64,000 nucleotides of DNA from Oceaniglobus trochenteri (lineage in GTDB: Bacteria; Pseudomonadota; Alphaproteobacteria; Rhodobacterales; Rhodobacteraceae): contig NZ_JACNMM010000002.1 in assembly GCF_020529025.1 (NCBI RefSeq), positions 62,001-126,000 of the forward strand, written 5' to 3'. Numbering within the stretch: position 1 is the stretch's first letter; every line of letters starts with the position of its first letter. Shown here piece after piece: positions 1-64,000 of the stretch. The translations under genes were made by a program, and so were the position numbers. The notes under the pieces are model-generated. The model was not told where the DNA came from and did no database searches. It was given only the letters and a program-made list of their open reading frames with translations.

Positions 1-813
1 CTCGCGCACCTTGGTCTGGGCCGGCCCCGGCTTGCCATAAGAGCGCGCAAGGCGTTCGAGGTGGAAATCGGCACCTTCGATCGCGCTGGTCAGCGACCTT
101 GGGCATTGCCGGTTCAGCACCAGGAAATCGACAATCTTGGGCGGACTGATTTCGCCCCCATAGGCCCAGTTGAAGGCCCGGCTGGAGGACATGGCCCGCA
201 ACAGCGTGCGCCACTGGTAGTTGTCCAGCCCCGAACCGACATAGCTGAGCTGCGGAAGCAGCGTGAAATACTTCACGTCCAGCATCCGTGCCGTGCTGTC
301 GGCCCGTTCCAGGTAATGGCCAATATTGGTGAAATCATAGCCATCGTTGCGCAGCTGCGTGTTCAGCGCGGCGCCGCGCACAAGGGCGGTGGTGCGCAGG
401 GTCCAATCCGTCAGGTCCGACAGCGACAGGCGCGAACGCTCGACGCGGCCGAAATCCTGCACCTCCTGGAAGGCGGTGTTCAGGGCATCCCAGACCTGCC
501 CGGTCAGCGCCGTGCGCACGATCCGACCGTTTTCACGGGCCTTTTCGATGCACGAGGCAACCGAGTTCGGGTTGTCGCGGTCGAAGAACAGGTAGGTTTC
601 GACGTTGCGCTGCACGATGTCGGAATACTTTTCGCCAAACCCGCCGGCGGTGCCGGTGGCCTGCAGGACGGATTCCCAATCGTTGCGGTATCCGCCACCG
701 GTGTTGGGCATCAGCGCATTGCGCGCCCCCACTTCCAGAAGACGGGCGTTGGTTTCGGCACGTTCGATGTAACGCGCGATCCAGTAAAGGTTCTCGGCGG
801 TTCTGCTCAGCAT
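1..813 (-). CDS. Alpha-E domain protein (DUF403), 3' end cut by window
   Basis: The ATG is at 813 on the minus strand and the frame stays open to the window edge, giving about 270 residues with the C-terminus missing. The N-terminus MLSRTAENLYWIARYIERAE is the hallmark of the all-helical alpha-E (DUF403) family. The stop of the ATP-grasp gene lies only 10 bp upstream, so the two are co-transcribed. In many proteobacteria alpha-E, circularly permuted ATP-grasp and transglutaminase-like genes travel together and are thought to act in peptide or amide-bond chemistry; the exact substrate is unknown. The family call is strong; any function is inference from family context. Confidence 0.88.
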   Translation of the reverse strand, partial: MLSRTAENLYWIARYIERAETNARLLEVGARNALMPNTGGGYRNDWESVLQATGTAGGFGEKYSDIVQRNVETYLFFDRDNPNSVASCIEKARENGRIVRTALTGQVWDALNTAFQEVQDFGRVERSRLSLSDLTDWTLRTTALVRGAALNTQLRNDGYDFTNIGHYLERADSTARMLDVKYFTLLPQLSYVGSGLDNYQWRTLLRAMSSSRAFNWAYGGEISPPKIVDFLVLNRQCPRSLTSAIEGADFHLERLARSYGKPGPAQTKVRE

Positions 814-823
814 GTTCTGCTCC

Positions 824-2234
824 TCACTCCGCCATGACCCAGGTGTCTTTCACCCCGCCACCCTGTGACGAGTTGACCACGAGAGAGCCTTCGGTCAGGG
901 CCACACGGGTCAGCCCGCCGGGCACCAGATCGATGCTTTCTCCGACCAGGCAATAGGGCCGCAGGTCAACGTGGCGCGGCGCGATCCCCTCTTCCACGAA
1001 GGTCGGGCAAGTCGACAGCGCAAGGGTGGGCTGGGCGATGTAGTTCCAGGGCTTCTGGCGGATCTTGTCGGCGAAAAGTTCGATCATGGCCTTGTCGGCG
1101 CGCGGGCCCACAAGCATGCCATAGCCGCCCGAGCCGTGAACCTCTTTCACGACCAGTTCGGGCAGATGCTCAAGGACGTATTTGCAATCTTCGGGCTTGG
1201 CGCATTGCCAGGTGGGCACGTTGTTCAGGATCGGCGCCTCGCCCAGGTAAAAGCGGATCATTTCCGGCACGTAGGTATAGATGGCCTTGTCGTCGGCCAC
1301 ACCGGCCCCCGGCGCCGAACAGATGGAAACGCCGCCCGAACGATAGACGTTCATCAGCCCGGGAACGCCCAGCATGGAATCGGGGCGGAAACACAGCGGG
1401 TCCATGAAGGCATCGTCGATCCGGCGATAGATCACGTCGACGCGCTTGGGCCCCTCGGTCGTGCGCATCCAGCAATAATCGCCCTCGACGAACAGATCGG
1501 CCCCTTCCACCAGTTCGACACCCATCATGTCGGCCAGGAAGGAATGTTCGTAATAGGCGCTGTTGAAATGGCCCGGCGTGAAGATCACCACGCGCGGTTC
1601 GCCATCGCACTTGTCGGGGGCGACGCTGGCCAGGGTCCGGCGCAGAAGGGCCGGGTAATTCTCGACCGGGGCGATCCGGTTGTTCTGGAACAGGTCGGGG
1701 AACATCCGCATCATGATCTCGCGGTTTTCCAGCATGTAGCTGACCCCCGAGGGCGTGCGGCAGTTGTCTTCGAGCACGAAGAATTCATCCGGCCCGGTGC
1801 GCACAAGGTCGATCCCGACGATGTGGGAATAGACGCCCTTGGGCGGCACGATACCGCAAACGGCCGTCTCGTAGGCCTCGTTCTGATAGACCAGCCGCCC
1901 GGGAATTCGCCCGGCCTTCACGATTTCGCCGCGCCCGTAGACATCGACAAGAAAGGCGTTCAGGGCGCGCGCGCTGCTTGATCCCGCGTTCCAGCCTGGC
2001 CCATTCATCGGCCTGAAAGACGCGCGGGAACATGTCGAACGGGATCAGACGTTCGGGATTGCCCCCTTCGCCGTAGACCGCAAAGGTAATTCCGATCCGG
2101 CGAAAAAGCGCCTCGGCCTCGCTCTGTTTCAGATTGCGCAGTTCCTGCGGCATGTCCCGGCTCCAGCCGAGAAGCCCCTGATAGGGCGCACGCACGGTCT
2201 CGCCATCAAACATTTCGTTGAAATAGTTTGTAAT
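824..2234 (-). pseudogene. Circularly permuted ATP-grasp protein (DUF404/DUF407), frameshifted
   Basis: Two overlapping minus-strand frames make up one family protein. The upstream frame encodes the N-terminus (NYFNEMFDGETVRAPYQ through LERGIKQRA). The downstream frame continues ARALNAFLVDVYGRGEIV to the stop at 824. The break lies in the alternating GC tract at about 1965-1974; a 2-bp insertion there would restore the expected QRARALNAFL. It may be a real slippage mutation or a sequencing or assembly error. The start is unclear: no ATG or GTG is well placed, while an ATT at 2234 sits 7 nt after an AAGGGGAG Shine-Dalgarno, and a TTG lies at 2270. The neighbouring alpha-E gene follows immediately. 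The family forms ATP-dependent carboxylate-amine bonds. Confidence 0.75.
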
Positions 2235-2517
2235 CTTCGCTCTCCCCTTGCTGTGGTACGATCCTAGCAACCGTTTTCGTGTTTTGGAAACCTCCCAATG
2301 CCTCAGGCGTGGCTTTGTTCCGATTTCAAGGGGATTCAGCCACAGCCAGCCCCGGATTGGCGCGGCGAAAACCGGCCCAACCGCCCCGACCAGTCACGTT
2401 GGGGTTGACGCAAGGCCCCACTGCATATCATCCTAAGGTTGAAAGCGACGATGGCTCACGTTGTTGCGTATCTGTAATCAGTATCCGGCGCGCCCGTTGC
2501 GCGCCACAGGGGGGAAC

Positions 2518-2706
2518 ATGGCCGCCACCGGTATCATCCTGAGTTCACTAGCCGCCTTTGTCGCAACGCTGACCCATGCCGTCACGGGCGAGCCAAGTGT
2601 TGCGCAGATGCTCTATACCTATTTCGCGGTCGCGGTGACGGTTTTCGGCACACTTCTCTTCTGGTTGTCCCCGACCGCACCGCAGGAATCCACCGTTTCG
2701 GCCTGA
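2518..2706 (+). CDS. Small hypothetical membrane protein
   Basis: This is a 62-residue ORF starting MAATGIILSS, preceded by a G-rich AGGGGGGAA ribosome-binding stretch 5 nt from the ATG. Two hydrophobic segments (residues about 3-20 and 31-51) predict a two-span inner-membrane protein with a short polar C-terminus. I do not recognise a family. It stands alone, divergent from the ATP-grasp gene, with a 247-bp upstream region in which I found no clear promoter. Codon use matches the host genes around it. Confidence 0.55.
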   Translation: MAATGIILSSLAAFVATLTHAVTGEPSVAQMLYTYFAVAVTVFGTLLFWLSPTAPQESTVSA

Positions 2707-2784
2707 ACCCCGGCGCGAAGGATTTTGGCGCGCGCCTGACTTGCCGTCACTGGCCGCGGGCGCGAAGCGATCTAGATCAGGCGC

Positions 2785-3798
2785 ATGGCCGATCCGCTTC
2801 TTACCTTTACCGACGAAGGCATCTATTGCCCGCAGGGTGATTTTCACATCGACCCGTGGCGCCCGGTCGATCGCGCCCTGATCACCCATGGCCATGCCGA
2901 CCACGCCCGCCCCGGCCATCAAAGCTATCTTGCCACCCATGCCGCCGCGCCGGTGATGCGCCACCGGCTGGGCGACATCCGGCTTGAAACCATCGGATAC
3001 GGCGAAGCGCGGGTGCAGAACGGCGTCAGTGTCTCGTTCCATCCGGCGGGGCATGTTCCCGGCTCGGCCCAGATACGGGTGGAACACCGGGGCGAGGTCT
3101 GGGTGGTTTCGGGCGATTACAAGGTGGTTAACGACGGGCTGAGCGAACCTTTCGAAAGCCTGCGCTGCCACGCCTTCATCAGCGAATGCACCTTTGGCCT
3201 GCCTGTCTTCAAATGGCAGCCACAGGATGAAATCGCCCGCCAGATCAACGGTTGGTGGGCGGAAAACGCCGCCTCGGGCAAGACGACGATCCTGGGGGCC
3301 TATGCCCTGGGCAAGGCGCAGCGGCTTCTCTGCATGCTCGACCCGGCCATCGGCCCGATCCTGACCCATGGCGCGGTGGAAAACACCAATGTCGTGCTGC
3401 GGGGCCAGGGCATCACCCTGCCGGACACCACCCTTGTCACCCCCGACCTCAAGCGCGGCAATCACCCCGGCGCCATCGTCCTTGCGCCGCCCTCGGCGCT
3501 TGGCACACCCTGGGCGCGGAAGTTCGGCCCCGCTTCGGACGGGCTGGCCTCGGGGTGGATGGCGCTGCGCGGGATACGCCGGCGACGTGCCGCCGACCGC
3601 GGCTTCGTGGTTTCCGATCATGCCGACTGGGAGGGGCTGAACAGCGCCATCCGCAACACCGGCGCCGAAAGGATCTTTGTCACCCACGGCTATACCGAGA
3701 TCTTCCGCCGCTGGCTGGAAGAACAGGGCTATGACGCGCGGATCGTGCAGACCGCCTATGAAGGCGAAGCCGCCGATCCGGCCGAGGCGCCGGAATGA
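2785..3798 (+). CDS. Ligase-associated DNA exonuclease (metallo-beta-lactamase fold)
   Basis: A 337-residue protein of the beta-CASP-like metallo-beta-lactamase group. The zinc motif HGHADHARPG lies at residues 35-44, followed by AGHVPGSAQI and a distal SDHADW. This matches the 'ligase-associated DNA exonuclease' family, usually found next to an ATP-dependent ligase. The stop overlaps the start of the ligase gene by 4 nt (ATGA), so translation is coupled. The pair is thought to process and seal DNA ends in a bacterial repair pathway. The Lhr-type helicase and phosphoesterase that often complete the cluster are not in this window. Confidence 0.88.
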   Translation: MADPLLTFTDEGIYCPQGDFHIDPWRPVDRALITHGHADHARPGHQSYLATHAAAPVMRHRLGDIRLETIGYGEARVQNGVSVSFHPAGHVPGSAQIRVEHRGEVWVVSGDYKVVNDGLSEPFESLRCHAFISECTFGLPVFKWQPQDEIARQINGWWAENAASGKTTILGAYALGKAQRLLCMLDPAIGPILTHGAVENTNVVLRGQGITLPDTTLVTPDLKRGNHPGAIVLAPPSALGTPWARKFGPASDGLASGWMALRGIRRRRAADRGFVVSDHADWEGLNSAIRNTGAERIFVTHGYTEIFRRWLEEQGYDARIVQTAYEGEAADPAEAPE

Positions 3799-5387
3799 AA
3801 CGTTTCGCCGACCTTTTCCTGACGCTGGACCAGACCACCAGCACCAGCGCCAGGGTCGCCGCGCTGGCCACGTATTTCGCCACCGCGCCTGAGCCTGACA
3901 GGCTGTGGACCATCGCCCTGCTGTCGGGGCGCCGCCCCAAGCGCACCGTCACCACGACGCAGCTGCGCACCTGGGCGGCCGAGCGGGCGGGCATCCCCCT
4001 GTGGCTGTTCGAGGAGTCCTATCCCATCGTCGGGGATCTGGCCGAAACCATCGCGCTGATCCTGCCGCCCCCGGGCGCGACGACCGACCACAGCCTCAGC
4101 CACTGGATCGACAGCATCCGCGCCCTGGCCCCCCTGCCCGAGGATGACCGAAAGGCCGCCATCCTGGACGCCTGGGACAGCCTGACGCCCCCGCAACGCT
4201 TTGTCTTCAACAAGCTGATCACGGGCGGCTTTCGCATGGGCGTCAGCCAGAAACTGATGACCCGCGCCCTGTCGCGCGCCACCGGCATCGACGAAGCCGA
4301 ACTGGCGCACCGGCTGATGGGCGATTGGACGCCCGACAGCCACAGCTTTGCCTCGCTTGTCACGGCGCCCGACCCCACGGCGAACCTGTCGCGCCCCTAT
4401 CCCTTCTGCCTGGCCTATGGGCTGGAAACCCCGCCCGAAGACCTGGGCCCGCCCGAGGACTGGGCCGCCGAATGGAAATGGGACGGCATCCGCGGTCAGC
4501 TGATCCTGCGGGCGGGCGAACATTTCCTGTGGTCGCGGGGCGAGGAACTGATCACCCACAGCTATCCGGAATTTGCCCGCGCCGCCGATTTCCTGCCCGA
4601 TGGCACGGTGATCGACGGCGAGCTGGTGGCTTGGACCGATGGCGCGCCCCTGCCCTTCAACGCCCTGCAAAAGCGCATCGGCCGCAAGAGCGTGTCGGCA
4701 AAACTGCTGCGGGAAGCGCCGGTGGTTCTGCTGGCCTATGACCTGCTGGAGGAAGGCGGGCAGGATATCCGCGCCCTGCCGCTGGAAGACCGCACCGCCC
4801 GCCTGCGCCGCCTCATCGCGCCGCTGCCCGCCGATGCGCCCCTGCGCCTGCCGCCCGCGATCGCCTTCACGGACTGGGCCGAACTGCACGCCCTGCGCGA
4901 CACCTCGCGCGACAATGCCGCCGAGGGGCTGATGCTGAAACGCCGCGCCGCGCCCTACCGCGAGGGGCGGCGCAAGGGCGATTGGTGGAAATGGAAGATC
5001 GACCCGCTGACCATCGACGCGGTGATGATCTATGCCCAGCAGGGCCACGGGCGGCGCGCCAACCTCTTTACCGACTTCACCTTCGCGGTGCGCGACGGTG
5101 ACGCGCTGGTGCCCTTCACCAAGGCCTATAGCGGGCTGACAGATGCCGAGTTCAACAAGATCACGGCCTGGGTGCGCCAGAACACCCTGCAACGCTTTGG
5201 CCCCGTGCGGCAGGTCAAACCCCACCATGTGTTCGAAATCGCCTTCGAAGGCATCCAGGAAAGCAGCCGCCACAAATCCGGCGTCGCCCTGCGGTTTCCG
5301 CGCATGTCGCGCTGGCGCCACGACAAGCCGGCAAGCGAAGCCAACACCCTGGACGATCTGAAGGACATGCTCAGAACCTATGGCTGA
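3795..5387 (+). CDS. ATP-dependent DNA ligase, exonuclease-associated type
   Basis: A 530-residue nucleotidyltransferase-superfamily ligase. Motif I reads EWKWDGIRG with the adenylation lysine at residue 228. An N-terminal helical DNA-binding region (about 1-190) precedes the catalytic domain, and an OB-fold region containing the motif WWKWK lies near residue 395-400. It is ATP-dependent, so distinct from the essential NAD-dependent LigA. It is coupled to the upstream exonuclease gene by ATGA overlap, which supports a joint role in DNA end repair. The length fits the ligase-associated (non-LigD) family. Confidence 0.9.
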   Translation: MKRFADLFLTLDQTTSTSARVAALATYFATAPEPDRLWTIALLSGRRPKRTVTTTQLRTWAAERAGIPLWLFEESYPIVGDLAETIALILPPPGATTDHSLSHWIDSIRALAPLPEDDRKAAILDAWDSLTPPQRFVFNKLITGGFRMGVSQKLMTRALSRATGIDEAELAHRLMGDWTPDSHSFASLVTAPDPTANLSRPYPFCLAYGLETPPEDLGPPEDWAAEWKWDGIRGQLILRAGEHFLWSRGEELITHSYPEFARAADFLPDGTVIDGELVAWTDGAPLPFNALQKRIGRKSVSAKLLREAPVVLLAYDLLEEGGQDIRALPLEDRTARLRRLIAPLPADAPLRLPPAIAFTDWAELHALRDTSRDNAAEGLMLKRRAAPYREGRRKGDWWKWKIDPLTIDAVMIYAQQGHGRRANLFTDFTFAVRDGDALVPFTKAYSGLTDAEFNKITAWVRQNTLQRFGPVRQVKPHHVFEIAFEGIQESSRHKSGVALRFPRMSRWRHDKPASEANTLDDLKDMLRTYG

Positions 5388-5522
5388 CGCGCGATCCGGG
5401 CGCACGGTTCCACCGGATATGCCCGCCCTGCACAAAAGAGCTTTTTTCCCCCTGACAGGCCGCGACACTGGCAAGCCGCGCCAGCCTCGCCTATCTGAGA
5501 GGGACACAGAGACGAGGATTCC

Positions 5523-7334
5523 ATGCAAAAGCCCTTTTTCGACGCGAACGCCCGGTCCGGCAAAGAGTTCGGCAATCTCCCCGAGTGGGATCTGAGCGAC
5601 CTTTACCCAGCCCCCGACGCCCCCGAACTGTCGCGGGACATGAAGTGGCTTGAAAAGGCCTGCGCCGATTTCGCCGCCACCTATCAGGGCAAACTGGCCG
5701 ATCTTGACGCCGCCGGCCTTCTGGCCTGCGTCCACGCCTACGAGGCGATCGACCTGATCGGCGGGCGCATCATGTCCTTTGCCGGCCTGCGCTATTACCA
5801 GCAGACCACCGACCCCGAGCGCGCGAAATTCCTGTCCGACTGCCAGGACAAGATCACCGATTTCACCGCCCCGCTGGTGTTCTTCTCGCTTGAGATCAAC
5901 CGCATTCCCGACGCCCAGCTTGATGCGCTGTTTTCCGGCAATGACGGTCTGGCCCGCTATCGTCCGGTGTTCGACCGGCTGCGCGCCATGCGCCCCCACC
6001 AGTTGTCGGACGAGCTTGAAAAATTCCTGCACGATCAATCGACCGTGGGCGCCGCCGCCTGGAACCGCCTGTTCGATGAAACCATCGCCGGTCTGACCTT
6101 CGACATCGACGGCGAGGAACTGGGCATCGAGGCCACGCTGAACCTGATGACCGACACCGACCGCACCCAGCGCGAGAAAGGCGCACGCGCCGTGGCCGAG
6201 GTGTTCGGCAAGAACATCGCCCTGTTCGCCCGGGTCCACAACACCCTGACGAAAGAGAAAGAGATCGAGGACCGCTGGCGCAAGATGCCCACGCCCCAGA
6301 CCGGGCGCCACCTTGCCAACCACGTCGAACCCGAGGTGGTCGAGGCGCTGCGCAATGCCGTCGTCGCCGCCTATCCGCGCCTGTCGCACCGTTACTACGA
6401 GCTCAAGCGCAAGTGGCTGGGCCTTGAGACGCTTGAAGTCTGGGATCGCAACGCCCCCCTGCCCATGGAGCAGGACAAGACCGTCAACTGGGACGAGGCG
6501 AAGGCGATGGTCATGGACGCCTATTCCGATTTCGCCCCGCAGATGGCCGACCTGGCCGAACCCTTCTTCGACAAGGGCTGGATCGACGCGGGCGTGAAGC
6601 CCGGCAAGGCGCCCGGGGCCTTTGCCCATCCCACCGTCACCGACGTGCACCCCTATGTGATGCTGAACTACCTTGGCAAACCGCGTGACGTGATGACCCT
6701 GGCGCACGAACTGGGCCATGGCGTGCACCAGGTCCTGGCGGCGGAACAGGGCGAACTGCTGGCCTCGACCCCGCTGACCCTGGCCGAAACCGCCAGCGTC
6801 TTCGGCGAGATGCTGACCTTCCGCAAGCTGCTGGCCGCCGCCAAGACCAAGGCCGAGCGCAAGGTGCTTCTGGCCGGCAAGGTCGAGGACATGATCAACA
6901 CCGTGGTGCGCCAGATTGCCTTCTACGATTTCGAATGCAAGCTGCACGATGCCCGCCGCCAGGGCGAACTGACGCCCGATGACATCAACGCGCTGTGGAT
7001 GTCGGTTCAGGCCGAAAGCCTGGGGCCGGCGTTTACCTACATGGACGGATACGAAACCTTCTGGGCCTATATCCCCCACTTCGTCCACTCGCCGTTCTAC
7101 GTCTATGCCTATGCCTTCGGTGACGGCTTGGTGAACGCGCTTTACGCGGTCTACGAGGAAGGCACCCCGGGCTTCCAAGACAAGTATTTCGACATGCTGA
7201 AGGCCGGCGGATCGAAGCACCACAAGGAGCTTCTGGCCCCCTTCGGCCTTGATGCCAGCGATCCGGCCTTCTGGGACAAGGGGCTGTCGATGATCGAAGG
7301 CTTCATCGACGAGTTGGAAGCGATGGAAGACTGA
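5523..7334 (+). CDS. pepF: Oligoendopeptidase F, M3 family
   Basis: A 603-residue cytoplasmic zinc metallopeptidase of the M3/PepF family. The HELGH zinc motif is at residues 395-399, with the supporting glutamate downstream in the LAETASVFGEM segment. The start ATG at 5523 sits just after a purine-rich GACGAGG. It lies 135 bp after the ligase and ends at a strong GC-rich hairpin shared with the convergent oxidoreductase. The family hydrolyses short peptides, about 6-20 residues, during peptide turnover. Full length, nothing odd. Confidence 0.92.
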   Translation: MQKPFFDANARSGKEFGNLPEWDLSDLYPAPDAPELSRDMKWLEKACADFAATYQGKLADLDAAGLLACVHAYEAIDLIGGRIMSFAGLRYYQQTTDPERAKFLSDCQDKITDFTAPLVFFSLEINRIPDAQLDALFSGNDGLARYRPVFDRLRAMRPHQLSDELEKFLHDQSTVGAAAWNRLFDETIAGLTFDIDGEELGIEATLNLMTDTDRTQREKGARAVAEVFGKNIALFARVHNTLTKEKEIEDRWRKMPTPQTGRHLANHVEPEVVEALRNAVVAAYPRLSHRYYELKRKWLGLETLEVWDRNAPLPMEQDKTVNWDEAKAMVMDAYSDFAPQMADLAEPFFDKGWIDAGVKPGKAPGAFAHPTVTDVHPYVMLNYLGKPRDVMTLAHELGHGVHQVLAAEQGELLASTPLTLAETASVFGEMLTFRKLLAAAKTKAERKVLLAGKVEDMINTVVRQIAFYDFECKLHDARRQGELTPDDINALWMSVQAESLGPAFTYMDGYETFWAYIPHFVHSPFYVYAYAFGDGLVNALYAVYEEGTPGFQDKYFDMLKAGGSKHHKELLAPFGLDASDPAFWDKGLSMIEGFIDELEAMED

Positions 7335-7341
7335 AACGGCA

Positions 7342-7373
7342 CCGCCCCCCGCCCTGATGAAGGCGGGGGGCGG
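7342..7373. terminator. Bidirectional hairpin between convergent genes
   Basis: A perfect 12-bp inverted repeat (CCGCCCCCCGCC and its complement) with an 8-nt loop lies between the convergent pepF and oxidoreductase stops. No T-run follows, so it may act by stem strength, as an mRNA 3' stabiliser, or with Rho. Confidence 0.6.
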
Positions 7374-7382
7374 GCCGCCGGA

Positions 7383-8357
7383 TCAGATCTCCTGACCGGC
7401 TTCGAAGGTCATGTCGATCATCCGCTGGGTGCCGCGCGAAAACTCCAGCGGGCAGGCATAGGGCGTCCCGTCGCGCGCCGCCTTGCTGAAGGCTTCCACC
7501 TGCAACACGTACTGGTTCACCTCCGGAAAACGGTATGTCGTGACCGCCATTCCGGCGCCTTCCACCTGCACCTCAGCCTGGCCAAAGACGCCTGAATTGA
7601 AGGGTGTGGTCAGGGTCATTACGCCGGCGTCGCCGTGAAAGGTCATCCGCTGGTTCGGGAACATCCGCATCGACGTGACGCAGTTGTAGGTGAAACCGGG
7701 GAAATCGGCGCTGACGTGGGCAAAGGTATCGACGCCGTTTTCAAGCCGCAGCTTCGCGGTGACGGTGTCGGGTTCGGCGCCGGTCACGAAACGGGCCGAC
7801 CCGAAGGTATAGACACCGATGTCGCGCAACCCGCCGCCGCCGGTTTCGGGGCGGTTGCGGATGTTCTGGGTGGCGGCGCCGTTGTTGTAACAGAACATGC
7901 CGTCAACATGGATCAGCCGGCCGATGGCCCCTTCGGCCAGAAGATCGCGCGCCTTGTGCCACTGGGGGTGATGGACGATCATATAGGCCTCGGCGGCAAG
8001 GCGCCCTGCCCCGTCGCGCGCCGCGACAAGATCGTCAAACTCGGCCTCGTTCATGGCGATGGGCTTTTCGGTCAGCACATGCTTGCCGGCCGCCAGCGCC
8101 TTTTTCGTCCATTCGACATGCAGGTGATTGGGCAGCGGAATATAGACGGCATCAATCGCGTCACTGGCCAAAAGCGCGTCGTAGCTGTCGAAAACCTGAA
8201 GATCGGGCGCGAAGGCCAGAAACCCCGCCGCCTTGTCGGCCGAGGATGTGGCCAGCCCCGCCAATGAGGCACCCCGCGATGCGTGGATCGCGGGGGCCAT
8301 GTGGTTCAGTGCAAAATTCGCGGCACCAAGGATGCCCCAACGGATGGTTTCTGTCAT
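7383..8357 (-). CDS. Gfo/Idh/MocA family oxidoreductase
   Basis: A 324-residue NAD(P)-dependent oxidoreductase. The N-terminal Rossmann motif is GILGAANFA (residues 8-16); the family EKP signature occurs in VLTEKPIAMN, followed by the C-terminal alpha/beta substrate domain with the GGGLRDIGVY segment. I chose the ATG at 8357 because it gives the normal MTETIRWGILG family start; a longer in-frame extension to 8462 has no domain content. Substrate specificity, a sugar or cyclitol in this family, cannot be read from sequence. It is convergent with pepF and downstream of rpoH on the same strand. Confidence 0.88.
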   Translation of the reverse strand: MTETIRWGILGAANFALNHMAPAIHASRGASLAGLATSSADKAAGFLAFAPDLQVFDSYDALLASDAIDAVYIPLPNHLHVEWTKKALAAGKHVLTEKPIAMNEAEFDDLVAARDGAGRLAAEAYMIVHHPQWHKARDLLAEGAIGRLIHVDGMFCYNNGAATQNIRNRPETGGGGLRDIGVYTFGSARFVTGAEPDTVTAKLRLENGVDTFAHVSADFPGFTYNCVTSMRMFPNQRMTFHGDAGVMTLTTPFNSGVFGQAEVQVEGAGMAVTTYRFPEVNQYVLQVEAFSKAARDGTPYACPLEFSRGTQRMIDMTFEAGQEI

Positions 8358-8427
8358 GTTGCCCTCATATGTTCGCGGCAACATGAGGCCTCCTGCCGCA
8401 GGCGTCAACCTGACACCTGCCGCCACG

Positions 8428-9324
8428 TCAGGCAGTGGCCAGCATCCCCTTTTCACGCGCAAGATCGGTCATGCGCTTCTGCAGCTTTTCAAAGGCCCGC
8501 ACTTCGATCTGGCGGATGCGTTCGCGGCTGACATCGTACTGGCCCGACAGATCCTCAAGCGTGACCGGCTGATCCTGCAGCCGGCGCTGCATCAGGATGT
8601 CCTTTTCGCGATCGTTCAGAACATCCATCGCCTCAAGCAGAAGGGCGCGGCGCGATTCCAGCTCGTCACGCTCCTCATAGTCGGTGGCTTGGTCGGCGTC
8701 TTCGTCCTCCAGCCAGTCCTGCCATTGCGCGGCCCCCTCGCCATCCTGCGAGATCGTGGCGTTGAGCGAGGCATCGCCGCCCGACATCCGCCGGTTCATG
8801 CTGATCACCTCGTCCTCGGTCACCGAAAGATCGGTGGCGATACGCTTCACATGCTCGGGGCGAAGATCGCCATCCTCAAGCGCGCCGATGCGGGCCTTGG
8901 CCTTGCGCAGGTTGAAGAACAGCTTCTTCTGCGCGCTGGTGGTGCCAAGCTTCACCATCGACCACGACCGCAGGACATATTCCTGGATCGAGGCGCGGAT
9001 CCACCACATGGCATAGGTCGCCAGGCGAAACCCCTTTTCGGGATCGAATTTCTTGACCGCCTGCATCAGGCCGACGTTCGCTTCGGAAATCACCTCGGCC
9101 TGGGGAAGGCCATAGCCGCGATAGCCCATGGCGATCTTCGCCGCCAGGCGCAGGTGCGACGTGACCATCTTGTGCGCGGCTTCGGTGTCTTCATCCTCGG
9201 CCCAGCGTTTGGCCAGCATGTACTCCTCTTCCGGCTCAAGCATCGGAAACTTGCGGATTTCCTGAAGATACCGGTTCAGCCCCTGTTCGGGGGACGGTGC
9301 GGGAAGGTTTGCATAGGTCGCCAT
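8428..9324 (-). CDS. rpoH: RNA polymerase heat-shock sigma factor RpoH (sigma-32)
   Basis: A 298-residue group 3 sigma factor. Region 2 contains RLATYAMWWIRASIQEYVL; the RpoH box QKKLFFNLRK lies just after it and distinguishes sigma-32 from sigma-70. Region 4 ends with the helix-turn-helix YDVSRERIRQIEVRAFEKL. It directs transcription of chaperone and protease genes after heat or oxidative stress. Many Rhodobacterales carry two rpoH copies; one cannot say from this window which this is. A sigma-70-like promoter lies 48 nt upstream of the ATG. Confidence 0.96.
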   Translation of the reverse strand: MATYANLPAPSPEQGLNRYLQEIRKFPMLEPEEEYMLAKRWAEDEDTEAAHKMVTSHLRLAAKIAMGYRGYGLPQAEVISEANVGLMQAVKKFDPEKGFRLATYAMWWIRASIQEYVLRSWSMVKLGTTSAQKKLFFNLRKAKARIGALEDGDLRPEHVKRIATDLSVTEDEVISMNRRMSGGDASLNATISQDGEGAAQWQDWLEDEDADQATDYEERDELESRRALLLEAMDVLNDREKDILMQRRLQDQPVTLEDLSGQYDVSRERIRQIEVRAFEKLQKRMTDLAREKGMLATA

Positions 9325-9371
9325 CTGGTTCAGCCCCTGTTCTGACCCCGGATGTATCGGGGATTAACATG

Positions 9372-9400
9372 AAAATAGTGAACGAAGCGGTTCAGTTCAA
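9372..9400 (-). promoter_or_regulatory. Predicted sigma-70-type promoter of rpoH
   Basis: On the minus strand TTGAAC (9400-9395) and TATTTT (9377-9372) are separated by exactly 17 nt. The expected transcript starts near 9365, leaving a leader of about 40 nt that contains a small CCCCGATACATCGGGG-like hairpin in front of the ATG. This is motif reading only. Confidence 0.5.
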
Positions 9401-9499
9401 GAACCGGTATCGCCATTTTCTTAACACTCAATGAAACGAGGCGGCTTTTGGGTCCATCCATGACAGCCATTGTCACGCCCTTGTGGCCGCCTGAAACAA

Positions 9500-10534
9500 T
9501 CAGGGCGCGGGAAGGCGCAGCGCCTCAAGCAGGGATGCCATGTCGGCGGGCATGGGCGATTCAAAGGTCATTTCTTCGTCGCTGCCGGGATGAATGAACC
9601 CCAGGCTGGCCGCGTGCAGCGCCTGACGCCCGAACCCCTGCACCGCCGTCAGCGCCGCAGGGTGCACCGCCTTGGCCGAAAGCTTGCGCCGCCCGCCATA
9701 GGTGGGATCGCCGATCAGACCGTGCCCGGCATGGGCCATGTGCACCCTGATCTGATGGGTGCGCCCGGTTTCCAGCCGGCAGGCCACCAGCGCGGCCACG
9801 GGCGGCGTGCCCAGCTTTTCCAGCGTTTCCACCCGCGTCACCGCATGCCGCCCCCCCTGAAACAGCACCGCCTGGCGCTGGCGGTCGGTCTTGTGGCGGG
9901 CCAGGTGGGTGGTGATCTTCATCACGCTGCCCGCCTCGAAATTGATGCCACGGGTGCCGTGCAGGCGCGGATCGGCGGCATCGGGCGCGCCGTGGCAGAT
10001 GGCCAGATAATGGCGCCGCGCACTGTGCGCCTCGAACTGGGCGGCCAACCCGTGATGCGCCCGGTCGCTTTTCGCCACTACCAGCAATCCGCTGGTGTCC
10101 TTGTCGATCCGGTGGACGATGCCGGGCCGCTTTTCCCCGCCCACGCCCGACAGATCGCCGCCGAAATGGTGCAGCAGGGCATTTACCAGCGTCCCCGAGG
10201 GCGAGCCGGGTGCCGGATGCACCACCATGCCGGCCGGCTTGTCGATCACGATCAGATCGTCGTCTTCATGCACGATGGTCAGGGCGATGTCTTCGGGCGC
10301 GATGTGGCTGTCCTCGGCCACGGGCACCGTAATCTCGACCAGATCGCCCGCCGCGACCCGCGCCTTCTGATCCTGCACCACCGCACCGTTCAGCCGTACC
10401 GCGCCCTCGGCGATCAACCGGGCAAGGCGCGAACGCGAAAGATGCGCCGCCTCTGGCACGTCCAGCGCCAGTGCCTTATCAAGGCGGGCGGGCGGCGCGT
10501 CCGAAATCACGACCTTCAAGGATGTTTCAGACAT
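9500..10534 (-). CDS. rluD: 23S rRNA pseudouridine synthase, RluA/RluD family
   Basis: A 344-residue protein with an N-terminal S4 RNA-binding domain (LSRSRLARLIAEGAVRLNG) and a pseudouridine synthase catalytic domain. The catalytic aspartate is in HRIDKDTSGLLVVAK, and the C-terminal ETGRTHQIRVHMAHAGHGLIGD block is typical of the RluA group. It isomerises uridines in helix 69 of 23S rRNA if truly RluD; RluC cannot be excluded. Its ATG (10534-10532) overlaps the start codon of the divergent gene inside one CATG, so each gene's ribosome-binding site lies within the other's coding DNA. Confidence 0.9.
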   Translation of the reverse strand: MSETSLKVVISDAPPARLDKALALDVPEAAHLSRSRLARLIAEGAVRLNGAVVQDQKARVAAGDLVEITVPVAEDSHIAPEDIALTIVHEDDDLIVIDKPAGMVVHPAPGSPSGTLVNALLHHFGGDLSGVGGEKRPGIVHRIDKDTSGLLVVAKSDRAHHGLAAQFEAHSARRHYLAICHGAPDAADPRLHGTRGINFEAGSVMKITTHLARHKTDRQRQAVLFQGGRHAVTRVETLEKLGTPPVAALVACRLETGRTHQIRVHMAHAGHGLIGDPTYGGRRKLSAKAVHPAALTAVQGFGRQALHAASLGFIHPGSDEEMTFESPMPADMASLLEALRLPAP

Positions 10535-10835
10535 GGACGACACTCCGCTTGATCCCGAACAGCAGCGGATGCTGCGGTTCCTGCGCATTCTGGTGACCGG
10601 CCTGACCGCCACGATGCTGGCGGGTCTGATAATCCTGATCTGGCTGTTTGTCACCCGCTTCCCCGAACCTGTGCCGGTGCTGGCCCTGCCCGATGCCATC
10701 GCCCTGCCCGACGGCACCCGGGCCACCGCCTTTACCCGCGGGCCCGATTGGCTGGCCGTGGTGACGAAAGAGGGCGAGATCCTGATTTTCGATCCCGAGG
10801 GCAAGACCCTGCGCCAAAGGATCGCGATCGACTGA
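10533..10835 (+). CDS. Small membrane-anchored protein, DUF6476-like
   Basis: A 100-residue protein with a cytoplasmic N-terminus, a single membrane helix (about residues 18-42, LVTGLTATMLAGLIILIWLF) and a short C-terminal domain ending in KEGEILIFDPEGKTL. Short proteins of this layout sit divergently from rluD in Rhodobacterales and are annotated DUF6476; function is unknown. The start is fixed by AAGGA 10 nt upstream. The C-terminal part resembles half of a beta-propeller blade, which would be an odd isolated unit. Confidence 0.7.
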   Translation: MDDTPLDPEQQRMLRFLRILVTGLTATMLAGLIILIWLFVTRFPEPVPVLALPDAIALPDGTRATAFTRGPDWLAVVTKEGEILIFDPEGKTLRQRIAID

Positions 10836-10931
10836 GATAGGGCGCATTCACGCCCGAACCGGTCACATTCACGCCAAATTCACCTGATTAACTTCGTTTC
10901 AGAGATAATACCCTGAACCGGAGCCAGCCCC

Positions 10932-11609
10932 ATGCCCTATGTCATCCCGGACCGGAAGATTGCCGTGTTCTTTTCGCCCAAGGGCGCCGGCACCACGATT
11001 CGCGCCGCCATGTTCCGGGCCGAGAACGGTTTTCCCTTCCGCCCCTACCGGGTGGAGGGGCGCGAGATGGATGAGAATTCCATCTGCCGCAACACCAAGT
11101 TCAGCAATGTCGACCATGGCGCGCTTGAGGGATTCGAACGGATCGCCATTCTGCGTGACCCGGTGCGCAGGTTCCTGTCGGCCTATTCCAACCGCGTGCT
11201 GCATTACCGCGAGCTGAGCGAGAAGGCCGTGGGCCGCAAATTGCGCCAACACGGCCTGGCCCCCGACCCCGATATCGACACCTTTGTCGATCACATCGAC
11301 GAATACCGCCGCGTCTCACGCTGGATCGCCCATCACACGGCACGGCAGAACCGCCACCTGGGCAACGACCCGGATCATTTTCACCATGTGTTCCGCACCG
11401 AAGACCTTTCGGCCTTCACCCGCCACCTGTCACACCGCTTCGCCCCGCAACCCGCACCGCCGCGCCTTCAGACCGGCGGGCCGAAATTCCGCCCCGAGGA
11501 TCTGTCGCCCGAAACCCTTCGGCGAATCGAAGCCTTCGTCGTCGAGGACATCGCCTATGAGATGCACCCGGACTATGCCCGCACGCTTGAACTGGCACGG
11601 GCGGCATAG
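10932..11609 (+). CDS. Sulfotransferase family 2-like protein
   Basis: A 225-residue protein with the two PAPS-binding elements of the sulfotransferase fold: a 5'-phosphosulfate loop, FSPKGAGTT, at residues 14-22, and a 3'-phosphate-binding motif, RDPVRRFLSAYSN, at about 75-87. It would transfer sulfate from PAPS to a carbohydrate or similar acceptor; the acceptor is unknown. It is the last host gene before the prophage and reads toward attL. Capsule genes elsewhere in the window might supply an acceptor, but that link is speculation. Confidence 0.82.
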   Translation: MPYVIPDRKIAVFFSPKGAGTTIRAAMFRAENGFPFRPYRVEGREMDENSICRNTKFSNVDHGALEGFERIAILRDPVRRFLSAYSNRVLHYRELSEKAVGRKLRQHGLAPDPDIDTFVDHIDEYRRVSRWIAHHTARQNRHLGNDPDHFHHVFRTEDLSAFTRHLSHRFAPQPAPPRLQTGGPKFRPEDLSPETLRRIEAFVVEDIAYEMHPDYARTLELARAA

Positions 11610-11622
11610 GCTGAAAAGAAAG

Positions 11623-11673
11623 GGATGGTACCACCTCCTGGTCTCGAACCAGGGACCTCTTGATCCACAATCA
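11623..11673. repeat. attL core (51 bp) with displaced tRNA-His 3' fragment
   Basis: This copy is identical over 51 bp to 51087-51137. It holds the original host 3' part of tRNA-His, from the anticodon loop to the CCA end plus 3 nt, cut off from the 5' half when the phage inserted. Sequence diverges directly outside on both sides, defining the crossover segment. Confidence 0.95.
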
Positions 11674-11692
11674 CGACAGGATTGTGCTTTTT
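11666..11692 (+). terminator. Hairpin spanning the attL/attP junction
   Basis: CACAATC (11666-11672), a 7-nt loop and GATTGTG (11680-11686) are followed by CTTTTTC. The left arm is in the att core and the right arm is phage DNA, so the terminator exists only in attL and attP. In excised phage DNA it would stop rightward late transcription from entering the integrase side. Confidence 0.55.
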
Positions 11693-11789
11693 CAATGAGT
11701 TGCTGAATTCTCGGCGTTGGATTGCACTCAATGGAATCAATAGGTTGAAATCTGTCCGATCAATCGAGTTGGACTGACGGACAAAAAAA

Positions 11790-11810
11790 GGGGGCCGAAG
11801 CCCCCTTTTC
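11790..11810. terminator. Bidirectional intrinsic terminator
   Basis: GGGGGC (11790-11795), loop CGAA, GCCCCC (11800-11805), then TTTTC on the plus strand and a run of seven T on the minus strand. It lies just after the stop of the minus-strand HTH gene and so ends the leftward transcript before the att site, while also stopping rightward read-through. Confidence 0.85.
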
Positions 11811-11812
11811 GT

Positions 11813-12001
11813 TCAGATCAGATCGAACAGGTTGGGTTCAGAACCAGACCCATCGTTTTTTATCTCACTGATCCTGCCCGGGTTCACGTCATAGTCCGCT
11901 GCAATCCGGTTCTGAAACTCGCCTCGCTTCAAGCGTTCCAAGATGACCTTTCGATCTTCTTCACTGAGTTTCCTGCTCGGTCTTCTGTGGTCGTCGCTCA
12001 T
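11813..12001 (-). CDS. Small helix-turn-helix protein of the prophage left end
   Basis: A 62-residue protein, basic at the N-terminus, with a predicted HTH: LSEEDRKVILERLKRGEFQNRIAADYDVNPGRISEIKND resembles the Hin/resolvase-type or transposase-like fold that reads short DNA sites. It lies downstream of the integrase, on the same strand, and ends at a strong terminator. A role near att, such as a directionality or accessory DNA-binding factor, or a small regulator, is possible but unproven. Its base composition is lower in GC than the structural genes. Confidence 0.6.
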   Translation of the reverse strand: MSDDHRRPSRKLSEEDRKVILERLKRGEFQNRIAADYDVNPGRISEIKNDGSGSEPNLFDLI

Positions 12002-12067
12002 ATTCTGGCCTCATAGTTGGCCGAAACAGGGTTGACTGACGTGGAAATTCTCCAGTATCTCTACCGG

Positions 12068-12141
12068 TGTTTAGAGTGTCAGTCGCCCTGCAACGGCGTT
12101 TGAATTAACCACGGACCTCCTGCAAGAGGCCGTGGTTTTTT
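12068..12141 (+). ncRNA. Candidate small RNA next to the integrase gene
   Basis: TTGACT (12032-12037) and TATCTC (12056-12061) are 18 nt apart and would start an RNA near 12068. About 75 nt later a terminator with stem CCACGG/CCGTGG plus CCTC/GAGG is followed by TTTTTTT. There is no ORF in between. The transcript runs opposite to the HTH and integrase genes and is the only reason I can see for a plus-strand terminator here. The RNA is inferred from these two signals. Confidence 0.35.
12109..12141 (+). terminator. Strong plus-strand intrinsic terminator
   Basis: CCACGG (12109-12114), a bulged A, CCTC, loop CTGCAA, GAGG and CCGTGG (12130-12135), then seven T. The minus-strand side lacks a T-run, so it is directional. 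It faces away from the leftward integrase operon. Confidence 0.8.
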
Positions 12142-12335
12142 CGTATTAGGGGGCGGAGCCGATTCGAGCAAGCGGAAATATGTCAACCCCCCGAATTGCG
12201 CACCAAATACAACCGTACAGTGACATAGTGGGGAGTGGCCACCCCCCTACTTAGCGCCGAAGAAAGCCCTCTGTGACGCGCCCTGCGCCACCTTTGAGGT
12301 GTTCACCTAACGTTTCAGACACAAGTTACAGAGCC

Positions 12336-13568
12336 TCATGCCCGTCGCTTCTTCTCTTGCGGCCTCTGCACCGCGCTGATGGCGCTGGCGGCCAGCTGGT
12401 CAGACCCGGGCATGTAGACCTGGCGCAGGCTGGCGTCGGTGCCAGCGGTATTGCCCAGGGCATCGTCCACATCGTCGCTGGCGATGCCGGCATGACGGGC
12501 GTTGTCCGAAAAGGTGCGGCGCAGGTCGCGGAACTGAACCGGCTGAAGCTTGCCGGGAACGCCGGCGACGCTGGGCACCGATTTTGCCGCAAGGTCGCGG
12601 ACCTGGCGGAACAGTTTTTCGTGGCGGTCCTTGGTCATCGGTGCGCCGGTCCTGTCAGCCACGACAAGGGGCGCTTCGGGGTCGATCTGGTGGCAGGGGA
12701 AATCCCCGGCACGGATGCGATGGATGGCGGCCATCACGAGCGGCGCGACTTCGGGATGCACCATGAGGCGGGATATCTTGTTCTTCCGGTCTTTCGACCG
12801 CTTGAGCGTCCAGGCCAATGCGTGGCCGGTTTCGAACTGGTGCTGGCCGAAGGCCCCGGCCGTGGCGTTGACGATGCAGTCGGTCACGCGCTGGCCCATG
12901 AACATCGACAGCGCCATCGTCAGGCGCAGCGAGGGCAGCGCCAGCTGATCGGCGGCACGTTCCAGCGCCTCGAACTCTGCCCAGCTGACCAGGCGGTTGC
13001 GGGCGGCCGGGCTTTCCATGCGGATCTTCTGCGCCGGGTTGTATTCGATCAGCCCTTTCAGTTCGGCATAGGTCAGCACGGCGCTGAGCGAAACGATCAG
13101 CCGCTGCGCACCGCGCGCGCCCAGGTCGGCCAGCAGGCTTTCATACCAGGTATAGATCACGGGCTTGGTCAAAGCGCGCACCGGTGTGCCGCCCCAGACT
13201 TTCAGAATGCGCGTGATGTCATAGCGCAGGTTCTTTTTGTGCGCCTCGGAATTCTTGTGAAACAGGCGGTTTTTCGGGTCGAGATACATCGAGCAGACCG
13301 CGTCGATCGAACCGCGCGCGGCCGCCTGCAGGCGGGTCGGCTTCGATGCCTTGCCCTTGCCCCCCAACTTGTCGGCTTCGCGGGTCAGTTCGGCCGCCTT
13401 GCGGTTCGACCAGGTCAGGCGGTTGCCGTCGAGTTCGACCACTTTCAGGCCCAGTCTGCGTTGCGCGGCCGTGGGTTCCCACCAGATGCGCCAGTCGGCA
13501 GTGCGGGCGCGCCAACGCTGGCGCAATCCCGCTGCCGGTTTGGCGATCGGGGGCTTTCGGTCGGTCAC
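12336..13568 (-). CDS. int: Tyrosine recombinase integrase of the prophage
   Basis: A 410-residue site-specific recombinase. An N-terminal core-binding SAM-like region (about 90-210) precedes the catalytic domain with box I MFMGQRVTDC (catalytic Arg) and box II FRDLRRTFSDNARHAG with the second Arg; the nucleophile tyrosine is in ASLRQVYMPG near the C-terminus. The usual box II histidine is replaced (FRDLRR). I chose the GTG at 13568 because it overlaps the upstream stop as GTGA; a longer frame to 13883 runs through two other genes in low-complexity sequence. It sits near attL, as expected, and catalyses integration at tRNA-His. Confidence 0.93.
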   Translation of the reverse strand: MTDRKPPIAKPAAGLRQRWRARTADWRIWWEPTAAQRRLGLKVVELDGNRLTWSNRKAAELTREADKLGGKGKASKPTRLQAAARGSIDAVCSMYLDPKNRLFHKNSEAHKKNLRYDITRILKVWGGTPVRALTKPVIYTWYESLLADLGARGAQRLIVSLSAVLTYAELKGLIEYNPAQKIRMESPAARNRLVSWAEFEALERAADQLALPSLRLTMALSMFMGQRVTDCIVNATAGAFGQHQFETGHALAWTLKRSKDRKNKISRLMVHPEVAPLVMAAIHRIRAGDFPCHQIDPEAPLVVADRTGAPMTKDRHEKLFRQVRDLAAKSVPSVAGVPGKLQPVQFRDLRRTFSDNARHAGIASDDVDDALGNTAGTDASLRQVYMPGSDQLAASAISAVQRPQEKKRRA

Positions 13569-13693
13569 GGCCGCACCAACAGATAGGTGGCCAGCGCCAC
13601 GATGGCGATGGCGGCCGATACGTAGAGCGCCAGCGGCCGGCGCGGCGCAGGGCGGCGCCCCCAGACGCCCAGGAAATCGCGCTTGTCGTCCAT
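13565..13693 (-). CDS. 42-residue single-span membrane protein
   Basis: MDDKRDFLGVWGRRPAPRRP is followed by a hydrophobic helix (about residues 22-39) ending in LLVRP. It overlaps the upstream gene by one base (TGATG) and the integrase by four (GTGA), so it is translationally locked into the operon. No family is recognised. Such tiny membrane proteins in lysogeny operons can affect superinfection, but nothing here proves that. Confidence 0.55.
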   Translation of the reverse strand: MDDKRDFLGVWGRRPAPRRPLALYVSAAIAIVALATYLLVRP

Positions 13694-14022
13694 CACGCGC
13701 CCCCGCTGGCAAGGCGCAGCAGATGCACGGTGGCGCCGGCCCCGGCACTGGAGCCCGGGCGCGCCGGCGCGGCGTCGGTGTCGGCCCTGGCATAGCCCTG
13801 GGTGGCGATCCATTGCAGCACGGCCGAGCGCCGCCAGGTGACGGGGCGCAGGCGGTGCGGCGACGGACAGGGGAAGCCTTCATCCTCGATCAGGCGGGGG
13901 GCGTTGCGGTTGAACGCCCCCACGGACATGTCGAGCAGGCCTGCGATTTCGCGGGCGCCGATCCACAGGGGGGCCGGTTTATCCTGCGTGCTGGCGGTGG
14001 CTGCGGAAGACGACTGCGACAT
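13693..14022 (-). CDS. AlpA/excisionase-like HTH protein
   Basis: A 109-residue protein. LWIGAREIAGLLDMSVGAFNRNAPRLIEDEGFP (about residues 19-51) fits the winged-helix MerR/AlpA 'phage transcriptional regulator' family, followed by the RPVTWRRSAVLQWI segment that normally closes the domain. The start at 14022 has AGGAG 9 nt upstream; this ribosome-binding site lies inside the end of the upstream gene, whose frame overlaps by 44 nt. Its place directly before the integrase suggests a role as excisionase or regulator of int. Confidence 0.72.
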   Translation of the reverse strand: MSQSSSAATASTQDKPAPLWIGAREIAGLLDMSVGAFNRNAPRLIEDEGFPCPSPHRLRPVTWRRSAVLQWIATQGYARADTDAAPARPGSSAGAGATVHLLRLASGGA

Positions 14023-14563
14023 CGGTTGCACTCCTGTTGGCGAGGGCCGGGAAGGCGGCATGGGGCAGGACGACGGCACGGGCGCGCTGTCCTGCGAAGG
14101 TCATGTTGCGACGGATTGCGCCGGGCTGTGCGCTGATCACCCTGCCCCAGCCGCCATTGCTCCAGGCGGTACCGATAAAGACATCGGCCAGGAATGGGAT
14201 CACGGCGCTGGTGGCCACGGCGATGCCGTCGGGCCGATAGCGAATGCCCGCATGGGCCATCGCCGCATTTTGGTGGGCTAGGTCTTCGGCAGAGCCTGCC
14301 ACCTTGGCCATCGCGATCAGCCAGTCGATGACCGTCGCCTCGTGGCCGTCTAGCGGCAGGAACGGCGCGGAACACAGGTGCGCCAGAACTTCGGCCCGGG
14401 CGTCGGGTCCGGTGCCCGCCCCGGCCACGTCAAGATCCAGCATCTTGTAGTTGCGCCCCTGCAACCGGCGGCGCAGGGCACGCTCGGCCGAGGGGCGGTC
14501 ATGGGCCACGAGGGTGATCCGCCGGGTGCAGCATTCGTCGATGGTGGCGGTGAAGGCAATCAT
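13979..14563 (-). CDS. Hypothetical early prophage protein
   Basis: A 194-residue soluble protein starting MIAFTATIDECCTRRITLVAHDRPSAE. No transmembrane segment and no motif I recognise. It meets the upstream 74-residue ORF at 14563 with overlapping stop and start, and its 3' end contains the ribosome-binding site and first codons of the AlpA-like gene. This overlap suggests that translation of one affects the other. Confidence 0.6.
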   Translation of the reverse strand: MIAFTATIDECCTRRITLVAHDRPSAERALRRRLQGRNYKMLDLDVAGAGTGPDARAEVLAHLCSAPFLPLDGHEATVIDWLIAMAKVAGSAEDLAHQNAAMAHAGIRYRPDGIAVATSAVIPFLADVFIGTAWSNGGWGRVISAQPGAIRRNMTFAGQRARAVVLPHAAFPALANRSATDVAVVFRSHRQHAG

Positions 14564-14787
14564 CAGGAAACACCCCCCGCCTCAAGAGCGTCGGCCAGCC
14601 TGCGCAGGTTGGCGACCGCCTTCCCCGTTTCGGCCTCGTCGCCCAAGTGGCCTTCGTCGATGGCGTAATCCATATCGACATTGCAGAAGGCGTTGGTCAC
14701 GACGAACACGAACTGCTCCGCATTGTCGCTCAACGCATCCGCCATCTGGCTGCGCAGGATGCCGGTTTGGAAATGGTAATCGCTCAT
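14563..14787 (-). CDS. Hypothetical small protein, leftward operon
   Basis: A 74-residue acidic protein, MSDYHFQTGILRSQMADALS..., ending in a heptad-like helical stretch (AVANLRRLADALEA). It overlaps the upstream ORF by 4 nt (ATGA). No family recognised. Confidence 0.55.
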   Translation of the reverse strand: MSDYHFQTGILRSQMADALSDNAEQFVFVVTNAFCNVDMDYAIDEGHLGDEAETGKAVANLRRLADALEAGGVS

Positions 14788-15035
14788 GCCGCATCCCCCC
14801 CGTCGACGAGGGCTGGCGCGGCGAAGGCCACGACCGTGGTCGGTCGGGCCATCGCTGCGCGCCGCTCCACCAGCTCGTCGAGCAGACCGGGCATGTGGTG
14901 AAGGAGGGCTTCGGCCTCGGTGGCCGAAAGAGTGTCGCCACGGCGCAGATCATAGGTGGCATCGCGCAGGCAGCGCAGGAAGCCATCCGAGATTGGCGCG
15001 GGGGCGTGGCGGGAATTGGCGGGGTTCAACGGCAT
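14784..15035 (-). CDS. Hypothetical small protein, leftward operon
   Basis: An 83-residue protein with a mostly helical centre (FLRCLRDATYDLRRGDTLSATEAEALLHHMPGLLDEL) and no recognised domain. It overlaps both neighbours, by 10 nt upstream and 4 nt downstream. It belongs to the tightly packed int operon. Confidence 0.55.
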   Translation of the reverse strand: MPLNPANSRHAPAPISDGFLRCLRDATYDLRRGDTLSATEAEALLHHMPGLLDELVERRAAMARPTTVVAFAAPALVDGGDAA

Positions 15036-15397
15036 GACGTTTCCTTTTCGGCAAGGGCCAGCGCCATGGCGCGGCCGACTTTGGGAAGGCGCATGAGCCG
15101 CAGGGCAAGATCGCCCGCTTCACGGTCCATGAGCGAGGGGTGGATAAAGGCGGGTGTGCCGTCGATCCCGTCGATGAAGGCCATGATGTGGTGGCCGGTG
15201 GCGCGGGAAATGGCGAGGCTTTGCGCCAGGGTGACGGGCGTGTGGCCCTGGATGATGTCGATGACCTGGCCAAAAGGCAGGCCCGAGGCATCGGCAAGAT
15301 CGCGGGCCGACATGTTGCACAGATCCATGATGTGTCGGATCCGTTGCGCCAGCAGGCTGTCGGTCTGGGCGGGGTTGGGTGCGGCAATGGCCATCAT
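15026..15397 (-). CDS. XRE-like HTH protein
   Basis: A 123-residue protein. LAQRIRHIMDLCNMSARDLADASGLPFGQVIDIIQGHTPVTLAQSLAISRATG (about residues 15-65) has the spacing of a Cro/C1-type helix-turn-helix. I chose the ATG at 15397, which overlaps the upstream stop (ATGA), over the 17-residue longer frame. The C-terminal half is not recognised. It may regulate the leftward operon or the host, but no target is visible. Confidence 0.6.
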   Translation of the reverse strand: MMAIAAPNPAQTDSLLAQRIRHIMDLCNMSARDLADASGLPFGQVIDIIQGHTPVTLAQSLAISRATGHHIMAFIDGIDGTPAFIHPSLMDREAGDLALRLMRLPKVGRAMALALAEKETSCR

Positions 15398-15714
15398 GCC
15401 GCGCGCTCCAGCGAAAGCCCCTGAAAGCGGTGGCGCGAAAAGCTGCACAGCAGGGCCATGTCGAAGGGCATGCCTTCGTGCATCAGGTCATAGACCCGTT
15501 CGCCGTGCCAGCGCCCTTCCGGCCCGTCGAGCCAATCGCGGGCGCGGATCGCCGTCACGTCGCGTTCACGCATGACATAGCGGGCGGCCAGATCGAACCG
15601 GCGTGCCTGTTCGGCTTCGGGGATTTCGGGCTGATCGCCGAAAAGATCGAACACGGCGCGGCGGATGACGCCGTTGAACCCATGTTCGGGGTTGGCAGTG
15701 GTGATCGGGGGCAT
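15394..15714 (-). CDS. Hypothetical protein, first gene of leftward (int) operon
   Basis: A 106-residue protein with AGGAG 10 nt before its ATG. It contains an acidic helical middle and the segment FGDQPEIPEAEQARRFDLAARYVMRERD. No family recognised. It is the first gene behind the promoter and operator at 15746-15809, so it should be among the first proteins made when repression is lifted on the left side. Confidence 0.6.
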   Translation of the reverse strand: MPPITTANPEHGFNGVIRRAVFDLFGDQPEIPEAEQARRFDLAARYVMRERDVTAIRARDWLDGPEGRWHGERVYDLMHEGMPFDMALLCSFSRHRFQGLSLERAA

Positions 15715-15745
15715 GAGGCCAAGCTCCTGTGCTGGTTACACACAA

Positions 15746-15775
15746 GAGTTAGGAGTAGCTACCTCACACTGTCAA
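15746..15775 (-). promoter_or_regulatory. Leftward promoter (PL-like) of the int operon
   Basis: A perfect TTGACA (15775-15770) and TAACTC (15751-15746) are 18 nt apart on the minus strand. The spacer is filled by GTGAGGTAGCTAC, a copy of the operator element also found at the start of the cro-position gene. Start of transcription would be near 15739. Confidence 0.65.
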
Positions 15776-15809
15776 CTAAAAAGGATCATTTTTCTCACGT
15801 TAGGGTGAG
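15754..15809. promoter_or_regulatory. OL-like operator region
   Basis: It contains GAGTAGCTACCTCACAC (15754-15770), which recurs with one mismatch at 16856-16872, and the inverted repeat CTCAC-N6-GTGAG (15794-15809), which recurs at 16782-16797. Both inverted repeats are followed by ATAT. The shared elements on both sides of the repressor gene imply one repressor binding both regions. Confidence 0.65.
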
Positions 15810-15821
15810 ATATGTGACCAA

Positions 15822-16142
15822 CTAAAGGCCAGCCGCCGCTTCATTGCCCAACTGGCCGTATCGCTCAACCCGCTCGTGAAGGGGGAGAAACAGAAACTTG
15901 GGGTCACCCGCAGATGGATTGATCATCCAAGAACCAAAGTCGGCAAAAAGCACGTATTCCCCACATCTTTTTGCAGTTTTCGACGTAAACCGATAGCGCT
16001 GCAATTCTCTCCAGGTTGTCAGCACATGCTGGGCAATAGTGGGCGAGGGCTTCAGAATGTTTCCCGTCCTCATGTCCACAACCCTAAGCCCACGAAGGAT
16101 TCCGTTGGTGACTTGAAATCGCTGTTCTTGATACATGATCAT
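15822..16142 (-). CDS. Hypothetical protein co-transcribed with the repressor
   Basis: A 106-residue protein beginning MIMYQEQRFQVTNGILRGLRVVD. It starts one base after the repressor stop, so it is in the prophage-maintenance transcript and should be made in the lysogen. No membrane segment and no recognised domain. The position behind cI is where lysogenic-conversion or superinfection-exclusion genes often sit; that is inference only. Its GC is lower than the late genes. Confidence 0.6.
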   Translation of the reverse strand: MIMYQEQRFQVTNGILRGLRVVDMRTGNILKPSPTIAQHVLTTWRELQRYRFTSKTAKRCGEYVLFADFGSWMINPSAGDPKFLFLPLHERVERYGQLGNEAAAGL

Positions 16143-16757
16143 TCAAATTCTCCAGCTCGCCAAAACCTTGCCTTTGATCGCAACTTCGCGGTCGTCGACC
16201 ACATGAACGGTCTGATCGCGCGCTTCGATCGAATGTGAAATCAGGTAAGGCGGCTTGAACCGCCTCAGAAGGGTCACTGCCGTACCATGATGCCAGTCAT
16301 AAGCCTGCGCGATAACGACATCCCCGTCAGAAAAGCGGGTCACATCGCGACAATCGACCAACATGAAGTCGTCTTTGATGAACCCCGCTAAGGACATTGC
16401 GCCCGAGGCGACGCGCCAAACATCGATGCCCGGTCGGTCAGCCTTCATTGCGGCAATGATGGCTTCTTGCGGGCCGCGCACGCTTTCGGATGAGGCAAAC
16501 GGAACGACATCGGGCTCGGCAAACCCAGGCGCTTTCTTGGGGACCGCTGCCTCGCTGAACAATCCGGCGGCGTTCAGCACCTCGGGCAGCGGGATGTCCA
16601 GCAGGGTTGCAATCGCCTCGGCTTGAGCGGGCTTCATTTCCTGCTTGCCGTTCATGATCCTGGACACGACCGCACGATCGCGACCGATCGCTTCGGCCAC
16701 GTCGTTGTGTGTGAGGCCCGCGCGTCGCAGGGCTGCCTTAAACCATTCCATATCCAT
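16143..16757 (-). CDS. CI-like lysogeny repressor (XRE HTH plus S24-like domain)
   Basis: A 204-residue two-domain repressor. The HTH (residues about 12-40) reads GLTHNDVAEAIGRDRAVVSRIMNGK. The C-terminal S24/LexA-like fold (about 110-204) keeps the serine region (MSLAG, S122) and the DGDVVIAQ strand, but the expected catalytic lysine position in the VTLLRRF strand (161-167) is leucine. If so it cannot self-cleave on RecA induction and may need an anti-repressor or another signal. It faces the cro-position gene across an operator region and has no clear Shine-Dalgarno. It is the maintenance repressor of the prophage. Confidence 0.87.
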   Translation of the reverse strand: MDMEWFKAALRRAGLTHNDVAEAIGRDRAVVSRIMNGKQEMKPAQAEAIATLLDIPLPEVLNAAGLFSEAAVPKKAPGFAEPDVVPFASSESVRGPQEAIIAAMKADRPGIDVWRVASGAMSLAGFIKDDFMLVDCRDVTRFSDGDVVIAQAYDWHHGTAVTLLRRFKPPYLISHSIEARDQTVHVVDDREVAIKGKVLASWRI

Positions 16758-16781
16758 TGGTCACAAGTAGCTACCACTGAC

Positions 16782-16797
16782 CTCACCTTTAAGTGAG
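16782..16797. promoter_or_regulatory. OR-like operator, CTCAC-N6-GTGAG
   Basis: A perfect 5-bp inverted repeat with a 6-bp spacer, same half-sites and spacing as 15794-15809. It overlaps the -10 and start region of the predicted repressor promoter. A related AGTAGCTACC lies at 16766-16775, and AGTAGCCACCTCAC inside the first codons of the rightward gene. Confidence 0.65.
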
Positions 16798-16822
16798 ATA
16801 TTTGAACATTTGAGATTGACAA
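16795..16822 (-). promoter_or_regulatory. Predicted repressor maintenance promoter (PRM-like)
   Basis: TTGTCA (16822-16817) and TATCTC (16800-16795), 16 nt apart on the minus strand. The -10 overlaps the GTGAG half-site, so repressor binding there should feed back on its own synthesis. The -35 hexamer overlaps that of the rightward promoter by five bases. Confidence 0.45.
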
Positions 16823-16846
16823 CCGCACGAAACCTCACGCTATATC
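16816..16846 (+). promoter_or_regulatory. Rightward early promoter (PR-like)
   Basis: A perfect TTGACA (16816-16821) is followed by CTATAT/TATATC (16840-16846), 18-19 nt apart. CCTCAC in the spacer is an operator half-site. The predicted start is about 16852-16853, at or 1-2 nt before the ATG at 16854, so the first gene may be read from a leaderless mRNA. Confidence 0.65.
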
Positions 16847-16853
16847 TAGCGTC

Positions 16854-17138
16854 ATGAGTAGCCACCTCACACCATTGGAAGTCTGTGAATTCCTGATCGG
16901 CCCGCTGCCTCAGCTGGGCCTGATCGCGGGTCGCAATGACAAAGCGGCCTACGCCTGGCGGCGCGGGTCGGAATGGCGCGCGCCGGGCGACATGCCGCCC
17001 AGCGTGAACCGTGCCCTGCTGGCCCATGCCGAAAAACACGGCATCCCGCTGAAGGCCCGCGACCTGATTTTCGGTGCCGATCGCGCCAAGGTAGCAGCGC
17101 GCCTCGCCACGGTCCGCACCCCCGAGGCCGCGGAATGA
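16854..17138 (+). CDS. Cro-position early protein
   Basis: A 94-residue protein, first gene of the rightward early operon and divergent from the repressor. The region QLGLIAGRNDKAAYAWRRGSEWRAPGDMPPSVNRALLAHAEKHGIPLKARDLIFGA looks like a Cro-like helix-turn-helix with host-cell numbering shifted, and similar proteins occur in alphaproteobacterial prophages. The Cro role is mainly from position. It has no Shine-Dalgarno and the predicted promoter would start almost at the ATG. Confidence 0.65.
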   Translation: MSSHLTPLEVCEFLIGPLPQLGLIAGRNDKAAYAWRRGSEWRAPGDMPPSVNRALLAHAEKHGIPLKARDLIFGADRAKVAARLATVRTPEAAE

Positions 17139-17146
17139 CGGGTCGG

Positions 17147-17764
17147 TTATTTCCGGCCAGCCAGGGCGGCTTCGACGCGGGCGGGCAGTTCGTAGGTGTA
17201 GGTCAGAAACAGCCGCGTGAAATCGCGGCCCGCGATCACATCTGCCTTTGTCGGATCGTCATCGTGAGCGCCATCGTTCCCAAGGAAACGAATGGTGTCG
17301 AGCAAATCGATCAGGACCTTTGGCAGTGCATTCTGCTTTTCAAGGGCGCGAATGCGGGTGTTGAGAACGCCCTTGGCCTCGACATGCTGTTCTTTCAAGG
17401 TTCGCTCGATGGCCTTGCGATAGGCGACGGCGGCCGAACTGAGGTGGTTGTTGGCCAAGGTCTCTTCGCCTTCGATGAACGCCTTTGCCACATCCTTGGG
17501 CAGGAATTCGATCATCGCGGGGGCCTCGTAGGCGGGCCAGACATCGTTGATCATCGTTGCCTCGTGGAACGCATCGCCGTTGAGCGTGTCGGGTCTTTTT
17601 CCTCCCGCCCAGATCGTGTCGATGAGGAACGGGTCTTTGCAGGAGTGGCAGACCGCAACGACGCTGAAAGCGTGTGTCCAGGTGCTGTGCGGATACGACG
17701 CAACCATCGTTACTCCCGTCTTCTTCGTTCCGCAGCGCGGACAGTTAAAATAGGTGGTCGCCAT
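17147..17764 (-). CDS. DUF4145 protein with zinc ribbon, reverse-oriented cargo
   Basis: A 205-residue protein. An N-terminal zinc ribbon is formed by CPRC (residues 8-11) and CHSC (39-42). The C-terminal part, SSAAVAYRKAIERTLKEQ through LDTIRFLGNDGAHDD, is the signature of DUF4145, a domain of unknown role seen alone and in some restriction-type proteins. It runs against all surrounding early genes, ends 9 bp from the cro-position stop and shares a CATG with the next gene's start. GC is lower than its neighbours. This looks like an inserted accessory ('moron') gene that could be expressed in the lysogen; a defence role is possible but unproven. Confidence 0.78.
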   Translation of the reverse strand: MATTYFNCPRCGTKKTGVTMVASYPHSTWTHAFSVVAVCHSCKDPFLIDTIWAGGKRPDTLNGDAFHEATMINDVWPAYEAPAMIEFLPKDVAKAFIEGEETLANNHLSSAAVAYRKAIERTLKEQHVEAKGVLNTRIRALEKQNALPKVLIDLLDTIRFLGNDGAHDDDPTKADVIAGRDFTRLFLTYTYELPARVEAALAGRK

Positions 17765-17978
17765 GTCTATCCCCCGTCAATCGGCATTTTTGAACTCTGC
17801 CCTGCGCAGCGGGAAATCGCCAGTCGAACTTGCAACCCACCTTTCCATACATGCGACGCAGCTGGATCTGGACGCGCTTTTGGAGCTGAACGCGGCCCTG
17901 ATCATGGAACTCTGCGCGCGCGAGGCCATGGAGCGCCAGCGCATCGCCGACGCGCGAGCCGGATCGCACGTCGCATAA
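17763..17978 (+). CDS. Hypothetical small early protein
   Basis: A 71-residue protein starting MSIPRQSAFLN, with AGGTGG 8 nt upstream. Its ATG overlaps the start codon of the divergent DUF4145 gene in one CATG. The protein is helical (LDLDALLELNAALIMELCAREAMERQRIADARA). No family recognised. A 4-residue longer GTG start is possible. Confidence 0.55.
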   Translation: MSIPRQSAFLNSALRSGKSPVELATHLSIHATQLDLDALLELNAALIMELCAREAMERQRIADARAGSHVA

Positions 17979-18054
17979 AGTCGCCTGTGTTCCGGGGTCA
18001 CTGCTGCCCGGAACGCTGCCTGCCGGGATGCTTTACCTCCCTCCCGGCCACTTG

Positions 18055-18087
18055 CGGCCCTGGTCTGTCTGCCAGGGCCGCCCTTTT
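18055..18087 (+). terminator. Early-operon intrinsic terminator (tR1-like position)
   Basis: CGGCCCTGG (18055-18063), an 8-nt loop and CCAGGGCCG (18072-18080), then CCCTTTT. A second hairpin, TTCCGGG/CCCGGAA, lies just before it (17990-18013). Lying between the cro-position block and the replication genes, it resembles lambda tR1; if it works, the genes beyond need read-through, antitermination or their own promoter. Confidence 0.55.
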
Positions 18088-18219
18088 CCATTCCATCCGG
18101 CGCGGGTGCTCACCCTGCGCTGCGAGAGAGGCCGCGATGGAACGCGCGGGCCTCGGCGGGGCGCCTGTCGCGGCGCAGTGCGCCCCGTCTTTTCCAAACC
18201 GACAAGAGGACGTGAAGCG

Positions 18220-18603
18220 ATGAGCGATGTCATCGACCATCCCGCGATGCCCGTCAGCGTCGATGTGCGCCAGCTGCGCGCGCTGTTTGATGAATGCATG
18301 GTTTTGTTGGCCCTTGAGCGTTCGCGCCCGGGGCGCAGCAAGCACGACTGGCTGTGGCAGTGCCGTCGCGTGGCGGCCGCGCTGGACGGTCGCGACCCCT
18401 ATGTCGTCGACACAATGCGCCAGGTCGAGCGCCTGCCGATCGGTCGCGCCGCGCCAGATGCCGTGCTGTTCGATCCGCTGTGCCGCCATGTGATCCGGGA
18501 GCGCGAAGCCCGGTTCTGCAAGATGATCGGCGTTCTGGAGGACAACGGCGTGCTGCCGATCGCGGGCACCGTGCCTGTCGGGCCGGGTGCGGCGGTGGTG
18601 TGA
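18220..18603 (+). CDS. Hypothetical early protein
   Basis: A 127-residue protein with AGAGGA 9 nt before the ATG; a longer upstream frame has no start support and crosses the terminator. It contains a helical central part (VDVRQLRALFDECMVLLALERSRPGRSKHDWLWQCRRVAAAL). No domain recognised. It precedes the Tad2-like gene by 28 bp and is probably in the same transcript. Confidence 0.6.
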   Translation: MSDVIDHPAMPVSVDVRQLRALFDECMVLLALERSRPGRSKHDWLWQCRRVAAALDGRDPYVVDTMRQVERLPIGRAAPDAVLFDPLCRHVIREREARFCKMIGVLEDNGVLPIAGTVPVGPGAAVV

Positions 18604-18631
18604 TTTTCAACCAAGCGTGAAAGGCGAAACG

Positions 18632-19150
18632 ATGACGAAGCTCTACTACGGCACCAAGGCGATCTTCGCACTGGCGATGACGCGCCAGGAATACAACGAT
18701 TATCGCGGCTGGGACCTGCCCGGCGACGAAGAAGGGTTGGACCCCGGTTTCCTTGTCGAGTACCTGGACGGCGGCGCGAAAAACCATCCCGATCATGACG
18801 GTTACATCAGCTGGTCGCCCGCCGATGTATTTGCCCGTGCCTATCAGCCCGCAACAGCCATGAGTTTTGGTCACGCCATCGCCGCCATGAAGGACGGGGC
18901 AAAGGTCGCGCGGGCAGGCTGGAACGGGAAGGGCATGTGGATCGCGCTGACACCCGGATCGGTGGTCGAGGCACGACACGCAAGATGCGGTCATGTCGCG
19001 GCCAAGCGCGCGGACGAACTGGGCGATCTCGAAGCGGAAATCGAGCTGCTGCCCCATATCGACATGCGCGCGGCCGACGGATCGCTGGTTATCGGCTGGC
19101 TTGCCTCGCAGACGGACATGTTGGCCGACGACTGGCAGATCGTGCCCTAG
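18632..19150 (+). CDS. Tad2/DUF2829-domain protein (Thoeris anti-defence family)
   Basis: A 172-residue protein. The C-terminal part (about residues 70-172) carries the DUF2829 core: MSFGHAIAAMKDGAKVARAGW, NGKGMWIALTPG, and the closing IDMRAADGSLVIGWLASQTDMLADDWQIV. DUF2829 includes Tad2, which binds the cyclic signal made by the Thoeris ThsB enzyme and so blocks Thoeris immunity. The N-terminal about 65 residues (MTRQEYNDYRGWDLPGDEEG... YISWSPADVFARAY) form a second module often seen fused to this domain in phages. An insert of about 25 residues splits the usual core. Early position fits an anti-defence role. The ligand-binding activity is inferred from the family. Confidence 0.8.
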   Translation: MTKLYYGTKAIFALAMTRQEYNDYRGWDLPGDEEGLDPGFLVEYLDGGAKNHPDHDGYISWSPADVFARAYQPATAMSFGHAIAAMKDGAKVARAGWNGKGMWIALTPGSVVEARHARCGHVAAKRADELGDLEAEIELLPHIDMRAADGSLVIGWLASQTDMLADDWQIVP

Positions 19151-19156
19151 CCTGAC

Positions 19157-20308
19157 ATGACCGACCGCCCCCATCTTCATTCCCTAGCCGACATCAAGGC
19201 CATGCTGAACGATCAGGTTCATCGCGTGGCCTATCACTATGCGCCGCCGGCCAAGGGATCATACGAGGACAAGGGGCTTTACTTCACGTTGAACCCGGGG
19301 CGCGCCGATCGGTCGGTCGGATCGTTCTGGGTGACGCTGAAACCCGGCAAGTGGCAGGGCCATTGGAAGGACGCCGCAACCGGCCATGGCGGTGATCTGC
19401 TGGACCTGATCCAGCTGGCCATGGGCCTGTCGCCTGCCGATGCCCTGCGCGAGGCGCGCCAGTTCCTGGGGCTGGTCAACGAAACCCCGGCCGACCGGGC
19501 GCGCCGCGAAAAGGCGATGGCCGCCAGTGCCGCGCGGGCGCAAGAGGCTGAACGCCGCGCGGCCGAGGATCTGGCGCGACGCAAGGATCAGGCCCTGGGC
19601 ATCTACCTGAGCGCGCGGGAACGGATCGCCGGCACGCCCGTTCAGGCCTATCTGCGCGACAGCCGGGCGATTGACCTGGCAGCGCTGGGATCGCAGCCCC
19701 GCGCCCTGCGGTATCAGCCCAAGTGCTATTTCAAGCAGATCGACACCGAGACGGGCGAATGTTTCGAGGGCGAAGGCCCCGCCATGGTTGCCGCCGTTTC
19801 GTCGATCAGCGGCGAAACGGTTGCCGTTCACCGCACCTGGTTGGCGCTGGGGGCCGACGGCAAGTGGGGCAAGGCGCCCCTGCCCCAGCCGCGCAAGGCC
19901 CTGGGGCCATTCGGCGGTGCATCGATCCGCTTGCGCAGCGGCATCGGCCCCCAGGGCGGCAAGGGCGCCCCGCTGAACAAGTGCCCGGCGGGCAGCCATG
20001 TGTTCATTTCCGAGGGCATCGAGGACGCGCTGAGCTGCGCCATCCTGCTGCCCGAGGCGCGGGTGCTGGCCGCGATATCGCTGGGCAACATGGGGGGCGT
20101 CAAGCTGCCTCGCAACGTGGCCAAGGTGACGCTGATCGCCGATCGCGACCCCGGCCCCGAACAACAGGCCGCGCTGAAACACGCGGTCAGCCAGTACCAG
20201 AAGCAGGGCCGCCGGGTTGCCGTCTGGCAGAACAGCATGGGCGGCAAGGATCTGAACGATGCCCTGATGGGCGTGACCACACAGAAGGATGGGGACGATG
20301 GACAGTGA
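19157..20308 (+). CDS. Phage DNA primase with Toprim domain
   Basis: A 383-residue protein. The N-terminal region with KWQGHWKDAATGHGGDLLDLIQ is the zinc-finger-derived domain of plasmid and phage primases, though zinc cysteines are absent. The C-terminal Toprim_3 domain shows FISEGIEDAL (catalytic Glu), LIADRDPG (DxD) and GGKDLNDAL. It makes RNA primers for phage DNA synthesis, with the ATPase gene 1.2 kb downstream as the likely helicase partner. It begins 6 bp after the Tad2-like stop and overlaps the next gene. Confidence 0.9.
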   Translation: MTDRPHLHSLADIKAMLNDQVHRVAYHYAPPAKGSYEDKGLYFTLNPGRADRSVGSFWVTLKPGKWQGHWKDAATGHGGDLLDLIQLAMGLSPADALREARQFLGLVNETPADRARREKAMAASAARAQEAERRAAEDLARRKDQALGIYLSARERIAGTPVQAYLRDSRAIDLAALGSQPRALRYQPKCYFKQIDTETGECFEGEGPAMVAAVSSISGETVAVHRTWLALGADGKWGKAPLPQPRKALGPFGGASIRLRSGIGPQGGKGAPLNKCPAGSHVFISEGIEDALSCAILLPEARVLAAISLGNMGGVKLPRNVAKVTLIADRDPGPEQQAALKHAVSQYQKQGRRVAVWQNSMGGKDLNDALMGVTTQKDGDDGQ

Positions 20309-21287
20309 TTTGAGCGCAAACGACCGGGCAAAACGCGAGATCGAGCGTCTTTGGACCGAGGCCGATGAGCGTGCCAAGAGCGCGGATCGCGAGTGTCAGG
20401 TGATGGATCTGGCGCGCAAGTTCGTTGCCAGTGTCTGTGCTTATGAGGATTTTGACGTGTCGGTGCGCAATGGCAGCTTGGGCTTGTCGGTGGATGTCTG
20501 GTTTAAAACCGGCGCCACCGTGCCGGCATCGACGGCCGCCACTTCGCAGCGTGAGACGTTCCAGCGGTCGGTGCCCCTTGTGGCCACCCGCTCCGCAGAT
20601 CCTGTTCCGGCCCCCGAGCCGGGCCCCGCACCAGGACCGGCCGGCGCGCCGGCGGATACAGCCCCCCCGGACCCCGCGCCGGAACAGGACGATATACCAG
20701 CGGGCCCGCCCGCCATGGGCGCCGCAGCGGTTGCCGATGGCGCAGGCCCCGATGACGGCGGGCCGGAACCCGTCGCATCCGCGTTGCCGGAGGCGGGCGG
20801 CGACGCATCCCCATCGCCGAAGGCAGGCGGGGATGCCCCCCCGCCCCCCGAGTTGACCCCGGCCGCCGCGCCCTATTCGCCGGCCGAGGAAACCCAGATC
20901 CTGAAAATGCACGACGCCCGCGCCAGCAACGGCGAAATCGCCGCTGCCCTGGGCCGGCGGGCGCAGGGGTTTCACCATGTCGTCACCCGCCTGGTCGATG
21001 CCCGCAAGGCGGACGCTGCCCGCAGGCTGAGCGAGATCCCTGCCAATGTTTCGGTGAACGTCTGGCAGCACCTCGACAAGCTGGGCAACACCCGGTTCTG
21101 GACACAGGCCCGCGACCTTGAGCTGGCCGAGCTGATCGGCAGCGGCATGAAGCCGGGCAATGCGGCGCAGCTGCTGGACATCGAACCGCAGGATGCCATC
21201 GACCGTTGGCACGCCCTTTGCCCCAACCGCACCGTGGTGGGGGCCATCGCCGACACCGTGAAGACATTGAAGGCGCGGGCGCGATGA
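20298..21287 (+). CDS. Hypothetical replication-region protein with Pro/Ala linker
   Basis: A 329-residue protein with three parts: a helical acidic N-terminus (1-75), a low-complexity Pro/Ala/Gly linker (about 95-190), and a C-terminal DNA-binding-like part. The C-terminal AAPYSPAEETQILKMHDARASNGEIAAALGRRAQGFHHVVTRL has the look of a Myb/GcrA-type helix-turn-helix, and a second helical repeat follows. Its position between primase and ATPase suggests an initiator or loader; binding the nearby CGTTGTG repeats is an attractive guess only. The ATG at 20298 is preceded by AAGGA and overlaps the primase end. Confidence 0.6.
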   Translation: MDSDLSANDRAKREIERLWTEADERAKSADRECQVMDLARKFVASVCAYEDFDVSVRNGSLGLSVDVWFKTGATVPASTAATSQRETFQRSVPLVATRSADPVPAPEPGPAPGPAGAPADTAPPDPAPEQDDIPAGPPAMGAAAVADGAGPDDGGPEPVASALPEAGGDASPSPKAGGDAPPPPELTPAAAPYSPAEETQILKMHDARASNGEIAAALGRRAQGFHHVVTRLVDARKADAARRLSEIPANVSVNVWQHLDKLGNTRFWTQARDLELAELIGSGMKPGNAAQLLDIEPQDAIDRWHALCPNRTVVGAIADTVKTLKARAR

Positions 21288-21478
21288 GCGGGGAGATGGA
21301 CCCGGCAGTCGCCGCGCGGATCGGGGCGATGAAGGCGGCAATGGGGTTCGGTGTTACTCAGGTTCACCGCGACGTTTATGCGGCGGCTAGCGACGCCGCC
21401 TGGTCGCCGCAATTCAATCTTCAACGGGCATCGCGGCGGGCGATACTCAAACTTTCGACCGCGCTATCGTCGTCATGA
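21284..21478 (+). CDS. Hypothetical 64-residue protein
   Basis: Starts MSGEMDPAVAARIGAMKAAM with ATGA overlap on the preceding gene and again overlaps the ATPase gene by 4 nt. No family recognised. Tight coupling on both sides argues that it is translated. Confidence 0.5.
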   Translation: MSGEMDPAVAARIGAMKAAMGFGVTQVHRDVYAAASDAAWSPQFNLQRASRRAILKLSTALSSS

Positions 21479-23334
21479 ACCAGGTTGAGCAATCCCTTCG
21501 CGATCAGCTTCTGAACGCGCCCGAGGTTCCCCCCGATGACGACGAGGGACCCGACGACGATCTGGGCACCTTGCCCCCGGAACCCGAGAAGGAACGGGTC
21601 GAGATATTTCCCGGCTGTCCGGTCACCCCCCTGGGCGTGTTCGGCGAGGTCAGCTTTTACCTTGATGTGCAGGGCCAATTGCGGGGGATCGACAACCACA
21701 CGGCCCAGAAGATGCTGCACGTCTTCGGCGGGCGCATTGCCGTGCTGGCTCGGGCCTTTCCCCAGTTCTACAAGAACGAGGACGGCATCGTCGTGCCGAA
21801 GAAAGACAAGTTTGACCAGGGCGCCTGCAGCGCTGCGATGATCGCGGCCTGTGACCGCATGGGTGTCTGGTCACCCACCAACAAGGTGCGCGGCGCGGGT
21901 TGCTGGGTCGATGACGACGGCAAGCTGGTCTATCACGCGGGCAACCAGGTGCTGATCGGTGGTGAGTGGCGCCCGCCCGGCTTTCACCAAGGCCACATCT
22001 ATGCCGCCGATGTCAGCATCCCCCGCCCGGCCGAGCAACTGGGCCGGATCAATCCTGCCACGGCGGTTCTTGAACTGTTCGGCGCCTGGAACTGGCGGCG
22101 GTCCGAGATCGACCCCATGCTGCTTTTGGGCTGCCTGTGTGTGATGGTGATGGGCGGTGCGCTGGACTGGCGCAACGGCACCTGGATGACCGGCGCGGCC
22201 GGTACGGGTAAATCCACCCTGCAAAAGGCGGTGCTTTACCTGCTGGGCGGGCGTGAGGGCCTGAAGAAATCCAGCGACGCCACCGAAGCAGGCATCCGAT
22301 CGGCCTTGGGCCATTCCTGCATCCCGGTGGCCCTGGATGAGCTGGAGCCCGAAGACGATCCGCGCGACGCCAAGGCCAAGAACATCATCAAGCTGGCGCG
22401 GATTGCCGCCTCGGGCGACCAGGCCTTTCGCGGATCGTCGGATCAGAAGGGCAGCCAGTCGAATGTGTTTTCGGCATTCCTGTTCAGCTCGATCAACATC
22501 CCGCCCCTGAAGGCGCAGGACCGGTCGCGCCTGGTTGTCCTGGACCTCGATCCGCTGGAGCACGCGGCCAAGGCGCCGCCGCTCGATCCGCGCAAGCTGC
22601 GCGCCCTGGGCGCTGGCCTGCGTCGTCTGCTGATGGACCGCTGGCCCGCCTGGCAGCAGCGGCTTGAGCTGTGGAAGGCCGCGCTGTCGGAGACAGGCCA
22701 GAACCAGCGCGGGGCCGATACCTATGCCACGCCCCTTGCCCTGGCTGACATGGTGCTGCGCGAGACCATGCCGTCGCAGGATCTTCTGACCGCCTGGGCC
22801 GAGAAGCTGCGCGATGCCCTAGACAGTGAGGGTGTCGAGGTAGGTTCGACGGCCGAGGACATGATGACCTGGTTGCTGGGCCAGCCCATGGACATCCACC
22901 GGCGCGGCGAACAGTTCACCGTCGCGCAGTGGATCATGGTGGCCGCGCAGCTGCCTGGCGCGCCTTCAGGGTTGCTCGACAACCTCATGAAGGAAGAGAA
23001 GCCGGACAGGGCCAACGAGGCGCTGGCCAAGTACGGGCTGCGGGTGCGCCACAGGGCAGAGAACGCCGAGCTGTTCATCCCCAACAACCGGATCCCGAAC
23101 CTGTGCCAGCTGTTCGAGGGGTCGATGTGGGCCGAGGGCGTGTGGAAACAGGACGCGCGGCGTCTGCCTGGCGCCACACCGGTGGCCTCGCCCCTGACCC
23201 TGGCGGGGCAGAGAACGCGCGGTGTCTATGTGCCGGTCAAGAACATCGCCGGCCTCGTCGCCTTTCCGGCAACAAGAACTGTCGCGCCGGAAGGCGCGTC
23301 CGCATTTCCAGACGACATGAGGGACTTCGAGTAA
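21475..23334 (+). CDS. P-loop ATPase, likely phage replicative helicase
   Basis: A 619-residue protein. Walker A GAAGTGKST is at residues 240-248, a Walker B-like VALDELEPEDD about 45 residues later, and a sensor-like FLFSSINIPP segment after that. The layout resembles the virulence-associated E / DUF927 type helicases used by temperate phages. The N-terminal region is acidic and the C-terminus has a winged-helix-like stretch. It follows the primase in one operon and is directly followed by the repeat-rich region, as expected for a replication module. Strand polarity and helicase activity are not shown by sequence. Confidence 0.82.
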   Translation: MNQVEQSLRDQLLNAPEVPPDDDEGPDDDLGTLPPEPEKERVEIFPGCPVTPLGVFGEVSFYLDVQGQLRGIDNHTAQKMLHVFGGRIAVLARAFPQFYKNEDGIVVPKKDKFDQGACSAAMIAACDRMGVWSPTNKVRGAGCWVDDDGKLVYHAGNQVLIGGEWRPPGFHQGHIYAADVSIPRPAEQLGRINPATAVLELFGAWNWRRSEIDPMLLLGCLCVMVMGGALDWRNGTWMTGAAGTGKSTLQKAVLYLLGGREGLKKSSDATEAGIRSALGHSCIPVALDELEPEDDPRDAKAKNIIKLARIAASGDQAFRGSSDQKGSQSNVFSAFLFSSINIPPLKAQDRSRLVVLDLDPLEHAAKAPPLDPRKLRALGAGLRRLLMDRWPAWQQRLELWKAALSETGQNQRGADTYATPLALADMVLRETMPSQDLLTAWAEKLRDALDSEGVEVGSTAEDMMTWLLGQPMDIHRRGEQFTVAQWIMVAAQLPGAPSGLLDNLMKEEKPDRANEALAKYGLRVRHRAENAELFIPNNRIPNLCQLFEGSMWAEGVWKQDARRLPGATPVASPLTLAGQRTRGVYVPVKNIAGLVAFPATRTVAPEGASAFPDDMRDFE

Positions 23335-23771
23335 AGCCATGCCGGATCGATCCGCGCAACCCATTGCGCCGCAACCTTTTTTTGTCCTCGCCCCGGACCC
23401 TGTTTTCGGCCAATATTCGCGTGGCGACACCGATTTTGACCACGGGTTCGGGTCACAACGGCGTTGTGGGGGCGTTGTGGGCACCGTTGTGCCTTTTAAT
23501 CGTTTCCGATCAGGGGCTTATGCCCTACCCACAACGCCACAACGGCAAAAGGCAATTCCCTCGTATGTGTGTGCGCGCGGGCGCGCGCATGGGGTCAGTG
23601 TGCCGTTGTGCCGTTGTGACCGTTGTGACCTTATCTATCCTATTGAAAAGAAAGATATAAAAGGCACAACGGTGCCCACAACGGTTGCCGTATTGGCCGG
23701 AATGACCGTTGTGGCCTGTCCCCGCGATCCTCTTAACCGACTGAAAACCAATAAAATAATGGGTTTTTATT
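23335..23771. other. 437-bp non-coding region: putative phage replication origin
   Basis: No convincing gene. It holds twelve copies of CGTTGTG in both orientations (23454-23713), an AT-rich patch (23630-23663), an alternating purine-pyrimidine GC tract (23563-23591) and an AT-rich hairpin before the TerS candidate (AAAACC at 23744 with GGGTTTT at 23761). Frames crossing it have poor codon structure. Its place after primase and ATPase fits a phage origin. Confidence 0.6.
23454..23713. repeat. Iteron-like array, 12 x CGTTGTG
   Basis: Forward copies begin at 23462, 23473, 23485, 23604, 23612, 23621 and 23707; reverse copies at 23454, 23530, 23538, 23665 and 23677. Nine extend to RCCGTTGTG and three to GGCGTTGTG. 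Clusters have start-to-start spacing of 8, 9, 11 or 12 bp, and 23454-23468 forms a 15-bp palindrome. This density is far above chance and matches initiator-binding iterons. Confidence 0.8.
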
Positions 23772-24317
23772 ATGTCGGATGAGAAGCCGGACAAGCGCGA
23801 GCTGCGGAAAATGGCGGCGGGCAACCTGCTGGAGGGTGGCGCGCAGCTGGACATGTTCGGCGATGAGGGCGAGGTGGTGCCGGTCGAGACGCGCAGCGGT
23901 CCTGGGCGGCCTGCCGGGTCGGGCAACAAGCTGAAGACCAAGGTCCGGGCGTTCATGGCCGCCAAGGGCTACCGCGATCCGGTCGAGCAGCTGGCGATGC
24001 TGGCGGGCATGGATCGGCCTGACCTGCATCCGCTGGCCTATGCCGCGCAGATCGCCGAACACCTGGGCGAAGACGTGATGGACGTGGCCAAGGTGATGCG
24101 CCAGGCGGCTGCCGACGTGCTGCCCTACTGGCATGCCAAGGTCACGCCGGACGTGCAGCTGAACCTGCCGGTGATGAACGTCCAGATGGCACCGCCGATG
24201 CCTGGTCAGGCCGCTGGTGGGCGGCGTGTCGGCCCACCGCCGATGCCTGGGCGTGCCAATGACGAAAGCGTTGCAAATCAACAGGTTAGCAAAAGCGACG
24301 GCGAGGCGGATCAATGA
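23772..24317 (+). CDS. Probable terminase small subunit
   Basis: A 181-residue protein directly before the large terminase. It is highly charged, with a GRPAGSGNKLKTKVRAFMAAKGYRDPVEQL segment that looks like the N-terminal DNA-recognition region of phage small terminases, and a flexible Pro-rich C-terminus. No catalytic motif is expected. TerS would recognise the phage packaging site. The call rests on position and general composition rather than a clear motif. Confidence 0.6.
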   Translation: MSDEKPDKRELRKMAAGNLLEGGAQLDMFGDEGEVVPVETRSGPGRPAGSGNKLKTKVRAFMAAKGYRDPVEQLAMLAGMDRPDLHPLAYAAQIAEHLGEDVMDVAKVMRQAAADVLPYWHAKVTPDVQLNLPVMNVQMAPPMPGQAAGGRRVGPPPMPGRANDESVANQQVSKSDGEADQ

Positions 24318-24600
24318 TCGCGTCGGACGGAACATCTAAGCCATTGAAAACATGGGGTGAAAAATCGGTTGGCCTCTTGATCGAAGATCAACCCGCGTCG
24401 GACAGTGCCGCCCTGGCCGAAGGCACCCCCCCCCTGTCGTCGCGACCGAGACCCGGCGGCGCGACCACCCGGGGGGTCCCCCCCCGGCCCCAGATCGGAT
24501 GCCGGTCGTTCCGACCCCGTACCGATTTTTCGGCCCTGACCACGCCTGAAAAAAAATCGCGACTTTGGCGAACCGCAAACGGGGTGGGGGGTGTGTGCCC
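24318..24600. other. Gap between TerS candidate and TerL
   Basis: An ORF (24314-24604, 96 codons) overlaps the TerS stop by ATGA, but its codon use is poor and it contains long C and G runs, so I do not call it. The stretch contains a perfect 8-bp G/C hairpin at 24469-24487 with a 3-nt loop. A packaging signal could lie here; this is a guess. Confidence 0.3.
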
Positions 24601-26304
24601 ATGACCAGCCTGTTCGAACTGCGCGATGCCCTGACCGATGAAAACGCGGCGCGCGCCATTGATGGCAGCCGCGTTTCCGAACTCGGGGCGGTTTCGGGGA
24701 TCACCGAGGCAACCGAGTTGCCATCTGTCGATTTGTGGAAGCCCCCCGGCCCTGTTGCCGACGCCTTCTTCTGGGATGACGCCGATATCATAGGCATACG
24801 CGGGCCTGTCGGATCTGGCAAGACCACCGCGCATCTGCGCAGCCGGTTCCGCCGGGCGGTCCAGATGCCCCGTTCGACGGTGGACGAAATCCGGCGCTAC
24901 AAGGTGGTGATCGCCCGCGAGACCTATCGCCAGCTTTGGGCGACGACGATCCCCAGCTGGTGGGAAGTGATGCCCAAGGCGATGGGCCGGTGGTCCGGTG
25001 GGCGGGGCGATCCCGTGACCCATTACCTGGAATTCGAGGATGACTGGGGCCGGGTCGAGTTCACGGCCGAGTTCATGGCTTTCGGCACATCGGTGTCCGA
25101 GGTCGAGGCCAATATCCGCGGTGTGCAGACCACCGACCTTGCCCTGGAAGAGGCCGACACCGTTCCGGTGGCCGTGATGACCAAGGGCGTTGGACGGATC
25201 AACCGTTTCCCGTCGAAGTCGCACTTCGAGCTGTACGAACCGGCACAGCGGAACTACGGCCAGCTGAGCGCGTCCTACAACTCACCCGATGAGGACAACT
25301 GGACGGTCCGGGTGATCGAGGCGCAGGGTGCGGACGCCGAAGCGGCCACGATCCGCAAGTCGATGGCCGACGAGGGCGTGAAGATCAACTTCTACCGCCA
25401 ACCGGGGTTCGGCGAACCGGGTTGCGAGAACCTGCAAAACCTCGGGACCAAGTATTACCCGCTCCAGATCGCCGCGATGACGGCCGAGGGGCGCGGCAAC
25501 GATGTTGAACGCCTGGTCTACAACCGGATCGGATACATCCGGCAGGGCGACCCGGTGTTCAAGGGCAGTGCCGAACACCCGATGTATCAGCCCAACCTGC
25601 ACCGGGCGCGCACCACCCTGCCCCTGATCCCCGGTGTCGGCCTGCGCATCGGACTTGACCAGGGCTATTTCGGCGCGGCGGTGATCGGCCAGTTCATCGC
25701 GCCCTTTCAGTGGCGCATCTACGCCGAGCTGTGCTTCAAAAACGGGTCTTTCGCGCCCCAGTTCGGCGCCGCCCTGCGCGATCTTCTGAACAGCCCCCGG
25801 TTTGCCGGGTACCGCGTGGAAGAGGCCTGGTGCGACATGGCGGGCAACGCCAAGGAAAGCCTGGAGGACGTGACCTGGATGAGCCAGGTGGGCGCAGCGG
25901 CCAAGCTGGACATCCAGCCCCAGCAACTGGGCGGCAACCGTGTGGAACCACGCCTGGCGGTCTGGCGCGCATCGATGCAGTGGAACCATTTCGGCACCCA
26001 GGGCCTGCTGATCGACCCCGGCTGCAAGCTGCTGCTGCGCGGGCTTGAGAACGATTACGTCTGGGCCGAGGAAATCGACAAATCCGAGAACCGCACCCGC
26101 CGCCCCAAGAAAAAGGGCGTGCGCGCCGCCGATGTGATCGATGCCGGCGGGTACATGATGCTGGGCGAAAGCCTGCCCGATGGCCGCCCGAAGACGGCGG
26201 ACCTGATCGGCGACAACGGCGGCCCGCCGATCGACGAATGGGACGATCCCGACACCGGAGGCGATGACGGGGTGTATGATTTCAATCCGATGGAGGGATG
26301 GTGA
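24601..26304 (+). CDS. Terminase large subunit
   Basis: A 567-residue DNA-packaging motor. The ATPase half has Walker A GPVGSGKTT (residues 68-76) and Walker B DLALEEADTVP; the C-terminal nuclease half begins near GLRIGLDQGYFGAAVIG with a metal-binding aspartate and contains WCDMAG. The layout fits T7-like or podovirus terminases. I prefer the ATG at 24601 over a TTG 12 codons upstream, which lies in non-coding-like sequence. The stop overlaps the next start (TGATG). Confidence 0.92.
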   Translation: MTSLFELRDALTDENAARAIDGSRVSELGAVSGITEATELPSVDLWKPPGPVADAFFWDDADIIGIRGPVGSGKTTAHLRSRFRRAVQMPRSTVDEIRRYKVVIARETYRQLWATTIPSWWEVMPKAMGRWSGGRGDPVTHYLEFEDDWGRVEFTAEFMAFGTSVSEVEANIRGVQTTDLALEEADTVPVAVMTKGVGRINRFPSKSHFELYEPAQRNYGQLSASYNSPDEDNWTVRVIEAQGADAEAATIRKSMADEGVKINFYRQPGFGEPGCENLQNLGTKYYPLQIAAMTAEGRGNDVERLVYNRIGYIRQGDPVFKGSAEHPMYQPNLHRARTTLPLIPGVGLRIGLDQGYFGAAVIGQFIAPFQWRIYAELCFKNGSFAPQFGAALRDLLNSPRFAGYRVEEAWCDMAGNAKESLEDVTWMSQVGAAAKLDIQPQQLGGNRVEPRLAVWRASMQWNHFGTQGLLIDPGCKLLLRGLENDYVWAEEIDKSENRTRRPKKKGVRAADVIDAGGYMMLGESLPDGRPKTADLIGDNGGPPIDEWDDPDTGGDDGVYDFNPMEGW

Positions 26305-26633
26305 TGTTTGGTCTTTGGGGCGCAACGGACAGGGCAATTGAGCGGGCACAGCACCGCGCGCGCGCGATGGTTGACAAGCTGGACCGGCTGGAACGTCAGG
26401 TCGAGGTGCTGACCAGGGAACGCGATGAGGCGCGGTCTGCGCTGGCGCCCTTCGCCGATTTCGCACCGTGCTTTTGCAACTGCAACCGCCACGCCCTGTT
26501 CGTCGGCGTGGTCTCGTCGAAGCGGTTCAGCTTGTCGCGCGCCGATTTCGATGTCGCGTATCAGGCCGCTGGCCGCGATCTGGACAAGCTCAATGCCCGG
26601 CGTGACGAAAAATGCAGGCGGCACGGGTCATGA
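26304..26633 (+). CDS. Hypothetical protein with coiled coil
   Basis: A 109-residue protein. GGAGGG lies 7 nt before the ATG at 26304. Residues about 10-45 form a predicted coiled coil (MVDKLDRLERQVEVLTRERDEA). A CFCNCN cysteine cluster follows. No family recognised. Coupled to TerL by overlap. Confidence 0.6.
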   Translation: MFGLWGATDRAIERAQHRARAMVDKLDRLERQVEVLTRERDEARSALAPFADFAPCFCNCNRHALFVGVVSSKRFSLSRADFDVAYQAAGRDLDKLNARRDEKCRRHGS

Positions 26634-27142
26634 GCGCGCCCCTCGCCTTCGAACTCTGGTCCGATCCCATGGTTCTGCACCTGTGCCGCCACATGCGGCG
26701 CTGGGATCAGCGGGAAATCTTCTGCCAGCGCGCCGATGATGACCCCTGGAGCCTTTACCGCGACCTGGCCAGCCTCGGCCATGCGCACCTGTGGTTCGAG
26801 ATCGCGCGCCCCGTGTCGTCGATCCATCCCGTTGCCCTTTTCGGCGTGGTGCAGGCGGGGCCCGGCATCGGCGGGGCGCACATGTTCGCGACCGATGACC
26901 TGACCCTTGGCCACGCGCGCCAGATTGCCGATCGCATTCAGGCCCGCGTGATCCCGGCGATGATCGATCACGGGCTGCACCGTGTCGAGGCGCTGAGCCT
27001 GTCGAATTATCACTGGGCACACCGGTTCCTGCGGCGCGCCGGTGCGCATTCCGAAGGCCAGCGCCGCGCCATGGGCCGGGATGGCGAGGATTTCACCGCC
27101 TTTGTCTGGCTGACCCCCGAGTATCAACCTGCAATTTTCTAG
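26630..27142 (+). CDS. Phage internal (core) protein A-like / DUF2833, GNAT-like fold
   Basis: A 170-residue protein. The region HPVALFGVVQAGPGIGGAHMFATDDL and LHRVEALSLSNYHWAHRFLRRAGAHSEG through FTAFVWL follows the strand-helix order of acetyltransferase-like folds and resembles DUF2833, the T7 gp13 group involved in virion assembly. T7 gp13 is encoded near other internal proteins; here it lies between terminase and portal, which is common in related temperate podoviruses. It starts by ATGA overlap. Enzymatic activity is not implied. Confidence 0.6.
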   Translation: MSAPLAFELWSDPMVLHLCRHMRRWDQREIFCQRADDDPWSLYRDLASLGHAHLWFEIARPVSSIHPVALFGVVQAGPGIGGAHMFATDDLTLGHARQIADRIQARVIPAMIDHGLHRVEALSLSNYHWAHRFLRRAGAHSEGQRRAMGRDGEDFTAFVWLTPEYQPAIF

Positions 27143-27152
27143 GAGAACCGCA

Positions 27153-27359
27153 GTGGCCAACCAAAATTTACCGAACGCATCGCTGGTAATTGCAGTCTTG
27201 ATCGAACGGCTCGGTGCCGGCGCCCAAAGAATCCATCCAGAAGATTGGGCACATTTCGATCATTGCCTGCCGACTGTCTTCACAGTGCTGGAAGACGGGG
27301 CGATCTCCGTAGAGATCGACGAAACCCACAACGCAGCCAAGCAAGAGATGGAAGCCTGA
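27153..27359 (+). CDS. Hypothetical small protein
   Basis: A 68-residue protein with GTG start, preceded by AGGAGAA at 6 nt spacing. It is lower in GC than its neighbours and includes an LIERLGAGAQRIHPEDWAHFDH segment. No family recognised; possibly an accessory gene in the head module. Confidence 0.5.
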   Translation: MANQNLPNASLVIAVLIERLGAGAQRIHPEDWAHFDHCLPTVFTVLEDGAISVEIDETHNAAKQEMEA

Positions 27360-27362
27360 ACC

Positions 27363-27638
27363 ATGAAGGATAAATTCGCTCGCCTCGAAGTTGTCGGTGA
27401 TCGCCAGATACTGGCCGAACTCGAAAGCGGTCCGGAAGGCCCGCAGGTTCGCATCCGACGTGATCTGGATTTCTCGGTCGAAGTCACACAGGGGCCGTGG
27501 CCGGATGATGACGAAGGCTGGGATACCGCGGAGAGCGTGTTGGAAAACCTCAATATGACCGAGGCCGCCGCCAGAATGGATCTGATGCTGGCAAATCTGA
27601 ACAACAAACTAAGCGCCCAAAAAAGCGAGGAGATCTGA
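27363..27638 (+). CDS. Hypothetical acidic protein
   Basis: A 91-residue acidic protein, MKDKFARLEVVGDRQILAELESG..., starting 4 bp after the previous stop. No family recognised. Like the gene before it, it has lower GC than the structural genes. Confidence 0.5.
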   Translation: MKDKFARLEVVGDRQILAELESGPEGPQVRIRRDLDFSVEVTQGPWPDDDEGWDTAESVLENLNMTEAAARMDLMLANLNNKLSAQKSEEI

Positions 27639-27640
27639 GC

Positions 27641-27820
27641 ATGTGTTCTGCCCCCAAAATCGAAGCCCCCGCCGTCCAGCGGATCGGCAGTTCGGCCAGC
27701 GACGCCGCCGTGCGCGAAGGCGAGCTGGAGCGCCGGTTGCGGCGCACCCGCAGCGGCAGCGCCGCCGACATCCTGACCTCGCCCCTGGGGCTGGTGGGCG
27801 ATGCCATGGGGGGTGCGTGA
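27641..27820 (+). CDS. Small protein preceding the portal
   Basis: A 59-residue ORF starting MCSAPKIEAPAVQRIGSSAS and ending SPLGLVGDAMGGA. GAGGAG lies about 10 nt upstream and the stop overlaps the portal ATG (TGATG). Short proteins with this Gly/Ala/Ser-rich layout and a 'LTSPLGL' type tail commonly precede the portal in podoviruses of this type; function unknown. The early Cys is not a lipobox, since no signal peptide precedes it. Confidence 0.6.
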   Translation: MCSAPKIEAPAVQRIGSSASDAAVREGELERRLRRTRSGSAADILTSPLGLVGDAMGGA

Positions 27821-29481
27821 TGTTCGGCCAGGACAGCGCACTCGCCCGCCACATCATCGACCGGTTCGAAGAGCTGAAGACCGAGCGCAACCGGCGCGCC
27901 GAAGAGCTGGACATGATCGCGCGGCTGTATCAGCCGCAGCGCCAGGGGTTCCGCGGTGAAAGCCGCGATCAGTGGAACCTGCACAAGCTGTTCAATTCCA
28001 CCACGCTGGTGTCGGCCAGCAACGCGACGGCCAGCCTGTATTCCACGCTTTGCAACCCGGCCAACCGGTGGTTTCAGGCCACCAGCGGTGATGATGACCT
28101 TGACCAGTTCCACAGTGTCGCCGCCTGGAACGACATCGTCACCCGCCGGATGCTGGCCAGTTTCCGGCCCTCGGTGTCGAACTTCTATCAATCGGCTGTC
28201 AGCTGGACCGCCGACGACGTGATCCTGGGCACCGGGATCATGGTCAGCGACGAGGCGCCGCAATCGCGCAGCGGCCGGCGGATCATCGACACCTGCGTAT
28301 CGCCTGCCGATGCAGTCTTCGGCGTCGATGCCTGGGGCATTTCCGACGAGCTGATCGTCGAGCGGCGGCTGGACCCGGTGCAGGCGGCCCGGTTCTATGG
28401 CGCCGAGAACCTGCCCGAGGCGATCCGCGAAAAAGCCGTGGCGGGCAAGCGGGACGTGAAGACCAGCTATCTTCAGGCGATGCAGCCGAACGACGCCTAC
28501 ACACCGGGCAAGCTGGGCGTGAAGGGCAAGCCCTATGTGTCCACCCATGTCTGTGTCGAAGGGCGCGCCGTGACCCGCCAGGGCGGGCAATCCGAGCAGA
28601 GCTTTGCCATCGCGCGCTGGATGGTGGACGGGCAGGAAAGCTGGGGGCGCGGGCTGGGCTATCTGAACCTGGCGTCGGGCACGAAATTGCAGGCGCAGGA
28701 ACGCGACAACCTTCAGGCCGGCGCGCTGGCGGCCCGCCCGCCCATCGGCACCACGGGCAGCAAGGCCAGCCGCCGCGATGCCCAGCTTGCCCCCGGCAAG
28801 TTTCTGCACGGCGCGGTCAGCTACACCGGCCAGCAGCTGGTGCGCCCGATCTTCACCCACCAGGGCCTGCCGGTCACCATCGACATGGTGCGTGCCACCA
28901 AGGAAGAGGTCGAGAACGGCTGGCACGCCGCCCTGTTGTCGCTGGTGGGGCGCACCGGGCTGGGCAACCTGGAAGTGATCGAGCGGATGGAAGAGCGTCT
29001 GCGCCTTCAGGCCCCCTATCTGGGCCGGATGCAGACCGAGGGTCTGGCGCCAGTGCTGGAACGGCGGTTTTCGATCCTGTGGCGGGCCGGGCAGATCCCG
29101 CCCCCGCCACAGGAAATGAAGGGCAAGCCGCTTGAAATGCGCTTCACCTCGGTCGCGGCGATGGCGCAGAAGGCGCAAGAGGGCGTGGCCGTGTCGCGCC
29201 TGCTGGAGGATGCCAGCAAGCTGGCGGCGGTACATCCCGATCCGCAATCGGTCTGGGACAATGTCGATGAGGATGGCGCCATTCAGGTGCTGGCCGAGGC
29301 ACGGGGTGTTCCCGCCGGGGCGCTGCGGTCGATCGAGGATCGCAAGGCCCTGCGCGAGGGGCGCGCCAAGGCGCAACAGGCCGAACAGGCGATGGCGGTG
29401 GCCCAACAGGGCGCGTCGATCGCCAAGGACGCAGCCGCCGCCGGGCCGGGGCTGCAAGAACTGATGGGAGGGATGGCGTGA
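27820..29481 (+). CDS. Portal (head-tail connector) protein, T7 gp8-like
   Basis: A 553-residue protein close in length to T7 gp8 (536). The N-terminus RFEELKTERNRRAEELDMIARLYQPQRQGF, the WFQATSGDDDLDQF region and EDRKALREGRAKAQQAEQAM near the end match the bacteriophage head-to-tail connector family. It forms the dodecameric portal through which DNA is packaged and ejected. I chose the ATG overlapping the preceding stop. Full length. Confidence 0.9.
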   Translation: MFGQDSALARHIIDRFEELKTERNRRAEELDMIARLYQPQRQGFRGESRDQWNLHKLFNSTTLVSASNATASLYSTLCNPANRWFQATSGDDDLDQFHSVAAWNDIVTRRMLASFRPSVSNFYQSAVSWTADDVILGTGIMVSDEAPQSRSGRRIIDTCVSPADAVFGVDAWGISDELIVERRLDPVQAARFYGAENLPEAIREKAVAGKRDVKTSYLQAMQPNDAYTPGKLGVKGKPYVSTHVCVEGRAVTRQGGQSEQSFAIARWMVDGQESWGRGLGYLNLASGTKLQAQERDNLQAGALAARPPIGTTGSKASRRDAQLAPGKFLHGAVSYTGQQLVRPIFTHQGLPVTIDMVRATKEEVENGWHAALLSLVGRTGLGNLEVIERMEERLRLQAPYLGRMQTEGLAPVLERRFSILWRAGQIPPPPQEMKGKPLEMRFTSVAAMAQKAQEGVAVSRLLEDASKLAAVHPDPQSVWDNVDEDGAIQVLAEARGVPAGALRSIEDRKALREGRAKAQQAEQAMAVAQQGASIAKDAAAAGPGLQELMGGMA

Positions 29482-29678
29482 TGACCCATCCAGCTTTTCA
29501 CTCTGTGCAGGACACGATTGAAGCAATCGATGCGGCGCTGGAAACAGCCAAGCTATCCATCATCCAGCGCCAGATACTGCGCGACCTGCGGAATGATCTG
29601 GGCGGTGCTTCGGAAATAGACACATTCGCTGATGTTGTAGAGTTGGCGAAAACGGAAGCCGCGCGCCGCTTCTATTGA
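29481..29678 (+). CDS. Hypothetical small protein
   Basis: A 65-residue helical protein (MTHPAFHSVQDTIEAIDAALETAKLS...) whose ATG overlaps the portal stop by one base. Lower GC than the portal. No family recognised. Confidence 0.5.
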   Translation: MTHPAFHSVQDTIEAIDAALETAKLSIIQRQILRDLRNDLGGASEIDTFADVVELAKTEAARRFY

Positions 29679-29690
29679 AAGGAAAGTGAA

Positions 29691-30008
29691 ATGCAGGCCC
29701 TCCGCCTTGCCACCCTGTCCGGCATCGCCCGCCTTTTCGGCAAGCCCCGCGCCATCCGCATCGCGCGCGGTTGGCGCGAGCTGGCCCGCGACCCGGATCT
29801 GGTGCGCGACCTTTGCACCCTGGGCCACCTTTTCGAAAGCGACATCGATCCGGCCACCGGGCGGATCTACGACGCCGACGAGCTGCGCGAACGCGCAGCC
29901 CGCAAATCCATGGCCCTGGCCCTTCTGGCCCGTGCCGAAATCACCCACAGCGAGTTGAACGCAATCCGACAGGAGAGTTTTGAAGATGAATTCGATGATG
30001 ATGCTTGA
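29691..30008 (+). CDS. Hypothetical protein before the scaffold
   Basis: A 105-residue protein with GAAAGGAAAG before the ATG. It has an N-terminal basic helical part and ends in the acidic tail EDEFDDDA. Its last 23 bp overlap the scaffold gene in another frame. No family recognised. Confidence 0.55.
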   Translation: MQALRLATLSGIARLFGKPRAIRIARGWRELARDPDLVRDLCTLGHLFESDIDPATGRIYDADELRERAARKSMALALLARAEITHSELNAIRQESFEDEFDDDA

Positions 30009-31038
30009 CCCGGCCCGCCCCCGCCTGCCCCTGCGCCGGCCCGAGGATGAAACCGGCGGTGGTGATCCAGCCCCCGCACCGACCCCCGCCGGCGATCCCG
30101 CCCCTGGCGCGCCTGGCCCGGCGGGCGATCCCGCGCCGAAGGCCGCCGATCCCGCGCCTGCGCCGTCGACGGCGGACGATCCGGCCAAGTCGGACGATGC
30201 CCCTTGGTACGACAAGCGCGAATGGTCCGACCCGGCGTTGAAACAGCACATGGTCAAGGCGGGCTATCACAAGGGCACCGTGGAAGAAGCATTGGAGCGC
30301 GCCCTGAAGGGCGAGGTGTCGGCCACCAAGCGGCTGGGCCGCGATCCGTCCAGCCTGATCGACGCACCCGGCGAAGGCCAGGACGTGGCCGAGTGGCTGA
30401 AGGCAAACGGATCGCGCCTGGGCGTGCCGGAAAAGCCCGAAGGCTACGACATCAAGCTGCCCGACGATCTGCCCGAAGGAATGCCGATCGACGACGCCCT
30501 GTTGGGCCGGTTCAAGGAGCAGGCCCACGCCATGGGCCTGCCCCCTGCCGTGGTACAGGCCAACGTCGAATTCTACGCCAAACAGATGGCCGAGGATTTC
30601 GCCAGCAGCGCATCGAAAGCGGCCGAGGCCGAAGCAAAGATGGATGCCGGGCTGAAAGAGGCCTGGGGCGCGGATTGGAAGAACAACCAGCAGCTGGCCA
30701 TTCGCGGTTTTCAGGCCCTGGCGGCCGAGCTGAAGATGGAACCTGCGGCGGCGAAACTGGTGGCCCAGAAGATGGAAGCCGACATGGGCGACGTGGCCCT
30801 GCTGAAATTCTTCCATGGCCTTGCCAGCAAGCTGGGCGACGACACCCTGGCCGTGCCGAAGGGCGGCGATGCCCCTGCCCTGCAACTGGCCGATGCCCAG
30901 CAACGCAAGGAACAGATCATGGCCAAGCATACCGGCGATCTGGCCAAGGCGCGCAGCACCGGTGACCGGGCGCGCCACGACGCGCTGCAGAAGGAGCTGA
31001 AGGGGTTGAACCGGATCATCGCAACCTACAGCGACTGA
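29986..31038 (+). CDS. Capsid assembly scaffolding protein
   Basis: A 350-residue protein between portal and capsid, as in T7 (gp9). An N-terminal Pro/Ala/Asp-rich disordered region (about 15-75) precedes a helical, highly charged body (EGMPIDDALLGRFKEQAHAMGLPPAVVQANVEFYAKQM...) and a basic C-terminal helix (AKARSTGDRARHDALQKELKGLNRII), typical of scaffolds, whose basic C-terminus binds the coat. AGGAG lies upstream of the ATG. The start is within the preceding ORF. Confidence 0.8.
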   Translation: MNSMMMLDPARPRLPLRRPEDETGGGDPAPAPTPAGDPAPGAPGPAGDPAPKAADPAPAPSTADDPAKSDDAPWYDKREWSDPALKQHMVKAGYHKGTVEEALERALKGEVSATKRLGRDPSSLIDAPGEGQDVAEWLKANGSRLGVPEKPEGYDIKLPDDLPEGMPIDDALLGRFKEQAHAMGLPPAVVQANVEFYAKQMAEDFASSASKAAEAEAKMDAGLKEAWGADWKNNQQLAIRGFQALAAELKMEPAAAKLVAQKMEADMGDVALLKFFHGLASKLGDDTLAVPKGGDAPALQLADAQQRKEQIMAKHTGDLAKARSTGDRARHDALQKELKGLNRIIATYSD

Positions 31039-31323
31039 ACATGACTGCGCCCGCAGGCCGGGGGGGCACGACGGGCGCAGAAACCGGTTTCCCGGGGACA
31101 GGCTTAAACCAGCAAAGCACTGTGCGGTTGAGATAACACTTGACAATCCATTTCGCAATAAGGATTGATTCGGTCAATGCGGGGGGTCTCGGGAAACCGG
31201 GGTCCGCTACTTTCAGGTAAGACTGAACGCCCAACGCCAGCGATATGGCCAGGTCGGGTCCGGCGTCCATTCGCCGGGGGGTCCTCCGAACATGATCATC
31301 AACATGTTCAGAGGGAGGGCCAT
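31039..31323 (+). promoter_or_regulatory. Capsid leader region with hairpin
   Basis: A 285-bp gap before the capsid gene. It contains TTGACA at 31140-31145 without a clear -10, and a 7-bp inverted repeat GAACATG/CATGTTC (31288-31309), 15 nt before the capsid start, with GAGGGAGG between. An extra promoter or RNA-processing hairpin here could raise capsid expression. Confidence 0.35.
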
Positions 31324-32247
31324 ATGAGCTACGCTGAACGCTTCGACCAGACGAAAAAAATGGAATTCAAGGATCAGGCGCGTCTTGCGGCCGATCACAA
31401 CGAAAGCAAGCTGCGCGCCACCGTGAGCGAGCAGGCCTGCGAAGGCGAACAGTCCGCGCCGGTCCTGTATTACGACAGCGGCAAGGCCACCCGTTCGGAA
31501 GGCCGCGTGCCGCTGAACGTCGATACCCCGGCCAACCGGCGCCGCCGCTGGCTGAAGTATCAGCCCCCCTTCAAATCCGGCGAATACATCGACAGCCAGG
31601 ACAAGTTCCGGGGCATGTCGGATTATCAGTCGCCGCTGATGATGCACCACAGCGGCAATTGCAAACGCGCCATGGACGAGGATGTGATCCTCGAAGGCAT
31701 CTTCGGCGATGCCTACGAGGGCAAGCTGGGCGGCCAGGTGATCACCTTTCCGGGGACCCAGGTCATCGACAAGATCGTGCAGTCGGGCAGCGGCACCGAT
31801 GCCACCGGCCTGAACCTGGCCAAGCTGAAGGCCAGCCGCAAGAAGTTTGCCGGTCACAAGCACGATCTGGACCGCGAGGACATCTTCATCGTCGTCACCG
31901 CCGAACAGATCGACGATCTGTCCAACGAGATCGAGCTGACCAGCCAGGACTATCGCGCCGAAGCCGGACCGCAGTTCAGCCGCGACGGCAAGCTGACGAA
32001 GGTCTGGAACCACGTCTTCATCGAGTACCAGAACCTCGGGACAAAGACGGAAGGCTCCGATCTGCTTCAGCGCGTGCCGGCCTACCTGAAGTCCTGCGTC
32101 ATGCTGGGCATCTGGGAAGAGCAGAACTTCGACGCTTTCCCCGACCCCAGCCGCGACATGGAACTCTACATGCGCGCCCGCTTCAACGCCGATTGCCGCC
32201 GCCTGGATGAAACCGGCGTCGTCGAGATCGAATGCCTGATCGACTGA
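31324..32247 (+). CDS. Major capsid protein
   Basis: A 307-residue protein following the scaffold gene. The start MSYAERFDQTKKMEFKDQARL with GAGGGAGG upstream, and the WLKYQPPFKSGEYIDSQDKFRGMSDYQSPLMMHH segment, resemble the 'phage capsid protein' family of P22-like or N4-like podoviruses rather than canonical T7 gp10. A longer upstream frame lacks a ribosome-binding site. An intrinsic terminator follows 35 bp after the stop, which would set a high capsid-to-downstream ratio. Confidence 0.85.
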   Translation: MSYAERFDQTKKMEFKDQARLAADHNESKLRATVSEQACEGEQSAPVLYYDSGKATRSEGRVPLNVDTPANRRRRWLKYQPPFKSGEYIDSQDKFRGMSDYQSPLMMHHSGNCKRAMDEDVILEGIFGDAYEGKLGGQVITFPGTQVIDKIVQSGSGTDATGLNLAKLKASRKKFAGHKHDLDREDIFIVVTAEQIDDLSNEIELTSQDYRAEAGPQFSRDGKLTKVWNHVFIEYQNLGTKTEGSDLLQRVPAYLKSCVMLGIWEEQNFDAFPDPSRDMELYMRARFNADCRRLDETGVVEIECLID

Positions 32248-32281
32248 TCTGATCGCGGCTTTCGCCTGCAAGCACTGATCG

Positions 32282-32307
32282 CCGCCCCGTCCACCGGGGC
32301 GGTCTTT
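32282..32307 (+). terminator. Terminator after capsid gene
   Basis: CCGCCCCG (32282-32289), loop TCCAC, CGGGGCGG (32295-32302), then TCTTT. The T-run is short, so it is probably leaky and attenuates rather than ends the late transcript. Confidence 0.65.
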
Positions 32308-32330
32308 GCACAAAACAACAGGAGGGCGCC

Positions 32331-32798
32331 ATGCCCATCGTCAAACAGAAGTCTTCCATTTTCGGCACCACCGGCGAGGCCGGCTATACCAGCCCGAATT
32401 CGTCGTCGCGCAACGGTCGGATCAACCGCGTGGTGGGCACCGTCACCTGCGCCGCCACCGATCTGCAAGGGTCGGAGTACCTGGTGGCACAGGTGCCGTC
32501 GTCGGCCATCATGCTGCCGGAAAGCGCTATCAGGACCACCGCCTGGGGCTTTGCCCAGGCCGTCATCGGCGTGAAGGGCGACACCGACGCGCTGCTGGAC
32601 GTGGCCAAGGCCACCGGCGGCGCGACCGGCAACAAGCCGATCACCATCTTTGGCTCGCTCTGGAACAAGCCGCTTTGGCAACAGCTTGGCATGGCGGCCG
32701 ATCCGGGCCATGCCATCGACCTGATCGTGTTCACCGAAGGCGATGCCACCGCTGCCGGCACGCTTGAATTCGACCTGTCCTTCGCCAACCACGTCTGA
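32331..32798 (+). CDS. Hypothetical virion protein after capsid
   Basis: A 155-residue protein with GGAGGG 8 nt upstream. It is rich in beta-forming and small residues (GRINRVVGTVTCAATDLQGSEYLVAQVPSSAIMLPESAIRTT) and has no membrane segment. The position directly after the capsid suggests a head decoration or head-completion protein. No family recognised. Confidence 0.6.
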   Translation: MPIVKQKSSIFGTTGEAGYTSPNSSSRNGRINRVVGTVTCAATDLQGSEYLVAQVPSSAIMLPESAIRTTAWGFAQAVIGVKGDTDALLDVAKATGGATGNKPITIFGSLWNKPLWQQLGMAADPGHAIDLIVFTEGDATAAGTLEFDLSFANHV

Positions 32799-32806
32799 GC
32801 GCGGCG

Positions 32807-33415
32807 ATGCCGATCCTCCAGACGGAAAGCGAAACCGCGATCGTGCAACGGGCCCTTGGCCTGGCCGAAAGCGCGAACAGTTTCGACAGTCTGGAGGATG
32901 ACAGCGACGAAGCCCGCGAAGGGCGCCTTCGCTATGACCACAGGCGCCGCGTTATCCTTGAAGCGATCGACTGGAATTTCGCGCGCGCCCGGATCGCCAG
33001 CGTCGCCGCGCAGCCGAACGCCTTTCCGGCGAACCAGCCCTATGCCTATGCCCTGCCGCCCAACCTGTTGCGGGTGCGCAATGTCATGGTCGGAACGCGC
33101 CCGGTGTCCTGGTCGCGGGAACGGCTGATCTATGCCGCCGAGCCGAACGCCCAGATCGTCTATACTTGGGATGAGCGGAACCCGGTTCTGTTCTCGCCGA
33201 TCTTTACCAGTGCGCTGGAGTACCTGCTCGCCGCGGATTTCTCCATGATCTTTGCACGGTCGGTCAACCGGCAGCAGGTGATGCTGCAGGAGTTGCGCCG
33301 GGTCATGCAGGACGCCGACGAGATCGAAGGCATGGAACGCAGCGACGACTGCGCCTATGCCACCGGCGGCTGGGTGGACGCGATCGAGATCCCGCATTTC
33401 GGCGGGCGCATCTGA
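32807..33415 (+). CDS. Tail tubular protein A-like adaptor (T7 gp11-like)
   Basis: A 202-residue protein between capsid and the nozzle, where T7 places gp11 (196 residues). It is helical, with the typical ...RRRVILEAIDWNFARARIASV..., FPANQPYAYALPPNLLRVRNV and LEYLLAADFSMIFARS segments of the tubular A/adaptor family. It would form the ring joining portal and tail nozzle. The stop overlaps the nozzle ATG. Confidence 0.85.
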   Translation: MPILQTESETAIVQRALGLAESANSFDSLEDDSDEAREGRLRYDHRRRVILEAIDWNFARARIASVAAQPNAFPANQPYAYALPPNLLRVRNVMVGTRPVSWSRERLIYAAEPNAQIVYTWDERNPVLFSPIFTSALEYLLAADFSMIFARSVNRQQVMLQELRRVMQDADEIEGMERSDDCAYATGGWVDAIEIPHFGGRI

Positions 33416-35838
33416 TGGTGCGTGCATCGCCTCCGGCCCGCTCCGCCTCATCGGGTGAAATGTCCGAACTGATGTTCGGGCGCCCCGACTTCGAACGCTA
33501 TGCCAACGGTGTCCGCCGGTTGCGCGGTTTCATCCCCCTGCCCGAAGGCCCCACCACCCGTTGCCCGGGAACCGAGATGATCGGGGAAACCCGCAACAAC
33601 GGTGTCGGCCGATTGATGGGGTTTGTCTTCCGCGACGAGGATGCGATGTTGCTGGAATGGACCAACGGGCAGTTGCGGTTCTGGCGCAACGGCGCCCTGG
33701 TGCAGGACGGCGGCGCGCCCTATTCCATCGCGACCCCGTACAACGCCACGCAGGCAAAGAGCCTGCAATCCCTGCAATCGTCGGATCGCATCTACCTGAC
33801 CGGTGGCGGCCTGCGCCCCCAACGGTTGAGCCGCATGGCCATCGATGATTGGTCGATTGAAAACACGCCGTTTGTCGGTGGTCCTTTTGCCCCCCGCAAC
33901 CTGGACCAAAGCATCGAAATCAGCGCCAGCGCGGCGACTGGAACAGTTACGCTGACAGCGACCGGCGATGTCTTCCTGGCCGATCATGTCGGCAGCCTGT
34001 TCCGCCTTCAGGAGACGGACAGCAGCGCCACGCCCTTCTGGACCGGAAACACCGAAACCGAGATCGGCGATCAGTATTACCACGGTCCCAACCTTTACGA
34101 GATCGTCGGGTTCGATGCCAAGAACGGCACCACCGGCGCGACGGCCCCCACCGTAGATGTCGATGAGAACGTGAGTGCAGATGCCGATGTGATCTGGAGC
34201 GCCATCTCGAACGACAACAGTGGCAATGTTCCCGACTGGACGGCGGGCGAAACCGTTCGTTTCGGCAATCGCCGCTTTTCGGACGGCTGGACGATCGAGG
34301 TGATCGGCTTCACCGCAAGCGGTCGCAAGACCGGTGTCAACCCACCCGTCCACATTCAGGGTCGGGTGCTGACGGAAAAGGGCGGCCCAGTCTACGAATT
34401 CGTGACCGACGGCATCGGTATTGTCGAAATCACCGCCGTGGCGGGGCCGCGATCTGCCACGGCCGAGGTGCGCAAGCGGCTGCCCGATGGCCTGACCGAA
34501 CGGCCGACTTACCGGTGGTCGGAAGCGGCCTGGTCGGATCTGCGCGGATGGCCGCGCGCCATCGGAGCGTTTCAGCAGCGCCACTGCTATGGGGGCACCC
34601 CCATGGACCCGCGCACCATGTGGTTCTCTGTAATCGGCGGCACGGTGGACATGACCGACAACGGGCTGGAGGATGACGGGTTCTCCTACATTCTGGCCAG
34701 CCCGCGCGCCCGCGCCGGTGAAATCCGTTCGATCCTGGCGGCAGGTGAAACGCTGCACATCTTCACCTCGGGCGATGAATTCTTCGGATCGGCCACGGAT
34801 GCAGACCGCGCCTTTGCTGCCGAGACAGCGCGGTTTTCCAGCGACACGGCCCACGGCGCCGCAGATGTGCCACCGATCCTCATCGATGGCGCGCCGGTCT
34901 TTCTCCACAAGAACAGCCGCCAGCTGTTCGCCCAGATGATCAACCCGAACAGCGGCAAGTTCATCGGCGAGAACCTGACCCAGATCGCCCGCCATATTCT
35001 GGGCCGGGGCGCAGATCGCCTGGTCTACCAGGAAGACCCGGTACCGGTGGTCTGGGCGCGCGGCACCGACGGCGCCCTGATCGGCCTGACCTATCTGCCC
35101 GGCCAGAAGGTTGTCGGGTTCCATCGTCACGATCTGGCAGGCGGGTTTGTCGAGGATATCGAAGTGCTGCCGAGCGATGACGGGTTGAGCGAAGATCTTT
35201 ACCTGATCGTCCGGCGCCAGATCAACGGTCAGACCCGCCGCTTCATCGAGCGCATGAAGCACCCATTCATCGAGTTGGACGGCCTTGAACCGGATCTGCA
35301 GGATGCATGGTTCCAGTATTGCGCAGTGCGCTACCAGGGCACTGCCACCACCGAAATTTCCGGCCTCGATCACCTTGAGGGGGAGACGGTCACCGCCTGG
35401 ACCGAACGCGGCGCCTTTGCCAGACTGACCGTCACGGGAGGTGCTGTCACTCTGCCCCATCCTGTCACATCCGCGATCACCGGGCTGGATGCAACGGATC
35501 TGCAGAACATCGAAACGCTCGACATCGTCATGGGGACCCCGGACGGTGGCGATGAGGGGCGCAAACGGACCCACCGCGTCACCGGAATGCGAGTGCATCG
35601 AACGGTTGGTGGCCGGTTTTCGGTCATCCAGACCACTAGCTGTGAGCGCCGTGAAACGGCATCCCAGCCGATCTTCAACGAGCGCGCCTTTGCCCTGCCA
35701 AGCCTGCGCGACGGGGTTGTCGAAATCGGGGGCCACAAGGGCTGGTCCCACCAGACCGCGCTGAAATTCACGCCCGATCCTGGCGCACCCTTCACGCTGG
35801 TCAGCCGCACGCCCACCCTCATGGTGACGGATAGCTGA
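33415..35838 (+). CDS. Tail tubular protein B-like nozzle (T7 gp12-like)
   Basis: An 807-residue beta-rich protein, nearly the same length as T7 gp12 (794). Conserved features include GRPDFERYANGVRRLRGFIPLPEGPTTRCPGT at the start, the WPRAIGAFQQRHCYGGTPMDPRTMWFS region and HIFTSGDEFF. It builds the tail nozzle and the attachment site for fibres or spikes. An internal ATG 15 codons in is an alternative start. Confidence 0.87.
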   Translation: MVRASPPARSASSGEMSELMFGRPDFERYANGVRRLRGFIPLPEGPTTRCPGTEMIGETRNNGVGRLMGFVFRDEDAMLLEWTNGQLRFWRNGALVQDGGAPYSIATPYNATQAKSLQSLQSSDRIYLTGGGLRPQRLSRMAIDDWSIENTPFVGGPFAPRNLDQSIEISASAATGTVTLTATGDVFLADHVGSLFRLQETDSSATPFWTGNTETEIGDQYYHGPNLYEIVGFDAKNGTTGATAPTVDVDENVSADADVIWSAISNDNSGNVPDWTAGETVRFGNRRFSDGWTIEVIGFTASGRKTGVNPPVHIQGRVLTEKGGPVYEFVTDGIGIVEITAVAGPRSATAEVRKRLPDGLTERPTYRWSEAAWSDLRGWPRAIGAFQQRHCYGGTPMDPRTMWFSVIGGTVDMTDNGLEDDGFSYILASPRARAGEIRSILAAGETLHIFTSGDEFFGSATDADRAFAAETARFSSDTAHGAADVPPILIDGAPVFLHKNSRQLFAQMINPNSGKFIGENLTQIARHILGRGADRLVYQEDPVPVVWARGTDGALIGLTYLPGQKVVGFHRHDLAGGFVEDIEVLPSDDGLSEDLYLIVRRQINGQTRRFIERMKHPFIELDGLEPDLQDAWFQYCAVRYQGTATTEISGLDHLEGETVTAWTERGAFARLTVTGGAVTLPHPVTSAITGLDATDLQNIETLDIVMGTPDGGDEGRKRTHRVTGMRVHRTVGGRFSVIQTTSCERRETASQPIFNERAFALPSLRDGVVEIGGHKGWSHQTALKFTPDPGAPFTLVSRTPTLMVTDS

Positions 35839-35839
35839 T

Positions 35840-36283
35840 ATGTGCACCCCGATCATAGCAGTGGCACTTTCGGCAGCGGGTGGTATCGCCGGTGCGATCC
35901 AGCAGCGCAACATCGGCAAGGCCAACGCAGCCATGGCCCGTGCCGAGGCCGAGCAAACCCGGGAAATCGGGCGCTACAACGAAACCAAGGCACGCACCCG
36001 GATGCAGCAGTTGATGGCGCGCCAACGCGGCCAGTTGGCCGCCCGTGGCGTTCGTCTCGACAGCGCGACAGCCCTTGACCTGGGCGAACGGGCCGGGCGC
36101 GAAACTTCGGTCGAGGGCAGCGCGCAACGGTTCAACGCCGACAGCCGCGCCACGGCCCAAAGCAACGAAGCGGTGCTGAGCGAATACCGGGGCAAGATGG
36201 GTTTCATCACCGGCATTGCCCAGACCGGATCGCGGGCACTGACGCAGTCGCTTGACCTCTGGCCCGGCCTGGCGGGGGCCTGA
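35840..36283 (+). CDS. Internal virion protein B-like (T7 gp14-like)
   Basis: A 147-residue protein starting MCTPIIAVALSAAGGIAGAIQQ, a glycine-rich hydrophobic N-terminus followed by a long charged helix (NAAMARAEAEQTREIGRYNETKARTRMQQLMARQRG). This is the pattern of gp14-like ejection proteins, which insert into the host outer membrane during DNA ejection. It begins 2 bp after the nozzle gene. Confidence 0.78.
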   Translation: MCTPIIAVALSAAGGIAGAIQQRNIGKANAAMARAEAEQTREIGRYNETKARTRMQQLMARQRGQLAARGVRLDSATALDLGERAGRETSVEGSAQRFNADSRATAQSNEAVLSEYRGKMGFITGIAQTGSRALTQSLDLWPGLAGA

Positions 36284-36285
36284 CG

Positions 36286-38319
36286 ATGGCATTGATCGTT
36301 CCCGAAGCGCAGACGCCATTCTCACCGGTTCAGCAACCCCGGATCAGCCATGACATGCCGGGCATTGGCGACGCGCTTTCGACCGTCGGCAATACCCTCG
36401 TCGCGATCGAGGGGGCCAAGGTGCAGCGCCGGCGCGAAGGTGCGATGCGCGAAGCTCGGGTCCAGACCATCGAACGCCTGGGCGAGCTGAACACCCGGTA
36501 CCAGCAGGACACCGATTACAACGGTCTGTCCGACCGCTTTCAGGCCGATGCCGACCAGGCCTTCGCCAGCATTGCCGAAACCCTGCCCCCCGACCTGCGC
36601 GAACGATACATGCAGGACGCGCGCGAAACTCTGGCCCCCCAGAAACAGGCCTTCGCCCGCCTGGAATACGGGCTGGAGCGTCAGCATTCCCGGGTTAGTG
36701 GCCAAGCCGCGTTGCGCACCTACGTTAACGAAAGCGCAAATGCGCCGGACGAAGATAGCCGTCTGGCGATCATGAGCGAAGCTGCGGCCTTTCTGGCAAG
36801 CGCAGTGGAAGACGGCACATACACACCCGAAGAAGCCGACGCAATGTTGCAGAAGTTGGCAACTGACAGCGACTTTGCTCTCGCGCTTGGTATGTCGATC
36901 GAAGATCCTGATGTGTTCTTGGAGCGCCTTGACGATGGCGCTTTTCCAAATATCGATCCCGTCACAAAAGAGCGCTTGCAAATCGGAGCCAAGGCGGAAA
37001 TTTCCCGCCGCGATGCCCAGGCTGCAAAGCAGCTGGATGTCGAAGCCAAGGCGGCACAGAAAGCCCAAGCTGCAACCGTCGATGACGCCATTGCAATCAT
37101 TGAAAACGGTCGGCCCTATACCGGCCTGGCCGAACTTCAGGCACAGGTCAAAGGCACCCCGGACGAAGCACGTCTGAACGCCACCTTGCGAGCCCAGCAG
37201 GTGGCCGGGAACTTTGCTGTCCTGTCTCCCGCCCAGATGGCGGCCGAGATCGCGCAGATCGCAAAGACCGCCACCAACGACCCCGCCGATATCGCCCGCC
37301 TTGAACGCCTGCGCGCCATGCGCAGCAATACGATCAAGAGCCTGGAAAACGACCCGCTGTCTCACGCCAAAGAGCGCGGCATCACGACGCTGGGGCCTGT
37401 GGACTTCGACGACAGGGCGACAGTCCGAGATCGCATTTCCACGGCCGAGGCGGTTGCCGAGGACGTGATGGACGGATTGCCGCCATCGCCGATCCGGTAC
37501 TTCACGAACGACGAACGCGACAGCCTGGCCGCCATCGTCCAGGCCGACAATGCCGATGCCAAGCTGTCCCTGGTCAACAACCTGGTCAATACCTTCGGCC
37601 CGCGCGCCCCGGCCGTTCTTGCGGAGATCGGGGCGTCGGATCCGGTGTTCGAGCTGGCAGGCAACCTCGTGTCCCAGACCGGCCAGGTCGAGGTGGCGCG
37701 CACCCTTTTGAACGGGCAGCGCCTGTTGGCCGAAGGACAGGGCGCCAAGGTCAAGAAGGTGGATCGCGATGCGGTCCGCGCCAGCGTGGCCGAGATGTTC
37801 CCGCGCAGTCTTCACGACCGCTTCCCACTTCTGCTGGAAGCCGCCGATGCCTATTACGCCGTATCCGGCCAGATGGCCAACCCCGAGGCCGAACCCGAGG
37901 CAAGGCGCCGGTCCTACATGAAGGCAGTGCAGGCGGCGGCCGGCCAGGTCACCCGGAACGGGCGCACCTATGGCGGCATCCAGATGGTGAACGGACGCCA
38001 GACCCTTTTGCCCGCCACCCTGGACGCCGCCACCGCCGAAGCCTTGCTGGAGAAGGCCAAGCCCGAGGACTGGGTAAAGGCATCGGTTTCGGGCGCGGCG
38101 CCGATGTGGGGCGGAAAGCCCCTGCCCGAGCTTTTCACTGGCAGGGCGGGGTCCGTACATCCCGGGCGGCTTGCCCTTGAGTACATCGGACGCGGCCAAT
38201 ACCTGGTGTCGATCCAGCGCCAGAACGGTGAACTGCGGTACCTGACCGATGACGCGATGCCCGACGGCAAGGCGCGTCTGTCCCTTGAGAGGCTGCTTGA
38301 GCTTCAGGAGGGGCGCTGA
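36286..38319 (+). CDS. Internal virion protein, T7 gp15-like
   Basis: A 677-residue, mostly helical protein (T7 gp15 has 747). N-terminal PGIGDALSTVGNTLVAIEGAKVQRRREG and long alpha-helical repeats fit the gp15-type ejection protein that forms the periplasmic channel. The stop overlaps the next ATG by one base. There is no enzymatic motif that I can see. Part of the gene around 36.7-37.1 kb is noticeably lower in GC than the rest. Confidence 0.75.
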   Translation: MALIVPEAQTPFSPVQQPRISHDMPGIGDALSTVGNTLVAIEGAKVQRRREGAMREARVQTIERLGELNTRYQQDTDYNGLSDRFQADADQAFASIAETLPPDLRERYMQDARETLAPQKQAFARLEYGLERQHSRVSGQAALRTYVNESANAPDEDSRLAIMSEAAAFLASAVEDGTYTPEEADAMLQKLATDSDFALALGMSIEDPDVFLERLDDGAFPNIDPVTKERLQIGAKAEISRRDAQAAKQLDVEAKAAQKAQAATVDDAIAIIENGRPYTGLAELQAQVKGTPDEARLNATLRAQQVAGNFAVLSPAQMAAEIAQIAKTATNDPADIARLERLRAMRSNTIKSLENDPLSHAKERGITTLGPVDFDDRATVRDRISTAEAVAEDVMDGLPPSPIRYFTNDERDSLAAIVQADNADAKLSLVNNLVNTFGPRAPAVLAEIGASDPVFELAGNLVSQTGQVEVARTLLNGQRLLAEGQGAKVKKVDRDAVRASVAEMFPRSLHDRFPLLLEAADAYYAVSGQMANPEAEPEARRRSYMKAVQAAAGQVTRNGRTYGGIQMVNGRQTLLPATLDAATAEALLEKAKPEDWVKASVSGAAPMWGGKPLPELFTGRAGSVHPGRLALEYIGRGQYLVSIQRQNGELRYLTDDAMPDGKARLSLERLLELQEGR

Positions 38320-41300
38320 TGGCGACGATCTTCGACGACCCCCCGGAGCTGGCGTTTCACGATCTCCCCGAGGCCAGCGAGGGGCCGGAAACCGGCCTTC
38401 TGGGCGTGGCCGCTGCCGATTTTCAGGCCGAGGCCATCGACAGCAATTACTGGGCGTTGCGCCAGCGGCGCATCGCCGAGGCCAACGCCCGGGCGCTGAG
38501 CGATCTTGCCGGTGACGTTGCCGATGATCCTGACGCATGGAAGGCCAAGGCGGGCGACCGAGAGGACCGCGCACGTATGGGCTATGGCGGCATGTCAGTC
38601 GGAAACTACGTCGGCGATGTTCCGATCGACAAGGGCGGTGACAACGCCGCGATCCAGAAGCTTTTCGACGATCTGGAAATCATCCGCGAATTCGATCCGG
38701 GCCGGTTTGCGAATTACCCGTCCTCTTTCGACGAGCTGCAACGTCAATCCGCCGACCGCGTGCGCGACGAGCTGAACGAAGAACGCGCCGATGCCGAACG
38801 CCGGTCGAACAACCGTTCCGTAAAGACGTGGCAGGGCGGCGTTGCCGGGTTCATCGGGGCCGCGGGCGCCGCGATCACCGATGTCGAAGGGGTGGTCACC
38901 CTGCCCTTCGGCGCCGGTGCCGGGACATTGGCGCGACAGGTTTTGATCGAAGGCGCTCTGGGGGCCGGGTCGGAGGCGTTGAGCCTGCCCGCCCGCTATG
39001 CCCAGGCCGACTTTCTGGGCCGTGAGCGTCCGAGCGCCGTGGCCCAGTTGACCTTCGGTGCGGCCTTCGGTGGCGCGCTGCCCATCGGCATCCGCGGTGT
39101 GAAGCTGGGCGCCAATGCCCTTACCAAGGCAGGCCGAGTTCGCAATCGCGAGCTTCTGGCATGGGGAAAGCGCAAGGACGCCAGCCCCGAAGAGCGCGCG
39201 GCCGCCAAGGTTCTGGGCCGTGAAGAAGCGACCATCGACACCGCTCCGGACGGCACCGATGCCCATATCCACGCTGAAACCGTGGACGATGCGGAAACCG
39301 CAGTCCGGGCAGATGAGCCGGTGCAGGTTGTGCCGGGCGATGTGGTGCCCCCGTCCAGCGACAAGAACAAGCCCGGCGTTACCCGTCAGACCCTTGACCT
39401 GATCCGCAGTGTCGAAGCCCCCGGGGGATATGACCAGGTCTATGGCGGCATCGCCCCCCAAGACCTGCCCCCCAAGCCTCTGACCCAGATGACCGTGGCC
39501 GAGGTTTTGAACTGGCAGGATCGCATCGACGGCAAGTACAACTCGGAAGCTGCCGGCGGCTATCAGATCATGGAAGACACCCTGCGCGACCTGGTGCGCA
39601 GCGAAGGGTTGACCGGGGGCGAGCTGTTCGACGCCGCAATGCAGGATCGCCTGGCGATCGCGCTGATGCGCCGGCGCGGCCTTGATGATTTCCTGGCAGG
39701 CACGATCAGCGCCGAAACCTTCGGCAACAACCTGGCACTGGAATGGGCGGGCCTGCCCCGCGTGCGGGCATCGGATGCGCCGCTGATCCGCACGAAGACC
39801 ATCGGCACCAACGAGTTTTCGGCCCGGGGCGTGAGCGACGAGGCGTTCCGCGCCTACCGCGCGCTGGAAGGGATCACCGGGCGAAAGTTCAAGATCAACA
39901 GCGCCCACCGCGACCCCAAGCACAACGAAGACGTGGGCGGCGCGAACCAAAGCCAGCACATCCACGGCAATGCCTTCGACATCGATGTCAGCGATCTGAG
40001 TATTCCCGAACGCCAGCAGCTGATCGTACAGGCCCGGGAAGCCGGGTTTGGTGGTATCGGCGTGTACCGCACCGCGCTGCATTTCGACGTTGGCAAGGAG
40101 CGCGCCTGGGGGCCGTCTCACGGGGTCGAGACGGTGCCCGACTGGGCACGCGAGGCTGTGCAGCATCCTGTTACCCGTCCCCGCGCCGGGTCCAGCGCCT
40201 ATGAGGGGCACAACGGCAACAGCTCGCAGGTGTCGCCATCGCGCTTCATGGGTATCCTGACCCAGCGTGGCACCTATCGCCCCCTGACCGATGATGCCCG
40301 ATCGGCGGATATCTATTCGTTCCGGCCCGGTGAGCTTCGCACCGATGCCAGTGCCTACCAGTACAAGGAAGGCGGTGACGACAAGGGCGTGACCGACCGC
40401 CTGGCCAACGTGCGTGAATGGAACCCGCCGGCCGCCATCGGTGTGATGATCCATGAGCGGCTGGACGGTGAACGCTATATCGCGGACGGCCATCAACGGC
40501 TGGGCCTTGCGCAACGCCTGACGGCCGAGGGTGTCGAGGGGATCGAGCTGCAAGGGTTCGTTCTGCGCGAAGCCGACGGCTGGGGCGTGCCCGAAGTGCG
40601 AGCCTTCGCTGCCGTCAAGAATATCCAGGCCGAAACCGGCACCGCGCTGGACGCCGCCAAGATCCTGCGCGACCACCCCGAACTGGCCCATATGATCGAC
40701 CGTTCGCGTGGCTTTGTCGTTCAGGCTGACGGTCTGTCGCGCCTGTCGCCCGGCCCGTTCCAGGCCCTGATCAACGGCGTGATCCCCCAGAATTACGGCG
40801 CCATCGTCGGGCGTATCATGCCCGACGACGAGGAATTGCAGGCGGCTGCCATCGCGACATTGGCCAAGGCCGAACCCGCCAATGCCTTCCAGGCGGAAAG
40901 CATGGTGCGCGACATTCGCCGGATGGGGTTGGAGAAGCGCGCTGACGCGGCGCAGGGATCGCTGTTCGGCGAGGGCTTTGACTTGGGCGAAACCGCGATC
41001 AACGAGCGGGCGCGCGTGTTGGACGCGGCCCACAAGGAACTGAAGCGCGACAAGACCACCTTCGCCCGCCTGTCGCGCGAGGGCGAACGCATTGAGGGAG
41101 CCGGAAATGTCCTCGACACCGACGCAAACACCAGCCGTGAACAGCTCGCCCAGAAAGCCATCGAGCGGCTCATCATCCTTGCCGACGAACCCGGCCCGGT
41201 CCGGGACGCGCTCGACGCCGCAGCCCGGGCCGTCCGGGGCGGACAGCGCCTTGGACAGGCCGCCCAGGATGTCATCGACGCTATCACCAACCCGGATCGA

Positions 41301-41645
41301 ACGGATGGAGCGCGAGCTGATGCGCCAGGACCTGGCCGAACAGGCGATGCGCCGGCGGATGATACCGCGCTAGCGGAAGATCAGCTGGGAGAACCCGGCC
41401 CGGCGCTGACCGAACCCGATCTGTTCGGCGATCCGGTCGAAGGCCGCGGCGCCCTGGCGCAGGTGGATCAGATCGAACGCGATCTGCGCCATCGCATGGC
41501 GACGGATCCCGAGTTCGATGTGGACCTGGTCCAATACGACGACGACGGCAACGCCAGCAAGAAACGCCTGTCCGACATGATCGCCGAGTTTGGCGACGAA
41601 GCCAGCGACATCGAAAACCTGAAAACCTGCATGAGGACACCATGA
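38319..41645 (+). CDS. Multi-domain internal virion (ejection) protein with lysozyme-like, M15 peptidase and ParB-like domains
   Basis: A 1108-residue protein at the T7 gp16 position. A Gly/Ala-rich segment (about 170-235) may be membrane-active. A lysozyme-like domain follows at about 350-470 (IRSVEAPGGYDQVYGG, SEAAGGYQIMEDTLRDL). An M15-type zinc peptidase domain lies at about 500-595, with HRDPKH, SQHIHGNAFDID and the ALHFD ligand region. A ddrB-like ParB-superfamily domain lies at about 655-790 (YQYKEGGDDKGVTDRL, RYIADGHQRLGLAQRL, VKNIQAETGTALDAAKILRD). T7 gp16 has only a transglycosylase. The two cell-wall enzymes would open glycan and peptide; the ParB-like part would enter the cell with DNA. 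Domain calls are by motif. Confidence 0.8.
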   Translation: MATIFDDPPELAFHDLPEASEGPETGLLGVAAADFQAEAIDSNYWALRQRRIAEANARALSDLAGDVADDPDAWKAKAGDREDRARMGYGGMSVGNYVGDVPIDKGGDNAAIQKLFDDLEIIREFDPGRFANYPSSFDELQRQSADRVRDELNEERADAERRSNNRSVKTWQGGVAGFIGAAGAAITDVEGVVTLPFGAGAGTLARQVLIEGALGAGSEALSLPARYAQADFLGRERPSAVAQLTFGAAFGGALPIGIRGVKLGANALTKAGRVRNRELLAWGKRKDASPEERAAAKVLGREEATIDTAPDGTDAHIHAETVDDAETAVRADEPVQVVPGDVVPPSSDKNKPGVTRQTLDLIRSVEAPGGYDQVYGGIAPQDLPPKPLTQMTVAEVLNWQDRIDGKYNSEAAGGYQIMEDTLRDLVRSEGLTGGELFDAAMQDRLAIALMRRRGLDDFLAGTISAETFGNNLALEWAGLPRVRASDAPLIRTKTIGTNEFSARGVSDEAFRAYRALEGITGRKFKINSAHRDPKHNEDVGGANQSQHIHGNAFDIDVSDLSIPERQQLIVQAREAGFGGIGVYRTALHFDVGKERAWGPSHGVETVPDWAREAVQHPVTRPRAGSSAYEGHNGNSSQVSPSRFMGILTQRGTYRPLTDDARSADIYSFRPGELRTDASAYQYKEGGDDKGVTDRLANVREWNPPAAIGVMIHERLDGERYIADGHQRLGLAQRLTAEGVEGIELQGFVLREADGWGVPEVRAFAAVKNIQAETGTALDAAKILRDHPELAHMIDRSRGFVVQADGLSRLSPGPFQALINGVIPQNYGAIVGRIMPDDEELQAAAIATLAKAEPANAFQAESMVRDIRRMGLEKRADAAQGSLFGEGFDLGETAINERARVLDAAHKELKRDKTTFARLSREGERIEGAGNVLDTDANTSREQLAQKAIERLIILADEPGPVRDALDAAARAVRGGQRLGQAAQDVIDAITNPDRTDGARADAPGPGRTGDAPADDTALAEDQLGEPGPALTEPDLFGDPVEGRGALAQVDQIERDLRHRMATDPEFDVDLVQYDDDGNASKKRLSDMIAEFGDEASDIENLKTCMRTP

Positions 41646-42172
41646 CCAAAGCGACCAAGGACGACAAGACGACAGAAAGCAAATCGCCTGCCAGTGACGA
41701 TCAGAAGCCCGCTGATGCAGGTTCCGCCGCGAAGGCCGCAGAGGCCCCCGAGGCAACCAAGGGCAGCACAGAAGCCCAGCAGGCGCCTGCAAGCGGCAAG
41801 CCCGGTGCACAGGCTGCGACAACCGGCAAGCCGGATCAGGCCAGCACGAGCAAATCGCCTGACACGCCCGAAACGCCGGACGGACAGGTGAAGCCGACAG
41901 GGCCGCTTGAAAACCTCGCCGAAGCGATGATCGAAAACGCGCCCCGCCCCTTCCCCCTGGAGGAACTGAAGCGTGGCGCCCGCGCGCGGCGCGCGTCCTG
42001 GGCGCCGGGCTATGTGATCGTGCTGGGCACGAAGGGCAACCGGGGAAAGGTGACGCCCTGCTTCATGCAGTCGGGTTCGCGGTCGGGGATGATCGAGTGG
42101 AAGCCCACCGGGCTGTCGGATCTTCTGGCCGAAGATTGGGAAACCATTGGCGAAGGTCAGCCCGACGAATGA
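41642..42172 (+). CDS. Virion-module protein with C-terminal Tad2/DUF2829-like domain
   Basis: A 176-residue protein. Residues 1-90 are low complexity (Lys, Ala, Ser, Pro, Asp, Gln) and likely disordered. Residues about 95-172 read FPLEELKRGARARRASW, APGYVIVLGTKG, then MQSGSRSGMIEWKPTGLSDLLAEDWETI. This lines up with the DUF2829 core of the protein at 18632-19150 (AIAAMKDGAKVARAGW, GMWIALTPG, MRAADGSLVIGWLASQTDMLADDWQIV). It overlaps both neighbours by 4 nt within the ejection-protein operon. Being packaged and injected is a hypothesis from this position. Some DUF2829-like proteins may have other roles. Confidence 0.7.
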   Translation: MTKATKDDKTTESKSPASDDQKPADAGSAAKAAEAPEATKGSTEAQQAPASGKPGAQAATTGKPDQASTSKSPDTPETPDGQVKPTGPLENLAEAMIENAPRPFPLEELKRGARARRASWAPGYVIVLGTKGNRGKVTPCFMQSGSRSGMIEWKPTGLSDLLAEDWETIGEGQPDE

Positions 42173-44745
42173 GCATCCTGGACTGCATCCAGCGGGCAGT
42201 ATCGAAAGCCCCGGGTGACGGCGGGATCAGCCCGGCGCGCGCCCGGGCCTTCCAAAAACTGCTTGAGGATCGGACGGCAGAATACGCCCACCTTGGCCCC
42301 GGCGCCGAAATGGCGGCGGCCGAGGATGTCTGGGTGCAGATCCGAACCGATTTCCAGAAGCGTCGCCGGTCGAACCTGTTGCAGGCGCAGGCCAACATCA
42401 AGACGCTGGGCGATATCGCCGAATTCCGTGATGCCGACGGCACGGCCAATGCCGCACAGGCCATCCGCCAGAAACTGGAATGGGGGCAATCGGCGACCTT
42501 CGACAGCGCGTCGTCCCGTCGCGATGCCCTGATGGGTCAATACCGCCGGATGATCCAGGACTTCATTGGCGATCATGCGCGCAACATCATCGGCAGTATT
42601 CGCAACAAGGCCCGCCTGCCCGACATCGTGCGCGAGCTCCATGGCGAAGCCACCGGCAATCCGGCGGCGAAACAGGTGGCCGACGGAGTGCGCAAAGCGC
42701 TGGAACAGGCGCGGCTGGATTTCAACGCTGCCGGGGGCGCCATCGGCAAGCTGGCCGATTTCGGGCTGCCCCATTCCTGGAACCGGCACACCATGTTGTC
42801 GATCGATCCCGACCGAAAGGTGGCGCGCCAAAAGTGGACGGCGGACGTGGGCCAGCGCCTGGACTGGGACCGGATCGTGGATCACGACACCGGCAAGCCC
42901 TTTTCCGGTTCGTCACCTGCGGCGCGGCAGTCTTTCCTGGAGGAGGTTTTCGATACCATCACGGAAACCGGCTGGAACAAGCGCGAGCCCAGCGGCATGG
43001 CCGTTGGCAAATCCACGGCAAACCGGCGGTCGGACGCCCGCGTGCTGCATTTCAAGTCGGCAGACGACTGGATGGCGATGAACGAAGCGTATGGGCGCGA
43101 AGACCCCTTCACCGCAATCCTGTCGCACCTGGACAGCATGGCGCGTGACACCGCGCTGATGCAGGTGCTGGGGCCGAACCCGCAAGCGGGGCTTGAGTTC
43201 GCAAAGCAGACGGCGGCGAAGCTGGCCGCCGAACGCCCCTGGAAGCCCTCACGGTTCAACTGGAATGCGTGGAGGGCGAATGGCCTCAAGCTCTATTCCG
43301 ACCCGAGCAAGGAGGTGGTGGCTGCCGGAAAACAGTCACAGCGGATGCTGGACCTTTACACCGGTGCCGCTAATGCTCCTGAAATGGACGTGGTGGCCTC
43401 AGCATTCAGCGGGGCACGGCATTTCCTGATTGCGTCCCAACTTGGGGGCGCGATGCTTTCGGCCGTCACCGACGTGGGCTTCATGGGGCTGGCCAGCAAG
43501 CAGGTGGGCCTTGATGCCAGCAAGGTGATCGGGCGCCACGTCAAGGCCCTGGCATCGACCGGCCAGCGCCAGTTGATGGCGCGCGCCGGGATCGTCTTTG
43601 ACAGCGCGGCCAACGTCGGCGTCGCCCAGGCCCGCCTGATGGGCGACGCCTTTGGGCCGAAGAGCATGGAGCGGCTTTCGGAGTTCACCATGCGTGCGTC
43701 CGGCCTGACCGCCTGGACCGACATTGGCCGGGGCGCCTTCCGCCTGGAGTTCTACGGACTGCTGGCCGAGAATGCAGGCCGTGCCTGGGATGACATCGAC
43801 GCGCCGTTGCGCCAGATGGTCTTTGAGCGCCGGGGCATCACCCGCGCCGATTGGGATGACATTCGCAGTACCGCGCTGTTTCGTGACCAGGCCGACCCCG
43901 ATGCCAGCTTCCTGATCCCGTCCGACATTCGCCATCGCACCGACCTGGCGCCCGAGCGGGCGATGGACCTGTCGCTGAAGCTGGACGCCGCGATCCTTGA
44001 ACAGATGGAATTTGCCATCCCCTCGGCCAGCCTGCGCGGCCGCGCCACCATGCACGGCGGCGCTCCCGGCAGTCTGATGGGGGAATTGTCCCGGTCAGGC
44101 ATCATGTACAAGAGCTTCATGTTCTCGCTGATGTTCAACCAGCTGGGGCGCGCCCTCTTTCACCAGGTCAACGGCAGCCGTGCCGCCTATATCGTCGGAT
44201 TTGCCACGATCACCACCGTGGCGGGGGCGGTGTCCATGCAACTGAAGGAAATCGCCAAGGGGCGTGATCCGCGTGACATGACCGATCCGAAATTTTGGCC
44301 GGCCGCCGCGATCCAGGGTGGCGGCTTCGGCATCATCGGCGATTTTGTCTATGCCTCGGAAAACCGGTTCGGTGGTGGACTGGCCCAGACCATCGCCGGA
44401 CCGATGGTGGGTGCTGTCAATGACGGCATCTACCTGACCAACGACATCGTCAAGGCGCTGGCCTATCGCGACCAGAAGCACCGCGATCGCCTGGGCCGTG
44501 CATCGGTGAAATTCCTCGACCGTTTCTCGGGACCGACGAACCTCTGGTACACCAATCTGGCCCTGAACCGGATGCTCTGGGACAACCTTCAATCCTTCGT
44601 GGACAGCGACGCAGAAGCGGCCTGGCGCCGGGCCGAGAAGAAGCGTGTCCGTGAGTTCGGAAACGAAAGCTGGGCGCCCCCTGGCGGAGGCCTTCCTGAC
44701 CGCCTGCCCGATCCCTCTGCCGCTGTAGGAGCTGACCGCCCATGA
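42169..44745 (+). CDS. Large putative internal virion protein
   Basis: An 858-residue protein. The N-terminal half is helical and charged; the C-terminal half has hydrophobic, glycine-rich segments (FGATITTVAGAVSMQL-like region near 700 and AAAIQGGGFGIIGDFVY near 725) compatible with membrane contact during ejection. It resembles the C-terminal parts of very large ejection proteins in marine and alphaproteobacterial podoviruses. No enzyme motif seen. It begins by ATGA overlap with the Tad2-like gene and overlaps the tailspike start, so it is part of the same translational chain. Confidence 0.68.
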   Translation: MSILDCIQRAVSKAPGDGGISPARARAFQKLLEDRTAEYAHLGPGAEMAAAEDVWVQIRTDFQKRRRSNLLQAQANIKTLGDIAEFRDADGTANAAQAIRQKLEWGQSATFDSASSRRDALMGQYRRMIQDFIGDHARNIIGSIRNKARLPDIVRELHGEATGNPAAKQVADGVRKALEQARLDFNAAGGAIGKLADFGLPHSWNRHTMLSIDPDRKVARQKWTADVGQRLDWDRIVDHDTGKPFSGSSPAARQSFLEEVFDTITETGWNKREPSGMAVGKSTANRRSDARVLHFKSADDWMAMNEAYGREDPFTAILSHLDSMARDTALMQVLGPNPQAGLEFAKQTAAKLAAERPWKPSRFNWNAWRANGLKLYSDPSKEVVAAGKQSQRMLDLYTGAANAPEMDVVASAFSGARHFLIASQLGGAMLSAVTDVGFMGLASKQVGLDASKVIGRHVKALASTGQRQLMARAGIVFDSAANVGVAQARLMGDAFGPKSMERLSEFTMRASGLTAWTDIGRGAFRLEFYGLLAENAGRAWDDIDAPLRQMVFERRGITRADWDDIRSTALFRDQADPDASFLIPSDIRHRTDLAPERAMDLSLKLDAAILEQMEFAIPSASLRGRATMHGGAPGSLMGELSRSGIMYKSFMFSLMFNQLGRALFHQVNGSRAAYIVGFATITTVAGAVSMQLKEIAKGRDPRDMTDPKFWPAAAIQGGGFGIIGDFVYASENRFGGGLAQTIAGPMVGAVNDGIYLTNDIVKALAYRDQKHRDRLGRASVKFLDRFSGPTNLWYTNLALNRMLWDNLQSFVDSDAEAAWRRAEKKRVREFGNESWAPPGGGLPDRLPDPSAAVGADRP

Positions 44746-47700
44746 CGCAATCGCCTGAAACCCGCCACGTCAAATATCCGTCGCCGGTCACCAACGGCGT
44801 CTACCCGATCCCTTTCCGATACCTGGCAGGCGTTGAGATCGCCGCGCATCTTCGGAACGAGGATGGCTCAGATCCCCGGCCGCTGGTGCACGGTGTCGAT
44901 TTCACCGTTGATCCGCAGGGAGACACCGAAGCTGACGATGGCGCGTTGACACTTCTGGCGTCGCCGCAACCTGGCACTCAGTTGCACATCGAAGGCGCTA
45001 CCACCCTTGCCCAGTATTACCGCAGCACCCCGGGCGCTGAGGGTGTCGAAGCGCAGTTCGATCGCGATATCCTGGCAATCCAGGAGTTGGAGCGCAAACT
45101 GGCGCGCGTGCCAGTTCTCGCGCCCGGTTTCGCGCCCCAGGACCCCACGTTCCCCGTGCCGGTTTTTGGCAAGGCACTCGTTGGCAATGCGGCTGAAACC
45201 GGATGGATGAACGCGGACCTGGTCGCGACGCCCGTGGTCGCGGAAAACGTCCTGCTTCGGGTGCCGTCGGAATTTCCAACGGTGCAGGAGGCCTTGGGTG
45301 CAGCCCAGGGTATCATACTCAAGAGCAGCGCGCGGATCACGATCCTGCTTGAAGCCGGGTTTGCCTGGCCCTCGCAGGTGTCGGTCTTCGGTGGCGACTA
45401 TTCCCATGTGCAGATCGTCTCGCAGGATGCTGTCGTGCTGACCGCCGAGAGCTTCCCCGCGAACCACGCGCTGATCTCGTTCCTCTACTGCACCGCGCCC
45501 CATTGGGCACTGGTTGTGGACATGCAGCTGCGCGGCGACAACGGGGTCGAGCTGAACCAGTCGCGCATGAACGTGCGCCATCGCTGCGGTATGCGTAACG
45601 CCGGGGCACAGGGCAACCCGCATCGCGAGGCCTGGGGTAGCAACTTTGTGGTGTTGGGTGACAGCGGATTGTTCTGCGATCCGGTGCGCGAGACGCTGTT
45701 GGAACGCACGGGACACACAGCCGCCGGGGGGACGGTCACCACCTTCCCGCTGGCGGAAGAAGATCGCGAAGCCACCGGTTACTATATCGGCGCCGCGATC
45801 ACCGTGCTGAACGGGTCGGACACGACCGGGGCCGACATTATCGACTATGACGGCACCACGAATGTGGTCACGCTGCGCTGGTCGGATCGCTGGAGCGTGC
45901 CGAACAACGGCGCGGGCCTGAATTATCGCATCGAACTGCTGCGCGGCCTGATCGCGACGGGCGGCGCGCGGCGCGGCGTGACCAGCACATGGGCCAGCAA
46001 CATCTCGATCTCCGCGGGCAACCTGCGCAACAACGGCACCAACAATCGTGACCCCGGCCACGCGGCGCTGTTCTTCCGGCGCGGCTCGACCGGCCAGATC
46101 GATAGGGTCACAATGACCGGCTCCGCTGCTGGCGCCCGTTGCGCGAGGGCTGGCATGCTGTCGGCGCGTCAGTGCTATTTTACAGGCATCGCCGGCAACG
46201 CCATTGTCGCGGCCGAGGGCGCCTCAATCGCGGCGGCCGACAGCGCGTTCCTGCGCTGTGGCGTCAAGGCAGGTGGCGAGTTGCCAGAATTGCCCGTGCT
46301 GTTCCTGTCCTCGGCCGAGGGGCGCGGCGGCAAGGGCAACATCGATGCGGCGGGCTGCGAGTTCGATGACAGTCCCGGCCCGATCGCGCGGATCGACGCC
46401 GAGGCGGGCTCGATCGACCTGGGCGACAGCAGGGCCTTTAACATCGGCAGTTACCTGGCCACGGCAGACGGCGGGAATATCGATTGTACGCGGGTGAAGG
46501 GATCGACCGCAGCGGATGCTGCAACTTCTCACGTTGTCTTTGCATCGAACCTTGAGGGCGCCACCGTTTGTATCGGCATGGAGTGGGACGCCCAGAGTGG
46601 GGCGCAATACATCGTGCGAACCGCCAATGACGGGCGCGCCAATGTGTCGGGCGCCACCTTCAGCGGCTGGACGATCAAACCGTTCGATGTGGACGAGGCA
46701 TCGCATCTCTATGTCGAAGAAACCACGATCAATGGTTCTCTGCGGTATCCTATCGGGGTGGAGTTGGGGCCCAACGCGAACCTGCCCAACCGCCAGACGG
46801 CGGTGCATGCCATCGAGGACGGCTGGGCGCCGTCTTCCGGCACGGTCTTCCAAGCGGGTGGCCTGACTTACAAGCAGGAGATGGATGCCACGGCGATTTC
46901 CGACATGGCGAACGTCGTTCCGGTAGATCCTGCCCCTGGTCACTTTGCGGCCCTGCCTGACGGCACTGATAGCACAACAGCAATCAAGGCGTTTCTGGCG
47001 TTCTGCGCCGCGAACGACATTGCCCCAAATTGGGGTGACGGCCAGACTTGGACCTGCACCGGAAATATCGACGGCTTTCTCAACGCCAACCACATCGGTG
47101 CCGCCCGGATTGTGCGGGGCAGCGACGACATGCACATTGGCGCATGGCTGACGCCAAACGGGAACGTGGTCTATGTGTCCCCCACGGGGACAGCGACAGC
47201 TGACGGCCTGACCAGCGGCACCCCGACCACCCAGGAAAAAGCGTTCGCTTACATCGCGCGCCAGGGAAAGCTGGACCCTGGCCATCGCTGGGCTATCGAT
47301 TTTGCCGCCGGGACGTACAGCCCGACAACAGCGGTGCGGTTCGAAAACTGGCCCACTCTGGCGCACCGGCTTGAGTTGCGTGGGAAGGCATCAGGCGGCG
47401 ATGCGACGGTGATTATCGACGGGACGAGCGCCGACAACAACTGGCTTCGCTGCCTGCGGGACAACGGACGCACGGGGTTGCAGGGCTACGACCTCATGAT
47501 CCAGAATTTCCCCGACTCCGGTATGCACCTGCACAGCGGCGCCAATGACCTTGAGTTTGAACGGGTTTCGTTCAAGGACAATGGGGCTGCGGGCGCGTCG
47601 ATCCGGGGCGGTCACGCCGATTTCATCGGCCCTGCGGTGGCCGAAGGGAACACGGGCGCGGGTATCGTTCTGCAAGGCGTCTATGGCGCCAGCGGGCAGA

Positions 47701-48560
47701 AGAATGGAGGCGGGGCGAGCGGCTACACCTACGACGGCAACGGCGTTGGGTTTTCGTGCACCCGGCACTCCAACACTTACTGTTCCGGCAGCACCTTCAA
47801 AAACAACGTCAAATCCATCGAGGTTGACCGCAACAGCCGGTGTCGCCGTCAGGATAACGTTCACGAAAGCTGGACCGGAACGCCCGCCATCACGGTCGGG
47901 GCGGGCGGCGTGTTGGACTATGACCCGGATCGGCTGGACTCATTCGCGGGCCTGGCGGCCGGTAAAGCCGCGATCTGGGTCAACAATTATACGGTGGCCG
48001 GAACGCTTAGCGACGCGCAACCGACGCGGGAAGAACACGCTTTCTGGATCGGGAGCCATGAGATTTCCGACCGCACCGACCGGCACAATATCGCTGTGAC
48101 TGGGCCGGGGCTAAACGAATTAGCGCCGTACCGAATGGGAGATTACTGGCTCTTCAACGAGCGCGCGCATGGCTGGCTGTCGATGATGCTTGACCTTGAC
48201 GCGGGCGTTGATCTGACGATGCATCTCGCGTCGGACAGCAGTTCCCACAATGTCGCCGGGTGGAAACTGCCGTCCAAGGCCGACGCCTCAACATGGCTGA
48301 TCGACGTCGAGTTTACCGGGCCGGTCCCGGGGACTACCTTTGGTCGGTACACGGTGCGAGCAACGCGCGAAAGCGTACTGTCGGGCGGGGATCGTTCGCC
48401 TGCGGAAATATACGTTTTCCAAGGCGCGACTGACGACTTGAGCCTCGGAAATCAGCGGGCCAAGACCGGCGCCGACATCAAGTGGAGGCTCTACGGGCAA
48501 ATGTCGGTAGCGAGCAAATCCTACACCATGCGCGAACTTCGTAGCTGGAAGGCGGAATGA
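44742..48560 (+). CDS. Tailspike / tail fibre with T7-fibre-like N-terminus and two beta-helix regions
   Basis: A 1272-residue protein. Residues about 1-120 (PIPFRYLAGVEIAAHLRNEDGSD, DFTVDPQ, LHIEGATTLAQYYR, FDRDILAIQELERKL) match the T7 tail-fibre N-terminal particle-binding domain. Two separate right-handed beta-helix-like stretches follow (about 165-640 and 740-1060), the second with AFAYIARQGKLDPGHRWAIDFAAGTY and LHSGANDLEFERVSF. The C-terminal about 180 residues may be a trimerisation or carbohydrate-binding domain. It should bind, and may degrade, surface polysaccharide. Catalytic residues cannot be named from sequence. Confidence 0.82.
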   Translation: MTQSPETRHVKYPSPVTNGVYPIPFRYLAGVEIAAHLRNEDGSDPRPLVHGVDFTVDPQGDTEADDGALTLLASPQPGTQLHIEGATTLAQYYRSTPGAEGVEAQFDRDILAIQELERKLARVPVLAPGFAPQDPTFPVPVFGKALVGNAAETGWMNADLVATPVVAENVLLRVPSEFPTVQEALGAAQGIILKSSARITILLEAGFAWPSQVSVFGGDYSHVQIVSQDAVVLTAESFPANHALISFLYCTAPHWALVVDMQLRGDNGVELNQSRMNVRHRCGMRNAGAQGNPHREAWGSNFVVLGDSGLFCDPVRETLLERTGHTAAGGTVTTFPLAEEDREATGYYIGAAITVLNGSDTTGADIIDYDGTTNVVTLRWSDRWSVPNNGAGLNYRIELLRGLIATGGARRGVTSTWASNISISAGNLRNNGTNNRDPGHAALFFRRGSTGQIDRVTMTGSAAGARCARAGMLSARQCYFTGIAGNAIVAAEGASIAAADSAFLRCGVKAGGELPELPVLFLSSAEGRGGKGNIDAAGCEFDDSPGPIARIDAEAGSIDLGDSRAFNIGSYLATADGGNIDCTRVKGSTAADAATSHVVFASNLEGATVCIGMEWDAQSGAQYIVRTANDGRANVSGATFSGWTIKPFDVDEASHLYVEETTINGSLRYPIGVELGPNANLPNRQTAVHAIEDGWAPSSGTVFQAGGLTYKQEMDATAISDMANVVPVDPAPGHFAALPDGTDSTTAIKAFLAFCAANDIAPNWGDGQTWTCTGNIDGFLNANHIGAARIVRGSDDMHIGAWLTPNGNVVYVSPTGTATADGLTSGTPTTQEKAFAYIARQGKLDPGHRWAIDFAAGTYSPTTAVRFENWPTLAHRLELRGKASGGDATVIIDGTSADNNWLRCLRDNGRTGLQGYDLMIQNFPDSGMHLHSGANDLEFERVSFKDNGAAGASIRGGHADFIGPAVAEGNTGAGIVLQGVYGASGQKNGGGASGYTYDGNGVGFSCTRHSNTYCSGSTFKNNVKSIEVDRNSRCRRQDNVHESWTGTPAITVGAGGVLDYDPDRLDSFAGLAAGKAAIWVNNYTVAGTLSDAQPTREEHAFWIGSHEISDRTDRHNIAVTGPGLNELAPYRMGDYWLFNERAHGWLSMMLDLDAGVDLTMHLASDSSSHNVAGWKLPSKADASTWLIDVEFTGPVPGTTFGRYTVRATRESVLSGGDRSPAEIYVFQGATDDLSLGNQRAKTGADIKWRLYGQMSVASKSYTMRELRSWKAE

Positions 48561-48808
48561 TGGACTGGACCTCCATCATAGCCGAGATCGGCGGCGGCCT
48601 GCCCGCCGTGGTCATCGTGGCGCTGGCCTGGCGCGACTGGATCAACACCAAGAGGATCGATGCTGCGAACGAAGCCCGTCTGAACGACATGCGCGAGAAC
48701 AGCCGCGAACTGCGCGCGGTGTCGGACAACGCAGCGGCTGCAATCAACGGCGCGACGGCCACGATCAGTGAACTGACCCGCCTGCTGGAGGATCGCCGGA
48801 ATGTTTAG
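48557..48808 (+). CDS. Small membrane protein with coiled coil, lysis region
   Basis: An 83-residue protein with one N-terminal membrane helix (about 9-25, GGGLPAVVIVALAW) and a long charged helix (NEARLNDMRENSRELRAVSDNAAAAINGATATISEL). Topology fits a class III-like holin or a structural membrane protein. It overlaps the tailspike stop by ATGA. Confidence 0.6.
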   Translation: MMDWTSIIAEIGGGLPAVVIVALAWRDWINTKRIDAANEARLNDMRENSRELRAVSDNAAAAINGATATISELTRLLEDRRNV

Positions 48809-48977
48809 CTGGCCGTGGCACCGCAAACAGGCCCGCCATGAGGCGGCCATCGAAGCCCAGAGGCTGCTGTCGAAAGCCTCGGTGGACGACGTGAAGAACG
48901 CCGCCAGCAGATTTCAGGTCGTGCTGGACCAGATGCGCCAAACGAATGAGGAGCGCCGCAATGAACGGCCCGATTGA
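48801..48977 (+). CDS. Hypothetical 58-residue protein
   Basis: Starts MFSWPWHRKQARHEAAIEAQ. It is highly charged and helical, without a membrane segment. The start overlaps the preceding ORF by 8 nt and its end overlaps the following membrane protein by 17 nt, in other frames. Support is mainly the compact operon structure and even codon use. Confidence 0.5.
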   Translation: MFSWPWHRKQARHEAAIEAQRLLSKASVDDVKNAASRFQVVLDQMRQTNEERRNERPD

Positions 48978-49389
48978 TATTCCCCTGAACGTGCTGGTCG
49001 GGGTTCCGGCCACCCTCGTGATCCTGATGGGGGTGCGTGGCCTGGTGCCGCACCTGTTCCGGCCCGAGCGGCGCGACGCATTCCACCTTGCCATGGCCAT
49101 GGTGCTGATCCTGGCACAGGGCGCCGGGCGCACGGGCTATTGGGATCTGGTGCGCGTATTCACCGGCCCCGACCTATGGGCCGTGGTGCGCGACGCCCTG
49201 GGCGGTGCCGAGGCGAATGCCATCTGGAACCTCGTTTTGCTCTGGGGCGGGCTGCACCTCCTGAAACTGCTGCACCTGCTGGTGCCAGTGGGCGACCGGC
49301 ACCGCTACTCGATGTGGACCGCCTGGAACTATCCTACCCACCTTCGCGGCCTGCTGTGTCATCTGCGCCCCCGGCGGCGCCGCAAGTGA
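48961..49389 (+). CDS. Membrane protein, holin candidate
   Basis: A 142-residue protein with three hydrophobic segments (about residues 7-22, 40-55 and 82-105) and a basic Arg-rich C-terminus (HLRPRRRRK). GAGGAG lies 8 nt upstream of the ATG at 48961. Three membrane spans and a basic tail next to the endolysin fit a class I holin. No family is recognised with confidence. Confidence 0.55.
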   Translation: MNGPIDIPLNVLVGVPATLVILMGVRGLVPHLFRPERRDAFHLAMAMVLILAQGAGRTGYWDLVRVFTGPDLWAVVRDALGGAEANAIWNLVLLWGGLHLLKLLHLLVPVGDRHRYSMWTAWNYPTHLRGLLCHLRPRRRRK

Positions 49390-49463
49390 CCGACCTTTTC
49401 ATCATCGCCGGCCTGGTCGCGCTGACCCTGCTGGCATTCGCGCTTTTCGGAGGACTGACATGA
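49386..49463 (+). CDS. 25-residue single-span membrane peptide
   Basis: A GTG-started ORF, MTDLFIIAGLVALTLLAFAL then FGGLT. It overlaps the preceding stop (GTGA) and the endolysin ATG (ATGA), so it is exactly fitted between two genes. Almost the whole peptide is one membrane helix, like KdpF-type or pinholin-type mini-proteins. It is too short for usual gene finders. Confidence 0.5.
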   Translation: MTDLFIIAGLVALTLLAFALFGGLT

Positions 49464-50125
49464 CCTATAGCATTCGCGACACGCAGGCCCGCTGTGCGGC
49501 GCTGGGGCATAGCCCGGGCACCATCGATGGGATGATGGGGCCGAAGACCCGAGCGGCGATCAGCGCCGCGTTGCAGGCGCGGGGCGGGCGCGGGATTGCC
49601 GACCTGTTCCACCCTTCTGGGCTGCATCGTATCCACTGGCACTGGACAGCAGGGGCCTACGGAGTGATCGACATGGAGCGCCGGGCCTACAACGAACTGA
49701 TCGACCAGGACGGCAACGTCTGGGATGGCCTGTTCCGCCCCGAGGCGCAGGCGAACTATCGCGTGGGCCATGCGGCAAGCCACACCCTCAACGCCAATAC
49801 CGGCGCCATCGGGCTGTCGGTCGATGCGATGGCCGGCGCTCAGGAGCGCCCCTTCTTCGCCGGTCGCGCGCCGGTCACCTGGCCGCAGATCAACGCGCTG
49901 TGCGAACGGACGGCCCAGCATTGCGCGATGTATGACATCCCGGTCAGCCGCTGGTCGGTTCTTTCGCACGCCGAGATCCAGCCCACTCTCGGTATCCGCC
50001 AGCGCAACAAGTGGGACATCACCTGGTTGCCCGACATGAGCGCCCCCGGCGATCCGGTGCAGATTGGCGACCGCCTGCGCGACATGGTGCGCGAGCGGAT
50101 GCAGGACGCGAGGGTGGCGGCGTGA
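49460..50125 (+). CDS. Endolysin: peptidoglycan-binding domain plus N-acetylmuramoyl-L-alanine amidase
   Basis: A 221-residue protein. Residues 1-42 (DTQARCAALGHSPGTIDGMMGPKTRAAISAAL) form a PG_binding_1 domain. The amidase_2/type-2 domain follows, with zinc-ligand histidines in HRIHWHWTAG (around H59/H61), LSHAEIQP and the closing NKWDITW aspartate region. It cleaves the amide between MurNAc and L-Ala. There is no signal peptide, so it depends on a holin. GGAGG precedes the ATG. Confidence 0.9.
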   Translation: MTYSIRDTQARCAALGHSPGTIDGMMGPKTRAAISAALQARGGRGIADLFHPSGLHRIHWHWTAGAYGVIDMERRAYNELIDQDGNVWDGLFRPEAQANYRVGHAASHTLNANTGAIGLSVDAMAGAQERPFFAGRAPVTWPQINALCERTAQHCAMYDIPVSRWSVLSHAEIQPTLGIRQRNKWDITWLPDMSAPGDPVQIGDRLRDMVRERMQDARVAA

Positions 50126-50295
50126 GCGAACTCTTCGCAGGTCTGGCGGCAAGCTGGTGCGCGGGTGCCTGCCTCGGCGCAGTGATCGCAGTGGCATCTC
50201 ACAATGGTATCTGGCCCGCCGTGTGGGCAGTGTTGATGATGGTCTGCGCGGCAATCAGTGGGGCGCTTGGCACCCTGTATTGGTGGGTGTCATGA
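50122..50295 (+). CDS. Two-span membrane protein, holin candidate
   Basis: A 57-residue GTG-started protein (MSELFAGLAASWCAGACLGA...) with two hydrophobic helices (about 3-23 and 30-55) and a very short loop. It overlaps the endolysin stop as GTGA and the next start as ATGA. Its position directly after the endolysin fits a class II holin or antiholin. Confidence 0.55.
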   Translation: MSELFAGLAASWCAGACLGAVIAVASHNGIWPAVWAVLMMVCAAISGALGTLYWWVS

Positions 50296-50573
50296 TCCGC
50301 GCCACTGTAGTGGGAAGCCTGATTGACAGCCCGGCCGGCGCAATAAAGTTCGTTGGGCCAGACGAAGAAGGTACGGGTGGCATCATGTTTAACTGCCCGT
50401 GTGGCTGTGGCTTGCGGTCATTCCTGGCCTTTGATGATGGCGTAAACCCATCGCCTCACTGGAAGTGGGATGGAAACCGCGAGCGGCCAACTCTCTCACC
50501 GTCAGTGTTCAATACCGGAATGCCCTGTCGTTGGCACGGTTGGCTCCGGCAAGGGGAGTGGGTTTCGTGCTGA
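50292..50573 (+). CDS. DUF6527-like protein
   Basis: A 93-residue protein with MFNCPCGCGLRSFLAF, a cysteine cluster that may bind zinc, and the C-terminal WHGWLRQGEWVSC. This is the pattern of DUF6527, a small protein often found in phage and mobile-element regions; function unknown. It starts by ATGA overlap and its end overlaps the i-spanin gene by 7 nt. Confidence 0.65.
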   Translation: MIRATVVGSLIDSPAGAIKFVGPDEEGTGGIMFNCPCGCGLRSFLAFDDGVNPSPHWKWDGNRERPTLSPSVFNTGMPCRWHGWLRQGEWVSC

Positions 50574-50845
50574 TCGGCACCATCAAAGACACCCTGCTCG
50601 CCGCTGCCGTCGCTGCTGCTGTGGCTGCCGCAGGCTGGGGCTGGTGGCAATCGGTCCGGGCGGATCGGGCCGAAGCCCGCGCCGCCAGTCTGTCGCTTCA
50701 GCTGGGCGCGGCACATGCGCGCCTGGCCAACATAGAAGAGGATCGGAAAAGCGATGCTGAAATCGACAAGCTATCTGACGATGATCTGCGGGTTGTTCCT
50801 GACGGCTGGTTGCTCCCCGGACCCGGAGCCGGTGGCATCTACTGA
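50567..50845 (+). CDS. Rz-like inner-membrane spanin subunit
   Basis: A 92-residue protein with GTG start and AAGGGGAG 7 nt upstream. One N-terminal membrane helix (about 9-26, LLAAAVAAAVAAAGWGW) is followed by a periplasmic coiled coil (VRADRAEARAASLSLQLGAAHARLANIEED) and a Pro/Gly-rich tail. The lipoprotein o-spanin gene starts inside it in another frame, the classic Rz/Rz1 arrangement. Together they fuse inner and outer membranes at lysis. Confidence 0.8.
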   Translation: MLIGTIKDTLLAAAVAAAVAAAGWGWWQSVRADRAEARAASLSLQLGAAHARLANIEEDRKSDAEIDKLSDDDLRVVPDGWLLPGPGAGGIY

Positions 50846-50990
50846 ACCGCTTTTCTGTGACATCGAGGAGCCGCGGCGATTTACCCAGGCCGAACTGGAC
50901 TGGCGCGCAGCCAACGCCCCCTGGAACCTGCGCCGCGATTTCAAGACGAACGCCGCGTGGGATCGCGAATGCGGATCGAAAGCACCCTAA
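50754..50990 (+). CDS. Rz1-like outer-membrane lipoprotein spanin subunit
   Basis: A 78-residue protein with a lipoprotein signal (MLKSTSYLTMICGLFLTAGC) and lipobox LTAGC with C20 as the lipidated residue. The mature part is short and includes DPEPVASTEP. Its 5' end overlaps the Rz-like gene by 92 nt in another frame, as in overlapping spanin pairs. It is the last late gene before the att site. Confidence 0.75.
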   Translation: MLKSTSYLTMICGLFLTAGCSPDPEPVASTEPLFCDIEEPRRFTQAELDWRAANAPWNLRRDFKTNAAWDRECGSKAP

Positions 50991-50995
50991 AAGAA

Positions 50996-51034
50996 AATCG
51001 TCCGACACGGATAATCTTCGGACGATTCGGTTTG
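50996..51034 (-). terminator. Phage-supplied terminator downstream of tRNA-His
   Basis: A perfect 10-bp inverted repeat (AATCGTCCGA at 50996-51005 with TCGGACGATT at 51018-51027) is followed on the minus strand by TTCTTTT. It would end the leftward tRNA-His transcript before it runs antisense into the spanin genes. Read on the plus strand it has no good T-run. Confidence 0.6.
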
Positions 51035-51086
51035 TCGGACGGAATGCCAAAATGGCACATCGTTCAGCGTTATAAATAAGGGGTGA

Positions 51087-51137
51087 GGATGGTACCACCT
51101 CCTGGTCTCGAACCAGGGACCTCTTGATCCACAATCA
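51087..51137. repeat. attR core (51 bp) inside functional tRNA-His
   Basis: This copy is identical to 11623-11673. Here the phage-borne core completes the tRNA-His gene: the 5' part (51138-51166) is host DNA and the 3' part comes from the phage attP. Confidence 0.95.
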
Positions 51138-51166
51138 AGCGCTCTAACCAACTGAGCTAAGGCGGC
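51090..51166 (-). tRNA. tRNA-His (anticodon GTG)
   Basis: A 77-nt gene on the minus strand with 3'-CCA encoded. Arms: acceptor GCCGCCT/AGGTGGT, D-arm GCTC/GAGC, anticodon stem CTTGA/TCAAG with loop TTGTGGA, and T-arm CCTGG/CCAGG. Position 1 is G paired with U72, the discriminator is A73 and no G-1:C73 is encoded. That is the derived alphaproteobacterial tRNA-His type, read by a matching divergent HisRS. It is the integration target of the prophage. Confidence 0.97.
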
Positions 51167-51250
51167 ACGAGGGTTGATTTACCGCCGGCCTTTCCGCTTT
51201 GCAAGGGGGCCATGGCATTTTTGACACCGCTTTGCGCGCCCGGCTGCCGC

Positions 51251-51739
51251 TTACAGCGTGATGGCAAAATGCTGTTCCACCACGTCCTGCCCGAAGGACC
51301 GGGTGGCGCGGCTGTCGGTCATGGTGAACCCCTCGGCGCGGTAAAGGGCACAGGCCGCGCGGTGGCTTTCGTGGGTGGCAAGGACAAGCTGGCGATACCC
51401 GGCGCTGCGGGCAAAATCCATGCAATGGTGCAGCATCCGCCGCCCCAGCCCCCTGCCCCGCGCCTGGGGGCGCAGCAGGAACAGCCGCAGCCTGGCCACG
51501 GCCGGCCTGTCCGTGGCCACGCAGAAGATCGACCCAAGGCGCGCCGGCCCCGTCCGCGCGATCCAGCCCGCCTCGCGACCGGGATCGTGGCGCGCGATGA
51601 AATCATCGAGAACCCGGGCGACCAGCGCTTCAAAGCTGGGGTCGAAGCCTTCGTCCCGGGCATAGAGCATGCCGTGCTGACGGGTCAGCCATCCGGCATC
51701 CTCGGGCAGGAAGGGGCGCAGGGTGATCGTGTCGTCCAT
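51251..51739 (-). CDS. GNAT family N-acetyltransferase
   Basis: A 162-residue acetyltransferase. Motif A is RLFLLRPQARGRGLGRRMLHHCMDFAR, with the acetyl-CoA-binding R/Q-x-x-G-x-G/A loop, followed by LVLATHESHRAACALYRAEGF. N-terminal TRQHGMLYARDEGFDPSFEALVARVLDDFI resembles the acetyltransferase half of MarR-GNAT fusions, here without the MarR part. I chose the ATG at 51739, giving MDDTITLRPF; a longer frame overlaps the next gene. Substrate unknown. First host gene beyond the prophage. Confidence 0.88.
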   Translation of the reverse strand: MDDTITLRPFLPEDAGWLTRQHGMLYARDEGFDPSFEALVARVLDDFIARHDPGREAGWIARTGPARLGSIFCVATDRPAVARLRLFLLRPQARGRGLGRRMLHHCMDFARSAGYRQLVLATHESHRAACALYRAEGFTMTDSRATRSFGQDVVEQHFAITL

Positions 51740-51818
51740 CGGGCGATGCTGCGCGCTGCACCCTTGCGGCGCAAGGGGCAAAGCGGTACTGCGGCTGGGT
51801 TCAGAACCGGAGGCACCC

Positions 51819-52016
51819 ATGGGCATCAACAGCGAAAGCGACATCGCGGCAAACCTGCAGATCGGACCGACCGACAAGGGCATGGTGCGCCTGTACGTCG
51901 AAGGCGACGGGGTGGATCTGCCGCTGGACTTCGACCCCGAGGAAGCCGAGGAAATCGCCGAGGAAATCCGCGCCGCGGCCGCCCAGGCGCGCAAGATCTC
52001 GGAAAAGGGCCGCTAG
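51819..52016 (+). CDS. Small conserved acidic protein (DUF6324-like)
   Basis: A 65-residue protein, MGINSESDIAANLQIGPTDKG, VRLYVEGDGVDLPLDFDPEEAEEIAEEIRAAAAQARK. It is a short, acidic protein of the type annotated DUF6324 in Rhodobacterales; function unknown. It converges with the mmcB gene, overlapping its 3' end by 4 nt. Confidence 0.7.
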   Translation: MGINSESDIAANLQIGPTDKGMVRLYVEGDGVDLPLDFDPEEAEEIAEEIRAAAAQARKISEKGR

Positions 52017-52471
52017 GGCCCCAGTGCCAGCCCCGGATCCCGCGCCCCGTGCCAGCGCAGGGCGGCGTGGCGGGCGAATTTCTGGATCATCACCCGGCGG
52101 CGCGCAGGCGCAAGCCGGGTTTCCGGCCCCAGGCGGATGATTTCCGCATCGTAGGGATCGGCGACGATCAACCCGGTTTCATCGGGCAGAAGCTCGGTCG
52201 GAAAACTGTCGTCCACTGCCCAGAAATACCTGTCGCACCATTCAAGGTATCCCTGCCATTTCCGGTCACCGGTGAAATCGGCGCGGCTGGACTTGCATTC
52301 GACAATCCAGATTTCCCCCTTCGGCCCCAGCGCCATCACGTCGACCCGAAGGCCGGGCGCCGGAATGAGTTCCTCCACGGTCACGAAATCGTGGCCCAGA
52401 AAGTGGCGGCAGACCCCCCGCGCCAGAAGCTGGCCGGGGCGCGGGACGGGCGAAACGGGATCATCGGTCAT
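52013..52471 (-). CDS. mmcB: MmcB-family DNA repair protein
   Basis: A 152-residue restriction-endonuclease-like protein: RVDVMALGPKGEIWIVECKSSRADFTGDRKWQGYLEWCDRYFWAV contains the D...ExK nuclease core. This is MmcB, a LexA-controlled family in alphaproteobacteria linked to repair of mitomycin-type damage. I used the ATG at 52471 (MTDDPVS) rather than a 12-residue extension. TTTGTGAACAAAGCGTAAACAAAT lies at 52480-52503; a LexA GAAC-N7-GTTC box is not obvious there. Confidence 0.85.
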   Translation of the reverse strand: MTDDPVSPVPRPGQLLARGVCRHFLGHDFVTVEELIPAPGLRVDVMALGPKGEIWIVECKSSRADFTGDRKWQGYLEWCDRYFWAVDDSFPTELLPDETGLIVADPYDAEIIRLGPETRLAPARRRVMIQKFARHAALRWHGARDPGLALGP

Positions 52472-52939
52472 GGGGCATTTTGTGAACAAAGCGTAAACAA
52501 ATATCAAGGGGAAGCTGTTGCGCCGCCTGCAGCGTCGCCCGGGGGCGCGCTCGAAACCTGCGGTTTCTCGCGCGCCATTCGAGTATTTGGAGCAAGAAAG
52601 AAACAGGGGGCGGGTTTGATCATCGCCCCTTGTCGTGAGGGCGGTGCGGGCCTATCTGTGGGTCTGCGGCGGGTTCTGGCCTTTTCGTGCCGGGGTTAAA
52701 ATCCGGTGGCCTTAATCAATTCCGAGGGAGCTGGCTCTGGCTGGATCGTGGTCCTGCTACCTGGCGCCCACCTGTATACACAGGCTCTCGGGATTTCACA
52801 CCCAGACGGCTGTGCCGGTCCCGTCGCGCCTTTCCCTTCCTTTTGCGATCTCTTGCCTGCCCGGGGCGCTGAAGTGCGCCGGGGCTTGGGTATTCGGCCT
52901 GTCCGCCCCATATTGCGGGAAGGGCCAGAGGGACAGTTG
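52472..52939. other. 468-bp intergenic region with hairpin and repeat
   Basis: Divergent promoter region between mmcB and a membrane-protein gene. An imperfect 15-bp hairpin (52544-52576, 13 of 15 paired) is followed by GAGTATTTGGAGCAAGAAAG (52581-52600), which recurs at 55341-55360. The rest shows no gene; an in-frame extension of the downstream gene to 52706 lacks support. Confidence 0.6.
52581..52602 (+). repeat. Intergenic motif copy 1 (GAGTATTT..GCAAGAAAG)
   Basis: It matches 55341-55360 at 17 of 20 positions. Both copies follow a GC-rich hairpin and lie in intergenic DNA. Similar motifs are frequent between genes in Rhodobacteraceae genomes; the role is not established, possibly linked to transcript ends. 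Confidence 0.6.
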
Positions 52940-54232
52940 ATGGACAGCGAACGGGACATGAGTCGCGCCGAGGCGCAGGGGGTGCGGTATGCGCGCGAGC
53001 TTGAGGGGCACCTCGGCTGGCTGGATACCTTTTCGGGTGCGGCGTTGGGGGTGCTGGCGGCAGCATCGGGAATTTACACCTACCTTGGGGTTTCCTCGCT
53101 TCTGGACAGTGACGGCGCGCTGAGCGTCTTTGCCGCACTGGCCTATTCCATTGCCGTTTCGGTGGGGATTTTCGTGTTCTGGTCATACCTGATGCGGCTT
53201 TTGCCGGCCGTGCGCACGGCGGGCGCGCGGCTTGGGCTTCTGGGGTCGATGGTTCTGGGATCGCTGGCGATCATCGCCATGTCGTCCTGGCTGAACGCCG
53301 CGGCGCTGGCGGGGGCGGCAGCGGTGGAGCAGCATCTGGCGCGCACCGTGCAGCAGTATCAGAACGCGCTGGAGCGGGCCAATGCCATCGCCGTTTCGGC
53401 GCAGGGGCTGCAACGGGATGTCGCCCGGGTGCGCCAGAGTTTCGAGGACCTTGGCGCGCAGGAGGCCAGCGGCGATCTGTCAGGCTTTGCCGGGCGTGGC
53501 ACCGTCTTTCGCATCCTGCGCCAGAAATCCGAGGAACTGGCCGCGCTGGAAACCCAGATCGCGAGCCAGGAGCCCCTGGTGGGCGAGGCCTTCACCACCG
53601 GCAACGAGATATTGTCGCGGATGCGGTCGCTGACCGTGGAGCCGGGGCCGGTCGAAGCGCGGTCGGTCGAGTTTTCCGAGGAGGCGGTGCGCCTGGCCGG
53701 GATCATCACCCGGTTGCGCCAGCTTTCGGTGGCACCGCTGGTGGTGCGGGCGGCGTCCGACCTTTCGGCCTCGGTGGTTCTGCCGCGGCTGGACGGATCG
53801 AGCGCGGACATCCAGGCGGGGCAGCAGGCCACCATCGATTCGGTGCTGTCGCTGCTGGGCCAGCGGGCCGACACCCTGCGCGCCGCCGCCGAGGCCGTGA
53901 GCGACATGGAGCCGCCCGCCGATACCACCTATACCCCGATTTCCACCGCCGATGCCGTGATCCGCTATGCCGGGAACTTCATTCCCTCCTGGGCCGGGGC
54001 GATTGCCATCGACCTGCTGCCGGCGGTCCTGGTGTTCATCCTGATGATCACCCAGGCCGCCATCCGCTCGGGGCGCGACGGGGTGTCGATGGAACAGACC
54101 ATGACCCTGGCCGAGTTGCGCGCCGCGCTGAGTGCCGCGCGCGACGTGGAATTCGCGCTGGACCGCGCGGCACCGGAACCTGAGCCGCGCCCGCACGTCG
54201 GGCCCCAGCCCCTGCGGGACCCGGCGGAATGA
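52940..54232 (+). CDS. Multi-span membrane protein with periplasmic or cytoplasmic coiled coil
   Basis: A 430-residue protein. Three membrane helices near the N-terminus (about 32-50, 60-90 and 98-125), a long helical/coiled-coil domain (about 130-345) and a fourth membrane helix (about 355-378), then a charged tail. GGGACAG precedes the ATG at 52940. No family recognised. It overlaps the ClpP/SppA-like gene by 4 nt, so the two probably form a membrane-associated unit. Confidence 0.75.
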   Translation: MDSERDMSRAEAQGVRYARELEGHLGWLDTFSGAALGVLAAASGIYTYLGVSSLLDSDGALSVFAALAYSIAVSVGIFVFWSYLMRLLPAVRTAGARLGLLGSMVLGSLAIIAMSSWLNAAALAGAAAVEQHLARTVQQYQNALERANAIAVSAQGLQRDVARVRQSFEDLGAQEASGDLSGFAGRGTVFRILRQKSEELAALETQIASQEPLVGEAFTTGNEILSRMRSLTVEPGPVEARSVEFSEEAVRLAGIITRLRQLSVAPLVVRAASDLSASVVLPRLDGSSADIQAGQQATIDSVLSLLGQRADTLRAAAEAVSDMEPPADTTYTPISTADAVIRYAGNFIPSWAGAIAIDLLPAVLVFILMITQAAIRSGRDGVSMEQTMTLAELRAALSAARDVEFALDRAAPEPEPRPHVGPQPLRDPAE

Positions 54233-54984
54233 AACTGGCCAGCCCGTCCCCCGGCGCGATGATCAAGGGCATCCTGGGGCTGCAACTGGCCATGGCGGGG
54301 GCGATGTTCGGGGCCGACCTGCTGGAAGGCTGGCAGGGCCTTGCCCTCACCCCCAAGGCACCGCGGCTGGAGTCGCCGGTGCGCCCGGGGGATCAGACGC
54401 GCCGCTATCGCCCCGGCGAGATGCCGGACGGACCGGCCGAGCGGCCCTTTCCCCCGCCCACGGACATGCCCGAGCGGTTGCAGTTTCAGCCCGCCGGCGC
54501 GGTTCTGCGCCTGACGGGGGCGATTGCCGAGGGGGACGGCGCGCGCTTTGCACGGTGGCTGGCCGAGACCGAGGCGCCACCAATGACCGTTTCGCTGAAC
54601 AGCCCCGGTGGATCGGTCGCCGATGCGCTGGAGATCGGTCGCGCATTGCGCGAGGGCGGGTTCGACACCGAATTGACGGCGGGCGACATCTGCCTGTCGG
54701 CCTGCCCCTATATCCTGGTGGGCGGGGTGGCGCGCGTGGTGGATAATGCCGCCTATGTCGGCGTGCACCAGCACTATTTCGGCGAGAACACGGTGCAGCC
54801 GGCCTTCATGGCGGTGGAGGACATCCAGCGTGGCCAGGGCCGGGTGATGGATTACCTGGACGCCATGGGCGCCGACCCACTGCTGATGCGCCATGCCCTG
54901 GTGACGCCGCCGGATGAGATCTATGTTTTCGTGCGCGAAGAACTCGAACGTTACCGGATCGTGACGGGCGCTTCGGACAATTGA
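54229..54984 (+). CDS. ClpP/SppA-like (crotonase-fold) periplasmic protein
   Basis: A 251-residue protein with an N-terminal signal-anchor (about 10-30, AMIKGILGLQLAMAGAMFGA). The ClpP-like core shows VSLNSPGGSVADALEIGRALR and the nucleophile-region GDICLSACPYILVGGV; HQHYFG lies at the expected position of the catalytic basic residue. This is the COG3904-like group of predicted periplasmic proteases. It overlaps the upstream membrane-protein gene by ATGA. Protease activity is not proven for the group. Confidence 0.8.
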   Translation: MKLASPSPGAMIKGILGLQLAMAGAMFGADLLEGWQGLALTPKAPRLESPVRPGDQTRRYRPGEMPDGPAERPFPPPTDMPERLQFQPAGAVLRLTGAIAEGDGARFARWLAETEAPPMTVSLNSPGGSVADALEIGRALREGGFDTELTAGDICLSACPYILVGGVARVVDNAAYVGVHQHYFGENTVQPAFMAVEDIQRGQGRVMDYLDAMGADPLLMRHALVTPPDEIYVFVREELERYRIVTGASDN

Positions 54985-55238
54985 GCGGCACCGCGCCCGC
55001 CCTGGGGCGGTTCGTCGCGTTCCGCCATCAGCATCACCGCGACGCCGCACTGCACCCCGGCGAAGACGATGCCGTTGAACATGACCAGAAGGCCCACCGC
55101 CAGAATGCCCACATCGGAGGCCGCGATCAGCGACCAGAGCCTGGCGACATCGAACCAGAGCAGCAGCGCGACAAAGCCCCCCGCCCAGGCGAAGCCGATC
55201 AGGCAATTGCGGATGTAGAAGCGGGCAATCGGGGGCAT
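54951..55238 (-). CDS. Small two-span membrane protein
   Basis: A 95-residue protein, MPPIARFYIRNCLIGFAWAG, with two membrane helices (about 10-32 and 42-66) and a short polar tail. Its 3' end overlaps the convergent ClpP/SppA-like gene by 34 bp. A longer frame to 55481 runs antisense to nusB and is rejected. No known function. Confidence 0.65.
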   Translation of the reverse strand: MPPIARFYIRNCLIGFAWAGGFVALLLWFDVARLWSLIAASDVGILAVGLLVMFNGIVFAGVQCGVAVMLMAERDEPPQGGRGAAQLSEAPVTIR

Positions 55239-55340
55239 GGCGCGGCCTTTCGTCGGATTGCGGGAAAGGATAGCGCCGCGCGGCAGGTGATCAACCGGCA
55301 AATGGACGCGGGCGGCCTTGAGGGCGGGTGCCTCCGGCGG

Positions 55341-55361
55341 GAGTATTTTCGGCAAGAAAGA
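55341..55361 (+). repeat. Intergenic motif copy 2 (GAGTATTT..GCAAGAAAG)
   Basis: It follows GCCTCCGGCGG and lies 14 bp from the nusB stop. See the copy at 52581. Confidence 0.6.
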
Positions 55362-55374
55362 GGGGGCCGTGCGA

Positions 55375-55839
55375 TCAGGCGAAGGCTTCGGGGCGCGCCT
55401 CGCGGGCCATGTGATCGAGAACGCCGTTGACGAACTTCGGCTCGCGGCCATCGGGGAAAAAGGCGCGCGCCACATCGACATATTCGGTGATCGCCACCCG
55501 CGGCGGGGTTTCGCCGCCGATCAGTTCGGCGCCCGCGGCACGGAACAGGGCGCGCAGGGTCGGGTCGATCCGCGCGATGGGCCACTTGGCCACCAGCGCG
55601 CGGTTGGTCATCTGGTCGATCCGGGCCTGGTTGTTGACCGCATCATCCAGCAGGCGGCGGAAGTGGGTGACATCGCCCTCGATCATCTCGTCGCCTTCGT
55701 AGGTGGCGCCGAAACGGTGATCTTCGAATTCGGCGCGAACCTTTTCGATGGTGAGCGAGGAATGCTCCATCTGGAACAGGGCCTGCACGGCATAGAGCCG
55801 AGAGGCCGATTTCATCTGGCGTTTGGTGGGCGATTTCAT
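55375..55839 (-). CDS. nusB: Transcription antitermination factor NusB
   Basis: A 154-residue all-helical RNA-binding protein. The core ASRLYAVQALFQMEHSS, ...IDQMTNRALVAKWPIARIDPTLRALFRAAGAELIGGETPPRVAITEYVDVARAFFPDGREPKFVNGVLDHMAR is diagnostic of NusB. With NusE it binds boxA in rRNA leaders. It overlaps ribH by 4 nt, the usual ribH-nusB pairing. Confidence 0.95.
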   Translation of the reverse strand: MKSPTKRQMKSASRLYAVQALFQMEHSSLTIEKVRAEFEDHRFGATYEGDEMIEGDVTHFRRLLDDAVNNQARIDQMTNRALVAKWPIARIDPTLRALFRAAGAELIGGETPPRVAITEYVDVARAFFPDGREPKFVNGVLDHMAREARPEAFA

Positions 55840-56372
55840 GCGTTTGTCGATCCGTCGGTGTCACCGGCCACGCGATAGCTGCCGGGTTGGAACCCGATTC
55901 CCTTGGGGCTGCGGGACCATTTGCGCGACAGCGCGACAAGATGCAAGGCCGCAGCCGCCGCACCGCCGCCCTTGTTCTGTTCTCCGGCCCGCACCGCCGC
56001 CTGTTCGTGGTTTTCCACCGTCAGGATGCCGTTGCCGATGCAGCAGCCATCCAGCCCCAGCAGGGTGAGCGCGCGCGAGCTGTCGTTGCAGACGGTTTCG
56101 TAATGGGTGGTTTCGCCACGGATCACGCAACCCAGCGCGACGAACCCGTCGAAGTTGCTGGTGCGTTGCGCGATGCGGATGGCGGTGGGAATTTCCAGCG
56201 CGCCGGGCACTTCCACCAGATCGAAGGTGGCGCCCGCCCCTTCGATGCAGGCCTTGGCGCCTGCCACGAGATCGTCGGCGATGTCCTTGTAGTAGGGCGC
56301 CGCGACGACAAGAAGTTTCACCGGCGCGTCGAACGCGGGCATAGGGGGGGTGTAGTGGGCGCTGCCGGCCAT
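55836..56372 (-). CDS. ribH: 6,7-dimethyl-8-ribityllumazine synthase
   Basis: A 178-residue lumazine synthase. Conserved segments are VEVPGALEIPTAIRIAQ, FVALGCVIRGETTHYETVCNDSSRAL and GNGILTVENHEQA. It condenses 5-amino-6-ribitylamino-uracil with dihydroxybutanone phosphate. It directly abuts the ribB stop and overlaps nusB. A longer C-terminal tail (about 20 residues) than E. coli RibH. Confidence 0.95.
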   Translation of the reverse strand: MAGSAHYTPPMPAFDAPVKLLVVAAPYYKDIADDLVAGAKACIEGAGATFDLVEVPGALEIPTAIRIAQRTSNFDGFVALGCVIRGETTHYETVCNDSSRALTLLGLDGCCIGNGILTVENHEQAAVRAGEQNKGGGAAAAALHLVALSRKWSRSPKGIGFQPGSYRVAGDTDGSTNA

Positions 56373-57473
56373 CTATCCGATCTCCGAGATTTTGCGGGTG
56401 CCGATGATTTCAAGCCCATAGGCCTCGAGCCCGACAACCTTGGGGCGGGGCGAATTGGTAAGCAGGACCAGCTGCGAGATGCCCAGCGACGACAGGATCT
56501 GCGCCCCGAGGCCGTATTGGCGCAGGGTCTGGGGAGAGACTTCGTTCTCGGCCGAAAGCTTCATGTGCAGATCGCGCAGGAGGACGAGGACACCGCGCCC
56601 CTCGGCGGCGATCATCTCCATCGCGTCGCCGAATTCGCGCGCCCGCCCTGCCCCGCCAAGGCCCACCACATCCAGCAGCGGGTCAAGAGCGTGCATCCGC
56701 ACCAACACCGGATCGTCGCCCGAAATGTCGCCCTTGATCAGGGCGATATGTTCGGCGCCCTGGGTTTCGTCGGTATAGATGCGCATGGTCCAGTCGCCGC
56801 CGAATTCCGAGGTGACCACCTGTTCGCTGCGGGGGCGCACCAGATTGTCGTGGCGGCGGCGATAGGCGATGAGATCGGAAATGGTGCCGATCTTCAGCCC
56901 GTGGCGTTGGGCGAAGGCCACCAGATCGGGCAGACGGGCCATGGTGCCGTCGTCGTTCATGATCTCGCAGATCACACCGGCGGGTTTCTTGCCGGCCAGG
57001 CGCGCAATGTCGGTCGCCGCCTCGGTATGGCCCGCGCGCACCAACACGCCGCCTTCGCGGGCGCGCAGGGGGAAGACATGGCCGGGCGTGGCGATGTCGG
57101 CGCCGGTTTTCGTTTCGTCGATGGCGGTGGCGATGGTCAGGGCGCGGTCATGGGCGCTGATCCCGGTGGTGACGCCTTCGCGCGCCTCGATCGAGATGGT
57201 GAAGGCGGTTTCGTGGCGCGATGAATTATGCGTCGACATCAAGGGCAGGCCCAGCGCGTCAAGCCGTTCACCCGGCAGCGTCAGGCAGATCAGCCCGCGC
57301 CCGTGGGTGGCCATGAAATTCACCATTTCGGGGGTGGCCATTTCGGCGGGGATCACCAGATCGCCCTCGTTTTCGCGGTCTTCGTGATCGACAAGGATGA
57401 ACATGCGGCCCTGGCGCGCATCCTCGATGATCTCGTCGATGGACGACACGGCGTCGTGGTAATGATCGGTCAT
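56373..57473 (-). CDS. ribB: 3,4-dihydroxy-2-butanone 4-phosphate synthase with degenerate GTP cyclohydrolase II domain
   Basis: A 366-residue RibBA-like protein. The RibB half (1-200) is complete: DHEDRENEGDLVIPAEMAT, LTLPGERLDALGLPLM and GVTTGISAHDRALTI, with HAGHTEA near the end. The C-terminal RibA-like half (205-366) lacks the cysteine cluster that binds catalytic zinc in GTP cyclohydrolase II (HALDPLLDVVGL occupies that place), so only the butanone phosphate reaction is expected. This form is known in alphaproteobacteria. The start at 57473 gives the normal N-terminus. Confidence 0.92.
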   Translation of the reverse strand: MTDHYHDAVSSIDEIIEDARQGRMFILVDHEDRENEGDLVIPAEMATPEMVNFMATHGRGLICLTLPGERLDALGLPLMSTHNSSRHETAFTISIEAREGVTTGISAHDRALTIATAIDETKTGADIATPGHVFPLRAREGGVLVRAGHTEAATDIARLAGKKPAGVICEIMNDDGTMARLPDLVAFAQRHGLKIGTISDLIAYRRRHDNLVRPRSEQVVTSEFGGDWTMRIYTDETQGAEHIALIKGDISGDDPVLVRMHALDPLLDVVGLGGAGRAREFGDAMEMIAAEGRGVLVLLRDLHMKLSAENEVSPQTLRQYGLGAQILSSLGISQLVLLTNSPRPKVVGLEAYGLEIIGTRKISEIG

Positions 57474-57528
57474 GGCGGCTCCTGCACTTGGGCGGGCAAT
57501 AGCGCAGGTCAGGCGCGATGACCAGTGC

Positions 57529-58101
57529 TCAAAGCCCGCGTGCCGTGCCGTTATCGCCAACAAAGAACCGATCCTGGGGCAGATAGGCCGCCAGGCGCGC
57601 GGCCCCGGCCCATTCGCGCTCGAATGCGACATCGCCGATCAGGACCACACCGTCGGCCGGCAGGCCACGGTCGTTCAGCACCGACAGCACACCGGCCCGT
57701 TGATCGCGCCAAAGCGCGAAGGGCGCCGGTGCCGGGTGGGCGGCGTCCAGCGGTTCGCCAGGCGCCAGGCCATGGTGGGGCGGATGCAGCAGGGCCGTGC
57801 GGTCGCAGGCCATGTCACGCAACTGCGCGGCGCGGTCGGCTGGCATCCGGCCACTGGCAAGATGCAGGCGCAGGGCGTTCGAGGAGAACAGGAAACCGAT
57901 GATGTCACGCCCGCTTGTGGCGCGGACGGTGGCGTAGGTGTGGTAATCGAGCCCGATCTCTTTCGCCCGTGCTACCCGGCGGCGGATCACGTTCAGCGGC
58001 AGTTGCGGCAGCAGATCACGCCGTGCCTTGCCCCAGGCGTAGCGGCGAAACCCCTGCCCCGGTTCCATCGAGGGGCCGTTGTTGTGTCCCATGCCGCTCA
58101 T
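57529..58101 (-). CDS. Conserved hypothetical protein within the rib operon
   Basis: A 190-residue protein starting MSGMGHNNGPSMEPGQGFRRY. 'MGHNNGP' starts occur in several alphaproteobacterial proteins of unknown role. The middle has a helical ...LPLNVIRRRVARAKEIGLDYHTYATVRATSGRDIIGFLFSSNALRL segment. No enzyme motif recognised. It lies between ribE and ribB on the same strand, so co-expression with riboflavin synthesis is likely. Confidence 0.7.
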   Translation of the reverse strand: MSGMGHNNGPSMEPGQGFRRYAWGKARRDLLPQLPLNVIRRRVARAKEIGLDYHTYATVRATSGRDIIGFLFSSNALRLHLASGRMPADRAAQLRDMACDRTALLHPPHHGLAPGEPLDAAHPAPAPFALWRDQRAGVLSVLNDRGLPADGVVLIGDVAFEREWAGAARLAAYLPQDRFFVGDNGTARGL

Positions 58102-58132
58102 CGTTCCCTCCGGTCGCTCTTCGCGGGTGCCA

Positions 58133-58735
58133 TCACGCGAACTCCTGCAAACGGGCGACGTAGCGCGCCATGGTGTCGATCTCGAGGTTCACCGCATCGC
58201 CGACCGCGACATCGCCCCAGGTGGTGGCCTGCTTTGTGTGCGGAATGAAGTTGATGCCGAAGCTTGCCCCGTCAACCTCGTTCACCGTGAGCGATGTACC
58301 GTTCAGCGCGACCGACCCCTTGGGCGCGATGAACCGGGCCAGGGCCTCGGGCGCCTTCAGGGTGACGCGGGTGCTGTCGCCCTCATCGTGCATGGCCGTG
58401 ATCTCGGCCACGCCATCGACGTGGCCCGCCACGATATGCCCGCCCAGCTCATCCCCAACCTTGAGCGCACGTTCCAGGTTGATACGTTTACCCAGGGGCC
58501 AGCCGTTGCGCCCGATGTTGGTGGCACCCACCGTTTCGGCCGAAATCTGCACATCGAACCAGGGCTGCGGCATCTGGCCCAGCGCCACCACCGTCAGGCA
58601 CACGCCATCGCAGGCGATCGACGCGCCGATGTCGATACCGTCGATATCATAACCGGTGGCGATCCGGGCGCGCAGGTCGCCCTCCTGGGCCACCTGAAGA
58701 ATGCTGCCGATATCGGTGATTATGCCTGTGAACAT
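58133..58735 (-). CDS. ribE: Riboflavin synthase alpha chain
   Basis: A 200-residue protein with two lumazine-binding barrels: MFTGIITDIGSI with ...GASIACDGVCLTVV (first) and GHIVAGHVDGVAEI with GSVALNGTSLTVNEVDG (second). It converts two 6,7-dimethyl-8-ribityllumazine molecules to riboflavin plus pyrimidine. Also named ribC in some species. First gene of the leftward rib-nusB series in this window; the divergent capsule gene starts 187 bp away. Confidence 0.95.
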   Translation of the reverse strand: MFTGIITDIGSILQVAQEGDLRARIATGYDIDGIDIGASIACDGVCLTVVALGQMPQPWFDVQISAETVGATNIGRNGWPLGKRINLERALKVGDELGGHIVAGHVDGVAEITAMHDEGDSTRVTLKAPEALARFIAPKGSVALNGTSLTVNEVDGASFGINFIPHTKQATTWGDVAVGDAVNLEIDTMARYVARLQEFA

Positions 58736-58921
58736 GCCGCTCTCCTTGTGTCGCCCAACAGCTAATCCGCCCTTTGCGGCAACTCAAGTGTCACGATCCT
58801 GCAAAAACCGGCGCGACAATGCCCTGCCGTTGACATTTAGTTGTCGAATTTCAGGGTAATGCTTGTCAGGACGGGCCATGGTGTCCGACCGGTCAACAAT
58901 TTCGCCCAAGGAGGGCCAGTG

Positions 58922-60208
58922 ATGGGCACGCCCGCCAAACGCCACTTCCTGTTCCTGCAAGGCCCCCATGGGCCGTTCTTTTCGCGCCTGTCACGGATGC
59001 TGCGCGCGGCAGGGGCCGAAACCTGGCGGGTGGGGTTCAACCGGGGCGATCAGTTCTTCTGGCACGATCCGGCCCGCTTCATCCCCTATACCGACCGCCC
59101 CGAAGCCTGGCCCGACACCTTTGCCGACCTGGTGGAACGCCACGCCATCAGCGATATCGTCATCTATGGCGATACGCGGCCGATCCATGCCCAGGCCATC
59201 GCCCATGCCCGCGCAAGGGGAATCACGGTCCATGTCTACGAGGAAGGTTATCTGCGGCCCTACTGGGTGACGTATGAGCGTGGCGGCTCGAACGGCAATT
59301 CGGCGCTGATGAACACCAGCGTGGCACAGATGCAGCACGCCCTGGCCAATGCCGAGCTGGACCAGCCCGAGGCACCCGCGCAATGGGGCGACATGCGCCA
59401 TCATATCTTCTACGGCGCGCTCTATCATGCCTTCGTCATGCTGGCGAACCGGCGCTATGCCAATTTCCGCCCCCATCGCGCGCAGACGGTAACGCAGGAA
59501 TTCCGCCTCTATCTCAAGCGGCTGATGCTGATGCCGGTGCTCTGGGCCGACCGGGTTCTGGCCACCATGCGCATTCGCGGCGGCGGCTTTCCCTATCACC
59601 TGGCCCTGTTGCAGCTGGAGCATGACAGCAACTTCCAGAAGCATTCGCCCTTCGCCACCTCACGCGAATTTCTTGAGCTTGTGGTCGAGGGGTTTGCCCG
59701 TGGGGCGCCCACCCACCACCACCTGGTGTTCAAGGCGCACCCGCTGGAGGATGGACGGGTGCCGCAGAAACGCGACCTGCGCCACATCGCGCGCCACTTC
59801 GGGGTCGAGGATCGGGTGCATTACGTGCGCGGCGGCAAGCTGGCCCAGCTTCTGGACCATGCGCGCAGTGCCGTGACCGTGAATTCGACCGCCGCGCAGC
59901 AGGTTCTTTGGCGCGGTTTGCCGCTCAAGGTGTTCGGCAATGCCGTCTATGCCAAACCCGAGTTCGTGAGCACCCAGACCATCGCCGAATTCTTCGTGCA
60001 GCCGACCCGCCCCGACAGCCGCGCCTACCGCGATTATCGCCACTATCTTCTTGAAACCAGCCAGATTCCCGGCGGTTTCTATTCCACCTCGGGGCGCCGA
60101 CAATTGATGCGCCAGGTGGTCGACATGATGCTGGCCCCTGATGACCCATATGATGCCCTGAACCGGGGCACAGCGGCACCAAGGCAACAGTTGCGCGTGG
60201 TGAAATAG
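58922..60208 (+). CDS. kpsS: Capsule polysaccharide export/Kdo-linker protein, KpsS-like
   Basis: A 428-residue protein of the KpsS/KpsC group. Key segments are FLQGPHGPFFSRLSRML, VYEEGYLRPYWVTYERGGSNGNS, HLVFKAHPLEDGR and VTVNSTAAQQVLWRGLPLKVFGNAVYA, the last typical of the Kdo-transferase domain. KpsS adds the first beta-Kdo to phosphatidylglycerol, starting the capsule lipid anchor. AAGGAGG lies 8 nt before the ATG. A perfect TTGACA at 58830 suggests a promoter, though its -10 is unclear. Confidence 0.9.
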   Translation: MGTPAKRHFLFLQGPHGPFFSRLSRMLRAAGAETWRVGFNRGDQFFWHDPARFIPYTDRPEAWPDTFADLVERHAISDIVIYGDTRPIHAQAIAHARARGITVHVYEEGYLRPYWVTYERGGSNGNSALMNTSVAQMQHALANAELDQPEAPAQWGDMRHHIFYGALYHAFVMLANRRYANFRPHRAQTVTQEFRLYLKRLMLMPVLWADRVLATMRIRGGGFPYHLALLQLEHDSNFQKHSPFATSREFLELVVEGFARGAPTHHHLVFKAHPLEDGRVPQKRDLRHIARHFGVEDRVHYVRGGKLAQLLDHARSAVTVNSTAAQQVLWRGLPLKVFGNAVYAKPEFVSTQTIAEFFVQPTRPDSRAYRDYRHYLLETSQIPGGFYSTSGRRQLMRQVVDMMLAPDDPYDALNRGTAAPRQQLRVVK

Positions 60209-60301
60209 GGCCACGGAACGGCGACAGTAGATTTTCCATCGCCTTTACCGTAGTTTACAAAAAAAACCTGAGGCAGAAACATAGGTCGAGGAGACCGAGC
60301 A

Positions 60302-61438
60302 GTGAAAATCAAGGGATCGCGCTGGGCGAAGTCCGTCGCCCTGGCCGCGCTTGTGGCCACCGTCGCAAGCTGCGGCTTGCCCCGTTCCGGCCCCAGCAAG
60401 CAGGAAATCTTCGAAGGTTCGGTACAGCGATCGGGCGACGCCTTCATCGTTACCGTCAACGACCGCGTGACCCGCGCTACCTCTGTCACCCCCGCGCTGG
60501 GATTCTCGGGCGCCTTCCTGAACGCCGGCGTTCTGGGGTCGGACACCATATCGCCGGGCGATACTCTGGGCCTGACGATCTTCGAAAACGTCGATGACGG
60601 GCTTCTGGTGCCCGAAGGCGCCCCCTCGGCCGTGCTGGAAGAGGTGCAGGTGGATGGATCGGGCTTCATCTTCGTGCCCTATGCCGGGCGCATCCGTGCC
60701 GCGGGCAATTCGCCCGAAACCGTACGCCGCCTGATCACCGAAAAGCTCGACAGCCAAACCCCGGACCCGCAGGTTCAGGTGCGCCGCCTTGCCGGCGACG
60801 GATCGACCGTTTCGGTTTCGGGCGGCGTGGGCGCGCAGGGTGTCTATGCCATCGAACGGCCCACCCGCACCCTTTCGTCGATGCTGGCGCGGGCCGGCGG
60901 CATCGCCATTCCCACCGAGATCGCCCAGGTGACGGTGATCCGCGGCGGGCACAAGGGCCGCGTCTGGTTCGAAGACCTCTACCAGAATCCCCGCCTCGAC
61001 ATCGCCCTGCGCGGCGGTGACCGTATCCTCGTGGAAGAGGATTCGCGGTCGTTCACCGCCCTGGGCGCGACCGGATCGCAGAACCGCGTGCCCTTCGAAT
61101 CACAGACCATCAGCGCGATCGAGGCTTTGGCCCAGGTGGGCGGCCTTTCGACATCGCTCGCCGATCCGACGGGCGTCTTCGTCTTCCGCAACGAACCGGC
61201 CGAAATCGCCAACCAGGTGCTGGGCCGGTCCGATCTTCAGGGGGCGCAACGGATGGTCTATGTCCTTGATCTTACCGCGCCCACCGGCATGTTCGAGGCG
61301 CGCGATTTCGCCATCCGCGACCAGGACACCGTCTATGTGACCGAGGCGCCCTATGTGCAGTGGACCAAGGTTCTCAACGCGCTGACCGGCACCGTCTCGA
61401 CGGTCGATTCGCTCAACAGCCTCGGCTCGGGTGGCTGA
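60302..61438 (+). CDS. Polysaccharide export outer-membrane lipoprotein (Wza/KpsD-like)
   Basis: A 378-residue protein with GTG start. A lipoprotein signal ends at VASC (C24). The Poly_export domain begins near SPGDTLGLTIFENV, and SLBB-type beta-grasp repeats follow (VSVSGGVGAQGVYAIERPTRTLSSMLARAGG; ALAQVGGLSTSLADPTGVFVFRNE). It would form the outer-membrane channel for capsule or exopolysaccharide. It overlaps kpsC by 8 nt. Confidence 0.9.
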   Translation: MKIKGSRWAKSVALAALVATVASCGLPRSGPSKQEIFEGSVQRSGDAFIVTVNDRVTRATSVTPALGFSGAFLNAGVLGSDTISPGDTLGLTIFENVDDGLLVPEGAPSAVLEEVQVDGSGFIFVPYAGRIRAAGNSPETVRRLITEKLDSQTPDPQVQVRRLAGDGSTVSVSGGVGAQGVYAIERPTRTLSSMLARAGGIAIPTEIAQVTVIRGGHKGRVWFEDLYQNPRLDIALRGGDRILVEEDSRSFTALGATGSQNRVPFESQTISAIEALAQVGGLSTSLADPTGVFVFRNEPAEIANQVLGRSDLQGAQRMVYVLDLTAPTGMFEARDFAIRDQDTVYVTEAPYVQWTKVLNALTGTVSTVDSLNSLGSGG

Positions 61439-63482
61439 CGCCTCGCGCCCAGATGACACTGATGCCGCCGGTGGGGTCTCCTCCCGGCGGCTTTTCGTTT
61501 ACAACGCAGGATTCCTGAGGGCGCGACGCATTCGCCGCATCCTGGCCCTGTCGGGCTGGGACATATCGCTGGGCCTGCCGCGCGAGGGCGACTGGATAGG
61601 CGTCTGGGGCAGATCGCCCTATGCCGTCCGGGGCGAGGCCGTGGCACAGCGGCGCAGCACCCCCCTTCTGCGGGTCGAGGATGCCTTCCTGCGCTCGGTC
61701 CTGCCGGGGCGCGCGGGTGGTCCGCCCCTGGGCCTGCATCTCGATAGGCGGGGCGCGCATTTCGACAGCGCCCAACCTTCCGACCTTGAGCATCTTCTGG
61801 CCACCCATCCCCTGGACGATACCGCCCTGCTGAACCGGGCGCGCGATGCGATCCAGCGGTTGAAACGCGCCCATCTCAGCAAATACAACGCCTTCGATCC
61901 CGACCTGCCGGTGCCTGACCCCGGTTATGTCCTGGTGATCGACCAGACCCGCGGCGATGCCTCGATCCGCCATGGCGCAGGGTCGGACTCCTTGTTCAAT
62001 GAGATGCTGGCCTTTGCACAAATCGAACATCCGGGCGCAAGAATCCTTTTGAAGACCCACCCGGAGACCGCCCAGGGGTTCAGAATCGGACATTACGGCC
62101 CGGGGCACGAAGATGCCCGCACCCAACTTTACGCCGATCCCGTATCGCCCTGGGCGCTGCTGGAGGGGGCGATTGCCATCTATACCGTGACCTCGCAAAT
62201 GGGGTTCGAGGCGATCCTGGCAGGCCACCGCCCCCGCGTCTTCGGCCAACCCTTTTATGGCGGCTGGGGGCTGACCCAGGATGAAAACCCCTGCCCCCGC
62301 CGCGAACGCCGCCTGACCCGGGCGCAGCTTTTCGCCGCCGCGATGATCCTCTATCCGGTCTGGTACGATCCGTTTTCCGACCGGCTTTGCGAACTGGAAA
62401 CCGCTATCGACACGCTTGAGGCCGAGGTGCGCGCCTGGCGCGATGACCACGCGGGCCACGTCGCCAGCGGCATGCGGCTGTGGAAGCGCCGTCCGCTGCA
62501 ACGGGTCTTCGGGCGCCAGAAACGCCTGATCTTTCGGGACGACCCGGCCGAGGCGACAGAACTGGCGCAGCAAACCGGGCGCGGCCTTCTGGTCTGGGCC
62601 GGGAAAGAGGATGAAGCCCACCAAGGCCGCATCCGACGGGTAGAAGACGGCTTTCTGCGCTCGCGCGGGTTGGGGGCAAACCTGGTGCCGCCGCTGTCGT
62701 TGGTGGCCGACGATCTGGGCATCTATTACGACCCCACGCGCCCCTCGCGGCTGGAGCATCTGATCGCCGCCTCTGTCCACCTGACACCGACAGAAATCGA
62801 ACATTCTGAACGGCTGATACGCGACATTTGCACGCTTAAACTATCAAAATACAACATTGGCGCAGGTGACTTTCCGCATTTGGAAGCAGGCCACCGCATC
62901 CTCGTTCCCGGCCAGGTCGAGGATGACGCCTCAATCCGCAAGGGCTGTGGTGACTGCGCCACCAACCTTGACCTGCTGCGCCGCACGCGCGAGGCCAACC
63001 CCCAAGCGGTGATCCTCTACAAGCCGCACCCGGATGTCGAAACCGGTCTGCGCGCGGGCCGGATCGAACCGGAAACCGCCTTGCTTTACGCCAGCCAGAT
63101 CATCACCGGCACCGATCCCGTCGCGCTGATTTCCGAGGTTCACGAGGTTTGGACCATGACGTCGCTTCTGGGGTTCGAGGCGCTGTTGCGGGATGTGCCT
63201 GTCACCACCCTGGGCGCGCCGTTCTATGCCGGTTGGGGGCTGACGCGCGATCTTGGCCCGGTGCCCGAGCGCCGCACCGCCCGCCCCAGCCTGGCGCAAC
63301 TGGTGCATGCCACGCTGATCGGCTATCCGCGCTACCACGATCCGGTCACCGACATGCCTTGCCCCGCCGAGGTGGTGATGCAGCGCCTTGCCACAGGCAC
63401 CGTTCCGCGACCCGGACCGGCCAATCGGCTGTTGTCGAAGGCACAGGGCCTATTGGCCAGCCGCGCCCATCTGTGGCGCTAG
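61431..63482 (+). CDS. kpsC: Capsule beta-Kdo transferase KpsC-like, duplicated catalytic domains
   Basis: A 683-residue protein with two related halves. LLRVEDAFLRSVLPG... LEHLLATHPLDD... HLSKYN (about 80-155) is repeated as RRVEDGFLRSRGLG... LEHLIAASVHLT... KLSKYN (about 400-475). Each half ends with the TSQMGFEAILAG...PFYGGWGLT or TSLLGFEALLRD...PFYAGWGLT motif. KpsC adds alternating beta-Kdo residues after KpsS. GTG start overlaps the export gene. The 3' end overlaps ribD by 33 bp. Confidence 0.92.
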   Translation: MADASRPDDTDAAGGVSSRRLFVYNAGFLRARRIRRILALSGWDISLGLPREGDWIGVWGRSPYAVRGEAVAQRRSTPLLRVEDAFLRSVLPGRAGGPPLGLHLDRRGAHFDSAQPSDLEHLLATHPLDDTALLNRARDAIQRLKRAHLSKYNAFDPDLPVPDPGYVLVIDQTRGDASIRHGAGSDSLFNEMLAFAQIEHPGARILLKTHPETAQGFRIGHYGPGHEDARTQLYADPVSPWALLEGAIAIYTVTSQMGFEAILAGHRPRVFGQPFYGGWGLTQDENPCPRRERRLTRAQLFAAAMILYPVWYDPFSDRLCELETAIDTLEAEVRAWRDDHAGHVASGMRLWKRRPLQRVFGRQKRLIFRDDPAEATELAQQTGRGLLVWAGKEDEAHQGRIRRVEDGFLRSRGLGANLVPPLSLVADDLGIYYDPTRPSRLEHLIAASVHLTPTEIEHSERLIRDICTLKLSKYNIGAGDFPHLEAGHRILVPGQVEDDASIRKGCGDCATNLDLLRRTREANPQAVILYKPHPDVETGLRAGRIEPETALLYASQIITGTDPVALISEVHEVWTMTSLLGFEALLRDVPVTTLGAPFYAGWGLTRDLGPVPERRTARPSLAQLVHATLIGYPRYHDPVTDMPCPAEVVMQRLATGTVPRPGPANRLLSKAQGLLASRAHLWR

Positions 63483-64000
63483 GCGCCATTCGGCCAGCAC
63501 ATTGCCCCCGACATCGCGCAGGCCGTGCAGCCTGAAGCGCGGTCCATCCGCCAGCGCCGCAAGCCCGAGATTGCCCAGCGATGGTCGCCCCTCGGCCCCC
63601 AGGGCCAGCCCCGCGGTGAACCCGATCAGCCGGTCCACCAGCCCCGCCCGCAGCAGGGAGGCCGCAAGCGCGCCCCCACCCTCGCAGAGGATGCGCGTCA
63701 GCCCCGCCTGCGCCAGCGTCTGCAAGGCCAGCGCCGGATCAACCGCGCCGTCGCCCGGAACCTCGAAGGTGCGCGCGCCCAGCCGCTGCCAGGGTGCCGC
63801 ATCGGCGCCCGGCCCATGGAGCAGCCACAGCGGCACCTGCTGCGCCGTGCGCGCCAGCCGTCCATCCAGGGGCAGGTTCAGCCCCGCCGACAGGACCACG
63901 CGCAGGGGCTGCGTTACCGCGCCGTAGCCCCGCACATCAAGGCTGGGGTCGTCGGCGCGGGCAGTGCCGCCGCCGACCATCACCGCGTCATGGGTCATCC
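63450..64000 (-). CDS. ribD: Riboflavin biosynthesis deaminase/reductase RibD, C-terminal reductase part (cut by window)
   Basis: The minus-strand frame is open to the window end. ATHDAVMVGGGTARADDPSLDVR, RVVLSAGLNLPLDGRL, LCEGGGALAASLLRAGLVDRLIGF and the C-terminus are the reductase domain of RibD, which reduces the deaminated pyrimidine ribose to ribitol. The N-terminal deaminase lies outside the window. It is on the same strand as ribE but separated by the opposite-strand capsule block. Confidence 0.92.
   Translation of the reverse strand, partial: MTHDAVMVGGGTARADDPSLDVRGYGAVTQPLRVVLSAGLNLPLDGRLARTAQQVPLWLLHGPGADAAPWQRLGARTFEVPGDGAVDPALALQTLAQAGLTRILCEGGGALAASLLRAGLVDRLIGFTAGLALGAEGRPSLGNLGLAALADGPRFRLHGLRDVGGNVLAEWRLAPQMGAAGQ

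Follow-up and report, generated by a model that had tools for sequence, protein, structure and literature searches.

A strongly diverged second Tad2-family domain encoded between two ejection-type virion genes of a podovirus-like prophage in Oceaniglobus trochenteri

Tad2 (Thoeris anti-defense 2) proteins, with SPO1 gp34.65 (PDB 8sme) among those of solved structure, belong to the Pfam family PF11195, formerly DUF2829, and a review places the loop between strands β1 and β2 within their ligand pocket (PMC12043709). Tad2 signal sponges are homotetramers that bind gcADPR, His-ADPR, or cyclic dinucleotides and so block Thoeris or CBASS. Genes are named as anti-Thoeris candidates from this Pfam domain (e.g., PMC13299392), and the same 2026 paper describes the function of a rhizobiophage Tad2-like domain as remaining to be determined. 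For phage SpaA1, one DUF2829 gene (ORF7) is reported to lie between those for minor head and scaffold, and an adjacent pair (ORF60/61) at another place in the phage (PMC3398947). Other relevant precedents come from injected anti-defence proteins, which are reported to include T4 Ip2 and Ip3 (PMC12373910) and phage P1 DarA (PMC12810830); P1 DdrB is described as packaged, with DdrB-like ParB genes lying beside virion genes (PMC5512222). The podovirus genes for gp14, gp15, and gp16 are described in a review as clustered in a small operon (PMC8954989). Here we describe a gene of the Tad2 family located inside an ejection-type operon of a prophage and compare it with these systems.

The gene lies in a stretch of 64,000 nucleotides of O. 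trochenteri DNA (hereafter the window) at 41642..42172 on the forward strand (ATG at 41642, TGA at 42172, stop included), encodes a protein of 176 aa, and is referred to below as the late Tad2-like gene. Its product matches PF11195 with an E-value of 2.1e-9 and 38.2 bits (curated cut-off, 25 bits) over profile positions 7-72 of 73, the match covering residues 106-168 (41957..42145, forward strand) and ending in SDLLAEDWE; no other Pfam-A family matches the protein at E ≤ 1. With the late protein and the locus L213 excluded, a profile built on 53 Tad2-like rows gives the domain 35.0 bits, the best of 1000 shuffles reaching 8.9. Because many of the profile rows had been gathered by the DLLAEDWE pattern, the domain was also scored against the same 53-row profile with that end removed, and the remainder still reaches 13.8 bits against 4.6 for the best shuffle; hence the PF11195 match goes beyond the C-terminal motif, and a chance match through that motif alone is ruled out. 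The first-pass annotation, made from the letters alone, had proposed a second Tad2/DUF2829-like domain in this prophage, and these scores sustain that proposal. It had also aligned the domain by eye with the early Tad2-like protein of the same prophage: the shared family holds, and the direct pairwise match is weak when taken alone (BLASTP, 28 residues, 32% identity, E 0.001). The domain is preceded by the N-terminal tail of about 90 residues that had been described (residues 1 to about 95; 41642..41926, forward strand), which is of low complexity and probably disordered: residues 1-90 have 3% FILMVWY and an entropy of 3.25 bits, against 27% and 4.02 bits in the domain. The reading frame is intact, the invariant family residues R, W, D, A, D, and W are retained, and in the whole genome PF11195 is found at E ≤ 0.001 only in the early and the late Tad2-like genes.

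Both flanking genes are on the forward strand. The upstream neighbour (38319..41645, 1108 aa; 'gp15-like' by position) has M15 peptidase and endolysin-type segments and would be an ejection protein; its stop overlaps the start of the late Tad2-like gene in the tetranucleotide ATGA (41642..41645). The downstream neighbour (42169..44745, 858 aa; 'gp16-like' by position) matches phrog_684, a virion structural protein, with an E-value of 1.4e-148, has relatives in Pelagibacter phages annotated as putative internal virion protein, and starts within a second ATGA (42169..42172) that ends the late Tad2-like gene. A gp14-type internal virion protein gene belongs to the same operon (35840..36283, forward strand; phrog_418, 2.3e-14; Pfam T7_gp14, 1.7e-4, below the cut-off). 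With both ATGA overlaps read in the DNA and these PHROGs and Pfam matches in place, the earlier claims of 4-nt overlaps with both neighbours and of a second, separate Tad2-family domain inside an ejection-type operon are borne out. The operon also encodes a 677-aa protein (36286-38319) with nothing above the Pfam cut-off and a weak PHROGs match. Also in keeping with a podovirus-like prophage are a helix-turn-helix protein, an amidase, a match to a head-tail connector (1e-75), and an integrase match that stays below the cut-off. A scan of 41000-43000 for sigma-70-type promoters found none, which says little because shuffles give an expectation of only 0.3. PF18763, an injected ParB-type domain, has no match at E ≤ 1 in the upstream neighbour (38319-41645). 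In a second related prophage of the same genome (G000:C10:55407-59809; loci L287 and L039), the ORF upstream of the gp16-like gene carries ddrB-ParB PF18763 (1.5e-36), a domain not found in the prophage of the window.

The two neighbours adjoin or overlap with no gene between them in 18 of 25 related loci (15 with the cut L020 left out, and 10 from a further set, L026 being dropped as the window's own locus and L036-L038 as weak or short), and the late Tad2-like gene is therefore an insertion at this junction. In 11 of the 15 (L006-L008, L010-L016, and L021), the large upstream ORF runs directly up to or into the gp16-like gene, as it does in seven of the further ten (L027-L032 and L039), so that the second related prophage of this genome also lacks the gene; the other loci are uninformative or otherwise arranged (L009, which is cut, L017, L018 with a 180-nt gap, L019, L033, L034, and L035). 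The upstream proteins of the 18 loci, of the window, and of a viral record, G790, described below, fall into a single group when linked by BLASTP at E ≤ 1e-5; seven of the 18 are linked directly to the window's protein (L006, L007, L008, L010, L011, L021, and L032) and the rest via others. The 18 are not all independent: L007 is almost identical to L008, and L012 resembles L013. In none of the 25 loci is there a Tad2-like domain between the two neighbours, and PF11195 has no match at E ≤ 1 in the 16 records behind L006-L021. When a Tad2 profile that itself contained the late domain and L213 was run against 64 loci, among them the window, its copies, duplicates, and weak gp16 matches, the junction held a Tad2-like domain only in the window (with its copy L026) and in L239 and L242, which are one record.

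The other PF11195 gene of the prophage, a canonical one, is located in the early module about 23 kb upstream of gp16 (18632..19150, forward strand; PF11195, 4.2e-25; analysed as 18623-19147, with three extra residues ahead of the ATG) and has the loop GWNGKGMW. Its N-terminal domain of about 76 residues (18632-18859) gives separate matches to phrog_9467 and phrog_32732. In a tree of 60 rows, built on few columns and with an unsettled bootstrap and 27 open forks, the early protein groups with L064, L066, and L073 (support 93/78, not starred), and the late domain stands apart, in no starred set, its end branch of 4.41 exceeding that of every other row; a caution attaches to the late row and L213, both long branches that meet in the tree. 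We reject a recent duplication of the early gene as the source of the late domain, given this branch and the placement of the early protein elsewhere.

The divergence extends to the putative ligand site. The motif W-N-G-K-[GN]-M, which we infer to be the β1-β2 pocket loop, occurs in each of the seven distinct solved sequences of the Tad2 family that a profile search recovered. At this position the late domain has W-A-P-G-Y-V (SWAPGYV replacing GWNGKGM), along with one extra residue between the W and the C-terminal D. Among 156 collected Tad2-like ORFs of at least 60 aa, W[NDHS]G is kept in 138, in a set that is biased by the way it was gathered and contains near-copies and at least one doubtful frame (L141). 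The further suggestion of the first-pass annotation, that the protein binds Thoeris signals, is not supported in view of both the replacement of the W-N-G-K loop by W-A-P-G-Y and the host, in whose genome PF08937 (the ThsB TIR) was not found; that domain is present in 29 of 295 genomes of the family. PF11195 is present in four of the 295: G218 and G222, which have it together with PF08937, and G248 and the present genome, which have PF11195 only, these numbers being too small to test. Of 23 other gp16-bearing genomes found, 13 were examined, and three have a PF11195 gene, always on the gp16 contig and upstream of gp16 (by about 19 kb in G737, 24 kb in G785, and 9 kb in G714).

Tentatively, and with a confidence that stops a little below even, we read the late gene product as an accessory Tad2-family protein of the late operon that has a remodelled site and acts in the infected cell, a role for which entry into the virion would be unnecessary. 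An accessory gene has been inserted between two adjoining ejection-type virion genes of a podovirus-like prophage; its product joins a low-complexity tail to a Tad2-family domain that has diverged strongly. The overlapping starts and stops may couple its translation to that of its neighbours, and its synthesis would be late. It might act in the cytoplasm late in infection, when the virion proteins present can set off host alarms, and its remodelled site might recognise a protein partner or a small signal, in either case not one of the classic Thoeris signals. This reading draws on the PF11195 match with its shuffle controls, the direct contact of the neighbours in most related loci, the tandem genes of G790 and the Tad2 genes at other virion-operon junctions described below, and the intact frame with its invariant residues. 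The loss of the loop and the longest branch also fit a non-sponge or a decaying protein, and the host genome shows no PF08937.

The first alternative, which we consider rather unlikely, is that the Tad2 fold has been reused without a signal pocket and now serves the ejection proteins as a small partner, a plug, or a chaperone, with the tail tethering it to the product of a neighbouring gene. A Tad2 fold of the late domain is itself probable, mainly on the strength of sequence similarity. The structural model, computed from an alignment of 55 Tad2-like rows, has a mean pLDDT of 76.6 and a pTM of 0.61; in BFVD, a set of predicted viral structures, the best seven of 903 rows have probabilities of 0.98-1.00 and TMq of 0.45-0.56, six being named Tad2-like and one nameless. 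At E ≤ 0.001 there are no matches among the 903 rows of BFVD (best E, 1.9e-3) or the 566 of the PDB, and no Tad2 appears in the best 50 of those 566. Against such reuse, no virion protein of this fold is named among the best 50 rows of either the PDB or BFVD, and with 18 of the 25 related operons having no gene at this place, the ejection apparatus works without the late Tad2-like gene. In its favour are the overlap of the gene with both ejection-type genes, the two further PF11195 genes at the same junction in G790, and the absence of the W-N-G-K loop, so widely kept as W[NDHS]G in the collected ORFs, from all three of these junction genes.

The IMG/VR record G790 (39,115 bases), from a distant podovirus, has two tandem short PF11195 genes (2.5e-10 and 1.1e-12) in an insert that occupies 6970-7675, reverse strand, of locus L239 (G790:C1:6000-20000). 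The order is gp15-like, the two PF11195 genes (85 and 64 aa), a small gene of about 91 aa, and gp16-like, with starts that overlap the preceding stop or come one base after it. The small third gene has no match in Pfam, PHROGs, or PADLOC, neither PF11195 gene has the W-N-G-K loop, and the gp15-like protein shares 39% identity with that of the window over residues 665-1027. Separate insertions and old descent may each account for the two occurrences, the 60-row tree leaving these rows open. A scan with the first G790 domain recovered only its own record, and one with the second recovered seven loci including its own. The window and G790 late proteins found nothing by tblastn in any of the six others. 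Four of these six were read: L283 and L284 lie amid small non-virion genes, L286 lies, by eye, near tail-spike-like and lysis-like genes, and in L281 a virion context was not seen. With no general virion link in these four, we rejected the idea of the G790 domains as representatives of a virion-linked subfamily. At 3836-4141 of L283 there is a 102-aa ORF that by eye comprises two Tad2-like halves in one protein.

An improbable second alternative is that the late gene is a leftover of mosaic exchange, a passenger either decaying or carried neutrally. Consistent with this, it has been seen in a single genome and combines the longest end branch of the 60 rows with a lost loop. Searches with the late protein yielded no match in the sequences of the PDB, in NCBIfam, or in PADLOC, one weak phage record (E 0.7; the C-terminal part used by itself gave 15 at E up to 10), six plasmid matches at E 0.05-0.3, none in viral contigs, and a match in one of five other genomes of the genus (E 0.0039, residues 61-139); no close relative usable for a test of purifying selection was found in phages, plasmids, viral contigs, or the genus. 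The intact frame, the precise overlaps, the retained invariant residues, and the similar arrangement in G790 argue against a passenger.

Location among virion genes is not rare in the Tad2 family. In a search with the early domain, a Tad2 gene lies between relatives of this prophage's terL and portal in 14 of the 80 loci listed out of 182 matches (L041-L050, L059, L060, L062, and L071); in L066 one lies between gp11 and the gene that follows capsid, and in L073 one lies just after gp16. The WNGKGM loop is present in 15 of these 16 virion-operon loci, L062 falling outside the checked set. Since both canonical Tad2 genes and the SpaA1 DUF2829 gene occur at junctions of virion operons, position is weak evidence for packaging. 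A sponge that travels in the virion alongside the ejection proteins, enters the cell with the DNA, and captures host alarm signals ahead of early expression, as put forward in the first-pass annotation, is distinctly improbable: its place in the operon, the similar arrangement in G790, and the injected anti-defence precedents of T4 Ip2/Ip3 (PMC12373910) and P1 DdrB (PMC5512222) speak for it and the last keep virion carriage in play, against which stand these junction genes of canonical Tad2 and the SpaA1 gene between head genes, the lost pocket loop, and the early canonical Tad2 that the prophage already owns.

A bolder form of this proposal, which we hold to be a long shot, is that proteins of the Tad2 fold with an altered pocket have come to lie between ejection genes repeatedly among podoviruses, here with a disordered tail and in G790 as a tandem pair, to be packaged, delivered at entry, and deployed to neutralise a host alarm signal that classic Tad2 does not bind. 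If true, such a protein would be a pre-emptive, virion-delivered signal sponge; the sponges known to us are made after phage entry. Searches of open-licence PMC literature, judged by titles and abstract openings, listed no paper on a virion-carried Tad2. If a sponge did travel inside the particle, the counter-measure would reach the cell ahead of any phage transcript, which would allow a direct test of how events are ordered in signal-based immunity. Even if it is not carried, the presence of a Tad2-family domain without the common loop at one ejection-operon junction of two distantly related phages would point to functions of the family beyond the binding of Thoeris signals, a wider role that matters because anti-Thoeris candidates are named from the Pfam domain.

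Compared with the solved Tad2 proteins such as SPO1 gp34.65, the late domain shares PF11195 and keeps the order of invariant residues, and differs in having WAPGYV for WNGK[GN]M, an extra residue between the W and the D, a tail of about 95 residues, and a place between virion genes. With the early Tad2 it shares the Pfam family and the prophage, whereas the canonical loop, the early module, and an N-terminal domain of its own (phrog_872 family) belong to the early protein alone. The G790 genes resemble it in their junction, their overlapping starts, and the absence of the W-N-G-K loop, and differ in being two short genes with no long tail and with a further small gene after them. The late gene lies beside virion genes, as do those of injected anti-defence proteins, in a placement that is common to many Tad2 genes not known as packaged; to our knowledge, the folds of T4 Ip2/Ip3 and P1 DdrB/Dar are unrelated to Tad2. 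For T4 Ip2/Ip3 and P1 DdrB, injection or packaging is reported, together with action on restriction; the likeness to the DdrB-like ParB genes is that of late genes adjoining virion genes (PMC5512222). The SpaA1 ORF7 gene is, as reported, likewise a DUF2829 gene inside a virion operon with more copies in the same phage (PMC3398947), but it belongs to a siphovirus head module rather than an ejection operon and, at 88 aa, has no long tail.
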